Shown here: in pieces, positions 1 through 64,000 of the stretch
Layout of the letters: the number at the start of each line of letters is the position of its first letter
How positions within the stretch are numbered: the first letter of the stretch is position 1
Origin: Thermoleophilia bacterium
GTDB taxonomy: Bacteria > Actinomycetota > Thermoleophilia > Gaiellales > Gaiellaceae
DNA: 64,000 bases
NCBI GenBank assembly: GCA_017882615.1
Contig: JADGPD010000002.1
Span: 24,027 to 88,026, forward strand
Reading direction: 5' to 3'
Notes under the pieces: generated by a model
The model's input: the letters and a program-made list of their open reading frames with translations, nothing else
What the model was told of the DNA's origin: nothing
The model's database searches: none
Program-made: the position numbers and the translations under genes

Positions 1-288
1 CAGTGCAAGCGCTCGGCCCGGCGTCGAGCCGTAGTAGTCCGCCAGCCAGAGCGCCAGCTCGACCAGCGGCGACGGAACGCTTTCTGCGAGCTCATCTATC
101 TCCAGCAGCTCGATTCCCGCCGGCGGCGCGACGCCGACCTCGCTCACTACGCCGCGCACGCGCCTGCCGCCGAGTCGCACCCGAACCACCTGGCCAACCC
201 GCACCTCGCTCGGAACGAGATAAGTGAACTCGTGCGCGAGCGCCCGTGCCGTCACGAGCGGGAAGATCGATGCCGGCCGCAAGTCCAC
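1..288 (-). CDS. priA: Primosomal protein N' (PriA), N-terminal part, truncated by window start
   Basis: Reverse-strand reading from GTG at 288 gives VDLRPASIFPLVTARALAHEFTYLVPSEVRVGQVVRVRLGGRRVRGVVSEV...LVELALWLADYYGSTPGRALAL, typical PriA N-terminal DNA-binding domain; not in the ORF track because it runs off the edge; close to metK as in other actinobacteria. Confidence 0.8.
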   Translation of the reverse strand, partial: MDLRPASIFPLVTARALAHEFTYLVPSEVRVGQVVRVRLGGRRVRGVVSEVGVAPPAGIELLEIDELAESVPSPLVELALWLADYYGSTPGRALAL

Positions 289-366
289 GCGGGCAAGACT
301 AGTTGTGGGAGTCGCCGTACGTAGCCTGCGACTCGGGAGCCCGCTTGCGGGCGGCCCGTTCAGGCG

Positions 367-2079
367 CTAGTGGCCGAGTGCCAGCTTCTTTTTCACAATG
401 ATGACTCGGTGCTTGTGCGTCTGGGCGAATCTTCCGTGACCAACCAGAGTTAGCCGCTCGGCACCCGCAAGCAATGCCTTGCCCCGCGCGTTGAGGACGA
501 GCCTGATCTTCACGGTCTTTGCCCGCGGGAAGCTGGCGCTCGCGCGGGCGACCAGGACTCGCTTGTCGCCCAGTGCCTTCGATCCTCTGAGGTACCAGGA
601 GACCCGCAGACGCCCGGCAGCCGGGGAGTGGAAGGAGAAGAGGTAGCCGCGATTCTTTAGTAGTGCGGAGATTCTGGCGGCCTTCCCGCGCGGGACGAGA
701 GCTATCGACATGGCCTCTCGTATCTCAGGCAAGCTGGCGAGGCGAGGCGCTATCGGCCCGACGCGAGTGGACGGGGCCTGCGTATCGCCGGCGCTGTTGG
801 TCGCAGTGACCAGCACCCGAACTGTTGAGCCTATGTCCGCGGCTATCAGCTTGTACGAGCGCCTGGTGGCTCCCGAGATGGCCGAGCAGCTCTGAACCGT
901 CTCCTTGCATCGCTGCCAGCGGTAGGCAAAGGAAGTCGAGCCATTGCCCCAAACGCCGCGGGACGCCGAAAGAGTCCGACCCTGACGCGGATTGCCCGAG
1001 ATCGACGGCATCGACGTGTTCGCCGGAAGCGCGATCTTTACCGCCGGTGTACTGACCGCCGGTGTGCCGGCCGGCGCCGCGCCTACCACGAGCACGGCTG
1101 TCCCGCTACGAGACTGACCGTTGCTGAGCCTGGCCGTGAGGGTCACCGAATAGGTCCCGGGGGCGGCTTGCGACGGAACGGCTACGGACACGCCCACGAT
1201 CTTGCTGCTGTCCGCGGCCGGCTCGAGCGTCGAGACCGACGGCGTTACCGTCGCGCCGGGAACGTTGGTCGTCGCCGCGAAGGAGAAGCTCGCGTCCGGG
1301 GTAGCTTTTCCGGCGTAGGCGAAGGTGAACGGCACGGCCACCGTGCCACCCTGCACGACCGATGCCGCCGCGCCGGACGTTATACCGGCGTCTCTCGTCT
1401 CGAGCGAGCTGTCGGTGTCGAGATCCTCTGGCGCCGGATCGTCGACGCAGATCCCCTCCGTAGCCGAACCCGGCCCACCCCAGTCAGTGGTGAGCGAATC
1501 CTGACAATCGATTGGCTCGGTCGGGTCCGTGCCGTACTGACGCCCGCCCACGACCGCCTGATAGGTGAACGGCCCAGCGAAAGGAGATCCGTCGGCGCGC
1601 TCGGGCAGACCAAAGTCGACGTCGGCGCTGAAGTTCTGCTCGCCCGAACCGGAGTTGTAGGTCACGTACTGCGACGTGTAACCGAACCACTCCTTACCGA
1701 CCGGGGCCGGATCGAGTCGTTGAAGCTCGCTCGTATAGGCGCTGCTCTTTGTGAACTGGAGCTGCGGGCCGCTATCCGACGGGCCGGTGGCGGTGGAGCT
1801 GAAAGAAAGGGGAGCATTCGCTCCGCTCGGAACGCGGAAGCCCAGGAAAACTTGCTTCGCACCGCTGGACACAGGTTGGCCCGAGTTACCCCACCAGTCC
1901 ATACAGGCGCCGTCCGCTCCGCCCGAGGCGCAGACCGTGAAGGAGATCCGCACCGAGCCGATCACCTGATTCTGATCGGCGGTGGGCGGGCTCGCGAAGG
2001 TCGCGCAGCCGCTCAACACCAGCGCACTCGCGAGGAGCAGGAAAACCGTCAGGGCCGCATTTCTATACAGATGCTTCAT
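367..2079 (-). CDS. Secreted lipoprotein with Ig-like repeat region
   Basis: Signal peptide with lipobox LVLSGC; GxPxQGxTLxAxxGxWxGxxxxxYRWQRC Ig-like motif; C-terminal Ala/Arg-rich beta region. Confidence 0.75.
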   Translation of the reverse strand: MKHLYRNAALTVFLLLASALVLSGCATFASPPTADQNQVIGSVRISFTVCASGGADGACMDWWGNSGQPVSSGAKQVFLGFRVPSGANAPLSFSSTATGPSDSGPQLQFTKSSAYTSELQRLDPAPVGKEWFGYTSQYVTYNSGSGEQNFSADVDFGLPERADGSPFAGPFTYQAVVGGRQYGTDPTEPIDCQDSLTTDWGGPGSATEGICVDDPAPEDLDTDSSLETRDAGITSGAAASVVQGGTVAVPFTFAYAGKATPDASFSFAATTNVPGATVTPSVSTLEPAADSSKIVGVSVAVPSQAAPGTYSVTLTARLSNGQSRSGTAVLVVGAAPAGTPAVSTPAVKIALPANTSMPSISGNPRQGRTLSASRGVWGNGSTSFAYRWQRCKETVQSCSAISGATRRSYKLIAADIGSTVRVLVTATNSAGDTQAPSTRVGPIAPRLASLPEIREAMSIALVPRGKAARISALLKNRGYLFSFHSPAAGRLRVSWYLRGSKALGDKRVLVARASASFPRAKTVKIRLVLNARGKALLAGAERLTLVGHGRFAQTHKHRVIIVKKKLALGH

Positions 2080-2260
2080 CGGGGGGACAGATTCAGCCTA
2101 CCCGGGCCAGGGGCACAAGCCCGTCCCTCTATCGCGGTATTTATAAGCACCCCATGCGCAAAGTGCTCGGCGAACGGAATCAGCTCCTCAACCGGCGAGA
2201 ATCTCCCGTCCGACCGGAACTCCAGGCGTAAGAACCGGCGGGACGGGTACTTGCTCCAGC

Positions 2261-2760
2261 ATGGTCGAAGGGACGATCGAACGGCGGAGGAAGCCACGGC
2301 CGAGACCGGCCGTCATCGAGGTGGGTCAGGCCCGCCTCCTCCTGCTCGCAATCGCCGCCTGGGTCTGCTTCTGGGACCTGATCGTCAAGCTCACCGAGCC
2401 GACGAAGAGCGGCTTCTACCACAAGCGAACCGGTGCCGAGCTGGCGATCATTCTGTCCATCACCTTCACGCTCGCCTACGTCGCTCCGCTGATCCGCTCG
2501 CGCATGATCGTCGCGGGCGCCGGGCTGATGGTGGGCGGAGGGCTCGGCAATGGGCTCTCGATCGTCATCTTTCCGCAGGGCGTGCCGAACCCGTTCATGA
2601 TCTCGCACGAGGGTTGGACGATTGCGCTCAACCTGGCCGACATCAGCGTCGCCCTCGGTTTCGCACTGGCAACGATTGCCGTGCTGAGATTCGCCTCGGA
2701 CATGCGAGGCGAATTACGCTATCCGATTGAGCGCCGAGCGACCTCCGCTCGACCGCCCGA

Positions 2761-2764
<4 letters not shown>
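2261..2764 (+). CDS. LspA-like (signal peptidase II family-like) membrane protein lacking a catalytic Asp
   Basis: WDLIVKL ~ DQxTK, RTGAEL ~ Nx[13 protein letters not shown] ~ GGALGNxxDR, [12 protein letters not shown] ~ FNxADxxIxxG; four hydrophobic segments. Confidence 0.6.
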
Positions 2765-3993
<1,229 letters not shown>

Positions 3994-4119
3994 TACCGAA
4001 TCTCCCTTCGAGTCGTTTGAGATAGCGAACTAGCTGGACTTTTGCGGCCGGAGCGGAGTGCATCTCCGGGCGCCGGACAGCCGGCTCGGGCAAACGAGAC
4101 GCCGCCGCCGCAGAGAGAC

Positions 4120-4155
4120 GGGGCGTCGCCGCACTGAATCGGGCGGCGACGCCCC
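4120..4155. terminator. Perfect 13-bp inverted repeat downstream of DUF3352 gene (hairpin, no T-tract)
   Basis: GGGGCGTCGCCGC-N10-GCGGCGACGCCCC between 4168 (stop of minus-strand CDS) and metK start. Confidence 0.55.
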
Positions 4156-4167
4156 AATCGCATTCGC

Positions 4168-5655
4168 CTACTTGGTCGAGAGGAACGCCTTGACCTCGAT
4201 CTTGTCGCCGCTCGCGGTGGCGTAGCCGAGCAGCGAGGACAGACTCCCGAGCTGACTCAGACTCGCCTTTGCGCTGCTCGAGCTGCCGAGGCTGCCGCTG
4301 AGACTGCCGACGATCGAGCTGCTGCTCTTGGAGAGCGCGGCCAGCTTGGCGAAGTCGACGTAGGCGACTCCGAGGTTGCTCGCCGGAATGGGCAGCTCCG
4401 TCGCGGCCGCGCTGTAGGCGGGGTCGCCGGAGAGCTTCGAGCTACCGGGCAGCGCCCCGGCGTCAGTGACGATGAAGAGGCTTCCATCCTTGACGCCGAA
4501 GTCGATCTTCGTCGTCCCAAAGGTCACCTCTGTGGCCTGGACGCCGCCGACCGAGACCGACTTGCTCGAGCCGTTCAGCTGCGCGGTCAGAAGCGCGACG
4601 ACCTTGTCGAGCATGGTCTTCGACTTGGCCGCATCCGGCGCCTTGATCAGCAGCCCGATGCCCGACTCGGTTCCGTAGATCGACATCTCGCTGCCGGCGA
4701 GAGCCGCGAGGTCGTCGAGCTTGATGCCGAGCGCCGTCTCCATCTGTGGAATCTGGCTCCCGTACTTCTTGTTGTTACGCAGGTTCTTGACGGCCTTGTC
4801 GAGACCGAGCGCCTTTCCGTTCAGATCGACTGCGAACGAAGTTCCGCTCGGGAGCTGGTCGATCAGGGTCGACGTGGAGTTGGTCGCGCTCGTCTTGCCC
4901 TTGAAGACGCCGTCGATCGAGAGCCCCTTGGCTACGGCGCTGACGGTCACCGTCCCCCACTCCAGCTGGTTCTTCGCCAACGCGCTGTCGAGCGCCTTGG
5001 TCGCCGAGCTGGTAGTGGTGGTGGTGGTGGAGCCGAGAGAGGAAAGCGCAGAGGCGTTGATCGCCGAGCCCTTGAAGTAGGCCTTCACGAGCTCATCGGC
5101 CGGAACGCCCGCCGTGGCGGTCTTGAAGGCGCTGGAGTCGGAGAGCTTTCCGCTACCCGCGGCGGTCTTGAACTGATCGAGCGCGGCCTGCGTCTTGGCG
5201 ATCGCAAGCCAGGAGCCGATCTCGGTAGTGACCGACTTCTCCTTCTTGTCCTTGGCCAGGATGCCCTTCAGCTTGCTGGAATCCGTCGGATTGGTGAGAA
5301 CCACGTCTGTGGGCTTCGCCGACGTGCCCATGCTGACGACGACCGTGTTCGGGCCGAGCGCGCCCTCGACATCCGCAAGCGTGATGCCCGACTTCGAGAG
5401 GCTCTTGTCGAGACTCGTCTTCATCGACGGGATGCCGGCCAGGAGCTTCATGGCCTGCTTCCACTGCGCGCCGGTGCTGTCGGTATTGATCGAGGCGAAG
5501 GCGGTCACGCTGGCCGGCACGACGTCGGCGCCCATGATGCTCGGGTCACCCGACTTGGCGCTGGCAGAACTGCTCTTGCTGCTATTACCGCCGCAAGCCG
5601 CCAGCACGAGCAGGCAGCTGACAGCGAGAGCTAAGGCGAGAGAGATACGACGCAT
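4168..5655 (-). CDS. DUF3352-type lipoprotein
   Basis: Lipobox LVLAACGG; VVPASVTAFASINTDSTGAQW and SLFIVTD/LGVAYVDFAKL patterns typical of DUF3352 proteins. Confidence 0.75.
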   Translation of the reverse strand: MRRISLALALAVSCLLVLAACGGNSSKSSSASAKSGDPSIMGADVVPASVTAFASINTDSTGAQWKQAMKLLAGIPSMKTSLDKSLSKSGITLADVEGALGPNTVVVSMGTSAKPTDVVLTNPTDSSKLKGILAKDKKEKSVTTEIGSWLAIAKTQAALDQFKTAAGSGKLSDSSAFKTATAGVPADELVKAYFKGSAINASALSSLGSTTTTTTSSATKALDSALAKNQLEWGTVTVSAVAKGLSIDGVFKGKTSATNSTSTLIDQLPSGTSFAVDLNGKALGLDKAVKNLRNNKKYGSQIPQMETALGIKLDDLAALAGSEMSIYGTESGIGLLIKAPDAAKSKTMLDKVVALLTAQLNGSSKSVSVGGVQATEVTFGTTKIDFGVKDGSLFIVTDAGALPGSSKLSGDPAYSAAATELPIPASNLGVAYVDFAKLAALSKSSSSIVGSLSGSLGSSSSAKASLSQLGSLSSLLGYATASGDKIEVKAFLSTK

Positions 5656-5702
5656 TGAGATAAACCTCCGAGGCTGAGAGACCGGTGTGCCCGAAGCCTA
5701 GA

Positions 5703-6680
5703 TCAGACCGGCGGCGCTGACCACTCCCCGGTCGGTTTTCTTCCCATCAGCTCGACCACGAGGTCTTTCACCTCTCCGCCGGCAAGAACGGCGCAGACGG
5801 CCTCGGTGATCGGCAGCTCGACGCCGACCCGCTGCGCCATCTCGTTGAGAACGGGCGCCGCCGTCATGCCCTCGACCGTGCCGATCTGCTCCCGCGCCTG
5901 CTCAGGCGTGACGCCGCGGCCGATCAGCTCGCCGGCGCGCCTGTTGCGCCCGTGCGGGTGCCAGCAAGTTGCGATCAGATCGCCCATCCCGGCCAGGCCG
6001 GCGAAGGTGTCTGCCCGGGCGCCGCAGGCCAGGCCCAGACGGGTCATCTCGGCCAGACCGCGAGTCATCAGGGTGGCCTTGGCGTTGTCTCCCAGGCCCA
6101 GCCCGTCAACCGCGCCGGCAGCCAGTGCGATCACGTTCTTGGCGGCGCCGCAGAGCTCCACCCCAATCAGGTCGGGGTTCACGTAGACGCGAAAGGAGGC
6201 CGAGGCGATCTCGGCCTGAAGCCGCGCGGCCAGCTCGCCGTTCTTGCTGGCGACGACGGCGGCGGCGGGCAGGCCGGCGGCGATCTCCTCGGCGAAGTTG
6301 GGGCCCGAGAGAACGGCAAACGGCCGTTCGGCGACGAGCGTCGAGAGCCTGGCGCTGGAGAGCGGATCGAGCCCCTTGGTCAGGCTGAGCAGCGGTGAGG
6401 AGCCCGGCAGGCCGGCAACCGCGGCTGCAAAGGTGCGACTCGGCACCGCCACCACCAGCAGATCCACCAGCTCGAACAGCTCCGTGGCCTGTTCGACTTC
6501 GAGCGCCCCGATGCCCGTCAGCTCCAGCTCGGGCAGGTGGCGAAGATTCCTACCGCTCTCCACGAGCGAGCGGACGGCGTCCGCGTCGCTGTCGACGAGA
6601 GTCACCTCGTGGCCGCGGCCGGCGAGCAGGTGAGCGAACGCCGTTCCCCACATCCCCGCGCCCAGTACCGCGACCTTCAT
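5703..6680 (-). CDS. gpsA: NAD(P)H-dependent glycerol-3-phosphate dehydrogenase
   Basis: VAVLGAGMWGTAFAHLLAGRGHEV, LSGPNFAEEIAAGLPAA, CGAAKNVIALAAGAVDGLGLGDNAKATLMTRGLAEM. Confidence 0.96.
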   Translation of the reverse strand: MKVAVLGAGMWGTAFAHLLAGRGHEVTLVDSDADAVRSLVESGRNLRHLPELELTGIGALEVEQATELFELVDLLVVAVPSRTFAAAVAGLPGSSPLLSLTKGLDPLSSARLSTLVAERPFAVLSGPNFAEEIAAGLPAAAVVASKNGELAARLQAEIASASFRVYVNPDLIGVELCGAAKNVIALAAGAVDGLGLGDNAKATLMTRGLAEMTRLGLACGARADTFAGLAGMGDLIATCWHPHGRNRRAGELIGRGVTPEQAREQIGTVEGMTAAPVLNEMAQRVGVELPITEAVCAVLAGGEVKDLVVELMGRKPTGEWSAPPV

Positions 6681-6684
6681 GCCC

Positions 6685-8028
6685 TCACCGCCCGATGAAA
6701 TCGATCGTTACCGGCACGCCTTCGAGCTTGAAGCGCTCGCGCAGCTCGTTCTCGACCCAGTAGCCGTAGTCGCGTGTAACGAGCGTCGAATCGTTGACGT
6801 GAATGCGGAAGCGCGGCGGGCGCACCTGCACCTGGGCGCCGTAGAGCATCTTGAGCCTGCGCCGGTCGCGGGCGGGCGCCTGGCGGGCCTCCGTCAAATC
6901 GCCCAAGAAGCGGTTCAGCTCGCCGGTGGTCACTCTGCCGTTGTAGCGGGCGAAGAGCTCCTCGATGTCGTCGAGCAGCCTGCCGACTCCCCGGCCCGTC
7001 TTCGCCGAGACGGCCCGCACAGTCGGACGCTGGCGAACCCGGCGCTGAATCTCGGGGCGCATCTCGTCGGCGACGAAGCGGGAGATATCCCACTTGGCGA
7101 GCACGACCAGCGTTGCGCACTGCGCCTTTCGCGCAACGTCGGCGACGTTCAGGTCCTGCTCGACCAGCCCTTCCTCCGAGTCGATCAGCACCAGCGCCAC
7201 GTCGGCCCGCTCGGCCGCCTCCAGTGCGCGCAGCTCCGAGTAGTACTCGATTCCCTGACGGTGCTTGCGCTTGCGCCTGAGCCCGGCGGTGTCGATCAGC
7301 AGGAACTCCTGCTCGCCGCGGATGAGGCGGGTGTCGATCGAGTCGCGGGTCGTCCCGGGAAGGTCGGAGACGATCACCCGCTCCTGCCCGAGAAGGGCGT
7401 TGAGTAGCGACGACTTGCCCACGTTCGGGCGGCCCAGAATCGCCACCCTGATCGCGTCGGCGCCCGCTATCGGCGCGGTCTCGCCGGGCAGCAGCTCGAC
7501 CATGCGATCGAGCAGGTCGCCCGAGCCGAGGCCGTGCAGAGCCGAGATCGGCAACGGATCGCCGAGGCCGAGGCGATGAAAATCGAGCGCTCGTATGTCC
7601 TGCGAAGGGTCATCGATCTTGTTCGCGGCCAGGAGAACCGGCTTGCGGGCGGTGCGCAGAATCTCGGCCACCTCCTCGTCGCCGGCCGTGACTCCGAGCG
7701 TCGCGTCGACGAGAAAGACGACCACATCGGCTTCGCCGATCGCGGCCCGCGCCTGCTCGGCAATGGCCCGCGTCAGCGGCGAAGAATCACCGAGGTCGAC
7801 GCCGCCCGTGTCGATGAGCAGGAAGTTCTGTCCGTTCCAGTCGCAGAGGAGCTCCTTCCGGTCGCGCGTGACGCCGGAAGTCTCGTGCACCACCGCTGAA
7901 CGGCTGCCGGTCAGACGGTTGACCAGAGTGGACTTGCCGACGTTCGGAAAGCCGACGATGGCCACTCTTCCCGCCAGGGGCCCGCCGAGCTCCGACGGCT
8001 CCTCGTCTCGCTTGTCTCTTTTCCTCAT
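6685..8028 (-). CDS. der: Tandem-GTPase ribosome biogenesis protein Der/EngA
   Basis: Two G domains: [15 protein letters not shown]...DTGG and [16 protein letters not shown]...DTAGLRRK plus C-terminal KH-like domain. Confidence 0.96.
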
Positions 8029-8047
8029 CAGCTGCCTCGTCGAGCTC

Positions 8048-8734
8048 TCAGTCTCTCGGCGGCACGGTCAAGCCGCGCGGCCGCCCCTGGGCCTGAACCT
8101 CGCCCAGCCAGGTCCAGAGACGATGGATCTCGCGTGCGATCTCCGCCGTCGCCTCGCGGTAGCCCTTGCTGTTGGCGGGTAGCCCGTCGAAGCTCATCGG
8201 TTGGCCCCAGGCGAGAGTGACCGGATGAAAATTCCAGGGCCGCCAGGACTCGCTGCCGCGCACCGCCGCCGGCAGCACCGGCACGTTCTCCTGCAGCGCG
8301 ACCATGGCGGCGCCGGGCATCGCCTCGCCGGGCACACCGGTGTGCTGCCTCGTTCCCTCGATGAAGACGCCGAGCGCCTCGCCGGCGCGGGCGATCTCGC
8401 GCATCTTGCGCACCGCTTCGCGATCGGATTCGCCGCGTCGCACCGGGAAGGTGCCAAAGAAGCCGAGAAACTGAGACAGGCCCGGCGCGCTCATGACCTC
8501 GGTCTTGGCCAGGAAGTAGATGCGGCGCGGACAGCGGCCGCCGAAGGCGGGCGGATCGATCATCGAAAAGTGGTTGAAGGCAAGAACGAGCCCACCTTCC
8601 AAGGGCACGTTCTCGAGCCCGTAAGAACGCACGCGCCCGAAGACATGGGCGAGCGTGCCTACCGTCGCCTGGCCTATCGCCAAGCGACGTGGCGTGTAGC
8701 CGAACAGGTACTCCTTCTTCTCCCCCACGTTCAC
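8048..8734 (-). CDS. plsC: 1-acyl-sn-glycerol-3-phosphate acyltransferase
   Basis: [12 protein letters not shown] (NHxxxxD) and FIEGTR motifs. Confidence 0.88.
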
Positions 8735-9369
8735 CTCCCGCTCGGCAGCTTCTCGGTCACCAGCGCCTCGATTCTCTCCACAACCTGCTCGACGCTCAAG
8801 TCGGTGGTGTCGATGTGCACCGCGTCGGGCGCGGGCTGCATCTGAGGTGCGTCGCGCTCGTCGCGCCGTCGCATGTCGGCTGCCAGAGCCTTGGCTGGGC
8901 TGCCCGGACGCTCGGCCAGGCGCCGTCCCGCGCGCACGCCTTCGTCGGCGACCAGATAGACCTTGACCTCGGCGCCGGGCACGACGACACTGCCGATGTC
9001 GCGACCCTCGATCACCGAATCGCCGAGCGCGGCCAGCTCGCGCTGGCGCTCGCGCATGATCAGGCGCACCTCGGCCTGGCGCGCTACGAGCGAGACGACG
9101 CGATCGACCTCCGGCCGCCGGATCGCCTCGGTCACGTCGATGCCGCCGATCCGCGTATGCCCCTCGCTATCGAAGTCGATCGGATTGGCACGCCCGAGCT
9201 CTGCCAGCAGCGCTTCGTCTTCGAGCTCGGCGCCGCGTTCCGAGGCCAGCCAGGTCAGCGCGCGGTACATCGCGCCGGTGTCGAGATAACGAAAGCCAAG
9301 CTTGGCCGCGAGGGCCCGGGCCACGGTGCTCTTGCCGGCTCCGGCCGGCCCGTCGATCGTCACGATCAA
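8731..9369 (-). CDS. cmk: Cytidylate kinase
   Basis: VTIDGPAGAGKSTVARALAAKLGFRYLDTGAMYRA; ATGA overlap with plsC. Confidence 0.96.
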   Translation of the reverse strand: MIVTIDGPAGAGKSTVARALAAKLGFRYLDTGAMYRALTWLASERGAELEDEALLAELGRANPIDFDSEGHTRIGGIDVTEAIRRPEVDRVVSLVARQAEVRLIMRERQRELAALGDSVIEGRDIGSVVVPGAEVKVYLVADEGVRAGRRLAERPGSPAKALAADMRRRDERDAPQMQPAPDAVHIDTTDLSVEQVVERIEALVTEKLPSGR

Positions 9370-9440
9370 AGCTGTGCCCTTTCAGGTGATGCTTCCGAGG
9401 TTCTGGGTCGCAAGCACCAAGCGATGCTAGGACGCAGGGA

Positions 9441-9467
9441 GCACCCGTAGCCGCCGGCTACGGGTGC
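9441..9467. other. Perfect 12-bp inverted repeat between aroA and cmk
   Basis: GCACCCGTAGCC-GCC-GGCTACGGGTGC. Confidence 0.7.
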
Positions 9468-9543
9468 GACTGAGGACAAAGCAGCGCGCCGCGTGATCGC
9501 GGACCAGAAACCGGAGGGTATCGCTTGAACGGGCACGAACAGC

Positions 9544-10860
9544 TCATTCCTTTTCCGGGACAAAGTCGCGCCTGGCAACCTCGTCCAGGAGCTCGAAGAA
9601 GTCCGGGAAGCTTACTGCGACGATGTCCGGGTCATCGATCTCCACGCCTTCGCGGGAGAGAATGCCGGCGATTCCGGCGAGCATGGCGATGCGATGGTCG
9701 TCGTGGGTCTCGACCAATCCGCCCTTGAACCGCGTCGGAACGCCGCGCACCCAGAAGCCGTCGGGCTCCGCGTTGACATGGGCGCCGAGCCCGTTCAAAG
9801 CCTCGGTCGTCGACTGGATCCGGTCGGACTCCTTGGCCCGCAGCTCCTCGGCGCCGCGCACGCGGCTGACGCCGTGAGCCATCGACGCCGCGAGCGCGAA
9901 CAGCGGCAGCTCGTCGACCACGTTGGGCACCTCGTGCGACTCGATCGTCGTCGCCGTCAGCTCGGCCGAGCGAATCCCGAGACTGCCAACCGGCTCGCCG
10001 CCGGAGGAACGCCGGTCGTAGACCGTCGTGCGGGCGCCCATGCGCTCCAGCACGCCGAGAAAGCCGATCCGGGTCGGGTTCAAGTTGACGTCGTGGATGC
10101 GCAATTCGGAGCCGGTGAGGAGCGAGGCGCCAACCAGGAAAGGAGCGGCCGAGGAGAAGTCGCCCGGGATGTCGAGATCGAGCGGCGGGATGCGCTCGGC
10201 CGGCCAGACGCTGATCTCGCTGCCCTCGTGGCGCACGCGGACGCCCAGCGAAGTAAGCATGCGCTCGGTGTGATCACGAGTCGGCACCGGCTCGACTACC
10301 GTCGTCGGGCCGCTCTTCGCGAACAGCCCGGCGAGCAGGATCGCCGACTTGACTTGGGCGCTCGCCACGGGCAAGACGTATGTGGTCGGCTCGAGCGACC
10401 CGCCCGAGATGGTCACCGGTGCCGAGCCGTTCGTTGTCTCGACCTCGGCGCCCATCTGCCTGAGCGGAATGGCGATTCGCTCGTGCGGGCGGCTGGAGAG
10501 CGATTCGTCGCCCGTAAGGACGAAGCGACCTTCCTGACCGGCGAGTACGCCCGCCAGGAGCCTGAGCAAAGTGCCGGCGTTACGGCAGTCGATCGGATGA
10601 TCGGGCGGCCGCAGTCCGCGCAGCCCGACGCCCTCGATCCTGATCGTCCCCGGGCTCGGCTCGCTCACCGTCGCGCCAAGCGAGCGCACGGCGTCGAGGG
10701 CCGCATCGGTGTCGGCCGCGTGCCCGAAGCCGCGGATCTCGCTGACGCCGTCGGCTACCGCGGCCAACAGCGCGGCCCGCTGGCAGAGGCCCTTCACCCC
10801 CGGCACGGCAATGTCGCCGACCAACGCCGCCGCCGGCTCGACTCGCCGAGTAGCGCTCAA
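9544..10860 (-). CDS. aroA: 3-phosphoshikimate 1-carboxyvinyltransferase (EPSP synthase)
   Basis: DCRNAGTLLRLLAG, GDESLSSRPHERIAIPLRQMGAEVE, VKSAILLAGLFA, RAKESDRI, DDHRIAM. Confidence 0.96.
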   Translation of the reverse strand: MSATRRVEPAAALVGDIAVPGVKGLCQRAALLAAVADGVSEIRGFGHAADTDAALDAVRSLGATVSEPSPGTIRIEGVGLRGLRPPDHPIDCRNAGTLLRLLAGVLAGQEGRFVLTGDESLSSRPHERIAIPLRQMGAEVETTNGSAPVTISGGSLEPTTYVLPVASAQVKSAILLAGLFAKSGPTTVVEPVPTRDHTERMLTSLGVRVRHEGSEISVWPAERIPPLDLDIPGDFSSAAPFLVGASLLTGSELRIHDVNLNPTRIGFLGVLERMGARTTVYDRRSSGGEPVGSLGIRSAELTATTIESHEVPNVVDELPLFALAASMAHGVSRVRGAEELRAKESDRIQSTTEALNGLGAHVNAEPDGFWVRGVPTRFKGGLVETHDDHRIAMLAGIAGILSREGVEIDDPDIVAVSFPDFFELLDEVARRDFVPEKE

Positions 10861-12008
10861 GCGTCCTCCTCCATGATGTCCGAGACGACGACGCCGTAGC
10901 CCTGAGCCGCGAGCAGATCGGCCGCCCGCTGCGCCTCGCTCTCACCGGCGATCACGATCGAAAGCGAGCCGCCGCGATCGGGCGAGACGTGCTGCATCTC
11001 CAGGTCTTCGATGTTGATCCGCTCGGCCCCCAACACCTGCGTGATACCGGCCAGCACCCCGGGCTGATCGGCCACGTGCACGCGCAGGCGGAAGAGCCCG
11101 CCCACGCTCGGATAGACCTCGGCCAGCAGATGGCGGCGATACGTCCCGGCTTCGGCGATCCAGTGGCCGACGAACGCGGCGTCGCCGCTCTCGAGCGCCA
11201 GCTCGAGCTGCTCGATCAGACGCCGGTGCTCGGCGAGGGCCTCGCGCAGCGGATCTGCGTTCTCGAGGAAGATGTCGACCCAGATGTGCGGGTTCGCGCC
11301 GGCCACGCGCGTCATGTCTCTGAGCGAGCCGCCCGCGCTGGCCAGCGGCTCGTGACCGCCCACTCTCGTCGTCCCGGCCTGGTTGACGAGCAGGTTGGAG
11401 AGCGCGTGAGGAAGGTGACTGGTCAGCGCAACGAGACGGTCGTGAGCGGCGGGATCGATCGCCACCGGGTGGGCGCCGAGCGAGGCCACGAAGCCGTGCA
11501 GCATGCGGTAGCGGTCGGGGTCGGTGATGACCTGCGGAGTCAGAAACCAGGTCGCGCCTTTGAAGATATCCGCGCTTGCATATTCGGGCCCGCTCGTCTC
11601 CGAGCCGCAGACGGGATGCCCGCCAATGAATCGATTGTCGTCGACGGCGGCCGCGCAGACGGCGCTCTTGGTGGAACCGACATCGGTCACGGTGCAGGAA
11701 TGGTCGACCAGCTCGAGCGCCTCCAGCACGCGCTCGGGCAGGTGAGCGACCGGCGCGGCGACGATCACCAGCTCGGCGGAAGTGACCGCCTCGGCCAGCG
11801 TCTCCGCAGCGAGATCGATGGCGCCGCGCTCGCGCGCGACGCGGAGTGCGCCGGGATCCGGGTCGAAACCGGCAACGTGTGCGGCGCCGGCCTGCTTCGC
11901 CGCAAGCCCGACCGAGGTCCCGATCAGGCCCGTGCCGACGATCGCCAGACGCGAGTGCCTCGCGCCGGGATGGTCTGTTTCTGTTGGCCGAACACTCATT
12001 TCCAGCAA
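10857..12008 (-). CDS. tyrA: Prephenate dehydrogenase with C-terminal ACT domain
   Basis: LAIVGTGLIGTSVGLAAK, VTDVGSTKSAV, GGHPVCGSETSGPEYA; ACT-like C-terminus; ATGA overlap with aroA. Confidence 0.9.
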   Translation of the reverse strand: MLEMSVRPTETDHPGARHSRLAIVGTGLIGTSVGLAAKQAGAAHVAGFDPDPGALRVARERGAIDLAAETLAEAVTSAELVIVAAPVAHLPERVLEALELVDHSCTVTDVGSTKSAVCAAAVDDNRFIGGHPVCGSETSGPEYASADIFKGATWFLTPQVITDPDRYRMLHGFVASLGAHPVAIDPAAHDRLVALTSHLPHALSNLLVNQAGTTRVGGHEPLASAGGSLRDMTRVAGANPHIWVDIFLENADPLREALAEHRRLIEQLELALESGDAAFVGHWIAEAGTYRRHLLAEVYPSVGGLFRLRVHVADQPGVLAGITQVLGAERINIEDLEMQHVSPDRGGSLSIVIAGESEAQRAADLLAAQGYGVVVSDIMEEDA

Positions 12009-12097
12009 GTCTAGTGGCGGAGCGCACCATCTCTCCGGCGCCTTGCGCTCCTGCTCATCTGGCGGCGAGCGCGCCCGCTCAGAGATAATCCCCCGCG

Positions 12098-13090
12098 ATG
12101 AAGATCTTCTCGGGCATCCAACCGACAGGCGCCAAGCATCTCGGCAACTACTCGGGCGGCTTCCGCCAGTACGCCGCGACGCAGGAACAGGGCGAAGCCT
12201 TCTTCTGCGTCGTCGACCTGCACTCGATCACCAACCCCCACGATCCTCAGGATCTGAGAGAGCGAACGCTCGATCTGGCGGCGCTGATGTTCGCCACCGG
12301 GCTCGACCCCGAGCGCTCGACCGTGTTCGTGCAGAGCCACGTGACGGCGCACGCCGAGGCGGCCTGGCTGCTCTCCGCGGTGACAAGCTACGGCCAGCTC
12401 GGGCGCATGACCCAGTTCAAGGACAAGGCCGAGCAGCAGGAGTTCGTCTCGGCCGGGCTTTTCACCTACCCGGTACTGATGGCCGGCGACATCCTTCTCT
12501 ACCAGACCGACATCGTCCCGATCGGCGACGACCAGCGCCAGCACCTGGAGCTCTCGCGCGACGTGGCCGAGCGCTTCAACTCACGCTTCGGCGAGACCTT
12601 CACGGTGCCCCGCGGCGTCTATCCCGAGAGCGGCGCCCGGGTGATGGACCTGCAGCAGCCAGGTAACAAGATGTCCACCACCGGCGGCAACCCTCAGGGC
12701 ACGATCTACCTGCTCGACCCGCCCGAGGTGGTGCGCAAGAAGGTCAAGACGGCGGTCACCGACTCCGGGCGCGAGATCGTGCACGACCTGAACGAGAAGG
12801 TCGGTATCTCGAACCTGATCGAGATCATGACAGTGGCCAGCGGCGAGTCGATCGCCGAGGTCGAGAAGCGTTTCCAGGGCGCCGGATACGGACAGTTCAA
12901 GAGCGAGGTGGCAGACGCCGTCGTAGCACTACTCGAACCGATCCAGGGCCGCTACCGCGAGCTGCGCGAAGACACCGCCGAGCTCGAGCGGATGCTGGCG
13001 CGCGGCGCGGCCAAGTCGCGCGAGGCGGCGGCGCCCACCCTGGAGAAGATGTACGACCGTATGGGCTTCACCCGACCAAAGGGAGTGTGA
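12098..13090 (+). CDS. trpS: Tryptophanyl-tRNA synthetase
   Basis: FSGIQPTGAKHLGNYSGG (HIGH-like), KMSTT signature. Confidence 0.96.
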   Translation: MKIFSGIQPTGAKHLGNYSGGFRQYAATQEQGEAFFCVVDLHSITNPHDPQDLRERTLDLAALMFATGLDPERSTVFVQSHVTAHAEAAWLLSAVTSYGQLGRMTQFKDKAEQQEFVSAGLFTYPVLMAGDILLYQTDIVPIGDDQRQHLELSRDVAERFNSRFGETFTVPRGVYPESGARVMDLQQPGNKMSTTGGNPQGTIYLLDPPEVVRKKVKTAVTDSGREIVHDLNEKVGISNLIEIMTVASGESIAEVEKRFQGAGYGQFKSEVADAVVALLEPIQGRYRELREDTAELERMLARGAAKSREAAAPTLEKMYDRMGFTRPKGV

Positions 13091-13094
13091 CCAG

Positions 13095-13415
13095 ATGCTG
13101 ATTTCGACCATGAACGACGTTCCCGGCCACGAGATCACCGAAGTCATTGGTGAGGTCTTCGGACTGACGGTGCGCTCGCGCAACGTCGGCGCCCAGATCG
13201 GCGCCGGCCTGAAATCGATCCTCGGCGGCGAGCTGAAGGGAATGACCAAGCAGCTGATCGCGAGCCGCGAAGAAGCCATCGCCCGCTTGACCGAGGAAGC
13301 CGAGGCGAGAGGCGCGAACTGCGTTCTCGCCATGCGCTTCGATGTGTCCGACCTCGGTGGGAACACCATGGCGAGCGAGATCTGCGCCTACGGCACCGCG
13401 GTGAAGATCAACTAG
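13095..13415 (+). CDS. YbjQ/UPF0145 family protein
   Basis: MNDVPGHEITEVIGEVFGLTVRSRNVGAQIGAGLKSILGGELKGMTKQLIASREEAIARLTEEAEARGANCVLAMRFD. Confidence 0.92.
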   Translation: MLISTMNDVPGHEITEVIGEVFGLTVRSRNVGAQIGAGLKSILGGELKGMTKQLIASREEAIARLTEEAEARGANCVLAMRFDVSDLGGNTMASEICAYGTAVKIN

Positions 13416-13442
13416 ATCGGGGCAAGGCGAGAGGTTCGATTG

Positions 13443-13468
13443 GGCGCCCGCGACGAGCGGGCGCCTTT
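13443..13468 (+). terminator. Rho-independent-like terminator after ybjQ-like gene
   Basis: GGCGCCCGC-GACGA-GCGGGCGCC followed by TTTCGTT. Confidence 0.7.
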
Positions 13469-13496
13469 CGTTCTCGCGGCTCTTTCCTCCAAGGAA

Positions 13497-14252
13497 CTAG
13501 CCGGCGGCGAGGCCGGTCAGTTTCTTGAGCGCCTCGACCTCACCCCGGTCGAGCGCCCGCCATTTGCCTGCTGCCAGCCCGTCCAGGTCGAGCCCGGCAT
13601 AGACGCTTCGATGCAGCCGCACGACCGGGCAGCCCACGGCGGCGCACATCAGCTTGACCTGGTGCTTGCGGCCTTCGTGAATGGAGAGCTCGATCAGCTT
13701 GGGCCCGAGCCGCCGCGCTTTGGCCGGCGCCGTACGCCCGTCCTCGAGCTCGATCCCCGCGGCCAGTGTGCGCAGCACGTCATCGGTCGGCTCACGCTCC
13801 AGCTCCGCCTCGTAGACCTTCTCGATCTCGTAGCGGGGATGAGCGAGGTGGTGTGCAAGCTGGCCGTCGTTGGTGAACAGAAGCGCCCCGGTCGTATCGG
13901 CGTCGAGCCTTCCCACCGGCACCACCCGCGGCGTCCGAGGCACCAGCTCGACCACCGTGCGCCTCTTCTGCGGGTCGCTGGCGGTAGTCACGAACCCCGC
14001 CGGTTTGTACAGGAGCAGGTAGGCGAGCTTCTGCTTGGCCACCGGCTTTCCGTCCACCTCGACCAGGTCGCGCGCGGCGACGAAGGTGTTCAGCTGGCCG
14101 GGCTCGCCGTTCACGCGCACGCGGCCGGCCTTGATCAGCTCGTCGGCGCCGCGGCGCGAGGCGACACCGGCACGGGCGAGGTAGGCGTTCAGGCGCACAA
14201 ACGAAGTATCGACCGTCGAGCGGTTCGCGGCCGGCTCCACCCTCGCGTGCAT
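13497..14252 (-). CDS. rluB: rRNA pseudouridine synthase (RluB/RsuA family) with S4 domain
   Basis: RLNAYLARAGVASRRGADELI, GRLDADTTGALLFTNDG, EGRKHQVKLM. Confidence 0.93.
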   Translation of the reverse strand: MHARVEPAANRSTVDTSFVRLNAYLARAGVASRRGADELIKAGRVRVNGEPGQLNTFVAARDLVEVDGKPVAKQKLAYLLLYKPAGFVTTASDPQKRRTVVELVPRTPRVVPVGRLDADTTGALLFTNDGQLAHHLAHPRYEIEKVYEAELEREPTDDVLRTLAAGIELEDGRTAPAKARRLGPKLIELSIHEGRKHQVKLMCAAVGCPVVRLHRSVYAGLDLDGLAAGKWRALDRGEVEALKKLTGLAAG

Positions 14253-14299
14253 GCGCGCCGGCGCAGAAGCGTTCGGTGGCGCTCGCCGCCGCGGTTTGG

Positions 14300-14725
14300 C
14301 TAGGCGAGCGCTCCGAGCGCAATCATCGAGAGCATCTCCGGATTGAATGGCTTGGCCAGGAAAGCGACAGCGCCGAGCCCGAGAGCGCGAGCTCGGTGGG
14401 CCTCATGGGCATAGCCGCTCATGAAGATGACTGGAATCTCCCGTGTGCTCTCATGGTCCCTGAGTGCTTCGACAAGCTCGAAACCGTCGCGCTGCGGCAT
14501 GTCCACGTTCGTCACGATGAGATCAGGGCGCTCGGAACGGGCCAGCTCGAGCGCCTCGCCCCCGTCCGACGCCTCGATCACGAAGAACCCGTCCGCCTTC
14601 AGATTGACCGCGCAAATCATCCGGATCGCGGCGTCGTCGTCAACTACGAGTACGCGCCAGACGTGTCCGGCGGCGCCGGTCGATCCCGCGGCCATCGCCG
14701 GCGCGGAAGACGTGGAACCCTTCAC
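14300..14725 (-). CDS. Stand-alone response regulator receiver domain (phosphoacceptor position is Asn)
   Basis: RVLVVDDDAAIRMI, PDLIVTNVDMPQRDGF, VIFMSGY, AKPF. Confidence 0.85.
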   Translation of the reverse strand: MKGSTSSAPAMAAGSTGAAGHVWRVLVVDDDAAIRMICAVNLKADGFFVIEASDGGEALELARSERPDLIVTNVDMPQRDGFELVEALRDHESTREIPVIFMSGYAHEAHRARALGLGAVAFLAKPFNPEMLSMIALGALA

Positions 14726-15046
14726 ATCGTCCCCTTTCGAGTAGGGAGTAAGGAACCATCGCCGACCGACGTAAGGCCGGTAGTGCTCTCAACCCGCTCT
14801 TCTGAGGGAAGATCTTCCGGAGCTACTCGTCTTGAGCTCCAGTTGCTGCAGTCGCCGGCGATTGGGGCGACGCAAGCGCCAGCTTATCACCTTGCTCGTC
14901 GCGTCCGGCAGATTTTCCGCGCAATGACCAGAAACGAAACTGGTGAGCGCCTCACCCACCTGGGCGTTCGATCGTGCCTCTCGATGATCGAGAAAGCATC
15001 TCGAGAGATGCCAAGCCGACCTGTGCGGCGTTTACTGTTTTGGGCG

Positions 15047-15760
15047 ATGGTGGTGCCGCTACTCCAAATCCACTACCTGGGCCATTCGTCGTTTGTGCTG
15101 CGTTTCGCGAGTGGCGTCTCGCTTCTCACCGACTACGGCAAGTCGAATGCCTTCGGCACGGGCAGCCCGATCTACGATCTTGGTGACCTTCAGCCCGACG
15201 TAGTCCTCTATTCACACCACGACGACGATCACGACCGGGGTGACGAGTTTCCGGGCGCCACGATCTTGGACGGCGCTCACCTGCACGAGGAGGTCGGTAT
15301 CGACGGCGTCGTCTTCGAGCCGATCAGGACGAGCGAGCGCGCGCCCGGCGACAACACGAGCTTCCTGATCCTCTTCGAGGAGTTGCGGGTCATCTTCGCC
15401 GGCGACTGTCAGGGCGAGATCGAGGCAGTCGACCAGCCCGCGCAAAGAGAAAGAATCGCGGCGCTCTTTCCAGGGCGAATCGACCTCTTGTTCTTGCCGA
15501 TCGACTGGACGCATCCGATCGCCGCCAAGGCGGCCTCCTTCGTCGAGCTTCTGCGGCCGCGCACCGTGATCCCGATCCACTACTGGAGCCGGCAGGCGAA
15601 GACCGACTTCCTCTCTTTGCTGTCCGGGAAGAACGAGCCCGGGGCGAAGCAATTTCTGGTCGAAGAGCTCGATCGCCCCGACTACGCGATCGACAACGTC
15701 GGCAACGGCGCTGCCTCGACCCGAGTGATCAGCCTCGAGCCGGCGCCCTTCGAAAGCTGA
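15047..15760 (+). CDS. Metallo-beta-lactamase fold hydrolase (UlaG-like)
   Basis: LQIHYLGHSSFVLRF, YSHHDDDHDRG, FAGDCQG, VIPIHYW; in-frame ATG at 15047 inside longer track ORF. Confidence 0.75.
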   Translation: MVVPLLQIHYLGHSSFVLRFASGVSLLTDYGKSNAFGTGSPIYDLGDLQPDVVLYSHHDDDHDRGDEFPGATILDGAHLHEEVGIDGVVFEPIRTSERAPGDNTSFLILFEELRVIFAGDCQGEIEAVDQPAQRERIAALFPGRIDLLFLPIDWTHPIAAKAASFVELLRPRTVIPIHYWSRQAKTDFLSLLSGKNEPGAKQFLVEELDRPDYAIDNVGNGAASTRVISLEPAPFES

Positions 15761-15790
15761 CGCTACCTACACCCGTCGCCTGATTCGACT

Positions 15791-16396
15791 TCAAGCGCCG
15801 CGTTGCGCAGCCACCACGTGCAGGCGCTCGCGGATCGTTTCGGCGTCACCCTCGAAGTCGTCCAGACGAGGCAGCTCGGCCAGGCTCGCCAGCCCGAACA
15901 CACGCTCGAAGAGCGGAGTGACGCGGTAGCGGATCGCTCCGCCGGGAGCGTCGTCGCGCCCGGCCTCGGCGATCAGCCCGCGCTCGAGCAGGTTGGCGAC
16001 TGTGGCCTCGGCCGCGACGCCGCGGATGCGGGTGATCTCGGGTCGCGTGCAGGGCCCGAGATAGGCGACGATGGCCAGGGTCTCGAGCGCCGCCTGCGAG
16101 AGCGAGCGCTGAACGGGGCGCTCGAACAGGCGCGAGCACGCTCCAGCCGCCTCGCGAGAAGCACGAAACGCGTAACCGCCGGCCACGTGCTCGAGCACGA
16201 TTCCACTCCGACCCTCACTGTGACGCTCGCCAACCAGGCGCAGCGCCGCCTCGACGCGCTCGACGTCGTCATCCGCCGCGGCGGCCAAGTCTTCCAGCGG
16301 CAGCGGCGCCGACGCAACCACCAGCAACGCCTCGACGGTGCGCGCCAGCGCGTCGAGCGGACTCGAGGTGATCAGGCGGAGCGGGCGCTCGTCCAT
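15791..16396 (-). CDS. scpB: Segregation and condensation protein B
   Basis: VEALLVVASAPLPLEDLA, SQAALETLAIVAYLGPCTRPEITRIRGV; start reassigned to ATG at 16396. Confidence 0.9.
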   Translation of the reverse strand: MDERPLRLITSSPLDALARTVEALLVVASAPLPLEDLAAAADDDVERVEAALRLVGERHSEGRSGIVLEHVAGGYAFRASREAAGACSRLFERPVQRSLSQAALETLAIVAYLGPCTRPEITRIRGVAAEATVANLLERGLIAEAGRDDAPGGAIRYRVTPLFERVFGLASLAELPRLDDFEGDAETIRERLHVVAAQRGA

Positions 16397-17163
16397 GCGG
16401 AACTCCTCTCTGTGTCTCTTCTCTCGACTCGGATGGGCGCGAAGGGTGCGGCCTGCTTGATTGCTACCTCGTCCAGCCTGCCGAGCTCCAGTAGCGCGAG
16501 GAAGGCGACGGCTTGCTCGACACGTGAAAGCTCTCCGAGCTCGTTCTCGAAGTCGAAGCGGCTGCGCCCGGCGAGCAGCGAGCGAAAACGCTGCACGAAC
16601 TGCTCGAGCGGCGGGTAGCGAAGCGCCATGTGCGCCAGGGAAACCGCTTGCGGCGGCGTGGCAAGCACGCGCAAGGCGGCGGCCAGCGCAGCGGGATCGT
16701 GCGGGGCGACCGGACGGGAGACGGGCGGGCGCAGCGGGGCCGGCCCGAGCCGGAAAAAACGATCTTGCTCCTGCTCGAGCCTGCTTGTGAGCCAAGCCGC
16801 GGCCTCCTTAGTGCGCCGGTAGGCCGCCAGGCGGCGCGCCAGCTCCTCGGCGGCCTCCTCGGGCTCCAGCTCGGCCAGCTCCGCCGCCTCGTCGTCGAAG
16901 AGCAGCCGCGCTTTCAGCTCGAGCAGCGCCGAGACCAAAACGAGGAACTCGCCGCAAGCCTCCAGATCGCTCTCTCCCAGCTCGCACTCGTCGGCTCCGT
17001 TCTCGCTGCGATCGCGCCCGAGCAGCTCCTCGATGAAGGCGAGCACGATGCCGGCCACGTCGATCTCCGCGAGATCGATCTCCTCCTTGAGCACAAGGGT
17101 CAGAAGGAGGTCGAGGGGACCCTCGAAGGCCTCGAGATCCAGCTCGAGCTCGGCGACACGCAT
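16372..17163 (-). CDS. scpA: Segregation and condensation protein A
   Basis: LEAFEGPLDLLLTLVLKEEIDLAEIDVAGI, LLELKARLLF. Confidence 0.93.
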   Translation of the reverse strand: MRVAELELDLEAFEGPLDLLLTLVLKEEIDLAEIDVAGIVLAFIEELLGRDRSENGADECELGESDLEACGEFLVLVSALLELKARLLFDDEAAELAELEPEEAAEELARRLAAYRRTKEAAAWLTSRLEQEQDRFFRLGPAPLRPPVSRPVAPHDPAALAAALRVLATPPQAVSLAHMALRYPPLEQFVQRFRSLLAGRSRFDFENELGELSRVEQAVAFLALLELGRLDEVAIKQAAPFAPIRVERRDTERSSAWTSARSA

Positions 17164-17173
17164 CTCGGCGAGC

Positions 17174-18136
17174 CTAGCGGCCCGGCCGGACGCGCCCCTT
17201 GGGCACGCTCATGCGCGGGCCCTTGACCTTCACCGAGGGCTCTTTCTTCTTCTTTTCCTTCTTCGGCTTCTTCGGGCCGCGCTTGTTCGGGGGCTCGGTA
17301 GGCCCGGGCTCGGCCGGCCCTTCGGCCGCAGGGACGGCGGGCTTGCGGATCAGCTGCCACCAAACGAAGAATCCCCAGGCGCCGGCGAAGACGAAAATCG
17401 AGACCCAGGCATTCAGGCGGAGCCCCAGGAAATGGTGCGCGGGATCGATGCGCAGCAGCTCCATGAAGAAGCGCACGAGCGCGTAGTAAGCGACGTAAAG
17501 AGAAAAAAGCGCAGGTGCTCGGAGCTTGAAGCGGCGCTCGAGCAGGAGCAGCAGGCCGATGCCGACGAGCGCGAGCAGAGACTCGTAGAGGAAGGTCGGC
17601 TGGAAAGTCGAGAAGCGCTCGTAGCCTGCCGGCCTGTTGACCGGATCGATGTGCAGGCCCCAGGGCAGGCTGGTCGGCTTGCCGAACAGCTCCTGGTTCC
17701 AGTAGTTGCCCCAACGGCCGATTGCCTGTGCGAGCAGAAGCCCGGGCGCAACGATTTCGAGCATCTTCGGGATGCTCTCGCCGGCTCGGCGGACAACGAT
17801 CGCGCCGGCTCCTACCCCGAACAGAATCCCGCCGTAAATGCCGAGCCCGCCCTTCCAGACGGCGAACGGCGCCCACCAGTGGTGAATCTGCGAGACCTCG
17901 TTCCAGCTGGTCGCGTCGTGGTACAGGCGCGCGCCGACGACACCCGCCAGCACGCCCCAGACAGCGACCTGGAAGATCAGGTCCCAGTTGCCGCCGCGGC
18001 GGACGTAGCGCTTCCCGGTCAGCCACATGGCGCCGGCGATGGCCAGCAGCAGCATCAGCCCGTAGAAATGAATCGTCACCGGTCCCAAACCGATGGTGCT
18101 GTGCTCGGGCGACGGAATCGAGCCGAGAAGCGTCAT
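17174..18136 (-). CDS. lgt: Prolipoprotein diacylglyceryl transferase with Lys-rich C-terminal tail
   Basis: VGARLYH, GLGIYGGILFG, IGRWGNYWNQELFG, PTFLYES. Confidence 0.95.
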   Translation of the reverse strand: MTLLGSIPSPEHSTIGLGPVTIHFYGLMLLLAIAGAMWLTGKRYVRRGGNWDLIFQVAVWGVLAGVVGARLYHDATSWNEVSQIHHWWAPFAVWKGGLGIYGGILFGVGAGAIVVRRAGESIPKMLEIVAPGLLLAQAIGRWGNYWNQELFGKPTSLPWGLHIDPVNRPAGYERFSTFQPTFLYESLLALVGIGLLLLLERRFKLRAPALFSLYVAYYALVRFFMELLRIDPAHHFLGLRLNAWVSIFVFAGAWGFFVWWQLIRKPAVPAAEGPAEPGPTEPPNKRGPKKPKKEKKKKEPSVKVKGPRMSVPKGRVRPGR

Positions 18137-18182
18137 GCGCCAATCATCTCAGCTAATGCGGCGACCATGCCGGGTAGAAGCG

Positions 18183-19187
18183 TCAGCCCCCGCTGGCGAA
18201 GGAGCGGATCGATTGCCGGAGCGATCTCGTCGCGGCGGCCACCGCGGTCGGCTCGTAGCCGCAATGAGCGAGACAGTTGGCGCAACGGGGGTCGCGGCCG
18301 CGGCCGAACTTCTCCCACTCGGTCGTCTCGAGCAGCTCGGCGTAGGAATCGACATAGCCGTCCGCCATCAGGTAGCAGGGACGCTGCCAGCCGAAGAGCG
18401 TGTAACACGGGATGCCCCAGGCCGTGCAATCGAACTCGGCCTTCCCTTCCAGGAAGTCGAGGAAGAGCGGTGTGTGGTTGAAGCGCCAGCGCTTCCGCGC
18501 GCCGTCCGAGAAGAGCTCGCGGAAGAGCTCGCGCGCCTCCTCGACGCCGGGGAAGTGCTGCTGATCGGGCGCCTGCTCGTAGGCGAAGGCCGGCGAGATC
18601 ATCATCGAGTCGACGCGAAGCTCGTCGTTCAAGAAGTCGAGTAGCGCTCGTACGTCGGTGACGCTGTCGGCGCTCGAGACCGTCGTGTTGGTCGTCACCT
18701 TGAAACCGCGCCGCTTTGCCTCGCCGATCGCCTCGACGGCCTTGTCGAACACTCCCTCGCGACCGACCCCGGCGTCGTGCCGCTCACGCAGACCGTCCAA
18801 GTGAATGACCCAGGCGAAGTAGGGCGAGGGCCGGAAGAGGTCGAGCTTCTTCTTCAGCAGGATGCCGTTCGTGCACAGGTAGACGAACTTCTTGCGCGCG
18901 ATGAAGGCCCGAACCATCTGCCCGATCTCTGGATGGATGAGCGGCTCGCCGCCTGCGATCGAAACCATCGGGGCGCCCGACTCCTCGATCGCCTCGAGCG
19001 CCTGGGCGACCGGCATGCGCTGGCGCAGAACGTCGCTGGGATACTGGATCTTTCCACAACCGGCGCAGGCGAGATTGCACTGAAAGAGCGGCTCGAGCTC
19101 TACCAGGAGCGGATAGCGCCGGCGCCCGCGCAGTCGCTGCGAGAACAGGTAGCTGCCCATCTTGAGGCTCTGCCGCAGGGGGATCAT
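18183..19187 (-). CDS. hpnH: Adenosyl-hopene synthase, radical SAM protein HpnH
   Basis: EPLFQCNLACAGCGKIQYP, SIAGGEPLIHPEI, YLCTNGILLKKKL; in hopanoid operon, ATGA overlap with upstream gene. Confidence 0.92.
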   Translation of the reverse strand: MIPLRQSLKMGSYLFSQRLRGRRRYPLLVELEPLFQCNLACAGCGKIQYPSDVLRQRMPVAQALEAIEESGAPMVSIAGGEPLIHPEIGQMVRAFIARKKFVYLCTNGILLKKKLDLFRPSPYFAWVIHLDGLRERHDAGVGREGVFDKAVEAIGEAKRRGFKVTTNTTVSSADSVTDVRALLDFLNDELRVDSMMISPAFAYEQAPDQQHFPGVEEARELFRELFSDGARKRWRFNHTPLFLDFLEGKAEFDCTAWGIPCYTLFGWQRPCYLMADGYVDSYAELLETTEWEKFGRGRDPRCANCLAHCGYEPTAVAAATRSLRQSIRSFASGG

Positions 19188-20689
19188 TGCTCGGTCAGTT
19201 CCCTAGGGAGGCGGAATTGAAGCGACTCGGTTGTGGCTCGCTCCTCGCTCACGGTCACATCGCCCATGCTACTGATGACCTCGATCAGGCGGTCGACCAG
19301 CCGCTGCGGCGCCGAGGCTCCCGCGGTCACGCCAACCGTCCCCGCGCCCTTGAGCCAGGCAACGTCGACCTGGCTCTCGTCGTCGACGAGATACGCAGGT
19401 GTTCCCTCCCGCTGCGCCACCTCGACCAGCCGACGCGAGTTGGAAGAGGTGCGCGAGCCGACCACCAGCACCACGTCGGAGTCGCGCGCGATCGCGCGCA
19501 CAGCGTGCTGACGGTTGCCCGTCGCGTAACAGATGTCATCGGATCTCGGGCCTTGCAGGGCCGGGTAGCGGCGCCTCAAAGTCCCGACGATCTCGTTCGT
19601 CTCGTCGACGGCCAATGTCGTTTGCGTCAAGAAGCTGACCTTGTCGGGATCGGCGGCCAGGGCGCTCTCTGCGTCGGCCACGCCGCCGATCAGCACGATC
19701 GACTCGGACGCTTCGCCCTTCGTTCCCTCGACCTCCTCGTGCCCGGCGTGCCCGATCAGGAAGATCGTGTCGCCGCGAGCGGCGAATCGGCGCGCTTCAG
19801 CATGCACCTTGCTCACGAGCGGGCAGGTGGCGTCGATCACCTCGAGCCCGCGCTCTTTCGCCGCTCGCCTGACCGCCGGCGAGACGCCGTGAGCCGAGAA
19901 GATGACGACCGCGCCCTCGGGCACCTCGTCGAGCTCGTTCACGAAGACGGCGCCGCGGCTCTCCGCCTCGGCGACGACGTGCTCGTTGTGGACGATCTGC
20001 TTGCGAACGTAGATCGGCGCCCCGCGCCGCTCCAGCACCAGGTTGACGATCTCGATCGCGCGCTCGACGCCGGCGCAGAACGAGCGCGGCGCAGCGAGCA
20101 GCACCTGCCTGGGCTCGATCGCATCCAGCCACTCGGGCAGGGCCGCGCCGGCCCGGCGCAGGTTGCGCAGGGCGCGCAGGCCCGCGAACGGAGTGCGCGG
20201 GCCGAGCAGGCGCTTTCCCGCCGCATCCACGACGACGCGGAGCACGGCCACGGGCCGGCCGTCCGCCGCCTCGGCCAGCCAGGCCGATTCCATGTCCGCC
20301 GCCACCACTCCCTGGGCCGCTAGCGCCTCGCGCTCGTCTCGACCGACGATGTGCTCGCTGGAGAAGATCGGGCCGGCGTGAACGCGCAGGCCGCGGCGGC
20401 GCAGTGCCGCGATCAAGAGAGCGCTCGCGGGCGTCGGAATCGGCTCGGCTCCGTCACGTCGCAGTTCGGTCGCGCAAACGATGTCACCCGCTCGCAGCTC
20501 GCTCGAGACGCCTGCGCAAAGCCCAACGATCGCCACTGCCTTGGCGTTCTCGACCGCCAGGCCGCGCGCCGCCGCGATCCGAGCCCGCTCGGCTCCCATG
20601 CCCGAGCGCAGTACTCGCCACTCGGGTCGCGCCTTGAGTGCAGCCTGCTCGACTCGCAACGGAGCGAAGACGAGCAGCGAGCTGCTCAT
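19184..20689 (-). CDS. ispH: Fusion: HpnG-like nucleoside phosphorylase domain + 4-hydroxy-3-methylbut-2-enyl diphosphate reductase (IspH)
   Basis: N-term MSSSLLVFAPLRVEQAAL...VAADMESAWLAEA; C-term VLLAAPRSFCAGVERAIEIV, SAHGVSP, DATCPLVSKVH, GHAGHEEVEGTKGEA, CYATGNRQ, GSRTSSNSRRL, GVTAGASAP; ATGA overlap with shc sets start at 20689. Confidence 0.9.
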   Translation of the reverse strand: MSSSLLVFAPLRVEQAALKARPEWRVLRSGMGAERARIAAARGLAVENAKAVAIVGLCAGVSSELRAGDIVCATELRRDGAEPIPTPASALLIAALRRRGLRVHAGPIFSSEHIVGRDEREALAAQGVVAADMESAWLAEAADGRPVAVLRVVVDAAGKRLLGPRTPFAGLRALRNLRRAGAALPEWLDAIEPRQVLLAAPRSFCAGVERAIEIVNLVLERRGAPIYVRKQIVHNEHVVAEAESRGAVFVNELDEVPEGAVVIFSAHGVSPAVRRAAKERGLEVIDATCPLVSKVHAEARRFAARGDTIFLIGHAGHEEVEGTKGEASESIVLIGGVADAESALAADPDKVSFLTQTTLAVDETNEIVGTLRRRYPALQGPRSDDICYATGNRQHAVRAIARDSDVVLVVGSRTSSNSRRLVEVAQREGTPAYLVDDESQVDVAWLKGAGTVGVTAGASAPQRLVDRLIEVISSMGDVTVSEERATTESLQFRLPRELTEQ

Positions 20690-22551
20690 TCCTCCGCTCC
20701 CAGGATGCGACCGAGCGCCATCACCGGGAAGATCTGCCGGTAGAGGTGATAGTTGAGGTTGAAGTCCCAGGGGAAGCCCGTTCCTGTGAACTGAGGCTCG
20801 TCCCAGCCACCATCCGGCCGCTGCGCCTGCACCAGCCAGTCGACCGCGCGCCAGGCGGCCTCGTTCAGCTCGCCGGCGGCGTGGAAAGCAAGAAGCGCCC
20901 AGGCCGTCTGTGAGGCGGTCGAGTCGCCGCGGCCGCGCCAACTGGGATCGCTGTAGGAGCGCATGTCCTCGCCGAAGCCGCCGTCGGAGTTCTGGATCCG
21001 CTCGAGCCAGGCCAGCGCGCGGCGAACGCTCTCGTGCTCGGTCAGTCCCAGGGCGGCGAGCGCCGGCACCGCCGCGCCCGTCCCGTAGATGAAGTTCGCG
21101 CCCCAGCGCCCGAACCAGGATCCATCCGGTTCCTGCGCCTCGAGCAGCCAGTCGAGCCCGCGCCTCGTCTCGCACAGATCGCCCATGCCTTCGCGCCCGA
21201 GCATCTCGAGCACGTGCGCGGTCACATCCGCGCTGGGCGGATCGGTGACGGCGCCGAAGTCGCAGAAGGGCAGCCTCGCGGCAAGCCGGCTCGTGTTGTC
21301 GACGTCGAAGGCCGCCCAGCCGCCGTCCTTGCTCTGCATGCCGAGCGTCCAGGCCAGGCCGCGTTCACAGGCGTCGTCCGACGGCTCGTCGCCGGGCAGC
21401 GCGCGGCGCAGGGCCGGGATGACGATTGCCGTGTCGTCCACGTCGGGGTAGTTGTCGTTGGCGAACTCGAACGGGAATCCGCCCGGCTCGAGCTTCCGCC
21501 GGCGTACCGACCAGTCGCCGCGGACGCGCACCTCGCAGGAAACCAGCCAGCGGGCGGCGCGCTCGAGCCGGGGGTCGATCGGCGCCAGGCTCGCGTCGAG
21601 CAGAGCCAGCACCGCCAGCCCCGTATCCCAGACCGGCGACTGGCAGGCCTCGATCCTCCGCCCCTGCTCGTCCTCGATCGTGAAGATGTCGAGACCCGAG
21701 AGCGCCTTCGCCAGAGCCGGGTCGTCGAGCGGGCGGCCGAGTGCGTGCAGGGCCACGATCGACCACACCCAGGGCGGCTGGATCCCGCCCCAGGAGCCGT
21801 CGTTCTCCTGGCGATCGAGTACCCAGCGCTCGGCGCGGCGCAGGGCGCGGCGGCGCAGCGCACCGACCGGTCGGCGCTCGTAGCGGTGAAGGGCACTGTC
21901 GAGCCCTACGAAAAGGCGATCCCAGACGTCGTTGATGCGCGGCGCCGAGCTGGCGCCCGTGCGCAGCTCGTCGATCGCGAAGGGCGAGCCGGCCTGCGGC
22001 TTGAGCGCGCTGACGATCGAGAGGGCGACGATCGTCTGCCTCGCCCAGCAGCCGAAGGTGTAGACGCTGAACGGAGCGCGCGCGGGAAGCATGATCTGCT
22101 CGGGTGGCAGCATCGGCACGTCCTCCCACGACCAGAGCCCGAGCAGCGAGAGCCACATGCGCGTGAAGACGCGGCTGCGCTCGACGCCGCCGTTTGCGCG
22201 AATCAGGATCGCCGCCCGGCGCATGTGCTCGGCCTCGGGAGGATCGCCGGCGAAGCGCAGCGCCAGATAGGCCTCAACCGTGGTGGAGAGATCGAACGGG
22301 CCACCGTAGAAGGTCGCCCAGCTTCCGTCCTCGCGCTGCCGCGAGCGGATCCAGTGTGCGCTCGACTCTGTTTGCTTCCGATCGAGGATGTCGAGGTAGT
22401 AACGGAGGAAGAGATCCTCGGCGTCGATCGTGACGTTCGTCTCGAGCTCGCCCTTCCACCAGCCGTCGGGGTGTTGGAGATCGAGCAGGTGCGCGCGGGC
22501 ACGCTCGAGCGTCGTCCGGGCGGACTCGAGAGCGGGAGCGGCTATCGCCAT
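20686..22551 (-). CDS. shc: Squalene-hopene cyclase
   Basis: DVDDTA (DxDD) motif, repeated QxxDGSW-type (QW) motifs, C-terminal GTGFPWDFNLNYHLYRQIFPVMALGR. Confidence 0.97.
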   Translation of the reverse strand: MAIAAPALESARTTLERARAHLLDLQHPDGWWKGELETNVTIDAEDLFLRYYLDILDRKQTESSAHWIRSRQREDGSWATFYGGPFDLSTTVEAYLALRFAGDPPEAEHMRRAAILIRANGGVERSRVFTRMWLSLLGLWSWEDVPMLPPEQIMLPARAPFSVYTFGCWARQTIVALSIVSALKPQAGSPFAIDELRTGASSAPRINDVWDRLFVGLDSALHRYERRPVGALRRRALRRAERWVLDRQENDGSWGGIQPPWVWSIVALHALGRPLDDPALAKALSGLDIFTIEDEQGRRIEACQSPVWDTGLAVLALLDASLAPIDPRLERAARWLVSCEVRVRGDWSVRRRKLEPGGFPFEFANDNYPDVDDTAIVIPALRRALPGDEPSDDACERGLAWTLGMQSKDGGWAAFDVDNTSRLAARLPFCDFGAVTDPPSADVTAHVLEMLGREGMGDLCETRRGLDWLLEAQEPDGSWFGRWGANFIYGTGAAVPALAALGLTEHESVRRALAWLERIQNSDGGFGEDMRSYSDPSWRGRGDSTASQTAWALLAFHAAGELNEAAWRAVDWLVQAQRPDGGWDEPQFTGTGFPWDFNLNYHLYRQIFPVMALGRILGAEE

Positions 22552-23928
22552 CTAGCTCGATCCCTTCGAAAGAGGAGCAAGCTCGGGGCGTCCTCCGGCC
22601 GAGGAGGCGGCGGAGAGATCGGCGAGCGCGAGCTTCGCGGCCGCCAGCCCACTTCGAACGGCGCCTTCCATCGTCGCCGGCCAGCCGGTGTCTGTCCAGG
22701 CGCCGGCCAGGTAGAGGCCGGGCAGATCGGTGCCTGTGACCGGGCGCAGCCGCCGCGAGCCCGGAGTGGCGCGGAAGGTCGCACGCGGCTCACGCGTAAC
22801 GGCAAGGTCGAGCAACTCGGCGCTCGCGGCGGCGGGTAGCAGGCGCGCGATCGCGGGCACGAAGCGCTCGCGCAGCGCCCGAAGCGGCAGGCGGATCTCA
22901 TCTCGAGCGGCCGAGAGAGAGATCGTTACGAGCTGGCCGTGACTGACACGCGAAGCCGAGGTGCGATCGAACATCCACTGCACGGGCGAGTCGAGCGCGG
23001 CGACCATCGGTTCGGCGAGCACCGTCCGATCGTAGTGCAGGTGGAGGTTGACGATCGGGCTCGCTCCGAGCCGCTCGAGGGCGTCGGCATCGACCGCGCC
23101 CGCGGGCAGAAGGCCAGGGGCAACCTGATGAGGGACGGCGCAGATGACGACATCGGCCTGCTCGGCACCCTGCTCCAGCTCCAGCCGAAAGCCGCTGCGC
23201 TCGCTTCCGACGGCGCGCACCGGGGCGCCAAGCTCGAGCCGCACTCCTGCGTCCGCGAGCGCCACCGCGGCCGCCTCGCCGTGCAGTTCTTGCAGCGGTA
23301 CTGTCGCCGCGCCGATATCGCCCCCGTCCGTCGTCTCGAGCAGAGCGGTCCGAAAAACCTTGAGTGCGGAGGCGAGCGACGCTTCGGCGGCGCGAAGATT
23401 GAGCGTCGCGAGTGCGATCAGCTCCCAGAGCGCGGTGACGGAACGATCGGACTGCCCGTGCCCGTGCAGCCATTCAGCGAAGCTCTGCTCGTCCAGTGCC
23501 GGGCTGTCCGGATCGAGCCGGCGCATCGCAGCCGCGGCGCGCAGAGCCGCAAGGCGCTCTCCCAGCGTGAGCGGGCGGTAGCGCAGCAGGCTGGACACGA
23601 GTTGCAACGGGGCGGGCAGACCGCTGCGCCGCAAAAGCGCGAGCCGGCCCTCCTCGCGCAGAACGGGAACTCGCAGGCGCGGCTGCAGACTCACCAGCTC
23701 GCCGACGCCGAGCCGTTCGAGAAAGCCGAGATAGGCGCTGCAGGCGCGCACGAAAACGTGCTGGCCGTTGTCGATCCAGTGGTCGCGGCGCCGGACCGAG
23801 AACGTGGCGCCGCCGAGCCGCGTTCGCGCCTCGTAGAGCGTCACGTCAGCGCCGGCGTCTGCACACTCGAGCGCCGCGGCCAAGCCGGCCAACCCACCGC
23901 CGACAACGGCGATCCGGTCGCCGCTCAA
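22552..23928 (-). CDS. hpnE: Hydroxysqualene dehydroxylase (squalene-associated FAD-dependent desaturase)
   Basis: IAVVGGGLAGLAAALECADAGADVTLYEARTRLGG; terminal LPGLYLAGAWTDTGWPATMEGAVRSG. Confidence 0.93.
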   Translation of the reverse strand: MSGDRIAVVGGGLAGLAAALECADAGADVTLYEARTRLGGATFSVRRRDHWIDNGQHVFVRACSAYLGFLERLGVGELVSLQPRLRVPVLREEGRLALLRRSGLPAPLQLVSSLLRYRPLTLGERLAALRAAAAMRRLDPDSPALDEQSFAEWLHGHGQSDRSVTALWELIALATLNLRAAEASLASALKVFRTALLETTDGGDIGAATVPLQELHGEAAAVALADAGVRLELGAPVRAVGSERSGFRLELEQGAEQADVVICAVPHQVAPGLLPAGAVDADALERLGASPIVNLHLHYDRTVLAEPMVAALDSPVQWMFDRTSASRVSHGQLVTISLSAARDEIRLPLRALRERFVPAIARLLPAAASAELLDLAVTREPRATFRATPGSRRLRPVTGTDLPGLYLAGAWTDTGWPATMEGAVRSGLAAAKLALADLSAASSAGGRPELAPLSKGSS

Positions 23929-24770
23929 AGAGCCGCCCTCACCAGGCTGCGTGCGAGCACCCAGGCCTTCTCGCTGCTGCGAAGCGACATGCGCCCCCGG
24001 AGCACCTTGGCCGGGTTCGAGGCGATTCGCTCGAGCAGGCGCCGGTATGCGCCCGCCATCGCGAGCACGCAGGCGGCGCTGCGCCGGTCGAGCAGCGGTA
24101 CGAGCTCGAGGCCGTGCTCGTACCAGGCCAGCCCACGTTCAGCCTCGTACGCGACGACGAGCTCGATCGGCCCCTCCATCCGCCCCGCGATAATCCGGCA
24201 CCCGAACCGCTCGAGATCCTCCTCGGGGAGGTAGCGGCGCCCGCGGCTGGTGTCCTCGCACAGATCGCGCAGTATGTTCGTGATCTGAAGCGCGACTCCG
24301 AGATCGTCGGCGAGTGAGCTCGCCTTCTCGCGATCGTCCGTAATAAAGACTCCGAGCGAGAGCCGACCGATCGAGCCGGCCACGCAGCGGCAATACTCGA
24401 CCAGTTCCGGGAAGCTGGCGTAGGTGCGCCCGCGCACGTCCATCTCGGCGCCGTCGATGAGTTCGCCGAAGGCCGTCAGCGGGATCGGATAGCGCTCGGC
24501 GGCGTCCGCCAGCGCGGCCAGCACGCGATCGTCTCTCTCCTCAGGGGAGCGCTCGAGTTGCTCTCGCAGCGAGTTCAGCTGTCCCAGCTTCTCGTCGCGC
24601 GGTAGAGCGCCGTCCGCGATGTCGTCGATCCGGCGCGCCAGCGCGTACACGGCGAAGATCGCCTCGCGCCTATCGGCCGGGAGAATGCGCATGCCCGCGT
24701 AGAAGCTGGAGCCGGAAGTGCGCACGAGCTTGCGGCAGTGCTCGTAGGCCTGTTCGGTAGCGACGCTCAT
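23925..24770 (-). CDS. hpnD: Presqualene diphosphate synthase HpnD
   Basis: RRIDDIADG, NILRDLCEDTSRGRRYLPEEDL; start set at 24770 by ATGA overlap with hpnC. Confidence 0.92.
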   Translation of the reverse strand: MSVATEQAYEHCRKLVRTSGSSFYAGMRILPADRREAIFAVYALARRIDDIADGALPRDEKLGQLNSLREQLERSPEERDDRVLAALADAAERYPIPLTAFGELIDGAEMDVRGRTYASFPELVEYCRCVAGSIGRLSLGVFITDDREKASSLADDLGVALQITNILRDLCEDTSRGRRYLPEEDLERFGCRIIAGRMEGPIELVVAYEAERGLAWYEHGLELVPLLDRRSAACVLAMAGAYRRLLERIASNPAKVLRGRMSLRSSEKAWVLARSLVRAAL

Positions 24771-25636
24771 CTTCCCGTCCCGAACGCGCGCAGGATCAGT
24801 AGAGCGCGGCGGAGGCGGCTCACCGGCGGCGGCCCTGCAAGCACATCGAAGCCTTTGGCGGCGATGCCGTCGAGCGCCGCGCGACCGCCGCCGACGTAGC
24901 CGGCCACTGCCAGACGGGCACGGCCGCGCAGGCGCCCAACCAGCGGAGCGCCCTCGTCGAGCAGCGCGCGGGCGCGCTTCACCTCGAAGGCAAGGAGGCG
25001 GCGCAGGGCATCGTCCGCCTGCACAGCACCAAGCTCGATCGCCTCGACACCGAACTTCTCGAGATCTTCCGCCGGGATGTACACGCGTCGGCGGCCGTAG
25101 TCCTCGGCGACGTCCTGCCAGTGCTCGGCGAGCTGAAGCGCGCTGCAAATCCGGTCGGAGAGCTCGATTCGGTCGGTCGTCGCCTGCCGAAAGACGTACA
25201 GGACGAGCTCGCCGACAGGGTTGGCCGAGAGATCGCAGTAGGCGAGCAGCTCGTCGAAGGTCTCGTAACTCTCCTTCTCCTGGTCGCGCCGGTTCGCTTC
25301 GATCAGGCGCAGGAACGGGTCGCGGGGAAGATCCAGCGCTCGCACGGTAGGCGCGAGCCGTTTCAGGATCGGGTGCTCGGGCTCGCCCGAGAACGCCCGC
25401 TCGAGGTCCTGCTGGAGTCGGTCGAGCAGCGCGAGCCGGTCTCCCTCAAGCTCGTCTCCGATCTGGTCGGCCAGGCGCGCGAAGCCGTATATCGCCGTCA
25501 GGTGAGAGCGCGTCCTCGGTCCGAGCAGGAACATCGCCACGGGGAAGTTCTCGTCGGCGGCGAGCGGAAGGATCGCTCCCTCGCCCGGCAGGTCTCCAGC
25601 ACGCTCCCCAGCTTCTCGGCCGAACGCTTCCGTCAT
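24767..25636 (-). CDS. hpnC: Hydroxysqualene synthase HpnC
   Basis: YGFARLADQIGDE, EHWQDVAEDYGRRRVYIPAEDL. Confidence 0.92.
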   Translation of the reverse strand: MTEAFGREAGERAGDLPGEGAILPLAADENFPVAMFLLGPRTRSHLTAIYGFARLADQIGDELEGDRLALLDRLQQDLERAFSGEPEHPILKRLAPTVRALDLPRDPFLRLIEANRRDQEKESYETFDELLAYCDLSANPVGELVLYVFRQATTDRIELSDRICSALQLAEHWQDVAEDYGRRRVYIPAEDLEKFGVEAIELGAVQADDALRRLLAFEVKRARALLDEGAPLVGRLRGRARLAVAGYVGGGRAALDGIAAKGFDVLAGPPPVSRLRRALLILRAFGTGR

Positions 25637-25818
25637 CCGTCCCCAAAACCGTTCTCGCCCTCGCTGATGAGGACGGCGCAGATTGTCTGTGGAAGGTAGA
25701 TGAGCGCGATTCCGTTCTGCCCGCCGGCTCTCCCGATAGCGGCGCGATCGTCGGCCACGACGAGCGGCCGGGCACCGCGCTCCGTGACGAGGTCGTGGTT
25801 TTCGAAACTAAACTTCAG
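25633..25818 (-). CDS. Candidate small protein, stop/start coupled to hpnC, possible CTG start; not in ORF track
   Basis: Open frame LKFSFENHDLVTERGARPLVVADDRAAIGRAGGQNGIALIYLPQTICAVLISEGENGFGDG*, high third-position GC, stop overlaps hpnC ATG (ATGA), GGGAG 6 nt before CTG. Confidence 0.4.
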   Translation of the reverse strand: MKFSFENHDLVTERGARPLVVADDRAAIGRAGGQNGIALIYLPQTICAVLISEGENGFGDG

Positions 25819-26001
25819 CTCCGTCTCCCGGTTTCCCGCTGGTTTACTCTTTTCGGCTGAGCTCGCGTGCGGCCTTGGTCGAGCGTTCCCCTGTACTCCG
25901 GCGGTAAAACGCCTTGCAGTTTAGCCTCTTTCTGTGAGAAAACCCCTGCGGAATACCGGGTACGAAGCCGGTAGCCGACCCATTCGAGCTCATACGTCAA
26001 A

Positions 26002-27420
26002 ATGAAAGCGATGAGAGAGACGTCCAACGCGAGCGAAAGCAAGCCCTCCGAGGAAGCCTTCAACCTCGGAGCGCTGGTGGCACGCCGCCGCAAAGAGGCG
26101 ACCGAGCTCTGGGCGAAGACGATCAATCCCCAGTTCGCTCGCGTCCTCAGGACGATCGGCTTCGATCGCGAGTGGGCGCGCGCCGAAGGCGCCTACCTCT
26201 GGGACGCCGACGGGAACCGCTACCTCGACATGCTGGGCGGGTTCGGAATGTTCAACGTCGGACGAAACAATCCGCGTATCCGCGCCGCCCTGATCGAAGC
26301 GCTCGAGCTGGACCTCCCCGGCTCGGTTCAGATGGGCACGACGGTGCTTCCGCCTTTGCTCGCCGAGGCTCTGCTGGCCCGAACGCCGGCGCGGCTCGAG
26401 CGCGTTCTTTTCACCAGCAGCGGCACCGAGGCAATCGAGGCGGCGATCAAGCTCGGCCGCGCCGCGACCAAGCGAGCGCGAGTCATCTCGGCCGAGCACG
26501 GTTTTCACGGCCTTACGCTGGGCTCGCTCTCGGTCAACGGCTGCCCCGAGTTCACCAGCAGGTTCGGACCGCTTCTGCCTGATTGCGAGCGCGTCCCATT
26601 CGGCGATCTCGAAGCGCTGGAGCGCGAGTTGCGGCGCGAGGACGTGGCCATCTTCCTGGTCGAGCCGATTCAGGGCAAGGGCGTCAACCTGCCGCCGCCG
26701 GGATACCTGGAGGGAGCGCAGGAGCTCTGCCGCCGCTACGACACTCTCTTCTGCGTCGACGAGGTGCAAACGGGCCTAGGCAGGACGGGGAAGCTGTTTG
26801 CCTTCGAGCACTGGGGCCTCGAGCCCGACATGGTGCCGGTGGCGAAGTCGCTTTCTGGCGGCTACGTGCCCGTCGGCGCGCTGATCATGTCCAAGGCCGT
26901 GCACGAGGCGGTTTTCGACGGCATGGAGAACGCTCTCAGCCACGGCTCGACCTTCGCGCCCAACGAGCTGGCCATGGCAGCGGGCCTGGCGACCCTGCAC
27001 GAGATCGACACGCAGAAGCTGGTCGAACGAAGCGAGCGGCTGGGCGAGATGCTGCTCGAGCTCGGCGGGCGCCTGGCAGCACGCCACGAGGTCGTCAAGG
27101 AGGTTCGCGGGCGCGGCCTGATGTGGGCGATCGAGTTCGCCGAGCCGCCTTCGGGGAGTCGCACCTACCGGGCTATCGAGCGGATTCAACCGGGCCTGTT
27201 CGCCCAGTTTGTGATCGGCCCGCTCTTCTCGGAGCACCGCATCCTGTCGCAGGTCGCCGGTCACTCGATGGCGGTGATCAAGGTGCTCCCACCCCTGGTC
27301 GTCTCCGACGAGGACATCTCCTGGCTGGAAGACGCTCTGGACGACTCGATCGCCAAGGCTCAGCGCCTACCTCGTTCGCTGACGAGACTCGCGCTCGGCT
27401 CGCTGCGCGCATTCTCGTAG
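26002..27420 (+). CDS. hpnO: Class III PLP aminotransferase, probable HpnO-like
   Basis: FTSSGTEAIEAAIK, FCVDEVQTGLGRTGKLFAFE, VAKSLSGGYVPVGA; divergent from hopanoid operon. Confidence 0.7.
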   Translation: MKAMRETSNASESKPSEEAFNLGALVARRRKEATELWAKTINPQFARVLRTIGFDREWARAEGAYLWDADGNRYLDMLGGFGMFNVGRNNPRIRAALIEALELDLPGSVQMGTTVLPPLLAEALLARTPARLERVLFTSSGTEAIEAAIKLGRAATKRARVISAEHGFHGLTLGSLSVNGCPEFTSRFGPLLPDCERVPFGDLEALERELRREDVAIFLVEPIQGKGVNLPPPGYLEGAQELCRRYDTLFCVDEVQTGLGRTGKLFAFEHWGLEPDMVPVAKSLSGGYVPVGALIMSKAVHEAVFDGMENALSHGSTFAPNELAMAAGLATLHEIDTQKLVERSERLGEMLLELGGRLAARHEVVKEVRGRGLMWAIEFAEPPSGSRTYRAIERIQPGLFAQFVIGPLFSEHRILSQVAGHSMAVIKVLPPLVVSDEDISWLEDALDDSIAKAQRLPRSLTRLALGSLRAFS

Positions 27421-27460
27421 CTCTTCCCGCCTGCAGGTTCGGAGATCGAGCCCGGCAGTG

Positions 27461-27664
27461 CTAAAGGAGGATGCGAAGAGCGATCTCCGCCGGGCAGCCG
27501 CGCTTCACGAGATCGATCGCCTCGTGCAGGTCGACTTCCAGGTGGGCAGCCAGCGAAGCGGCGCCGTCGGATGAGTACCCGGCGCGCTCCAGTTCCTCGC
27601 TGCGCCAGCGCACGATGCGATCGAGCTCTGACTCAACGATTACGTTTGTATTGGCCGCAGTCAT
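27461..27664 (-). CDS. Small conserved-looking protein
   Basis: 67 aa, MTAANTNVIVESELDRIVRWRSEELERAGYSSDGAASLAAHLEVDLHEAIDLVKRGCPAEIALRILL. Confidence 0.65.
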   Translation of the reverse strand: MTAANTNVIVESELDRIVRWRSEELERAGYSSDGAASLAAHLEVDLHEAIDLVKRGCPAEIALRILL

Positions 27665-27823
27665 GGCTGTCCGTGTCTCCTTACTGTACTTGTCGGTTCA
27701 CGGTAGCGCAGCTGGCTCCCTTTTTAGGGGGATATGGGGTCACTCAAAGCAACTCTTACGAAACTTTTACGGAGCGGGTTTTTCGCCCATTGCCGGCTTC
27801 CGCCGCGGGCGGGCCCGAAAAAG

Positions 27824-30800
27824 TCAGGCGACGACGCCGGCTTCGCCGAGAAGAGCCTTGGCCTCGGCGAAGAAATCGCCGCTCGGTTTGACCTTGTAGG
27901 CCGGCCCGAGCCGAAGCTGCCTGGCGCCGTCTGAAGTCTCGACATCGAGCAGCACGGGCGAGTCGCCGGGGAAATCGCGCACCAGCGCCGCGAGCTCGGA
28001 GACGATCCCGGCCGGCGCCCGGCGCGCATCCACCCGCAGACGCACCTCGCGCCGCTCGGGAACAGACTCGAATGCCTTGAGTTCCATCGCCAACAACTTG
28101 GATTCGCCCTCTTTGTGATCGATCCTTCCCTTCACGATCAGGACCTGGTCGGAGGAGCAAAGCTCGCGCGTCTGCGCGTAGACGGAGTTGAAGACGACGA
28201 CCTCCGCCCCACCGCTCACGTCGTCCAAGCGCATGAAGGCCATCGGGTCGCCCTTCTTGGTGGTGAGCTGGCGCACGTGACCGACGATCCCGCCTACGAT
28301 CACGATCTCGCCGTCGCGGCGGCGGCCGAGATCGGACAGTCCACAGTCGGTCTTGCGCCTCAGCTGGTCGCGAATCGCGTGCAGCGGATGCTCGGATACG
28401 TAGAGGCCGAGCACCTCCTTCTCGACCCGCAGCAGCTCGGGCTTGTCGAACTCCTCGCCCGCGATCTCGGGATGGTGTCGGGGATGCTGCTTTCCCCCGT
28501 CCCCGCCGAGGTCGAAGATGGAGCTCTGCCCGCTCATGCGGTCGGCCGAGCGTTTTTGCCCCCAGGCGACGATCTGGTCGAGCATGTCCAGCAGGCCTTT
28601 GCGCGAGGCGCCCGTCGAGTCGAAGGCGCCGCACTTCACCAGCGCCTCGAGCACTCGCTTGTTGACGCAGCCGCCATCGATCCGCTCGACGAAGTCCCAG
28701 ACCGAGGCGAAAACTCCGCCCTCCTCGCGAGCGCTGACGATCGCTCGCGCCGCCCCCTCCCCTACGCCCTTGACGGCGTTCAGACCAAAACGGATCTTCT
28801 CTTCGATCACCGCGAAGTCGGTTTGAGAGAAGTTGACGTCGGGCGGCAGCACCTCGATGCCCATCTCGTCGCAGGCGTTGACGTAGAAGGGAACCCTGTC
28901 TTTGGTGTTCATGACCGAGGAGATCAGAGCGGCCATGTACTGGCAGGGGTAGTGCGCCTTGAGCCAGGCGGTGCGATAGGCGATCAGCGCGTAGCAGGCG
29001 GCGTGCGACTTGTTGAAGGAATAGTCCTGCGCCTTCTCCATGTCCTCCCAGAGGCGGCGCGCAACCTTCGTCTCGACACCGTTTGCTCCGCAGCCGGCGA
29101 TGAACTTCTCCTTGAGCGAAGCCATCAGCTCGTGAATCTTCTTGCCGATCGCCTTGCGCAGATCGTCCGCCTCGGCGGGGCTGAAGCCGGCCAGGTCCTT
29201 GGCGATCTCCATGTACTGCTCCTGGTAGATGCAGATGCCGTAGGTCGAGCCGGTGATCGGCTTCAGGCGCTCGTCGGCGAAACCGACCTGCTCCTTGTCG
29301 TGCTTGCGCTTGGCGTAGACGGGGATGTACTGCATCGGCCCCGGGCGATAGAGGGCGACGAGCGCGATCAGATCCTCGAACACCGTCGGCTTGACCTGGC
29401 GCAGCGCATCGCGCATCCCCGAGGACTCGAACTGGAAGACGCCGGTCGCGTCGCCGCGGGCGAGCATGGCGTAGGTCTTGGCGTCGTCGAGCTCTAACTG
29501 CGAGATGTCGAGGTCGCCGATCAGCTCGACCGCCGTGTCGATCACGTCGAGGTTGCGCAGGCCGAGAAAGTCCATCTTGAGCAGTCCGAGCCGCTCCACG
29601 TCGCCCATCGGGAACTGGGTCACGACCTCCTGGTCGGCGCCCTTCTGCTGCAGCGGCACGATGTCGGTCAGCGGCTGAGCGCCGATGACGACGCCGGCGG
29701 CGTGGATCGAATCCTGGCGCACGAGCCCTTCGAGCGGCCTGGCCAGGTCGACGACCTCCTTGCAGAACGGGTCGGAGTCGTATGCGGCGCGGAGCTCCTG
29801 ACCGGGCCTCAAGCACTCCTCGAGCATCTGGCCCGGACCTTCGGGGATCAGCTTGGCGAAGCGATCGACGGTTCCGTAGGGGATCTCGAGCACCCGCCCG
29901 GCGTCGCGCACCGCGGCCCTTGCGGCCATGGTGCCGAAGGTGATGATCTGAGCGACGCGATCGCGGCCGTACTTCTCGGCCACATAGTTGATCACGCGCT
30001 CGCGGCCTTCGACCGAGAAATCGATGTCGATGTCGGGCATCGACTTGCGCCCGGGGTTCAGGAAGCGCTCGAACAGAAGGTCGTAGCGAATCGGGTCGAT
30101 ATCGGTGATATCCAGGCAATACGCGACGAGCGAGCCGGCCGCCGAGCCGCGGCCCGGTCCGACGCCGACGCCGTCTCGCCGGGCAAAGGCGATGAAGTCC
30201 CAGACGATCAGGAAGTAATCGGCAAAGCCCATTTCGCGAATCGTCTTCAGCTCGAAGCGAAGCCTCTCTTCCAGCTCGGGAGTCACCGTCTCGTAGCGGC
30301 GCTTCAGCCCCTCCTCGCAGAGCGAGACGAGGTACTCGAAGGCGTCTCGTCCCTCGGGGGTCGGGAACGAGGGCAGGAGAATCCGGCCCAGCTCGATCTC
30401 GACCGAGCAGCGCTCGGCAATCTCGAGCGTCGTGCGCATGGCGTCCTCGTGGCCGACGAAGTCGAGCGCCATCTCCTCGGGCGTCTTGAGCCAGAACTGG
30501 TCGGAGTCGAAGCGCCAGCGATTGGGGTTCTTGAGCGAGTCGCCCGACTGGATGCAGAGCAGCGCCTCGTGCGGAAGCGCGTCCTCGCGGCGCAGGTAGT
30601 GGACGTCGCCGGTGGCGACCAGCGGCATCTTCCTTCGCTGCGCCAGTTCGACGAGATTCGGATTGATTCGCTGCTGCACGTCGAGACCGGCGTTCTGTAG
30701 CTCGACGTAGACGTTGTCGCGCCCGAAGATCTGGACGAGCCGGTCGAGCTCGGCCTCGGCGTCCGAGGGACGGTTCTCCTCCAGCGCCTTGCAGACCCGC

Positions 30801-31210
30801 CCGGAAAGACAGCCGGAGAGCACGATCAAGCCCTTGGCGTGGCGCTCGAGCAGCTCCCAGTCGACGCGTGGGCGGTAGTAGTAGCCCTCCAGGTAGCCGA
30901 GCGAGGAGAGCTTGATCAGATTGCCGTAGCCCTCGTTCGAGCCGGCGAGCACGGTCAGGTGAGCGTTGCCCTTTTTCTGAACGCCGCGGTCGTCGCAGAC
31001 ATAGAGCTCGGAGCCGATCACCGGCTTGACGCCGTGCTTGGCGGCCTGGCGGTAGAACTCGACCGCCCCGGCCAGCGAGCCGTGGTCGGTGAGCGCCACG
31101 GCGGGCATCTCCAGCTCGGCCGCTCGCGCCGCCAGAGCCGGGACCCTGCACGCTCCGTCGAGGATCGAGTACTCGGAATGGACATGCAGATGGACGAACT
31201 CGGCGTTCAC
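27824..31210 (-). CDS. dnaE: DNA polymerase III alpha subunit
   Basis: PHP domain [77 protein letters not shown]. Confidence 0.98.
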   Translation of the reverse strand: [1128 protein letters not shown]

Positions 31211-31492
31211 AGCCAGACCATTCTAGGAGGGGTAGCGGCCGGTCACGGATTGCTCGGCGCCAAGCGGCGAATCCAGGGTCACTTTATACGGCAAGCTCGG
31301 TCTTACGCGTGCCCGAGCACCTTGTCGTCCCTCTAGTGACGGGCGCTTCTACGAGCGTGCGGAGATGAGCTTGCTTATGAGCCCGGGTGCACGAAGGCTC
31401 CGGCGCTTGCGCCGCGCCCATTCTCGTAGTGACGACGGCGGGCTTCGAACTCGCGCGGCGTCACCGAGGAGCCAAACGGTAGTCGACCGGTG

Positions 31493-31747
31493 CTAGCGCT
31501 TCCTCAGTAAACGAAAAGCGAGCAGGATGATCACCGCGCCAAGGATCGCAACAACAAGCGTCTTCAGATTAAACCCGCTAATAGCGTTATGCACGTTGAA
31601 TATCTTGCCCGCAAGCCAGCCACCCAACAGCGCGCCTACAACTCCGACGACGATGTCGCGAATCAGGCCGAGACCCGATCCCTTCACGATTTTGCCTGCC
31701 ACCCAACCGGCAATTGCACCGACGACGATCCACGTCAACAACCCCAT
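31493..31747 (-). CDS. GlsB/YeaQ/YmgE family membrane protein
   Basis: MGLLTWIVVGAIAGWVAGKIVKGSGLGLIRDIVVGVVGALLGGWLAG. Confidence 0.88.
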   Translation of the reverse strand: MGLLTWIVVGAIAGWVAGKIVKGSGLGLIRDIVVGVVGALLGGWLAGKIFNVHNAISGFNLKTLVVAILGAVIILLAFRLLRKR

Positions 31748-31925
31748 CTTGACCCTCTTTTCTGTCCGGATCAGATCCGAACTCGCATGCGGCACGGCAA
31801 TGACAAACACGCCGAATATCTCGTCAGTATCTGAGTAACCGTTCCCGATAGGCCGCGACGGGCAAACCCTCGCGCGAACACCCGGCGCTTGCCACAGGCG
31901 GCGGACCGCCCGCTTTCAGCTGCCC

Positions 31926-32438
31926 CTAGCCGGTTACGAAGTAGGCCATCAAGATCGCGTCCACGTACTCCTGACCGCGGCGGTAATGGCGATTGCGGTA
32001 GCCCTCGCGCTCGAAGCCGAACGACTCGTAGAGCTTGATCGCGGCCTCGTTGTGCGGAAAAACGTGCAGCTCGAGCTTGCTCACGCCGCTGGAGCGAGCC
32101 CATTCGACCGCCGTCTCGAGCAGAGCTCGGCCGACTCCGCGGCGGCGGTAGCCGCTGGCCACCATCAGGCCTATGTCGGCTACGTGCTGCGAGGAGGGGT
32201 GATGATCGCGCGTCAGCGAGAGGCGCCCGATGATGCCCTCGTCCGTCTCGGCGACGAAGATGGCGGCATCAGGATGGCGGCGGAGAAGCCGAATCGCGCG
32301 GCGCTCGTCGGAGGTCGAGCGCCAGGTTCCGAGCGTCAGCAGCCAGCCTCCTGGCTCGGCCGCCACGTCGCGCGCCAGGCGCGAGAGAGCGTCGGCGTCG
32401 GAGGGAGCGGCGCGGCGAATTCTCATTGTCTCGTTCAC
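31926..32438 (-). CDS. GNAT family N-acetyltransferase
   Basis: IGLMVASGYRRRGVGRALLETAVEWA, LHVFPHNEAAIKLYESFGFEREG; GTGA overlap with ggt. Confidence 0.9.
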   Translation of the reverse strand: MNETMRIRRAAPSDADALSRLARDVAAEPGGWLLTLGTWRSTSDERRAIRLLRRHPDAAIFVAETDEGIIGRLSLTRDHHPSSQHVADIGLMVASGYRRRGVGRALLETAVEWARSSGVSKLELHVFPHNEAAIKLYESFGFEREGYRNRHYRRGQEYVDAILMAYFVTG

Positions 32439-34003
32439 GCGACCACCACGCCGTGGCCGCCGCGCCTGGGATCCCCGGCCGCGGCCAGAGCGCCGTCGGG
32501 GCGAACCTCCACCGCCGAGACGCCGCCGAAGAAGAGATTGCGGTCGCGCCAGCGCACGAGCTCGTAGCCGAGCCGGTCGAGCCCGTCGAGCGCCGCCCGA
32601 TCGACGTCCTCTCCCCCTTCGCACTGCACGATCGGCTCGTCGAGGTGCACGCGCGCCCGGTTCACGGCCTCCTCCACCGGCAGGCCGTGCCCGATCACGT
32701 TCACCACCGTCTGCATGATCGCTCCGCGCAAGCGCACCGAGCCCGCGCTGCCCAGCACCAGCCGCGGCCGCCCGTCCGCAAACACGATCGAGGGCGCCAT
32801 CATGCTGGTCAGCCGCTCACCGGCACGCTCGTCGCCGCCCACCAGATCGTCCTCGCCCAGCATGTTGTTCAGGTGGATGCCGGTGCCGGGCACGAGCACG
32901 CCCGAGCTGGAGCCGAGCGAGCAGGTGAGCGAGGCGGCGTTCCCAGCCGAGTCGACGACCGAGATGTGACTCGTGCCCGTGGGCCGGCCGGGCTCGGGCT
33001 CTCCGGGCGCCGAGCGGCGGACGCGCGCCACGGCCTCCCGAACGGAATCGTCCGAGAGCAACTCGGCCGCAAGCCCACCCCGGCGAAGACAGCCGGCGTA
33101 GCCCTTGCCCGAACGGACGCGTGTCTGCTCGCGCATCACCTCGATCATTCGCGCCAGCGCCGGCACGCTGCCGGGCTCTCCGCCCTCGCCCAGCTCGTCC
33201 AGCAGGCGCAGCCCGTAGGCGACGAGAATCCCGCCCGAAGAGGGAGGTGGATTGGAGACGAACTCGCTACCGCGGTAGCGCGAGCGCACCTGCCGGCGCC
33301 AGACGACGCGGTAGCGCTCGATGTCCTCCAGGGTGATTCCTCCGCCTTCGTCCTGGATGTAGGCGACGAGCCGCCGGCCGAGATCGCCGCCGTAGAGCGC
33401 GCCTGCACCCTCTGCCGCGAGCTGCTCGAGCGTCTGGGCGAGAGCGGGAAGCCGCAGCACGTCGCCGGTCTGGTAGCGCCTCCCGTCCGTCTCGTAGACG
33501 CGGCGGCCCTCCGCGTTGTGGCGGAGGATCGGATCGAGAATCAGGTGCATGAAATCCTGCGCAGGCGTTATCTCGACCCCGGCGCGGGCCAGCTCGATCG
33601 CCGGCTGGGCGAGCTCCCGCCAGGGCAGCTTGCCGAAGCGGCGGTGCACCTCCTCGAGACCCTTCGGAGCGCCGGGCACGGCGCAGGACGCGGCGCCGAT
33701 AGAGAAGGCCTGCGAGGAGTCGGGCTCGAAGGCGACGTCCACCTGCTGCATTCGGGCGCTCGCTCGCGGCCCGTCCCCCAGCCCGGGCACGCAGACGAAG
33801 AAGTCGGCCAGGCGCGTGCGTGCGCTCGCGGCCTCGTGCACGAGGAAGAAGCCGCCGGCGCCCGGGCCGGTGAGCATGCTCTCGGTCACCCAGGAGGCGA
33901 AGGAGGCGGCGATGCAGGCGTCCACGGCCGAGCCGCCTTCGGCCAGGACTCGAGCTCCCGCCTCGGCGGTCAGAGGATGTCCGGCCGCGATCGCGCCTCG
34001 CAT
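32435..34003 (-). CDS. ggt: Gamma-glutamyltranspeptidase
   Basis: GTSHISVVDSAGNAASLTCSLGSSSGV catalytic Thr region, LVLGSAGSVRLRGAIMQTVVN. Confidence 0.93.
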   Translation of the reverse strand: MRGAIAAGHPLTAEAGARVLAEGGSAVDACIAASFASWVTESMLTGPGAGGFFLVHEAASARTRLADFFVCVPGLGDGPRASARMQQVDVAFEPDSSQAFSIGAASCAVPGAPKGLEEVHRRFGKLPWRELAQPAIELARAGVEITPAQDFMHLILDPILRHNAEGRRVYETDGRRYQTGDVLRLPALAQTLEQLAAEGAGALYGGDLGRRLVAYIQDEGGGITLEDIERYRVVWRRQVRSRYRGSEFVSNPPPSSGGILVAYGLRLLDELGEGGEPGSVPALARMIEVMREQTRVRSGKGYAGCLRRGGLAAELLSDDSVREAVARVRRSAPGEPEPGRPTGTSHISVVDSAGNAASLTCSLGSSSGVLVPGTGIHLNNMLGEDDLVGGDERAGERLTSMMAPSIVFADGRPRLVLGSAGSVRLRGAIMQTVVNVIGHGLPVEEAVNRARVHLDEPIVQCEGGEDVDRAALDGLDRLGYELVRWRDRNLFFGGVSAVEVRPDGALAAAGDPRRGGHGVVVA

Positions 34004-34094
34004 GCGGAAAGCCTAGTGCGCTGCGTCGGCCGGCGCGCACAGCCGCGAGAGCGGACGTAGACAGCCGATAGCACGTTTGCTATGGTCAATCCCG

Positions 34095-34607
34095 GTGGCC
34101 GATCTAGAGACACTGCCCCCGTTCGCACGCCGCTGGCTCCTTTACGTGGCGGTAGCGGCTGCCTTGACCGGCCCCTTGCTCGGCCTCGGACTGCTCGGCC
34201 CGAACAGCCTCTGGGTCGCCGCGACCGCGGCGACGGGCTGGCTCACCTGCGCGGGTGGATTGATCATCTGGTCGAGGCTGCCGGACGCCAAGGCGATGCG
34301 CTCCCGTCTCGGTTACGGCGCCGCGGCGTTTGCCTTCGCCATGGTCGCTCTGCTCGTGATCGGCTTCCCCACCGCCGTCTGGATCACCTACCGCTGCCCC
34401 GAGGGTGAGGGCGTCAGTTTCGTGCAGCGCCCGCTCAACCTGCTTGGCCTGCTCATCCCGGCGGTCTACTACGGGATCGGTTACTGGGGATTCCGGCGTC
34501 CACGCAGGCTGCTTTATGCCTGGCCGCTGGCGATCGCCGCCGGGCTCCTCGTTCTCGTCGTCCTCGAGCTGATCTGGAAAGCGAGCTCGGGCTGTAGCCC
34601 GGCTTAG
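34095..34607 (+). CDS. Hypothetical membrane protein
   Basis: Several hydrophobic segments; GTG at 34095 preferred over TTG at 34077. Confidence 0.6.
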   Translation: MADLETLPPFARRWLLYVAVAAALTGPLLGLGLLGPNSLWVAATAATGWLTCAGGLIIWSRLPDAKAMRSRLGYGAAAFAFAMVALLVIGFPTAVWITYRCPEGEGVSFVQRPLNLLGLLIPAVYYGIGYWGFRRPRRLLYAWPLAIAAGLLVLVVLELIWKASSGCSPA

Positions 34608-35440
34608 CCCGAGCGCTTCAGTTTTCCATGGCGCTTGGCGTAACGCTCGCCGCGGCGGAAGATCTCGAGCCCCAACGGCACGGCGATAACACCGATCACG
34701 AGCATCGGCCAGATGTCGCCCCAGAGCGCATGCACGCCGGCGCCGTCGATGATCGAGCTGCGTAGCGCCCTGAGCGCGTAGGTCGCCGGCGAGATCCGCG
34801 CGAGGGCCTGCATCCAGCCGGGCAGGACGCTGACGTTGTAGTAGACACCGGAGACCACGAGCAAGAGCCCTTGGGCGATGTAACCCAACTGCACGCCCTT
34901 CTCGGGCGAGATCAGGGGTAGGACCGAGGTCATCATCCCGATGCCGATGAAGGAGATCGAGGCGACGAGCAGCACGACCAGCGCCGCCAGGTAGTCGGCG
35001 CCGGGCAGGCTGAGATGGAAGAAGAAAGCGACCACGACGAACAGCGCCGCCGTTCTGACAAGCCCGTAGAGCACGCCGAACAGGCCCGTCCCGAGCAGGT
35101 GCATCGAGCGCGACAAGGGCGCCATGAAGGTGTGCTCGATCGTGCCCTCCCAGCGCTCCCACTGCACCATCTCGACCAGCAGCCCGAAGACCATGCCGAG
35201 GTAGCTCCAGACGAGCGCGCCGATCAGAAGCCAGCTGGTGGCCTTGTTGACGTCGATCCTGGCGCCCGTTTGCTGGAAGCCCTTGGCGATGAAGACGATC
35301 GAGAGCGTGTTGGCCAGCGTCCAGACGAACCAGGCCAGCTCCCACCAGATGTAGCGCCTGATGATGTAGGTGTTTCGCTCGACGATGCCCGAGAGGCCCA
35401 TCAGCTCCGAGCGCAGCGCCGTCGCGGTTCCGCGCATCAC
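34604..35440 (-). CDS. ABC-2 type transporter permease
   Basis: Six hydrophobic segments, RRYIWWELAWFVWTLANTLSIVFIAKG; adjacent ATPase. Confidence 0.85.
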   Translation of the reverse strand: MMRGTATALRSELMGLSGIVERNTYIIRRYIWWELAWFVWTLANTLSIVFIAKGFQQTGARIDVNKATSWLLIGALVWSYLGMVFGLLVEMVQWERWEGTIEHTFMAPLSRSMHLLGTGLFGVLYGLVRTAALFVVVAFFFHLSLPGADYLAALVVLLVASISFIGIGMMTSVLPLISPEKGVQLGYIAQGLLLVVSGVYYNVSVLPGWMQALARISPATYALRALRSSIIDGAGVHALWGDIWPMLVIGVIAVPLGLEIFRRGERYAKRHGKLKRSG

Positions 35441-36264
35441 TCTCTTGCCTCTTCCTCTTCGGTGAGAACGGCACCGGTGGCAGAGAAGAAGGCCTCTTCC
35501 AGCGTCTCGGCCCCGTAGCGGCGCTTGAGCTCATCCGCCGGCGCCAGGCAGAGCAGCTCGCCGCGGTGCAGGATGCCCACTCGCTCGGCCAGCTCTTCGG
35601 CCTCGGCCAGGTCGTGCGTACAGAGAAGGATGGTCGCGTCGTGGACGCGGCGTACCTCGCGGATGAAGTCCTGCACCTCGAGCTTCGAGCGCGGATCGAG
35701 CCCGGTGGTCGGCTCGTCCAGCAGAAGCAATGCCGGCGACGTCAGGAGGGCTCGCGCCAGCGCGACCTTCTGCTGCATGCCGCGCGAGAGCTCTTCCATC
35801 GGCCCCGTCGCGCGCGCGAGCGGAAAACCGACGCGCTCGAGAATGCGCGGAATCTCCACGTTCGTGTCGCGGCGGCGCAGACCGTAGAAGCGAGCTGCGT
35901 AACTCAGATTTTCGATCGCCGAGAGGCGCTTGAAGAACGAGGCCTCTACCGAGACGCGGTTGATCAGCCGCTGCACCCGCCGCGGCTCGCGAAAGACGTC
36001 GTGACCGAAGATGCGAGCTCCGCCCGCATCCTCGAGCAGAAGCGTCGAGAGCAGGCGGACCAGCGTCGACTTACCCGAGCCGTTCTGGCCCAGGATGGCC
36101 ACGCACTCGCCGCGCTCGATCGAGAAGGAAACCGGGCCCAGCACCGAAATGCGCCGGCGGCGCAGGCCTTCGCGACGACGAAAGTCCTTGCGCAGGCAGG
36201 AGACTTCGACCGCTGGGCGGGCTCGATCGGAAACGGGTTGTGAGAAAGCGAAAGCGGATGACAT
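35437..36264 (-). CDS. ABC transporter ATP-binding protein
   Basis: LGQNGSGKSTLVRLL, LSRGMQQKVALARALLTSPALLLLDEPTTGLD. Confidence 0.96.
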   Translation of the reverse strand: MSSAFAFSQPVSDRARPAVEVSCLRKDFRRREGLRRRRISVLGPVSFSIERGECVAILGQNGSGKSTLVRLLSTLLLEDAGGARIFGHDVFREPRRVQRLINRVSVEASFFKRLSAIENLSYAARFYGLRRRDTNVEIPRILERVGFPLARATGPMEELSRGMQQKVALARALLTSPALLLLDEPTTGLDPRSKLEVQDFIREVRRVHDATILLCTHDLAEAEELAERVGILHRGELLCLAPADELKRRYGAETLEEAFFSATGAVLTEEEEARE

Positions 36265-36431
36265 TGCGACTCCTTACAGCGACGGAAGCGGAGAACCCCG
36301 GGGCGCGCTTCTAAGTGCCGGGGCTAAAGAGCCCGGCGGCGCGCGGCTTCGTCAAATACGAACGGTCAGGATCATCGCGCTTCTAAGGTAGCAGCGACGC
36401 TCGGACATCGCCAGCGCGAAATAAAGGCGGC

Positions 36432-37214
36432 TCAGGCGGGCGAAAAGACGGTCTGGCGCAAGGACCAGACAATCTCGCCCTCGGCCTTCGATCCCGCCAG
36501 CTCGTCCAGCTCGCGCCCGATAACGCCCAGCTCGGTGGCGCTGGCGAAGCCTTCCAGACGACCGTCGGCACGCATCGCACGCAGATTGAGCCGGAACATG
36601 GTCGCCACCTCGCCGGTCGGCGGCGCAACCCGAACCAGGTCGCTCGAGTGCTGGCGAAAGCCGGTTCCCTCGCGCAGAGCGTCGAGCCTTGGCCCGAGGT
36701 AGAGCTCGCCGCCACTCGCCCGAATTCTTCTTTCCGTCAGCGCGAGATAACGGGCGAACTGCTCCAGCCTCGTCTCGATTCGCTCGACCTCGTCGTTGAG
36801 TAACACGCCGTCCTGAGTCAGCTCGCCAACCCAGCGCGCAACCTGCTTTTCGGGCTCGGGCAGGTGGCTGAGAAGAAGCCGCGAGAAGATCAGGTCGGCG
36901 GGGCGGGCGGGAAAGGGTAGATCCGTCACGTCGTGCCGGACGAACTCGAGCCGCGACCCCGCCCGCTTTCGTGCGCGCTCGAGAAACTGCTCCGAGACGT
37001 CGAGGCCGACCGTCCGATCGGGGCAGGTCAGCACCGCCAGGGTCTCGGTCGTGTGACCCGGCCCGCAGCCCAGATCGAGCGCCAGGTGCAGGTGTCGCGG
37101 TGCCGCTCGCTCGAGAAATTTCCGCATCGCCGGCTCGAACACGCGCGCCACGAGCGCGAGCCGCTCGGCGGCGAGCTCGCTGTCTCCGAAGCTGTACGCG
37201 CTCCCCTCTGTCAC
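36432..37214 (-). CDS. Class I SAM-dependent methyltransferase
   Basis: LALDLGCGPGHTTETLA, VGLDVSEQFLERAR, FSRLLLSHL. Confidence 0.9.
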   Translation of the reverse strand: MTEGSAYSFGDSELAAERLALVARVFEPAMRKFLERAAPRHLHLALDLGCGPGHTTETLAVLTCPDRTVGLDVSEQFLERARKRAGSRLEFVRHDVTDLPFPARPADLIFSRLLLSHLPEPEKQVARWVGELTQDGVLLNDEVERIETRLEQFARYLALTERRIRASGGELYLGPRLDALREGTGFRQHSSDLVRVAPPTGEVATMFRLNLRAMRADGRLEGFASATELGVIGRELDELAGSKAEGEIVWSLRQTVFSPA

Positions 37215-37309
37215 GACGGCAAAGCGTACTCACGTCGCGCGGAAAAGACATGTCCGGCGCCAGGCGCGGAGACGTGACCGAGAAAGCCGGTTGATAGCAT
37301 CGCCCTTCG

Positions 37310-38521
37310 ATGAGCACGGTCGAGCGACTTACCGCCTTGGGCGCCGCCGCCGAACGCGAGTTGCGCCAGGACATACTCCCCTTCTGGGCCGAGCGCACGA
37401 TCGACCGCGAGAAGGGCGGCTTCTACGGCTTGATCGCGAACGACCTGAAGGTCGATACCGAGGCGCCCAAAGGCAGCGTCCTCAACACTCGCATCCTCTG
37501 GACATTCTCGGCCGCTCTTCGATCCTGGCCCGAGCCGCTCTACCGCGAGCTGGCCGACCGGGCTTACGCCTACCTGCTCGAGCACTTCTGGGACGATCGG
37601 CATTCCGGGCTCGTCTGGACGGTCGACAGCCAGGGCGCTTTCCTCGACGATCGCAAGCAGACCTACGGTCAGGCCTTCGGCGTCTACGCCTTCGCGGAGT
37701 ATTTCCGCGCGACCCGCAGCAAGGAGTCGCTCGAGCATGCGATTCGCCTCTTCGAGAACATCGAGGCGCACGCCTTCGAGCCTGCGCACGGCGGCTACAT
37801 CGAGGCGCTGGCGCGCGACTGGAGCCCGCTCGAGGACATGCGCCTGAGCCCGATCGATCTCAACGTGCCCTACTCGCAAAACACGCATCTGCACCTGCTC
37901 GAGGCTTACGCGGCGCTGCTTCGCGTCTGGCCCGAGCCCGCACTACGAAGTCGCCTGCAGGCCCTGTGGGAGATCCTCGCCTTCCGCATCCGCGACGAGA
38001 AAACGAACAAGCTGATCCTGTTCCAGGACCGCGACTGGAAGCCACTTTCGGATGCCATCTCGCACGGTCACGACATCGAGGCCAGCTGGCTCCTGGGCGA
38101 GGCGGCAGACGTGCTCGGCGACGAGGCGATCAGCGAGCGCACGAAGGAGATCGGCCTGGCGATGGCCGATGACGTGCTTGTGGAGGGCTACGACCAGGCG
38201 CACGGCGGCGTCTGGGACGCGATCGACCACCACTCGCCGGTGCTCGGCAAGGAGTGGTGGCCGCAGGCCGAGGCCGTCGTCGGCTTCCTCAACGCCTTCG
38301 AGCTTTCGGGCAGGGACGATTTCCTCGAAGCCGCGCTCAAGAGCTGGCGTTTCATCGAGGAGTTCGTCGTCGACCACACCTACGGCGAGTGGTACTACCG
38401 GGTCTCTCCCGAAGGTCGCCCCGAGCTCGATCTGGCGAAGGTCTCCCCCTGGAAGTGCCCGTACCACAACGCCCGGGCCGCACTCGAGATAATCGAGCGC
38501 TCAAACAGGCTCCGCAGCTAG
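37310..38521 (+). CDS. AGE family epimerase (cellobiose 2-epimerase/N-acylglucosamine 2-epimerase-like)
   Basis: NTRILWTFSAALR, GQAFGVYAFAEYFRAT, SHGHDIEASWLLGEA, KEWWPQAEAVVGFLNAF. Confidence 0.9.
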   Translation: MSTVERLTALGAAAERELRQDILPFWAERTIDREKGGFYGLIANDLKVDTEAPKGSVLNTRILWTFSAALRSWPEPLYRELADRAYAYLLEHFWDDRHSGLVWTVDSQGAFLDDRKQTYGQAFGVYAFAEYFRATRSKESLEHAIRLFENIEAHAFEPAHGGYIEALARDWSPLEDMRLSPIDLNVPYSQNTHLHLLEAYAALLRVWPEPALRSRLQALWEILAFRIRDEKTNKLILFQDRDWKPLSDAISHGHDIEASWLLGEAADVLGDEAISERTKEIGLAMADDVLVEGYDQAHGGVWDAIDHHSPVLGKEWWPQAEAVVGFLNAFELSGRDDFLEAALKSWRFIEEFVVDHTYGEWYYRVSPEGRPELDLAKVSPWKCPYHNARAALEIIERSNRLRS

Positions 38522-38540
38522 GACGGCTGCGGAGCGGGAA

Positions 38541-38566
38541 GCGGGCGCCCCGATCGGGACGCCCGC
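38541..38566 (+). terminator. Hairpin downstream of AGE epimerase gene
   Basis: GCGGGCG-CCCCGATCGGGA-CGCCCGC. Confidence 0.55.
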
Positions 38567-38611
38567 AACCGTTTCCTGACAGTCGTGAACAGAGGCCGAA
38601 CGAAGCGCCGG

Positions 38612-40348
38612 CTAGCGCGCTCGGCGCATCTCGGGGACTCTCGACTTCTTGCCCTTGAGGGGTGGACGAGTCCTCGACCGGCCTGTCTTTCCGTCCTCCT
38701 CCAACTCCTCTTCCGCGAGCTCGGTCAACGTCATCGCCACGGCGCCTGCGCTCGCGAGAAGTGAGCCGACGAGTGCAAGCCAAGCTCCGCTGCGAAGGTC
38801 ACCGAGGTGCTTGAACGCGTCTGCCACCGGAATGAAGAGCGCAATCCCAAGCAGGGCGAGAGACGCGGCCAGTATCCACATGTTCAGAGCCGATAGCCGC
38901 GTGACCAGCACAGCGAGGAGAGCGACGATCGTCGAGGCGCCTAGCACCAGCATCAGGACGCCGAGCGAGCTGGCTGAGCTCCAGTACGTCTCGGCGGCCG
39001 TTGTTCCGGATTGCGCCAGTGTCGTGAGCCAGAGCGAGCCGAGCACTATCCCGCTTCCGATACCGGTCGCGAGCCAGGGGATCAAGCGCCTGAGGGTAAT
39101 GCTCGGCAGGCGCCGGTTCCAGGCCGCCATGCTACGCAGCGAGACGGCGCTCAGGCCCATCAGAACCCCGCCGCTCAATCCCAACCAGGCGGCCGGTCCG
39201 AGCGTACCGAGATTATTGGGCGCGGCTTCGACCACGTAAGTGCCGAAATAGCCCGCCAGCATCCAGCCGAGGATGCTCGCCCAAGCGGGCGCCCAGCTGC
39301 GCTTGTACGCGAAGCTGATCGCCACGAGCGCGCCGGAGATGGCGACGAGAAGGAACGGGAAGGAGGCCGTCGTCCCGTCAACCCAGAGCGACGTGCCCTG
39401 CGCTCCCGAGACGTTGGTCCAGGTTCCCGCCAACGCCAGACCGATGCCGCTCACAACGAGAAGCCTGGGGATCTCCAGCCCGCGCAGGTCCACTGCGCCG
39501 CGCTCGGCCGAAACGGCGGTCAGCGCCGCGGCAGTTGCCAGCAGTCCGCCTTCGATCGCGAGTCCTGCGCCGGTTGAAAGCGCGCTGATATTCACGAAAC
39601 CGACGAGATAGCCCCACGGGTAGTAGATCGCCACGCCGAGCAACAGAAGCGAAGCTCCGAGCGCACACTTGCCCAGGGCCGGAATCTTCAGGGCAGCGTC
39701 GCCCAGGGCCATGACTATGGCGGCGATCGCGACCACGAGCATGAAGATGCCGAGCGCGTGACCGCCCGACAGGCCGACGGAACTCCAGTAGTGCGGGAAA
39801 TTGGCGTTAATGCCAAGGCTGCGTCCCCCCGCGGTGTTCGTGATGGGGTTGGCGGCGGTCTCGCGCCAGAGCGAGACGATGACAAGAGCCAAACCGATAA
39901 CCGCGATCGACCAGGTCACGTAGAACGGCAGACTGCGGCGCTCACGCGAGCGCTTCCAGGAGCCGAGAGCGCGCAGGGGAAGAGCACCCAGCACTATCAG
40001 GGCGCTCCCCGCGACCCCGAACTTAGGGCCGAGCGCGAGCTCGCTGAGATGGCCAAGGCCGATTGCAACGGGAATGAACAGGAAGAAGCCGAGCAAGATC
40101 ATTCCGAGCCCGCTTACCGCGGCGAGGAAGCGATCGCTCTCTTCCTCACGGATGACGTTGGCGATCAGCAGCCCGGCGCAGCCGGCTATCAGCGCGAGCA
40201 AGATCAGGCGCGTCGTCCAGCTCGTCCAGTAGGAGAGGCCGCCGCCCAGTCCTACCGTTTCGGCGAGGATGTCGAGCCGGAGTGCCGCCAGCGTCAGGCC
40301 GATACCGATCGCGACGACGAACTTACGAATCAAGGCAACTGTCTGCAT
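38612..40348 (-). CDS. Polytopic membrane protein with four internal repeats
   Basis: Repeated 4-hydrophobic-segment units with YW(T/S)S loop motif. Confidence 0.75.
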   Translation of the reverse strand: MQTVALIRKFVVAIGIGLTLAALRLDILAETVGLGGGLSYWTSWTTRLILLALIAGCAGLLIANVIREEESDRFLAAVSGLGMILLGFFLFIPVAIGLGHLSELALGPKFGVAGSALIVLGALPLRALGSWKRSRERRSLPFYVTWSIAVIGLALVIVSLWRETAANPITNTAGGRSLGINANFPHYWSSVGLSGGHALGIFMLVVAIAAIVMALGDAALKIPALGKCALGASLLLLGVAIYYPWGYLVGFVNISALSTGAGLAIEGGLLATAAALTAVSAERGAVDLRGLEIPRLLVVSGIGLALAGTWTNVSGAQGTSLWVDGTTASFPFLLVAISGALVAISFAYKRSWAPAWASILGWMLAGYFGTYVVEAAPNNLGTLGPAAWLGLSGGVLMGLSAVSLRSMAAWNRRLPSITLRRLIPWLATGIGSGIVLGSLWLTTLAQSGTTAAETYWSSASSLGVLMLVLGASTIVALLAVLVTRLSALNMWILAASLALLGIALFIPVADAFKHLGDLRSGAWLALVGSLLASAGAVAMTLTELAEEELEEDGKTGRSRTRPPLKGKKSRVPEMRRAR

Positions 40349-40461
40349 GAAGGCTCCTTGTTGACCGCTTCTCAGGCGAGAAGAGTAACGCCTGATATAG
40401 CAAACGTGTGGTCAACACTCATAAAAATCCTCTTATGCGCACCTGAGCGAGCGCCGGAGCG

Positions 40462-41919
40462 TCAGTCTCTGAGGAAGCTGGGCGGCTCGAGCGGATCGAC
40501 GTCCCCGTGGGGAGCCGACTCGAAGCTGGCGCGCCAGCCCTTTTGCGTGCCGGCCGCTCCACCCAAGCCGGTGGCGATCACGGTGACCCACATCTGGCCT
40601 GTGAGACTCTCGTCGATCGTGGCGCCGAAGATGATGTTCGTGTCCTCGGTCGAAGCCTGGCGGATGATCTCCGCCGCTTCGTTGACCTCCATCAGCGACA
40701 GGTCCTCGCCGCCGGCGATCGAGAGCAAGATGCCCCGAGCGCCAACGAGTTGGGTGTCGATCAGCGGCGAGCGCAGAGCGCGGTCAGCCGCTTCCTTGGC
40801 CCGGTTCTCGCCGGTGGCGAAGCCGATGCCCATCAGCGCCGAGCCGGCGTCTTTCATGATCGTGCGCACGTCGGCGAAGTCGAGATTGATCAGCCCCGGC
40901 ATCGTGATCAGGTCGCAGATGCCCTGAACGCCCTGGCGCAGCACGTCGTCGGCGATACGGAAGGCCTCGAGCATCGACGTCGAGCGATCGAGCACCTCGA
41001 GCAGCCGATCGTTCGGAATGACGATCACCGTGTCGCAGTTGCGTCGAAGATCTTCGACGCCGAGGTCGGCCTGGGATTTGCGCTTGGTGCCCTCGAAGCG
41101 GAAGGGCAGCGTGACGATCCCAACCGTGAGAGCTCCCAACTCGCGCGCGATCCGAGCCACGACCGGCGCCGCTCCGGAGCCTGTCCCGCCGCCCTCTCCG
41201 GCCGTCACGAAGACCATGTCCGAGCCGCGCAGCGAATGCTTGATTTGATCGTAAGCCTCTTCGGCCGCCAGCTTGCCGACCTCCGGGTCGGAGCCCGAGC
41301 CGAGGCCTTGGGTCAACTCACGCCCGATGTGGATCTTCATCGGCGCGTCGCTCATCTGGAGCTGCTGGATGTCGGTGTTGATGGCGACGAACTCGACCTG
41401 CGAGATGCCGGCGTCCATCATTCGATGGATGGCATTGAGACCGGCACCGCCGACGCCCGCCACGCGAATTACGGCCAGATAGGCGCTGGCGTCAGGCCCA
41501 ACCTGGTGCAATCGAGCGGGCGGCTCGGGAATCGGTTCGATGTAGCGGGGGCTGGACGGCGGCTCGTAAGGCTTCGCACGCCTTGCTTCGGGCGCGGGAG
41601 CGCTCGGCGGAGCCGGCGCAGTAGCCGGGAGTGCAGCGGTCGGAGGCGCCGGAGCCGCAGCCGGGGGCTCGGGGGGCGAAGCGGGGGCAACGTCTTCGTC
41701 GATCGCGGGCGGAGAAGGCTCTACTCGAGCCGGCGGCTCATCGAAAATCGGAGTGTGCTCGACGGTCTCTTCAAGCGGCTCGGGAGTGCTAGCGGGCGGC
41801 GCGGGATGTACCTCCGCCTCGTGGGCGGTGTCGCGCTCGGCCTGGCGTTGAGCGGCTTCGGTAGCTCGGAAGAGCTCCGCCAGCGGGCCGTCACGCATGC
41901 TTGCGCGTTTTCGCGCCAT
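40462..41919 (-). CDS. ftsZ: FtsZ-family GTPase with long Pro/Ala/Glu-rich N-terminal extension
   Basis: [31 protein letters not shown] (tubulin signature), [11 protein letters not shown] (T7 loop), C-terminal [11 protein letters not shown]. Confidence 0.9.
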
Positions 41920-42661
41920 TGAGCACCTCCTTGGCGAGATCGCGATAGAGATCCGCGGCCTCCCCCTTTGGATCGTACTTGAGCACTGACGCGCCCTTTA
42001 CCGGCGCCTCCGCGAAACGAATCGTCTTGCGAATTTTCGTTCCGAAGACGAGATCGCCGAAGTTCTCCTGCAGGATGTCGATCGCCTCGCGTGAGTGAAG
42101 TGTCCGCTTGTCGTACATCGTGGGCAGGATCCCCTGAATCTCGACGCGCGGATTGAGGTTCTCGCGCACCATCGAAAGCGTGTTCTCGAGCTGGACGAGC
42201 CCGCGCAAAGAGAGGTATTCGCACTGCACCGGCACGATCACGCCGTCGGAGGCGACAAAGGCGTTGATCGTCAAGAGGCCGAGCGAGGGCGGCGTGTCGA
42301 TCAGGATGTAGTCGTATTTCTCCCGCACCGGAAGGAGAGCCTTGTCCAGCGCTCGCTCGCGCCCGATCATGCTCGAGAGCGCCAGCTCGGCGCCGGCCAA
42401 ATCGATCGAGCTGACCGCCACGTCGATCTCGCGCCTCTGTATTACCTCGGTGATGGGCAAGCGGTGGACGAGCACGTCGAACATCGAGCGCTCGATCGTG
42501 TCGGGGTTCAGCCCCTGGCTCATGGTCAGGTTGCCCTGCGGATCGAGATCGACCACCAGAACATCGAGGCCGCGCTCAGCGAACGCAACCGCGAGGTTCA
42601 AGGTTGACGTCGTTTTGGCGACGCCTCCCTTCTGGTTGGCGAACGCGATCACGCGCCCCAT
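41891..42661 (-). CDS. parA: ParA family ATPase
   Basis: [46 protein letters not shown]; overlaps FtsZ-like start by about 29 bp. Confidence 0.93.
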
Positions 42662-43006
42662 CGACACTCCTTCTTCAGGCGCCCGTGCCAGCGGACGCGA
42701 CAATAAGCTTGCGACCCCCATCGGCGCTCCATCTTCTGCCTATTCAAGCGGAGTCCTCCCCTGGCTCGCGACTGAGCCCGCGTAGTCTGCCGCCGCCGAC
42801 ACGGCACAGATCACATGGTACGGGAAATCTGAAGCTTTCCAGGCACTTTGGCTTACGCCGATCTCGGCGGTCGCTCGGGCGGGCGAAAAGGCTCCTCGGG
42901 ACATCCCCGTGCCCAGATCCGGCGCCCCTGGCCAAGATCGTCAAACCCGGCTTTGAGCGGGAGCTTCTTGGTCTCCCGGCGGCGACGAAGGCTCCGCGTG
43001 CGCCGT

Positions 43007-43951
43007 TTACTCCTCGCCTTCCCAGTAGTCGACGGGCGAGATCCTGCCGATCACGCCGAGCCCGCGGAAGGAGATCTTGCGCGAGCGCGGGTAGTAACAG
43101 AGGTCGGTGGAGCGGCGCGTTCCGTAGGCGAGCAACGTCAAACCCCTTCCGGCGCCCCGGAAGGCGTGTGCGACACCGGTTCCCGGCGGGCGCGCGACAA
43201 CGTGACCTTGCTTCACCTTGTACTCCTCGTCGCCCAGCAGGAGCACACCTTCGCCTTCGAGCACGACGAATAGCTCCTCCTCGGCCGAGTGACAGTGAGG
43301 CGGACAGGAAAGCTTGCCGGGGGCGACGGAGATTTGCATCAGGCCGGAGCTGCGAGAGCCGACGGCGCGGCCGAGATCGCGGCGAATGCGTCCGATCGTC
43401 TTCTTCGACGTACCGACCGCGCTCACATCCTTGAGCCGAACCAAATTGGCCGGGGGCAGTGAGCTCGATTCCTTCACCTCGGGAGGGCCCTGCTCGGCTT
43501 CGAGCGCGAAGGGATGAGCGAGTGTCCCGGTCTCGACCCAACTCACGCCCAGCCAGGAGACACTCGAGCGCGGTAGGAAGGTCGCAGCGTCGCCGATGTT
43601 CTCCGAGAAGGCGAGCACGTCGAGACCCTCGGGGCCGGCTTTCAGCGTGTGCGGCCCCGCCCCACCCGGAAAGACGAAGCAGTCCGACTCGACGATGTCG
43701 AAGTTGGCGCCCTCTTGCCAGAGCAGCCCGGAGCCGCCGAGAACAAAGAAGATCTCCTCAGCGCGACCGTGAACGTGCGCCGGCGTCGACCACATGCCGG
43801 GATCGACCTGAATACGAGACAAACCGACGCCGACCGAGCCGGCGGCGTCGCCTAGCCTGCGCCAGCGCCCCGAGATGTGCCCAGACTTACGAATCTGGAC
43901 TTCGACCTTGTCCCAGTGAGCGAGATTCTCATGTGCCCGTGCCTTACTCAA
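43007..43951 (-). CDS. Tandem cupin protein
   Basis: Two cupin cores: WSTPAHVHGRAEEIFFVLGGSG and SCPPHCHSAEEELFVVLEGEG; apparent TTG start. Confidence 0.85.
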   Translation of the reverse strand: MSKARAHENLAHWDKVEVQIRKSGHISGRWRRLGDAAGSVGVGLSRIQVDPGMWSTPAHVHGRAEEIFFVLGGSGLLWQEGANFDIVESDCFVFPGGAGPHTLKAGPEGLDVLAFSENIGDAATFLPRSSVSWLGVSWVETGTLAHPFALEAEQGPPEVKESSSLPPANLVRLKDVSAVGTSKKTIGRIRRDLGRAVGSRSSGLMQISVAPGKLSCPPHCHSAEEELFVVLEGEGVLLLGDEEYKVKQGHVVARPPGTGVAHAFRGAGRGLTLLAYGTRRSTDLCYYPRSRKISFRGLGVIGRISPVDYWEGEE

Positions 43952-44234
43952 CGCACGGGCAGACTAGCGAATGCTCCTCACCGTCGGCCGTGACGCTACC
44001 TGAGCGCGTCGATTGACGAAAAGAATCCGGACCGTCGCCCAGCGCGCGCCGAAAGCGCTCGAGCGCAGCTCGGGCCTCGCTTGTTTCCGTGCCCGGCTCT
44101 TCCAGCTCCAGCCAGCGTCCAGCCTCAGGGAGCAGGAGCCCGAGCTCGTTCAGGAGAAGTGCAACAGACACGCCGGCGAGCTCCATCGCCGCGATGCGGT
44201 CGAGCCTGGCTATGACAGCGCGAGCTTCCTGCAC
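43944..44234 (-). CDS. Small hypothetical protein upstream of and overlapping the cupin gene
   Basis: 96 aa helical ORF, overlaps cupin start by 8 bp (TTGAGTAA). Confidence 0.5.
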   Translation of the reverse strand: MQEARAVIARLDRIAAMELAGVSVALLLNELGLLLPEAGRWLELEEPGTETSEARAALERFRRALGDGPDSFRQSTRSGSVTADGEEHSLVCPCVE

Positions 44235-44323
44235 GCAAGGAGGTTAGGCCGGCGACCGCCACATCAATGTGCCCGGAGCGTGCCTAAACACACCCGCGAC
44301 GGGTGAGAGATCCCTGCGAGCCG

Positions 44324-45577
44324 CTAGCTCGCGGCCGCCCGGACGGCCATCGAGCGGCTCGGGCGCGGGCGCAAGCCGAGCAGAGACTCGTCGAGCGCCT
44401 CGATCATCCGGGCGCGGTTTCCGTGCATCAGCACCTCGACCAGCGTGCGCCGGATCGCGTCGCTCGTATCCTTGTCGGCCGGCTCGCCTCCGGCCAGTGC
44501 ACGCAGGCGCACGCGCAGCTCGGCTCGTTCGCTCGATCCGTCGCCGAGCAGGGTCGCGGCCCTGAGCGCCGCCATCGCCAACCCCTCGTCGGCGCCCAGA
44601 ACCGAGGTCAGCGCCTCACGCAGCTGCTCGGAGCGGAACGGCTCCTGAGCAAAGAGCGACAGCTCCCAGCGATCGAGCGCCTCGGCGAGCGCGCGATCAT
44701 CGTCGGCCTGAGTGATGCGGGCGCGAAGGTCGTGCGCCAGCTTGCCGCGGAAGGGATCGAGGCGGGTCGGCTCGCCGTAGGGCTCGGTGGCGGCGATGGG
44801 CAGGATCGGCCGGATTCCATAGGGACGCTTGTCGAGCCGCTCGAACAGCACCGGCCCCGCGGCGATGGCGCCGGCGGTCGCCAGGCGGAGCGCACTGATC
44901 GCGTCGGCCAGTTCCGCCGGGGCGTCGGGCGCCTCGATCTGCTCGACCCCCAGGTCGCGCCTGAGCTCGATCACAGACATGCGATCGGCGCGACGACCAA
45001 AGTCACGCGGCAGTATTCCGCTCGCCTCGGGCCAGTAGGTGGAAAGCTCGCCGGGAGGGGAAATGCGCACGCGCACACCATCGCCGAGCTCCACCTGCGC
45101 GCCCAGCGAGAGACCGACCAGCGGCGCCACCGCCATGTAGCTTCGCTCGCCGCCGAAGAGAGAGCCCTCCAGCTCGATGTAGGCGCGGTCGAATGCGTCG
45201 TCGTGCCAGTCGAAGCCGCCGCACCCCTCGGTGGTGGCAACCAGCAGGGGCAAGAGAACCGTCATGAAGAGCGCCTCTTCGTCGGGCAGCTGCTCGCCGG
45301 CGTGGGCGCGCGCGAAGATCGCGGCAGCCCGCTCGTGCCTGAGATCCTCGATCGCCGCCTGGGCGTCGGCCAGCTCCATCAACTGCTGCGAGCGCTTCTC
45401 GACAAAGCCGCGCACGAGCGGCCGGTACTCATACAGCGAGGGCCGGCCCGGGGCTGCGTGCTCCTCGAAAGCGAAGGGAACCTCGGCGCCATGCGAGATA
45501 TCCGTCTCCAGCTCGGAGAAGGCTCCGAGGCAAAAGAGGCGCAGCGAGTGATAGAGGTGCGGGGCGCGAACTGCCAC
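44324..45577 (-). CDS. Hypothetical protein
   Basis: Long ORF in best codon-usage frame, acidic protein; family not recognised. Confidence 0.7.
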   Translation of the reverse strand: MAVRAPHLYHSLRLFCLGAFSELETDISHGAEVPFAFEEHAAPGRPSLYEYRPLVRGFVEKRSQQLMELADAQAAIEDLRHERAAAIFARAHAGEQLPDEEALFMTVLLPLLVATTEGCGGFDWHDDAFDRAYIELEGSLFGGERSYMAVAPLVGLSLGAQVELGDGVRVRISPPGELSTYWPEASGILPRDFGRRADRMSVIELRRDLGVEQIEAPDAPAELADAISALRLATAGAIAAGPVLFERLDKRPYGIRPILPIAATEPYGEPTRLDPFRGKLAHDLRARITQADDDRALAEALDRWELSLFAQEPFRSEQLREALTSVLGADEGLAMAALRAATLLGDGSSERAELRVRLRALAGGEPADKDTSDAIRRTLVEVLMHGNRARMIEALDESLLGLRPRPSRSMAVRAAAS

Positions 45578-45746
45578 GTTTCACCGTACGCAATCGGGGT
45601 CTGCACTCCTGCATTCGAGCGCTCGGCTTGGCTTATCTCGTGAGGAATGCGCAGTCGAAGGGACTGAGCCGTGGATAAGCGAGCGCGCTGGAAAATCGCC
45701 CGAGCTAGTCGAGCACGAGGTCTCACGCTGATCTGGACAGACAGTT

Positions 45747-46919
45747 CTAGGGGAGGCCTACTACGCTAACTGGCGTAGAGCTGCTGGTCCGCTTACCGTT
45801 GCCGAGCTGACCGAAGTCGTTTGCGCCCCAGCAAACGACCTTGGAGTCGGCGAGGAGGGCGCAGGTTTGTCCCGCGCCTGCGCTTACCTGGATGGCGTTC
45901 ATGATGCCGCTTACCTTTACCGGGGTCGGGCTCATGTCGAATCCGTAGGCGTTCCTGAAACCGTGGTTCTTCACGCCGTCGCCGAGCTCACCGCCTTCGT
46001 TCTGGCCCCAACACTTGACCCTGCGGTTGGAGAGAAGAGCACAGGCGTGTTTACCGCCGAGGCTCAGCTGTGTGGCGTTCGTAACGGCGCTCACCGGAAC
46101 CGGTCTCAGACCGATCGTCGTCTTCCCATTGCCGAGCTCGCCGAAATCGTTTACGCCCCAGCACTGAACCCCGTGGTTCGAGAGGAGAGCACAGGTTGCG
46201 TCACCGGCGCTGATCGCAGTAGCTTTCGTGATGCCGCTGACCGGAACCGGAATCGAACTCCCAGTCGTTTCCCCATTTCCGAGCCCGCTGCCATATCCCC
46301 AGCACTCGACCTTGTCGTCTGAGAGGAGCGCGCAGGTGTGATCATCACCAGCGCTTACGTCAGTAACGTCCGTGACGCCTTTGACCAGAGTCGGAATCGA
46401 GCTGCTCCTCGTGCTGCCGTCTCCGAGCTGGCCTTCGTAGTTAGCCCCCCAACACTCGACCTTGTGGTTCGAGAGGAGCGCGCAGCTGAAGAAAACCCCG
46501 GCGCTTACGGCGATGGCATTCGTAACGCCGCTGACCCGAGAAGGAGTCGCACTTTCGATCTTTTCGCCGGTGCCTAGCTGGCCGTCGTCGTTCGCGCCCC
46601 AGCACTTGATCCCGTGATCGGATAGAAGAGCGCAGGCGTGATTACCGCCAGTGCTGATGGCGGTGGCGTTCGTGACGCCGCTCACAGGCACGGGAACCGA
46701 GCCCATGATCATCTTGCTGTTGCCGAGCTCACTACGGATGTTGGCGCCCCAGCACTCGACCTTTTGGTTGGAGAGGAGGGCACAGGCGTAGGCGCTGCCG
46801 GCGCTAACCTCGGTGACGTGAGCGCGTGTATGCGAGGAAGTGCCGCAGGCAAGCCCCAAGGTCAGTGCTCCGCTGAGGAGAGCGACATAGGCAACGATCC
46901 GCACGATTCGATCAAACAC
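45747..46919 (-). CDS. Secreted RCC1-repeat (seven-bladed beta-propeller) protein
   Basis: Seven repeats of the form V(T/S)xxxxxxAGxxxxCALLSxxxVxCWGxNxxGxLGxG. Confidence 0.92.
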   Translation of the reverse strand: MFDRIVRIVAYVALLSGALTLGLACGTSSHTRAHVTEVSAGSAYACALLSNQKVECWGANIRSELGNSKMIMGSVPVPVSGVTNATAISTGGNHACALLSDHGIKCWGANDDGQLGTGEKIESATPSRVSGVTNAIAVSAGVFFSCALLSNHKVECWGANYEGQLGDGSTRSSSIPTLVKGVTDVTDVSAGDDHTCALLSDDKVECWGYGSGLGNGETTGSSIPVPVSGITKATAISAGDATCALLSNHGVQCWGVNDFGELGNGKTTIGLRPVPVSAVTNATQLSLGGKHACALLSNRRVKCWGQNEGGELGDGVKNHGFRNAYGFDMSPTPVKVSGIMNAIQVSAGAGQTCALLADSKVVCWGANDFGQLGNGKRTSSSTPVSVVGLP

Positions 46920-47421
46920 CGGCTATGACCTCCTAGGGTTACGAAACCTGTCGCCGCTTCTATCAAGCTGGTCAACTACGGTCAACCGCTCGCCGCAAGG
47001 GAATCTCGTGCTGCGCGGCTGGGCGTCGATCTTCCCTTCCCTCGTTCGAGTGCTTTGTGAGAACACCGCCCCATCGGGGGATGGCCGCCGCGGCTCGCGG
47101 AGTCAAGCTGTGTGCCAGCGTATTGGCGGCGTGAAAGGCGGCATCTGATGACTGCGGAACTGCTTAGGGCGAAGATTCGGAACTTCCCGGCTGCGAATCT
47201 GACTCTGCGTTTGCTGCTTGCGCGTTAGTGCAGCGGGCGAACAATTCGCGTGACGCGCGGAATGGAGCGATCCCGGTTCGGCGCCCGCTCGTAGCCGAAG
47301 TCGTCGTTGCGAGGGGTCCAACGAGTTCGCGAAAGCCGGGCACCGCGCGCTTGGAATTTGCCGTATCGAGTAATAATTACTGAGAAGTTCCAGTTGACAA
47401 GCCCACCTAGGAGAGCTTGAA

Positions 47422-49524
47422 GTGTTCAGTCGCCGCTCGGCTCGAGTCCGGTCCGACCACCCGAAGCGCACGAAACGGCGACGCCGATTCCACCGGCTGC
47501 TGCAAGAAGAAACTCAGTTTCGTGCGATCTTCGAGAGCGCGGCGTTCGGCATCGTCCTCGCTGACGCGGAGGGCCGGCCTCTGGATTGCAACCCAACCCT
47601 CGAGCGGATGCTCGGTTACACGGCGGACGAGTTCCGGACGATGCGGATCAGCGACTTCATACACCCGGACGAGGCCGAGGACACCGAGCGCGCCCTGCAA
47701 GCACTTGCCGAGGGGGAGCTCGAGCACATCCGCACCGAGCAGCGTTACATCCGAAAGGACGGCAGTCTCGTCTGGGTGAACGTCATCGCCTCGACCATTC
47801 TCAACGCGAACGGCGAGCGCGCGCTTTCGATCGCAATGATCGAGGACATCGGCGCCCGGAAATCTGCAGAGGCGGACACGGTCGCGGCCGTCGGCGCCCG
47901 GAAATCTGCAGAGGCGGACACGGTCGCGGCCGTCGGCGCCCGGAAATCTGCAGAGGCAGACACGGTCGCGGCCGTCAGCGCCAGAGAATCTGCAGAGGCG
48001 GACACGGCGGCGTCGAGAGAATACGCAGCCGATTTGATCGAGACAACAGGCGCGATCGTCGTCGGCCTCGACTCGGATGGCGACGTCCTGGTCTTCAACA
48101 AGGCGGCGGAGGAGATCACGGGTTACGCGCGCGAGGAGATCCTGGGCCGTAACTGGCTCGAGCTGGTGGCGCCGCGAGAGCGCTATCCGCGCGTTTGGGA
48201 GGAGTTCGAGCGCCTGCGGGTGGGCGGGCAGCCGAAGACCGTGGAGAGTCCGATTCTGAGCAGGTCGGGTGAGGAGCGTTTCATCGTCTGGCGGAACACC
48301 CACTACCGGACCGGAGGTCAGAACGCCGGTTCGGTCTCGATCGGCATCGACGTCACCGAGCGCAAACGAGCGGAAGCGGCGCTACAGCGCGAACGTGACC
48401 TGCTGAGCCGCGTCATGGAGACCAGCCCGATCGGGATCGTCGCGCTGAACCGGGCCGGGGACTTCATCTTCGTCAACTCGAGCGCCGAGAATGCGCTCGG
48501 TTTGAACAGAAGCGCCGCAACGGGACTGAAATTCGAAGACGTCGGCTGGCATATCAGCGGTTACGACGGTGCGCCGTTCCCCGAAAGCGATCTCCCCTTC
48601 CAGCGGGTGATGGCCACGAGAAAAAGGGTTCGCAATGTGCGCTTTGCAATCGAGCGGCCCGACGGGCAGCGGGTTCTGCTCTCGGTCAACGCCGCGCCCA
48701 TCTTCACCGACGCTGGCGAGATCGACGGTGTGGTCGAAGCCATCGAAGACATCACCGGCCGTGAGCACGCGGAGGAGGAGCGCGCGCGACTTCAGAGCGA
48801 GCTCGTGCAGGCGCAAAAGATGGAGGTCGTCGGCAGGCTCGCGGGCGGTGTCGCGCACAGCTTCAACAACCTGCTGACGGCGATCTCCGGCTACAACGAG
48901 TTGCTGCTTGCGAATCTGCCCGAGGGCTCGGACCTTCGCGCCTACTCCGAAGAGGTGAAGCGGGGGGCGACCCGAGCCGCCGAGGTCACCCGCGAGCTTC
49001 TCCACTTCAGCCGCCACGAGCCCGGTCGGCGCGAGAGCTTCGACCTGAGTCGTTTCGTCTCGGAGCTGGAGCCCCTGCTGAGGCAGCTGATCCGAAGCGA
49101 TGTTGAGATCGTCACCGAGCTTTGTGCCAATCCCGCTCGAATCGAGAGCGACCGAAGCCAGCTCGAGCAGGCGATCATCAACCTCGTGATCAACGCCTGC
49201 GACGCGATGCCCGACGGCGGCAAGCTCTTTATCGAGACGGCCAACCTCGACCTCACAGAACCGCTGGAAAAAATCGATGTCACCATCGCTCCAGGCCGTT
49301 ACGTCAGCCTGGTCGTTCGCGATACCGGCACCGGCATCGATGAAGCGATTCGCGCGCGAATCTTCGAACCGTTCTTCACCACGAAGAGCGCCGAGCACGG
49401 CACCGGCCTTGGTCTTTCCATGGTCTTCGCGCTCGTTGATGGAAGCGGCGGACAGATCTTCGTCGACAGCCGCCTGAACGAAGGAACAACCTTCGAGATC
49501 TTTCTTCCCGCCGTCGCAAGCTAG
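47422..49524 (+). CDS. Multi-PAS sensor histidine kinase
   Basis: Three PAS domains; H-box GRLAGGVAHSFNNLLTAISGYNELLL; N-box NLVINACDAMPDGG; VRDTGTGID, FFTTKSAEHGTGLGLSMV. Confidence 0.93.
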   Translation: MFSRRSARVRSDHPKRTKRRRRFHRLLQEETQFRAIFESAAFGIVLADAEGRPLDCNPTLERMLGYTADEFRTMRISDFIHPDEAEDTERALQALAEGELEHIRTEQRYIRKDGSLVWVNVIASTILNANGERALSIAMIEDIGARKSAEADTVAAVGARKSAEADTVAAVGARKSAEADTVAAVSARESAEADTAASREYAADLIETTGAIVVGLDSDGDVLVFNKAAEEITGYAREEILGRNWLELVAPRERYPRVWEEFERLRVGGQPKTVESPILSRSGEERFIVWRNTHYRTGGQNAGSVSIGIDVTERKRAEAALQRERDLLSRVMETSPIGIVALNRAGDFIFVNSSAENALGLNRSAATGLKFEDVGWHISGYDGAPFPESDLPFQRVMATRKRVRNVRFAIERPDGQRVLLSVNAAPIFTDAGEIDGVVEAIEDITGREHAEEERARLQSELVQAQKMEVVGRLAGGVAHSFNNLLTAISGYNELLLANLPEGSDLRAYSEEVKRGATRAAEVTRELLHFSRHEPGRRESFDLSRFVSELEPLLRQLIRSDVEIVTELCANPARIESDRSQLEQAIINLVINACDAMPDGGKLFIETANLDLTEPLEKIDVTIAPGRYVSLVVRDTGTGIDEAIRARIFEPFFTTKSAEHGTGLGLSMVFALVDGSGGQIFVDSRLNEGTTFEIFLPAVAS
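47851..48018 (+). repeat. Tandem 42-bp repeat (three near-identical copies plus a degenerate fourth) within the kinase gene
   Basis: ggcgcccggaaatctgcagaggcggacacggtcgcggccgtc starting at 47851, 47893, 47935; degenerate copy from 47977. Confidence 0.95.
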
Positions 49525-52500
49525 GCGCGCAGAACCGCTCTTCTCGGCCCGGCGACGAAGCCGATCTCGAGCAAGAGCGGCATGACCTCGCTCGTCACGA
49601 CGGGTACGCCGTCGAAGCGCTCGACCGCGAGGCGCTTGATCTCGCGCCGACGGACGTGAGCCACCAGCGCCTCCAGCGCCGGGCGCAGCCAGGACTCGTC
49701 GGGATCGCGCAGCGGAAGCAGAGAGCGGCCGCCGCGCTCGACGAAGAGCACGGCCTCGCCGCCCAGGAGCACCAGGTGAGCCCCGGCCACACGAGCCGCA
49801 CGCCCGGCCGAGCGGGCGGGCCAGGAAAGAGCCGCGCCATAGGGCTGCGCGGGATCGGCGGCAGCCAGCACCAGCGCCTCGTTTTCGACGCCCGGGCGCG
49901 GCCGTAGCTCGCGCAGCCGCTCGACGGCGCCGGAAAGCGCGAACTGCGCGCCGCCGAGCCCCTCGACGAAGTAGCCGCGGCGGCATAGTCCCAGTACTTC
50001 GAGCGCCTTCAACTCGCCATAGACGGCGCCGTATCCGCCCGGAATCCCCTCGGCGCGAACGCCGGCCTGGGTGACGATCCCCTGGCGCTCGAGCAACAGT
50101 TCGGCCAGCGCCCTCCTGTCGGTGCCGGGAACGCGGACCTGGCCGGATGTGCCAACAACGACTTCGCTACGGGCTTTCTGCGGAGCTTCTTCCGCTACCT
50201 CTGCCGCCGCGGGAGCTGTCTTCGCGCCGGCTACGGGGACAGGCCCGAAGAGGGCGCGCGTGAGCGACCAGCGGCCCTGGGTCGCCGTCGGCGCCTGCGC
50301 GCGCGAGCGCGCGAAACGGCGCACACGCCGCTCGGCGTGCTGGGTCTCGAAGCGGCGCTCGGCACGCAGCGGCTGCCAGGAGTCGTTCGTCACCTCGCCC
50401 GCCCAGACGAGATCCCAGAGCGCCGGTAAAGCCTCCTCGCGCTCAAGACCGGCCGCGGCGAGCAGCTCGTCCCAGAAGAGCGCCCCAGCGGCGAGCGCGG
50501 CTCGAATCCGCTCCGGCGGCTCGCCCTCGGGACGAGGCGAAGTCAGCGGCGACCCGAGCAAGCGCGCGTCCTGGCGGAAGTAGATGCCGACGCGCTCCAG
50601 CCCGGCGCCGACCCAGACGACCTCGCCCGAGGCACAGAGCTGATCGAGCTCGGCCGGCTGGTAGCCGGGCACCCGCCGCGGCAGCAGGTCCGACTCCCAG
50701 AGCGCCACGGGAAGCGCCAGCGCCTGCAGAGGCACGAGCGCCTCACGCAGCGTCGAGCGCCGATCTATCCCCTGCCAGCCCGGCAGGAAACGCGCCAACG
50801 CCGCCGGCTCGGCCGGCTCCACCTCCTTGCGCAGCCGTGCCAGCGAGGCGCGGCGCAGCCTTCTCAGCACATCGGGGTCGCACCATTCTCGCTCCGTCCC
50901 ACCCGGCCTGAGCTCGCCGCGCACCAGCGCCTCCTCGCGCTCCAGCGCGCTCAAGATCTCCTCAACGACGGCGGGCTCGAGACCGAAGCGCTCGGCCGCG
51001 TCGGCGGTCGTGAAGGGACCGCGCCCGCGCGCGTAGCGGCGAACAAGGGAGCTGAGAGCGTCGGCCACGGGCTCGAGAAAGACGTCCGGGAGCCCGGAGG
51101 GCGGCATGGCGCCGAGAGCGTCTCGGTAGCGGCCGGCATCCTCGGCGGCGATCAGTCTCTCGGCGCCAGCGAAGCGCACGCGCACGGCCCGGCGCTCGGT
51201 CTCGAGCACCGCCGCGAAGGCCTCGTCGAACTCACCGGGGCGTAGATCGCCGCGCAGCCTGAGAACGTCGTGCAGCTCGTCGGCGTCGCGCGGGGCGCCG
51301 CGCAGGTCACGCTCCACCGCCTCGACCGCGTCCGCGTCTAGCAGGTCGCGCAGCTCCTCCTGCCCGAGCAGCTCGCGCAAGAGGCCGCGGTCGAGCGAGA
51401 GAGCCTGAGCCCGGCGCTCGGCCGGTGGTGTGTCGTCCTCGTACATGTAGGAGGCGACGTACTCGAAGATGAGCGAGCTGGCGAAGGGCGAGGCCGAAGC
51501 CGTCTCGACCTCGACCAGGTCGAGCTCGCGCGTTTGCAGTCGTTTGAGGATCTGCTTCAGCGCGGGCAGATCGAAGACGTCCTGCAGGCACTCCCTATAG
51601 GTCTCGAGCATTATCGGGAAGGCCGGGAAGCGGCGGGCGACCTCGAGCAGGCTCTGCGCCTTCAAGCGCTGCTGCCAAAGTGGCGTGCGCTGGCCTGGAC
51701 GTCGGCGGGGAATCAAGAGCGCCCGGGCCGCGTTCTCGCGGAAGCGGGCGCCGAACAGCGCACTACCTGCCAGCTCGCCCACGACCAATTCCTCGATCTC
51801 CTCGGGCCCGATCAGGAGCTCGTGCATCGGCGGCGGCTGCTCGACGTCGGGCAGGTGCAGCGCGATGCCGTCGTCCGACCAGATCGCATGCGCTTCGATC
51901 CCGAGCGCGTCGCGCAGGCGCGCCCCGAGTGCGAGCGCCCAGGGAGCGTGCACGCGCGCCCCGAACGGAGTCAGGACGACCACGCGCCAGTCGCCGATCT
52001 CGTCGCGGAAGCGCTCGACGACGATCGTCTTGTCGGACGGGAGGGCGCCGGTAGCCTCGGCCTGGTCGTGTAGGTAGGCAAGCAGGTTCTCGGCCGCCCG
52101 CTCGTCGAGCCCGTACTCCCCGAGCAGCCGTTCCAGCGCGACCTCGGCTGGCAGCGCCACCAGCTCGCGCGAGACTTGCCCGATCGCCTCGCCCAGCTCG
52201 ACCGGTCTTCCAACTCCCTCACCCTTCCAGAAGGGCACCGCGCCGGGCACACCGGGCGCCGGCGAAACGAGCACCCGGTCGCGCGTGATCTGCTCGATGC
52301 GCCAGCTCGAGGCGCCGAGCAGGAAGACCTGGCCCTGCCTGGCCTCGTAGACCATCTCCTCGTCCAGCTCGCCCACCCGGCCGCCGCCGTCCACGAGATG
52401 CACCCCATAGAGACCGCGGTCGGGGATGGTGCCGGCGTTGGTGACGGCGAGGCGCTGGGCTCCCGGGCGTCCGCGGACGATTCCGGCCGTGCGGTCCCAG

Positions 52501-53858
52501 ACGATGCGAGGGCGCAATTCGGCGAACTCGTCGGAGGGGTAGCGCCCGGCCAGCATGTCCAGCACGTTCTCGAGCTGGGCGCGCGAGAGATCGGAGAAGG
52601 GATAGGCGTGCCGGACGAGCTCGTGCAGGTCGTCTACCGAGATCTCTTCCTCGCAGCAGATGGCGACGATCTGCTGGCAGAGCACGTCGAGGGGCTGGCG
52701 CGGAATGCGAGTCTCCTCGATCAGTCCTCCGTGCATGCGCTTGGCCACGACGGCCGCTTCGAGCAGGTCGCCGCGGAACTTGGGAAAGATGCGTCCCTTG
52801 GCCGTGGCTTCGAGCGTGTGACCGGCGCGGCCGATGCGCTGCAGTCCGCGCGCCACCGACTTGGGCGACTCGACCTGGATCACTAAGTCGACCGCGCCCA
52901 TGTCGATGCCAAGCTCGAGCGAGGAGGTGGCGACCAGACAGCGCAGGTCGCCGCGCTTGAGCGCCTCCTCTATCTCGGTGCGCTGCTCGCGCGCCAGCGA
53001 GCCGTGGTGAGCTCGCGCCAACTCCTCCTCGGCCGCCTCGTTGACGCGCAGCGCCAGACGCTCGGCCAGCCGGCGGTTGTTGACGAAGACGATGGTCGAG
53101 CGGTGCGCCCGCACCAGCTCGACTATCTCCGGATATATCGAGGGCCAGATCGAGCCGGTCTGGCCCAGCTCGCGCATGTCGGGCACCGGCACCTGAACGG
53201 AGAGGTCGAGTTTCTTGCGCACGCCCGCGTCCACGATCTCGATTGGACGCCCGCCCGAGACGAAGCGACCGATCTCCTCAAGCGGCCGCTGCGTTGCCGA
53301 GAGAGCGATTCTCTGAAGCGGGCGGTCGACGAGACGCTCCAGCCGCTCGAGCGAGAGCGCCAGATGCGAGCCCCGCTTGGTGCCCGCGACCGCGTGCACC
53401 TCGTCGAGGATCACGGTCTCGAGCGACTTCAAAATCTCGCGTGCGCGTGAGGTGAGAAGCAGGTAGAGCGACTCGGGCGTGGTGATGAGAATGTCCGGCG
53501 GATGGCGCAACATCGCCGCACGCTCCTTGGCCGGCGTGTCGCCCGTGCGCACCGCCACGGTCAGCTCCGAGCCAAGCCCCGCCAGCGGCCCGCGCAGGTT
53601 GCGCTCGACGTCGTAGTTGAGCGCCTTGAGCGGCGATATGTAGAGCAGGCGCAGCCCCTCGCCCGGGCTACCTGTCAGGCGGTCGATGCCAAAGAGGAAG
53701 GCCGCTAGCGTCTTGCCCGAGCCGGTCGGCGCCTGGATGAGCACGCTCGATCCGCCGGCGATCGCCGGCCAGCCGAGCGCCTGGGCGGGCGTCGGAGCGG
53801 CAAAGCTGCGCTCGAACCAGGCTCGCGTCTTCTCGGAGAAGGATGCAAGCGCTTCCAT
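49521..53858 (-). CDS. lhr: Lhr-type large DEAD/DEAH helicase
   Basis: QAPTGSGKTLAAFL, LDEVHAVAGTKRGSHLALSLERL, LVATSSLELGIDMGAVDLVIQVESPKSVARGLQRIGRAGH; about 1445 aa. Confidence 0.95.
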   Translation of the reverse strand: MEALASFSEKTRAWFERSFAAPTPAQALGWPAIAGGSSVLIQAPTGSGKTLAAFLFGIDRLTGSPGEGLRLLYISPLKALNYDVERNLRGPLAGLGSELTVAVRTGDTPAKERAAMLRHPPDILITTPESLYLLLTSRAREILKSLETVILDEVHAVAGTKRGSHLALSLERLERLVDRPLQRIALSATQRPLEEIGRFVSGGRPIEIVDAGVRKKLDLSVQVPVPDMRELGQTGSIWPSIYPEIVELVRAHRSTIVFVNNRRLAERLALRVNEAAEEELARAHHGSLAREQRTEIEEALKRGDLRCLVATSSLELGIDMGAVDLVIQVESPKSVARGLQRIGRAGHTLEATAKGRIFPKFRGDLLEAAVVAKRMHGGLIEETRIPRQPLDVLCQQIVAICCEEEISVDDLHELVRHAYPFSDLSRAQLENVLDMLAGRYPSDEFAELRPRIVWDRTAGIVRGRPGAQRLAVTNAGTIPDRGLYGVHLVDGGGRVGELDEEMVYEARQGQVFLLGASSWRIEQITRDRVLVSPAPGVPGAVPFWKGEGVGRPVELGEAIGQVSRELVALPAEVALERLLGEYGLDERAAENLLAYLHDQAEATGALPSDKTIVVERFRDEIGDWRVVVLTPFGARVHAPWALALGARLRDALGIEAHAIWSDDGIALHLPDVEQPPPMHELLIGPEEIEELVVGELAGSALFGARFRENAARALLIPRRRPGQRTPLWQQRLKAQSLLEVARRFPAFPIMLETYRECLQDVFDLPALKQILKRLQTRELDLVEVETASASPFASSLIFEYVASYMYEDDTPPAERRAQALSLDRGLLRELLGQEELRDLLDADAVEAVERDLRGAPRDADELHDVLRLRGDLRPGEFDEAFAAVLETERRAVRVRFAGAERLIAAEDAGRYRDALGAMPPSGLPDVFLEPVADALSSLVRRYARGRGPFTTADAAERFGLEPAVVEEILSALEREEALVRGELRPGGTEREWCDPDVLRRLRRASLARLRKEVEPAEPAALARFLPGWQGIDRRSTLREALVPLQALALPVALWESDLLPRRVPGYQPAELDQLCASGEVVWVGAGLERVGIYFRQDARLLGSPLTSPRPEGEPPERIRAALAAGALFWDELLAAAGLEREEALPALWDLVWAGEVTNDSWQPLRAERRFETQHAERRVRRFARSRAQAPTATQGRWSLTRALFGPVPVAGAKTAPAAAEVAEEAPQKARSEVVVGTSGQVRVPGTDRRALAELLLERQGIVTQAGVRAEGIPGGYGAVYGELKALEVLGLCRRGYFVEGLGGAQFALSGAVERLRELRPRPGVENEALVLAAADPAQPYGAALSWPARSAGRAARVAGAHLVLLGGEAVLFVERGGRSLLPLRDPDESWLRPALEALVAHVRRREIKRLAVERFDGVPVVTSEVMPLLLEIGFVAGPRRAVLRA

Positions 53859-54060
53859 CAGGGTCAGCGTAGCCGCTCCGACCTCGCCGCTCGAAGCGGC
53901 CGGCGCAACCTCTCACAGCGGTCTTAAGCGGAGGCTGGAAAATCGAGGTTCGCGCGACCCGGGCTCAGCAGAATCTGGTCTCGAGACCGCATTCGAGGCC
54001 GGGCCACGTAGAATCCCGCTCTCTGGGACGCCGCACACCAGACAACAGAAGGGACGCACC

Positions 54061-54480
54061 GTGGTCGACAAAGCCGAAGACCAGCAGGAGAGGCAGCGAA
54101 TAGAGAGCGTGATCGATGCCGAGCTCGAGTCGATGGCCGACGACGAGATCGAGCGCTATCTGACGCTACTCGCCGAGGACGCGCTATTCCTTCCGCCCGA
54201 CCTTCCGTCGATCGGAGGCGAAGAGCTGCACGCCTGGTTGCGCGAGTTCCTCGGAGAGTGGCGAATCGAGTGGCTCGGCTACAGACACAACGAAACCGAG
54301 ATTCGCGGCGACCTTGCCTTCCATCGCTTTAGCTACAGCTGGCGCCTGGAGCCCAAGCGCGGCGGCCAGTTGCAGGTCTCGCACGGCAAGGGCCTGCACA
54401 TCCTGCGCCGCGACGGCGACGGCGACTGGAAGATCGCCCGCGAGACCTGGAACGCCCGGCCGACGCCGAACACGATCTAA
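54061..54480 (+). CDS. SnoaL-like / DUF4440-like protein
   Basis: VVDKAEDQQERQRIESVIDAELESMADDEIERYLTLLAEDALFLPPD...GDGDWKIARETWNA; GTG start inside longer track ORF. Confidence 0.75.
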   Translation: MVDKAEDQQERQRIESVIDAELESMADDEIERYLTLLAEDALFLPPDLPSIGGEELHAWLREFLGEWRIEWLGYRHNETEIRGDLAFHRFSYSWRLEPKRGGQLQVSHGKGLHILRRDGDGDWKIARETWNARPTPNTI

Positions 54481-54547
54481 CGCCCGCGCCGGCTACGGAT
54501 CGGACGCTGCCCTGCCCTCCCGGCCGCCGAGCTGAGAGAATCTCGCC

Positions 54548-55600
54548 ATGATCGATATAACCGAGTTGCGCGACGGAGGCCAGGATGCCGAGAGCATCGC
54601 CGCCAAGATCGCTTCCTTCCTGTCTCCGGCGACGCGCTCGCTCGAGCTGGCGCTCTACGACGTGCATCTGGAAAGCGAGCACGCCGCGCCGATCCACGCC
54701 GCGCTGGCGGAGGTGCTCGCGCGCGGGGTGCGGGTGCGCCTCGTCTACAACGTCGAATTCGGCAAGCCGATCGCCGTCCCGCGCCCGCCGGTCTTGCGGC
54801 CCGAGCTGGTCGAGGCACTTCCGGTCGAGACGCGCAGCATTCCCGGCGTTCCCGACCTGATGCACCACAAGTACGTCGTTCGCGACGGCGAGGCCGTGCT
54901 GACGGGCTCGACCAACTGGACCGACGAGTCCTGGTCGCGCGAGGAGAACCTGATCGCGATCATCGATTCCAAGGAGCTCGCGCTCCGTTACCAGCAGAAC
55001 TTCGAGGAGTTGTGGCAGAAGCGCGACGTCGAGCGCTCCGGGCATGTCGACTCGGCGCCGATCGATATCGAGGGACACCGCGTTCGGCCCTGGTTCGCGC
55101 CCGGCCACGGCGAGGCGGTCGCCCATCGAATCGCGCGCCGCCTGGGTCAGGCGAAACGCCGCATCCGCATCGCGTCGCCGGTGCTCACGTCGGGACCGAT
55201 TCTCGGCACCCTGGCCGAGCTGATCGGAGATCACGAGCGCAGCCCGGTCGATATCGCCGGCGTGCTCGACTCGACTCAGATCGCCGAGGTACTTCACCAG
55301 TGGCGCGACAGGCCGCAGGTGAGCTGGAAGGAGTCGGCGCTACGCTCGCTCGTCGCGCACACGCCCTGGAGCGGCAAGCAGTCGACGCCCTGGACTCCGA
55401 ACAGCGTCCATGACTACATGCACGCCAAGATCGTGGTCGCCGACGACGCCGTCTTCTTCGGCAGCTTCAACCTCTCACGCTCCGGCGAGCGCAACGCCGA
55501 GAACACGCTTGAGATAGAAGACGCCGAGCTGGCCGAGCGACTGGCGGCGTTCGTCGACGAGATTCGCGGCCGCTATCCGCGGCTCGAGCTGCCCGAGTAA
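54548..55600 (+). CDS. Phospholipase D-like protein
   Basis: Two HKD motifs: MHHKYVVRDGEAVLTGSTNWT and MHAKIVVADDAVFFGSFNLS. Confidence 0.92.
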   Translation: MIDITELRDGGQDAESIAAKIASFLSPATRSLELALYDVHLESEHAAPIHAALAEVLARGVRVRLVYNVEFGKPIAVPRPPVLRPELVEALPVETRSIPGVPDLMHHKYVVRDGEAVLTGSTNWTDESWSREENLIAIIDSKELALRYQQNFEELWQKRDVERSGHVDSAPIDIEGHRVRPWFAPGHGEAVAHRIARRLGQAKRRIRIASPVLTSGPILGTLAELIGDHERSPVDIAGVLDSTQIAEVLHQWRDRPQVSWKESALRSLVAHTPWSGKQSTPWTPNSVHDYMHAKIVVADDAVFFGSFNLSRSGERNAENTLEIEDAELAERLAAFVDEIRGRYPRLELPE

Positions 55601-55607
55601 CGCCGGC

Positions 55608-56048
55608 CTAAGGTTTCCGCGCCTCGACCTCTACCGAGACGACCTCGCACTCGCTCGCGGGAATCTCGACTCCTGCGCGCAGCGTGTTGTGCACGCGGCT
55701 GTTCTTGTCGACCGCTTCGGCAAGCTCGAGTATCTCGTCCTCGTCCGCCTCCGCTTCGATGCGAACGCTGAGCGTGACGTTCTGCGCACGCACCGGCTCG
55801 CCGCCCCAGTCGCATTCGCAAACAACGCGAGCCCCCAGGAGCGAGATACCGCGCCGCTCGGCCTCCTGTTGCAGGTCGTTGACGAAGCAGGCGCCGATCG
55901 CCATCAGCAGGAGATCGCCGCCCGAGAAGCCGTAGCCGCAACCGGCCTCCTGCTCGGGCCGATCGATCGTCAGCGAGTGCTTGCCGGCCCACCCGACTGC
56001 GAAAGACGCATCGTGAACCGACCGCACGTGAACCGTCGTTTGCGCCAT
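55608..56048 (-). CDS. OsmC family protein
   Basis: GYGFSGGDLLLMAIGACFVNDLQQEAERRGI; start reassigned to ATG at 56048. Confidence 0.85.
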   Translation of the reverse strand: MAQTTVHVRSVHDASFAVGWAGKHSLTIDRPEQEAGCGYGFSGGDLLLMAIGACFVNDLQQEAERRGISLLGARVVCECDWGGEPVRAQNVTLSVRIEAEADEDEILELAEAVDKNSRVHNTLRAGVEIPASECEVVSVEVEARKP

Positions 56049-56128
56049 CTGGGGGCCCCCTTTTCGCCTCGCTTGATGTAAGAGTAGGTCAGAACCGGTT
56101 TCACGGCGCAAACCGTGAGACGGATGCG

Positions 56129-57061
56129 ATGCAAAGGGGGAGCCTGGCAATGAGGGGGATTCGAGTCGCAGTGATCGTCTTTCTGGCGCTGGCCGCTAGC
56201 GCGGGCGCCGCTACCGCCCCGCGCCTGCCCGGCGCGCCGAAGTGCCCGCTCTTTCCGGCCTCGAGTGTCTGGAACAAGCGCGTCGACAAGCTGCCCGTGG
56301 CTTCCGACTCGCAGGCGATCATCAGCTCGATCGGGCTCGATACAGGGCTCCATCCCGACTTCGGCACAGTCTGGGACGGGCATCCGAACGGGATTCCCTA
56401 CACGATCGCGAACAAGCAGACCAAGCGCTTCCGCGTCAGCTTCGACTACGCCAGCGAAAGCGACAAGGGCCCCTATCCGATCCCGGCCAACGTGAAGATC
56501 GAAGCCGGCAGCGACCACCACGCGCTGATCGTCGAGCGCGACAGCTGCCGTCTATATGAGCTCTACGCGCTGCAGAAGACATCGAGCGGCTGGCACGCCG
56601 GCTCAGGCGCGATCTGGAACCTGCGCTCGAACAAGCTGCGGCCCGCGGGCTGGACGTCGGCCGACGCCGCCGGGCTGTCGATGCTGCCCGGGCTGGCGCG
56701 CTACGACGAGGTCGCCCGCGGCCACATCGACCATGCGCTTCGCTTCACGGTTGAGAGCACGCGCCGCGCCTACATCTATCCCGCGCGCCATTTCGCAAGT
56801 GACCAGACCGATCCGAATCTGCCTCCGATGGGTCTGCGAGTTCGGCTGCGCGCCGGCTTCGACACGAGCGGCTACCCGCGCCAGGTGCGCGTCATCCTGA
56901 CGGCGCTCAAGCGCTACGGGATGATCGTCGCCGACAACGGCTCGAACTGGTACATCTCGGGCGCCCCCGACCGCCGCTGGAACGACGACGCGCTGCACGC
57001 GATCGGCGGCGTCACGGGCGCGAACTTCGAGGTGGTTGACACCTCGAAACTGCGGCCGTAG
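56129..57061 (+). CDS. Secreted protein of unknown function
   Basis: Signal peptide; CPLFPASSVWNKRVDKLPVASDSQAII...PPMGLRVRLRAGFDTSGYPRQVRVILTALKRYGMIVADNGSNWYISGAPD. Confidence 0.8.
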   Translation: MQRGSLAMRGIRVAVIVFLALAASAGAATAPRLPGAPKCPLFPASSVWNKRVDKLPVASDSQAIISSIGLDTGLHPDFGTVWDGHPNGIPYTIANKQTKRFRVSFDYASESDKGPYPIPANVKIEAGSDHHALIVERDSCRLYELYALQKTSSGWHAGSGAIWNLRSNKLRPAGWTSADAAGLSMLPGLARYDEVARGHIDHALRFTVESTRRAYIYPARHFASDQTDPNLPPMGLRVRLRAGFDTSGYPRQVRVILTALKRYGMIVADNGSNWYISGAPDRRWNDDALHAIGGVTGANFEVVDTSKLRP

Positions 57062-57090
57062 AGGCCAGAGCGTAAAGCAGTGGCGGATGA

Positions 57091-57303
57091 CTAGGGACGC
57101 AGCTTGGGCGGACTGAAGAGCGTCTCGAACCGCGAGACCAATCGAGACGCCCAGATCCTGAACGTTCCGACCGGCCGCTCCACGAGCACGAGCTCATCAC
57201 CTTCGAGACGAAAACGTGCTCGAGCATCGCGGCGTGAAGAGCCGAGCATGGCGCTCATCTTCGGGTCGCCTCGATCGCTGGAGACCGCCAGCGCAGTCCC
57301 CAC
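57091..57303 (-). CDS. Possible small protein
   Basis: 70 aa; ARFRLEGDELVLVERPVGTFRIWASRLVSRFETLF resembles beta-strand-rich coding sequence; no homology recognised. Confidence 0.3.
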   Translation of the reverse strand: MGTALAVSSDRGDPKMSAMLGSSRRDARARFRLEGDELVLVERPVGTFRIWASRLVSRFETLFSPPKLRP

Positions 57304-57547
57304 CTAATAACCGCTAACGTCCGCTTACGGGCCTCTCGCAAAGCTCGAACTCCCCCTGATCTCTAGCTGGTTGGAGCGCGGCGACGGCTCGCCGCAGCTC
57401 GCCACTCTCCCCGCGGTGGAGACTTTTCGCCCCGCGAGCGGAACGTCCTTCTCACGAAATTCGCGGACAGCGCGGGGTAACTCGAGCAGCGCTCGGCCGA
57501 GCTCCGCTGCAGTCGGGCTCAACCTGGCTACACGGCGCAGGGTTGGA

Positions 57548-57916
57548 TCAGCTCTCAGGCTTGTGGCAGACGGCTTCGATGTTGTGACCGTCGGCGTCGA
57601 GCACAAAGGCCGCGTAGTACGTCTCGTGGTAGTGCGGGCGCAGACCGGGCGCCCCGTTGTCCTTCGCGCCGGCCGCGATGGCCGCCGCATAGAACGCCGC
57701 TACGAGATCTCGATTTTCGACCTGAAAACCCAGGTGAATGGGCACGACCGTTTCCTCTGGACGAATCCAGAAGTCGGGAACACCCTGAGCGCTCTTGAAG
57801 CCCGCTCCCCACTCGCCCTCGAAGGCGATTCCGTAGCCGAGCGGCTCCAGCGCCGCCTTGTAGAACTCTTTCGCCGAGTCGAGATTCGTGACACCGATGA
57901 ATACGTGGTCGATCAT
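57548..57916 (-). CDS. VOC family (glyoxalase-like) protein
   Basis: MIDHVFIGVTNLDSAKEFYKAALEPLGY...YHETYYAAFVLDADGHNIEAVCHKPE. Confidence 0.9.
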   Translation of the reverse strand: MIDHVFIGVTNLDSAKEFYKAALEPLGYGIAFEGEWGAGFKSAQGVPDFWIRPEETVVPIHLGFQVENRDLVAAFYAAAIAAGAKDNGAPGLRPHYHETYYAAFVLDADGHNIEAVCHKPES

Positions 57917-58028
57917 CTCGGGAGTCTCGCCGGTGGGCCGGGCGCCGTCAAGCCGCCCATCCGGGTCGGTCGGCCCTCCCTCGTTCGAGGGATAGGTCAC
58001 AAAAGACAACGAGCCGAAGCACCTCGTA

Positions 58029-58679
58029 ATGCGCCGCGCCGCCCCCTTCGCCGCGATCGTGCTCCTGCTCCTGGCGGTTGCCTGTGGGACGAAATCGCGG
58101 ACTCAAGACAACGCTCAGGCCGTAGCTCAAGAGAACGCACAGGCCGTCGCGAGACTGACCGGGTCCGTTCCCGCGATCGAGGCCTATTGGCAGGACCACA
58201 CCTCCTACGCCGGTATGACACTCGCCGGGCTCGTTGAGATCGACCCCGGGATCGTGGGGATCTCGATCGCCAGCGCGCACAAACAGATGTATTGCGTCGA
58301 GGCGACCGCGGGCAACTCACGCGCCTTCAAGAACGGGCCGGCAGGCGAGATCATGCTCGGCTCCTGCGGCGATCCAAAAAACGGGAAGCCGTTCAGCCCG
58401 CCGCCGTCAGAAGAGCCCTCGTCGTCGAGCGAACCGCTCGACGGACCCAGCGCGCTACGCGCATCCATTCCGGCGATCGAGGCCTACTGGCAGGATCACA
58501 CCTCCTACGCCGGAATGACCGTCTCGAACTTGCGCGAAAAAATCGACGCCGGGCTCCCGGAGATCAAGATCGTCAGCGCGAAGAAGAAGACGTACTGCAT
58601 CGAGATTGCTGTGGACGGCGTGAGCTCCTTCACTCAGGGACCGATGGGCGAGTTCAGGCAAGGGCACTGCCCGGCCTAG
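58029..58679 (+). CDS. Lipoprotein with two tandem pilin-head-like domains
   Basis: Lipobox LLAVACG; two copies of (I/V)PAIEAYWQDHTSYAGMT...YC(V/I)E...GPxGE, 100 codons apart. Confidence 0.75.
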   Translation: MRRAAPFAAIVLLLLAVACGTKSRTQDNAQAVAQENAQAVARLTGSVPAIEAYWQDHTSYAGMTLAGLVEIDPGIVGISIASAHKQMYCVEATAGNSRAFKNGPAGEIMLGSCGDPKNGKPFSPPPSEEPSSSSEPLDGPSALRASIPAIEAYWQDHTSYAGMTVSNLREKIDAGLPEIKIVSAKKKTYCIEIAVDGVSSFTQGPMGEFRQGHCPA

Positions 58680-58732
58680 CCTCCAGCACCTCTTGCACGT
58701 CCCATCGCCGCGCGTTCCGGGGTCACTTTAAA

Positions 58733-58758
58733 AGGGATAGTTTTAGTGTAGAATCCCT
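58733..58758. promoter_or_regulatory. Candidate promoter with inverted repeat immediately upstream of the hxlR-type gene
   Basis: AGGGAT-N14-ATCCCT overlapping a TAGAAT -10-like hexamer (58749-58754); ATG follows at 58762. Confidence 0.45.
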
Positions 58759-58761
58759 CCT

Positions 58762-59157
58762 ATGCGGACACTTTCTGACATTCACGCCACCGACTGCTGC
58801 GGCGTGGCGGCGACCGCGGAGTTCCTCGGCGCCAAGTGGACGGCACTGATCGTCCACGATCTCTCCGAGGGCGCGCGCCGCTTCTGCGAGCTCGAGCGTT
58901 CCTGTCCGGGAATCAGCCCGCGCACGCTCTCCGAGCGCCTGCGCACACTCGAGCAGGAGGGCTTTCTCGAGCGCAAGAGCTTCCCGGAATCGCCACCGCG
59001 GGTCGAATACACGCTGACCCAGAAGGGATGCGGGCTGCTCGCGATCATCCACGAGATGAGCAAGTTCGGGCACGACTGGCTCTTCTGCGGACATGAGCAT
59101 CACCACGCGGCGGTCGCGGCGGCGGTAGAGACCGCGGTCGAAGCGGCTAACGCCTAG
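58762..59157 (+). CDS. HxlR family transcriptional regulator
   Basis: CCGVAATAEFLGAKWTALIVHDLSEGARRFCELERSCPGISPRTLSERLRTLEQEGFLERK. Confidence 0.93.
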   Translation: MRTLSDIHATDCCGVAATAEFLGAKWTALIVHDLSEGARRFCELERSCPGISPRTLSERLRTLEQEGFLERKSFPESPPRVEYTLTQKGCGLLAIIHEMSKFGHDWLFCGHEHHHAAVAAAVETAVEAANA

Positions 59158-60488
59158 GACTTCGTCTCGAGACCTGTCCCGAGCTCCGTCAGGATCGCCT
59201 TGGCGACTGCGATCCCCGGCTCGAGATACCCGGCCCAGAAACGCTCGTTGGGCGAGTGGATGTTCCCTTCGGGTAGATCGAAGCCGGTCACGATCGCCGG
59301 GATTCCCTTGGCCTGAAGGGCGGGCATGATCGGGAGAGTGCCGCCGATGCGAACGAAGAGCGGGCGACTGCCGAAGGAGCGCTCGAAGGCGGCCAGAGCG
59401 AGCTGGATCGCCGGCGCGCTCAGGTCGACCAGCGCCGGAGCGCTCGCCGAGAGAAGCTGAACTCGGAGCTCGGCGCCGGCGGGCGCCGCCTCGGTCAGGA
59501 GCCGCTCCAGCGCCGCGCCGATGACGACCGCATCCTGGCCGGGAGCAAGCCTGATCGAGACGTTGGCCGACGCGCGCACCGGCAACACCGTCTTCTGTAG
59601 ATGCGGCGAGCCTCCCTCGATGCCGTTGACGTCGAGCGAAGGCCAAGCGCAGGTGCGCAGGTAGAACTCGGCCGCTGCGCTCTCGTCGGCGGGCCGGGCG
59701 CCCTGGTCGGCCAGTGTGCGCTCGCCGCTCGGCAGAGCGGCGACGGCGGCCAGCTCCTCGGCGCTCGGAGGAATGACTCCGGCCATGAGCGGCTCGGGCA
59801 GGCGCCCTTCGACGGGGAGAAGCGCGGCGAGGGTTTGGGTGAGCGCATGCAAAGCGTTTAGTGCGGCGCCTCCATAGACGCCGGAGTGCAGATCGCGCTC
59901 GCCGCTTTCGAGCTCGAGGTGGAAGTAGGCGAGCCCACGGCTGGCGATCGTGAAGGCGGGGATGTCGCGCTCGATCATCGCGGTGTCGAAGATCAGGCAG
60001 GCGTCGGCTCCCCGCTCGTCCGCCATCAAGAACTCGGCAATCGAGCCGCCGCCGATCTCCTCCTCGCCATCGCAGATAAACCGAACATTGACCGGCAGGG
60101 CCTTCTCCCGCGCGAGCGCGCGAGTCGCCTCGAGCAGCATGAACAGCTGCCCCTTGTCATCGGCGGCGCCGCGCCCGTAGAGCCAGCCGTCCCGCTCGAC
60201 GAGCGTGAACGGCTCGGAGTGCCAGAGCTCGAGCGGATCGACCGCCTGAACGTCGAAATGCCCGTAACAGAGCACGGTGGGAGCGCTGGGCCCGCCCGAG
60301 GCGGCGATCTCGCCGACTACCAGGGGCGCCCCGCGCCAGTCGATCCTCTCGGCCGCGCCGCCCGCTTTGCGGATCTTGTCGACCAGCCAGTCGCCGGCTC
60401 GCTCGACGTCATCGACGCGGGCCGGATCGGCGCTCACGCTCGGGATGGCGATCCACTCCGCCAGCTCTGTCAGCAACTCCCTTTTCAC
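59154..60488 (-). CDS. M20 family dipeptidase
   Basis: VLCYGHFDVQAVDPLELW, GRGAADDKGQLFMLLEA, FICDGEEEIGG; GTG start at 60488. Confidence 0.92.
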   Translation of the reverse strand: MKRELLTELAEWIAIPSVSADPARVDDVERAGDWLVDKIRKAGGAAERIDWRGAPLVVGEIAASGGPSAPTVLCYGHFDVQAVDPLELWHSEPFTLVERDGWLYGRGAADDKGQLFMLLEATRALAREKALPVNVRFICDGEEEIGGGSIAEFLMADERGADACLIFDTAMIERDIPAFTIASRGLAYFHLELESGERDLHSGVYGGAALNALHALTQTLAALLPVEGRLPEPLMAGVIPPSAEELAAVAALPSGERTLADQGARPADESAAAEFYLRTCAWPSLDVNGIEGGSPHLQKTVLPVRASANVSIRLAPGQDAVVIGAALERLLTEAAPAGAELRVQLLSASAPALVDLSAPAIQLALAAFERSFGSRPLFVRIGGTLPIMPALQAKGIPAIVTGFDLPEGNIHSPNERFWAGYLEPGIAVAKAILTELGTGLETKS

Positions 60489-60566
60489 GTCAGCGAGTGT
60501 ACTAACCGAATACTGTGTAGACGAAGCGGGGAAATCGCCGAAAGCCAAATTCCACGAGGTGAGGTC

Positions 60567-61061
60567 ATGCGCTCGATAGCAGTCGCCGTTATCGCCGCCC
60601 TTGCTACCGCTTCGGTAGCGCTGGCCGGCAGCTCGTTCCTGATCAGCAAGAGCTCGGTCGGCAAGGGAACGCTCGGTCAGAGCCGAGCAGCCTACAAGGC
60701 CGCCTACGGCAAGCCTCAGCCGGTCGAGAACCTCGAGGGAGGCCTCACGCGACTCAAGTACCAAAAAGGCGCAATCGAGGTTTACTTCGCGACCGGCAAG
60801 AACTCGGGGCGCTACATCGTCGCGACCAGCAAGGGCTACAAGACGGCCAAGGGCGTCGGTCCCTGCGCCTCGGGCTCTGCTGTGAAGAAGGCTTACCCGT
60901 CGGCCGTGAAGGTGCCACTCGCCGGTGGCAACGAGTTCGCCTACCGGCTCGGGACCGCGCTCTGGTTCGACATCGAGTCGGGCAAGGTTGCCACCGTCGC
61001 GCTCGGCGTGGGCAAGCAGACGGCTTGGATCGCCTCGAACTCACCCGCCTGCCACTCGTAG
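60567..61061 (+). CDS. Secreted hypothetical protein
   Basis: Signal peptide ALATASVALAG; two Cys; BamE/SmpA-like G-x-LGQSRAAYKAAYGKP segment. Confidence 0.7.
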   Translation: MRSIAVAVIAALATASVALAGSSFLISKSSVGKGTLGQSRAAYKAAYGKPQPVENLEGGLTRLKYQKGAIEVYFATGKNSGRYIVATSKGYKTAKGVGPCASGSAVKKAYPSAVKVPLAGGNEFAYRLGTALWFDIESGKVATVALGVGKQTAWIASNSPACHS

Positions 61062-61076
61062 ATCTCGCTTCAGTCG

Positions 61077-62597
61077 ATGCCGCGAAAAGCCAAAACCGAT
61101 GATCCGCTACTACCGGACGGTTTCCGCTTCGGCGTCGCCACTTCCGCTTTCCAGATCGAGGGCGGTCTGAACGGCCCGGGCGAGCCGGCCAACAACTGGG
61201 TCTGGTGGGAGCGGGAAGGTCGCGTCGAGCCTTCCGGGATCGCGGTCGATTTCTGGAATCGCTACGAGGAGCAGCTCGACCTGGTGGCCGCCATGGGCTG
61301 CGACACCTTCAGGCTCGGGCTGGAGTGGGCCCGCATCGAGCCCGAGGAGGGACAGATCGACGAAACCGCCTTCGTCCGCTATCTGCGAATACTTGACGCC
61401 TGCGCCGAGCGCGGGCTCGAGCCGCTCGTCACGCTGCACCACTTCACCCACCCGGCTTGGCTCGGGGTGGATTTCTGGCTCTCGCCGGAGTCGCCCGAGC
61501 GCTTCGCGGTCTGGGTCGAGCAGGTGCTCGAGCGGCTGGCCGGTCGCTGCCGGCTCTGGATCACCTTCAACGAGATCGCCATCTTCGCGCAGCTCTGTTA
61601 CGCCTTCGGCATGGCCCCGCCCGGGCGCCGCCTGGCCTGGAAGGAGACGTACACGAGCGCGGCGCACATGTTCACCGCCCATGTTCTCGCCTACGGGCTG
61701 ATTCACGAACACCGGCCCGACGCGATCGTCCACACGAACACGTCGGAGAACAGCGTCTACGAGTCCAACCGGCTGTATATCGACCTGCTGCTGTCTCGCG
61801 CGGCGGGAGTGCCCCGCGACGACCTCGGCGCCTGGATCGCCGAGAAGCGCCAGGCCTGGTACGGCGCCATCGCTCCGGTAAGGCCGATCGAACGCCTGAT
61901 CAGGCGAAGCTCGGCCGCGTCCGCGCCGATCGCCCGCGTGCCCTACCGGGGTCCTCGCCTCTCTTCGCGCGCTCGCCGCGGCTCCGACGATCCCGAAGGA
62001 GCGGTGCGTCCGTTGGTCGAGGCCGTCTACTCCAGCCCCTGCGATAGGACGCTCGACGTGCTCGGGATCGACTACTACGACCCCGTCGCCGCCAACCACA
62101 TGCACCTGCCCGGGCGCCGCACCGCCGGTGGCCGCTCGTGGCAACCGAGCGCGGACCTCTGGGACGATGTCGCGTACCCGGCGGGGCTGACCGAGTACTC
62201 GCGCGCCAACCTGGCTCTCTCGGCCGAGGCGATGAGCGGCGAGCGCCCGCTCGAGCTCTGGGTTGTCGAGAACGGGCTCTGCAACCGGGTGCGAAACGGC
62301 CGCAGCTACGAGCGCAGCGACGGTTGGGACCGGCCGCGCTACCTGCGCGAAAACCTCGCCGCCGTCGTCGCCGGGCTCGACCAGGGCTTACCGATCGGCG
62401 CCTACCTGCACTGGTCGCTCACCGACAACTACGAGTGGGGCTCGTACCAGCCGCGCTTCGGCATCCACGGCGTCGATCGCGAGCGGGGCGCCAAGATCCT
62501 CGCCACCGACTCGATGGGCCGCGACTCGGCCGGCGCCTACCGGCGCCTGATCGGAGGTCTGCGCAGCGGTGACCGTTCGGTGCTCAGCGCGAGCTGA
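61077..62597 (+). CDS. Glycoside hydrolase family 1 (beta-glucosidase-like)
   Basis: FRFGVATSAFQIEGG, WITFNEIAIFAQ (acid/base E), LWVVENGLCNR (nucleophile E), YLHWSLTDNYEWGSYQPRFGIHGVD. Confidence 0.93.
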   Translation: MPRKAKTDDPLLPDGFRFGVATSAFQIEGGLNGPGEPANNWVWWEREGRVEPSGIAVDFWNRYEEQLDLVAAMGCDTFRLGLEWARIEPEEGQIDETAFVRYLRILDACAERGLEPLVTLHHFTHPAWLGVDFWLSPESPERFAVWVEQVLERLAGRCRLWITFNEIAIFAQLCYAFGMAPPGRRLAWKETYTSAAHMFTAHVLAYGLIHEHRPDAIVHTNTSENSVYESNRLYIDLLLSRAAGVPRDDLGAWIAEKRQAWYGAIAPVRPIERLIRRSSAASAPIARVPYRGPRLSSRARRGSDDPEGAVRPLVEAVYSSPCDRTLDVLGIDYYDPVAANHMHLPGRRTAGGRSWQPSADLWDDVAYPAGLTEYSRANLALSAEAMSGERPLELWVVENGLCNRVRNGRSYERSDGWDRPRYLRENLAAVVAGLDQGLPIGAYLHWSLTDNYEWGSYQPRFGIHGVDRERGAKILATDSMGRDSAGAYRRLIGGLRSGDRSVLSAS

Positions 62598-62845
62598 CGC
62601 TTTGTCTCGGCGAGGGTTTCTTGTAAGTAGGCTGTAAATCACTCGTTCGAGGGTCATAATGGTCATTCCTATTAGTCAACTCCCGTGTCTAGAGCTCGAC
62701 GCACCTCGAACGATGCCGCCGCCTCGCCGCGCTCGGCGGAGCAACGTTTCGTCTGCGGTCGCTCCCGTAATTCGATAGATACGTTCTCTCATTGCGTCCG
62801 CGTCTCGCACCCAGCGAACCTCCTGCAGTTGAGGCGGCCGTCACG

Positions 62846-63439
62846 ATGAACCGAGTTACTGAGCGTGCTCGAACGCGCACCACGAGAGAGATGAGAGCGG
62901 CTGTGCGCCTGCTCCAACTCGCGCTGACCGTGCTCGCGCTCGTACTCATAGCGAGCGTACCGTCAACGGCAGCGAGCGCCGCAGCTCCGAAGCCCGACCC
63001 GGCGCCCGTGAAGACCAGCCCTCCGCCGCCTCCGGCGTCCCAACCTCAGAGGACGCCAACGCACACCGCGGTAACGCCGACGGCTCCTCCGTCCACTACA
63101 GCGAAGGCGAAGACGAGCAGCCACAAGCGAAAAGCCCACAAGCGAGTGACCGTAAAAGTCAAGCCCAAGCCGACCCCGACCACCATCAAGCCCAGGGCGG
63201 TCTTGATCGGAACCGCGTCTAACGGGTCGCGCTCGACAAGCTCGAATACGCTCCGGGTGGCGGCGCTCGCACTGTTGGGAGTGGGGCTGCTACTGCTGGT
63301 GCTCGCGATGCTCGACCCGTTCTATATACGACCACGGCGTCTGATCGCGATGTACGCCGAGCACCGCGGGGACGTGGCGATAGCCGGTGCCGTAATCCTG
63401 TTCAGCGTGGGAATCGCATACCTGAGCTCAGGCGTATGA
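62846..63439 (+). CDS. Membrane-anchored Pro/Thr/Lys-rich protein
   Basis: N-terminal signal/TM, P/T/K-rich middle, two C-terminal hydrophobic segments. Confidence 0.6.
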   Translation: MNRVTERARTRTTREMRAAVRLLQLALTVLALVLIASVPSTAASAAAPKPDPAPVKTSPPPPPASQPQRTPTHTAVTPTAPPSTTAKAKTSSHKRKAHKRVTVKVKPKPTPTTIKPRAVLIGTASNGSRSTSSNTLRVAALALLGVGLLLLVLAMLDPFYIRPRRLIAMYAEHRGDVAIAGAVILFSVGIAYLSSGV

Positions 63440-63458
63440 GCGAGCGGAGACAACCTCA

Positions 63459-64000
63459 ATGAAGGGCGTCATTCTCCGCTCCTTCGCGATTGCGGCGCTC
63501 GCGGCGATCGGGCTGACGGGATCGGCGGTGGCGAACACGCCAGAGTTCACGAATGTCCCCGGCCCGATTACTCAAGAGGCGACAGGACCGACCGGCGCCG
63601 AAGTGACCTTCACCGCACCGACCGCGACCGACCCGGCCAATAGCGCCAACCTGGCGGTCACCTGCGTGCCGGACTCTGGTTCGACCTTTGCCATCGGAAC
63701 GACCTCGGTCACCTGTAGCGCCGACGACGGCAGCGGACCGCCCCCCAACACCAATAACGTGAGCTTCGACGTCATCGTTGAGGACACGACCGGACCGGTG
63801 TTCAGCAACGTCCCCTCGACCATCACCAAAGAGGCGACTAGCTCCAGCGGCGCAAGCGTGAGTTTCATCGACCCAACCGCGACCGACGCGGTTACTGGGG
63901 TTCGACCGGTCGCCTGCGTCCCGAGCTCGGGCTCGACCTTCCCGCTCGGGACGACCTCGGTCACCTGTAGCGCCAACGACGGCAGCGGACACTCGAGCAG
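63459..64000 (+). CDS. Secreted HYR-repeat protein, truncated by window end
   Basis: Signal peptide MKGVILRSFAIAALAAIGLTGSAVA; two HYR-type repeats PGPITQEATGPTGAEVTF...GTTSVTCSADDGSG; open at 64000, therefore not in ORF track. Confidence 0.85.
   Translation, partial: MKGVILRSFAIAALAAIGLTGSAVANTPEFTNVPGPITQEATGPTGAEVTFTAPTATDPANSANLAVTCVPDSGSTFAIGTTSVTCSADDGSGPPPNTNNVSFDVIVEDTTGPVFSNVPSTITKEATSSSGASVSFIDPTATDAVTGVRPVACVPSSGSTFPLGTTSVTCSANDGSGHSS

Follow-up and report, generated by a model that had tools for sequence, protein, structure and literature searches.

In the hopanoid pathway, HpnH adds a deoxyadenosyl radical to diploptene and HpnG then removes the adenine (reviewed in PMC12583986). 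In subdivision 1 of the Acidobacteria, ispH has been reported to cluster with shc and hpnH (PMC5462960). In IspDF, isoprenoid enzymes that are not consecutive are fused (PMC13001223), and IspH itself also occurs joined to ribosomal protein S1 (NF000907). Here, we analysed a stretch of 64,000 nucleotides from a bacterium of the Thermoleophilia (hereafter the window), in which an HpnG-type nucleosidase and IspH are encoded in one frame within a hopanoid operon. As in the Acidobacteria, and in a genome of the window's own family (G295, see below), an ispH has been recruited to hopanoid genes, but there it remains one of two genes whereas here we find a single protein. Like IspDF, the fusion joins isoprenoid enzymes that are not consecutive; yet both IspDF activities lie within the MEP pathway, whereas one activity of the fusion belongs to the far end of a different pathway. 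The S1 fusion likewise provides IspH with an extra domain, but its partner is unrelated and C-terminal. With the standalone HpnG of Streptomyces-type operons the fusion shares the slot between shc and hpnH, the PNP fold, the DMES motif and the catalytic aspartate, and the domains are 36-42% identical; it differs in that its HpnG domain, of about 190 residues, is joined to IspH. Relative to the IspH/LytB families (TIGR00216, PF02401), it scores above the cut-offs and is alike in the cluster and substrate residues checked and in the E. coli fold, but it carries an N-terminal nucleosidase domain and stands in a clade apart from canonical actinobacterial IspH (100/99).

The fusion is an open reading frame of 501 amino acids on the minus strand (19184-20689) with no internal stop. 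Its ATG at 20689 overlaps the stop of shc and its TGA overlaps the ATG of hpnH at 19187, both as ATGA, which places it between these two genes. Translation and overlap thus bear out the uninterrupted, shc-coupled frame proposed in an earlier sequence-only reading. The domain search proposed there finds both domains in the 501 residues: PNP_UDP_1 at residues 26-159 (44 bits, Pfam cut-off 25.1) and LYTB at residues 196-472 (311.1 bits, cut-off 24.5). The ADMESAW motif on which the nucleosidase assignment was based is present, and the claim of a complete IspH with the expected cysteines (C205, C289 and C387) holds, the NCBIfam model TIGR00216 being passed as well (303.5 bits, cut-off 187.85). The genes hpnC, hpnD, hpnE, shc and hpnH are all above their NCBIfam cut-offs (5/5) and the fused domain provides hpnG, so that the operon set is complete (Table 1). 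The divergently transcribed aminotransferase is 49-51% identical to the aminotransferase adjoining hpnH in other actinobacterial hopanoid clusters (tblastn; L115, L120, L202); because of this identity, it is a possible HpnO-type enzyme, which would serve the synthesis of aminobacteriohopanetriol.

Table 1. Features of the hopanoid locus in the window, and loci of stub-bearing IspHs in other genomes.
Feature	Position	Strand	Basis
hpnH, radical-SAM adenosylhopane synthase, ATGA-coupled to fusion	18183..19187	-	TIGR03470 505 bits, cut-off 225
IspH domain, residues 194-501 and stop codon	19184..20110	-	LYTB, TIGR00216; rmsd 1.4-1.6 A to E. coli IspH
C387, third [4Fe-4S] ligand (E. coli C197)	19529..19531	-	29/29 fusions
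C289, second [4Fe-4S] ligand (E. coli C96)	19823..19825	-	29/29 fusions
C205, first [4Fe-4S] ligand (E. coli C12)	20075..20077	-	29/29 fusions
HpnG-type nucleosidase domain, residues 1-190	20120..20689	-	PNP_UDP_1 44-50 bits; TIGR03468; AlphaFold domain resembles MTA/SAH nucleosidases in PDB
D155, candidate catalytic aspartate, MTAN Asp197 position	20225..20227	-	at least 90% conserved; profile alignment to MTAN
DMES motif, residues 132-135	20285..20296	-	E134 aligns with conserved MTAN 'MEx' glutamate (profile alignment)
E14, candidate equivalent of MTAN Glu12	20648..20650	-	invariant in 29 fusions; equivalence inferred from position
shc, squalene-hopene cyclase	20686..22551	-	TIGR01507 737 bits
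hpnE, hydroxysqualene dehydroxylase	22552..23928	-	TIGR03467 408 bits
hpnD, presqualene diphosphate synthase	23925..24770	-	TIGR03465 278.7 bits, barely above cut-off
hpnC	24767..25636	-	TIGR03464 306 bits
Class-III aminotransferase, divergent from hpnC	26002..27420	+	PF00202
Stub IspH loci: L028, L029, L030, L032, L033, L034, L042, L043, L048, L050, L056, L069, L070, L072, L075			

One result counts against the HpnG assignment: the fusion scores 72-75 bits with the HpnG model TIGR03468, below its cut-off of 187.1. Nevertheless, of the nucleosidase models this one scores best with the window domain, and all of 26 homologues match it. Its cut-off is reached by none of the 36 genomes tested, a named Streptomyces included, and is also missed by the standalone HpnG of genomes with the order shc-hpnG-hpnH-ispG-dxs; low scores are common to standalone actinobacterial copies. 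Context, fold and active-site residues are the grounds for the assignment as a putative HpnG. In 29 fusions E14, D132 and E134 are invariant, M133, S135 and D155 are at least 90% conserved, and a profile alignment to MTA/SAH nucleosidases pairs E134 and D155 with their conserved glutamate and aspartate. Loss of the HpnG active site is ruled out by these residues. In the other half, the 13 IspH active-site residues checked, i.e. the cluster cysteines and the HMBPP site, are identical in all 29 fusions. Hence, judging from their residues, both domains look active. Both are also under purifying selection, with pairwise dN/dS of 0.20-0.43 for HpnG and 0.18-0.28 for IspH, values that are approximate given the simple method and the high GC content. 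The faster evolution of the HpnG domain counts against a bifunctional protein.

Are these domains made as one protein? Two proteins might arise from internal initiation or processing, or the single frame might result from an overlooked frameshift. In favour of the former, several homologues have an in-frame GTG near the junction, including the window at V196, and this counts against a single product. The window GTG has no clear ribosome site, GTG and TTG codons are scattered among homologues, and an ATG lies within about 10 codons of the junction in just 2 of 28 of them; a conserved internal start is rejected on this count. Internal initiation thus seems unlikely, because no start codon is conserved at the junction. 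A missed frameshift or stop, which the sequence-only reading had named as what would overturn it, is excluded by the identical frame in isolates and MAGs of many genera: since the fused frame recurs in many independent assemblies, isolate genomes included, neither chance nor a sequencing artefact can account for it. The AlphaFold model of the whole chain (pLDDT 93.1, pTM 0.90) is a single rigid two-domain structure, whose high-confidence fold continues across the junction, the C-terminal helices of HpnG running directly into the first strand of IspH with no flexible linker. Its N-terminal domain matches MTA/SAH nucleosidases in the PDB (E about 1e-9), and its C-terminal domain superposes on E. 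coli IspH with an rmsd of 1.4-1.6 A. Altogether, an artefact of any of these kinds is extremely improbable.

The fusion is frequent. A survey for IspH proteins with an N-terminal PNP domain, as the sequence-only reading had proposed, found about 35 actinobacterial loci with both domains in one frame among the matches listed in a scan of GTDB genomes; in about 30 of the loci among these matches the fusion adjoins hpnH, and shc lies upstream if the contig extends that far. In a phylum sample of 297 genomes, 3 have a full-length match, the window genome among them. In a sample of 296 genomes of the class of genome G023, HpnH is present in 73 (called at E < 1e-120), and the full-length fusion in 42, all of them within these 73, against none of the 223 HpnH-negative genomes (Fisher p 2e-31, a statistic that ignores relatedness). 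It covers 14 of the 19 HpnH-positive genera of this sample. The 31 HpnH-positive genomes without it comprise 27 of one genus (g44) and 4 others, which carry a separate hpnG. This genus is probably Streptomyces, given its gene order shc-hpnG-hpnH-ispG-dxs. The fusion is thus the rule in most sampled hopanoid-making actinobacteria outside one large genus, probably Streptomyces. Two short IspH fragments lie directly before hpnH in other genomes (G335:C7:182320-182562 and G322:C118:29805-29930) and resemble decayed fusions. A record assigned to Melainabacteria (L035) clusters with fusions from actinobacteria; its contig may have been mis-binned.

What might such a protein be for? The sequence-only reading had suggested a check for a second ispH, and the window genome (a draft of 2.04 Mb in 106 contigs, 91% complete) indeed holds one canonical copy with an intact frame (G000:C50:2859-3680). 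It also has one ispG and one dxs above cut-off, both outside the hopanoid locus, and in this draft the fused HpnG is the sole HpnG-like gene found. A canonical ispH is present in most fusion-bearing genomes as well. Because the genome holds this separate copy, the fused IspH is probably an isozyme dedicated to one pathway, that of hopanoids. The wide conservation of the fusion with HpnH supports a real two-domain enzyme of this pathway. We put at about 0.8 the probability that it is truly bifunctional, with both activities in an uncleaved polypeptide, the benefit of which we infer. Adenosylhopane from the neighbouring HpnH is most likely stripped of its adenine by the N-terminal domain, which yields ribosylhopane, whereas the C-terminal domain would reduce HMBPP to IPP and DMAPP by means of the [4Fe-4S] cluster. 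The gain is most likely that an IspH isozyme specific to the pathway is expressed with the operon at a fixed 1:1 ratio, and housekeeping isoprenoids would be served by the separate canonical IspH. Of the earlier proposal, the two-domain enzyme stands, given the domain assignments, the single frame and the conservation with HpnH. The idea that it couples precursor supply to tailoring finds no support here: the reactions are not consecutive and have no common substrate, and what we found shared is just the gene, the stoichiometry and the operon. Since these reactions lie far apart in the pathway, direct channelling between the domains is unlikely.

Genome G295 (L137/L205), of the window genome's family, has the unfused order shc-hpnH-hpnG-ispH, in which the hpnG stop and the ispH start overlap as GTGA in different frames; its HpnH is rather divergent (42%). 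This overlapping pair is a likely image of the pre-fusion state, and the fusion was probably born by the joining of such overlapping genes within a hopanoid operon. The clusters of Acidobacteria subdivision 1 indicate repeated recruitment of ispH to hopanoid loci. One might then regard the fusion as a neutral joining of neighbours, in which the domains remain independent and the joining adds nothing to what comes from the operon. The reactions are not consecutive, the genes are adjacent and overlapping yet separate in a genome of the same family, and genomes with shc-hpnG-hpnH-ispG-dxs do without the fusion and use other MEP genes instead. But the fusion is kept in 14 of the 19 HpnH-positive genera of the class and deeper in the phylum, which suggests that it is favoured or hard to undo. 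We regard neutrality as a serious contender, at somewhat less than even odds. The opposite view is that the domains are functionally integrated, through a shared electron donor, docking with HpnH or ligand sensing across domains. IspH and HpnH both require low-potential electrons, the fusion and hpnH are usually adjacent, and the relative placement of the domains is confident in the AlphaFold model, with no flexible linker between them. Yet a lineage described below retains the IspH active-site residues with just a stub in place of the nucleosidase, and we consider integration improbable. Standalone HpnG proteins (L115-L123, L190-L194) end in W..R.LLLPRR or RNVLLPRR, resembling the fusion junction PRRVLLA; these tails might possibly be scars of gene fission, but they are too short to claim this.

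A more radical possibility is that the C-terminal domain reduces a hopanoid intermediate instead of HMBPP, e.g. by turning ribosylhopane into bacteriohopanetetrol. The enzyme of this step is unknown according to the review PMC12583986, and the domain is joined to the very enzyme that would make ribosylhopane. But every HMBPP-site residue that we checked is invariant, close relatives of the domain are encoded in terpene operons that do not serve hopanoids and contain dxs and ispG, and bacteriohopanetetrol-type lipids are reported in groups where hpnG and ispH are listed as separate (PMC5462960). We reject this role on the conservation of the HMBPP site, and see hardly any chance for it.

These close relatives provide a second, unexpected result. 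In a tree of 83 IspH domains, canonical actinobacterial IspH is set apart from a second clade (each 100/99), which contains all fusions together with IspHs lacking a full HpnG domain. The latter fall into a single group (98/88), next to the fusions of actinomycetes. The tree favours fusions that are paraphyletic to this group without establishing it, as a single fused clade is not rejected by the AU test (p 0.117). Fifteen members of the group have about 85-130 extra N-terminal residues, an HpnG-derived stub (Table 1): its alignment matches the fused HpnG domain with an hhalign probability of 98.4% and a pairwise E of 4e-15 over 52 columns. The nucleosidase active-site motifs are absent from this alignment, and Pfam gave no credible match for the stubs in the three tested. 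AlphaFold predicts a compact fold for stub residues 20-112 (block pLDDT 66-96), but a structure search with this model returned IspH matches only and no PNP, so that the origin of the stub rests on the profile comparison. Its dN/dS, again approximate, is 0.46-0.82, versus 0.16-0.27 for the attached IspH, as expected of a weakly constrained relic or a fast-evolving domain.

Genes of the group without a full HpnG domain are often found with those for a family 2B encapsulin shell, polyprenyl transferase cargo and terpene cyclase cargo, and with dxs or ispG; several genomes hold canonical, stub and hopanoid-operon IspHs together. Shells that go with terpene cyclases and polyprenyl transferases are described in an encapsulin survey (PMC8346489); a term search found no IspH in the main text of this paper or of PMC12407261. 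It is very likely that the extra IspHs of encapsulin operons share ancestry with the hopanoid HpnG-IspH fusion. As the tree is not decisive, the main argument for a fused ancestor is that a homologous N-terminal piece sits at the same junction. One might speculate that, after descent from the fusion, a folded remnant without nucleosidase activity was retained in a new role, for instance in docking to the prenyltransferase or to the shell. This is rather unlikely, and the new role is speculative because the remnant evolves fast and has been lost in some members.

In a search that covered the open PMC library, we found no description of an HpnG-IspH fusion, of an HpnG remnant or of ispH in encapsulin operons. 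The protein consists of two known enzymes in a conserved fusion, and it may possibly have been catalogued earlier. Its interest is that the last MEP enzyme and a hopanoid tailoring enzyme form a conserved fusion that is apparently standard in many hopanoid-making Actinomycetota, which suggests that hopanoid synthesis in these bacteria has an IspH of its own. Surveys that assume separate hpnG and ispH genes may miscount hpnG in such bacteria. IspH is a bottleneck in terpenoid engineering, for which the fusion offers a natural enzyme. Through the HpnG remnant in encapsulin-operon IspHs, two terpenoid systems of actinobacteria would be tied by common ancestry, and this connection did not turn up in the open PMC literature searched.

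Two further loci (L079 and L080) have minus-strand frames of about 460 residues that encode very divergent IspH-like proteins (37% identity) with a stub-like N-terminus. The L079 protein keeps the three cysteines but has lost the equivalents of H41, H124, E126, S225 and N227, and for this reason is probably no HMBPP reductase. An ordinary ispH, accompanied by dxs and ispG, is found near its gene.
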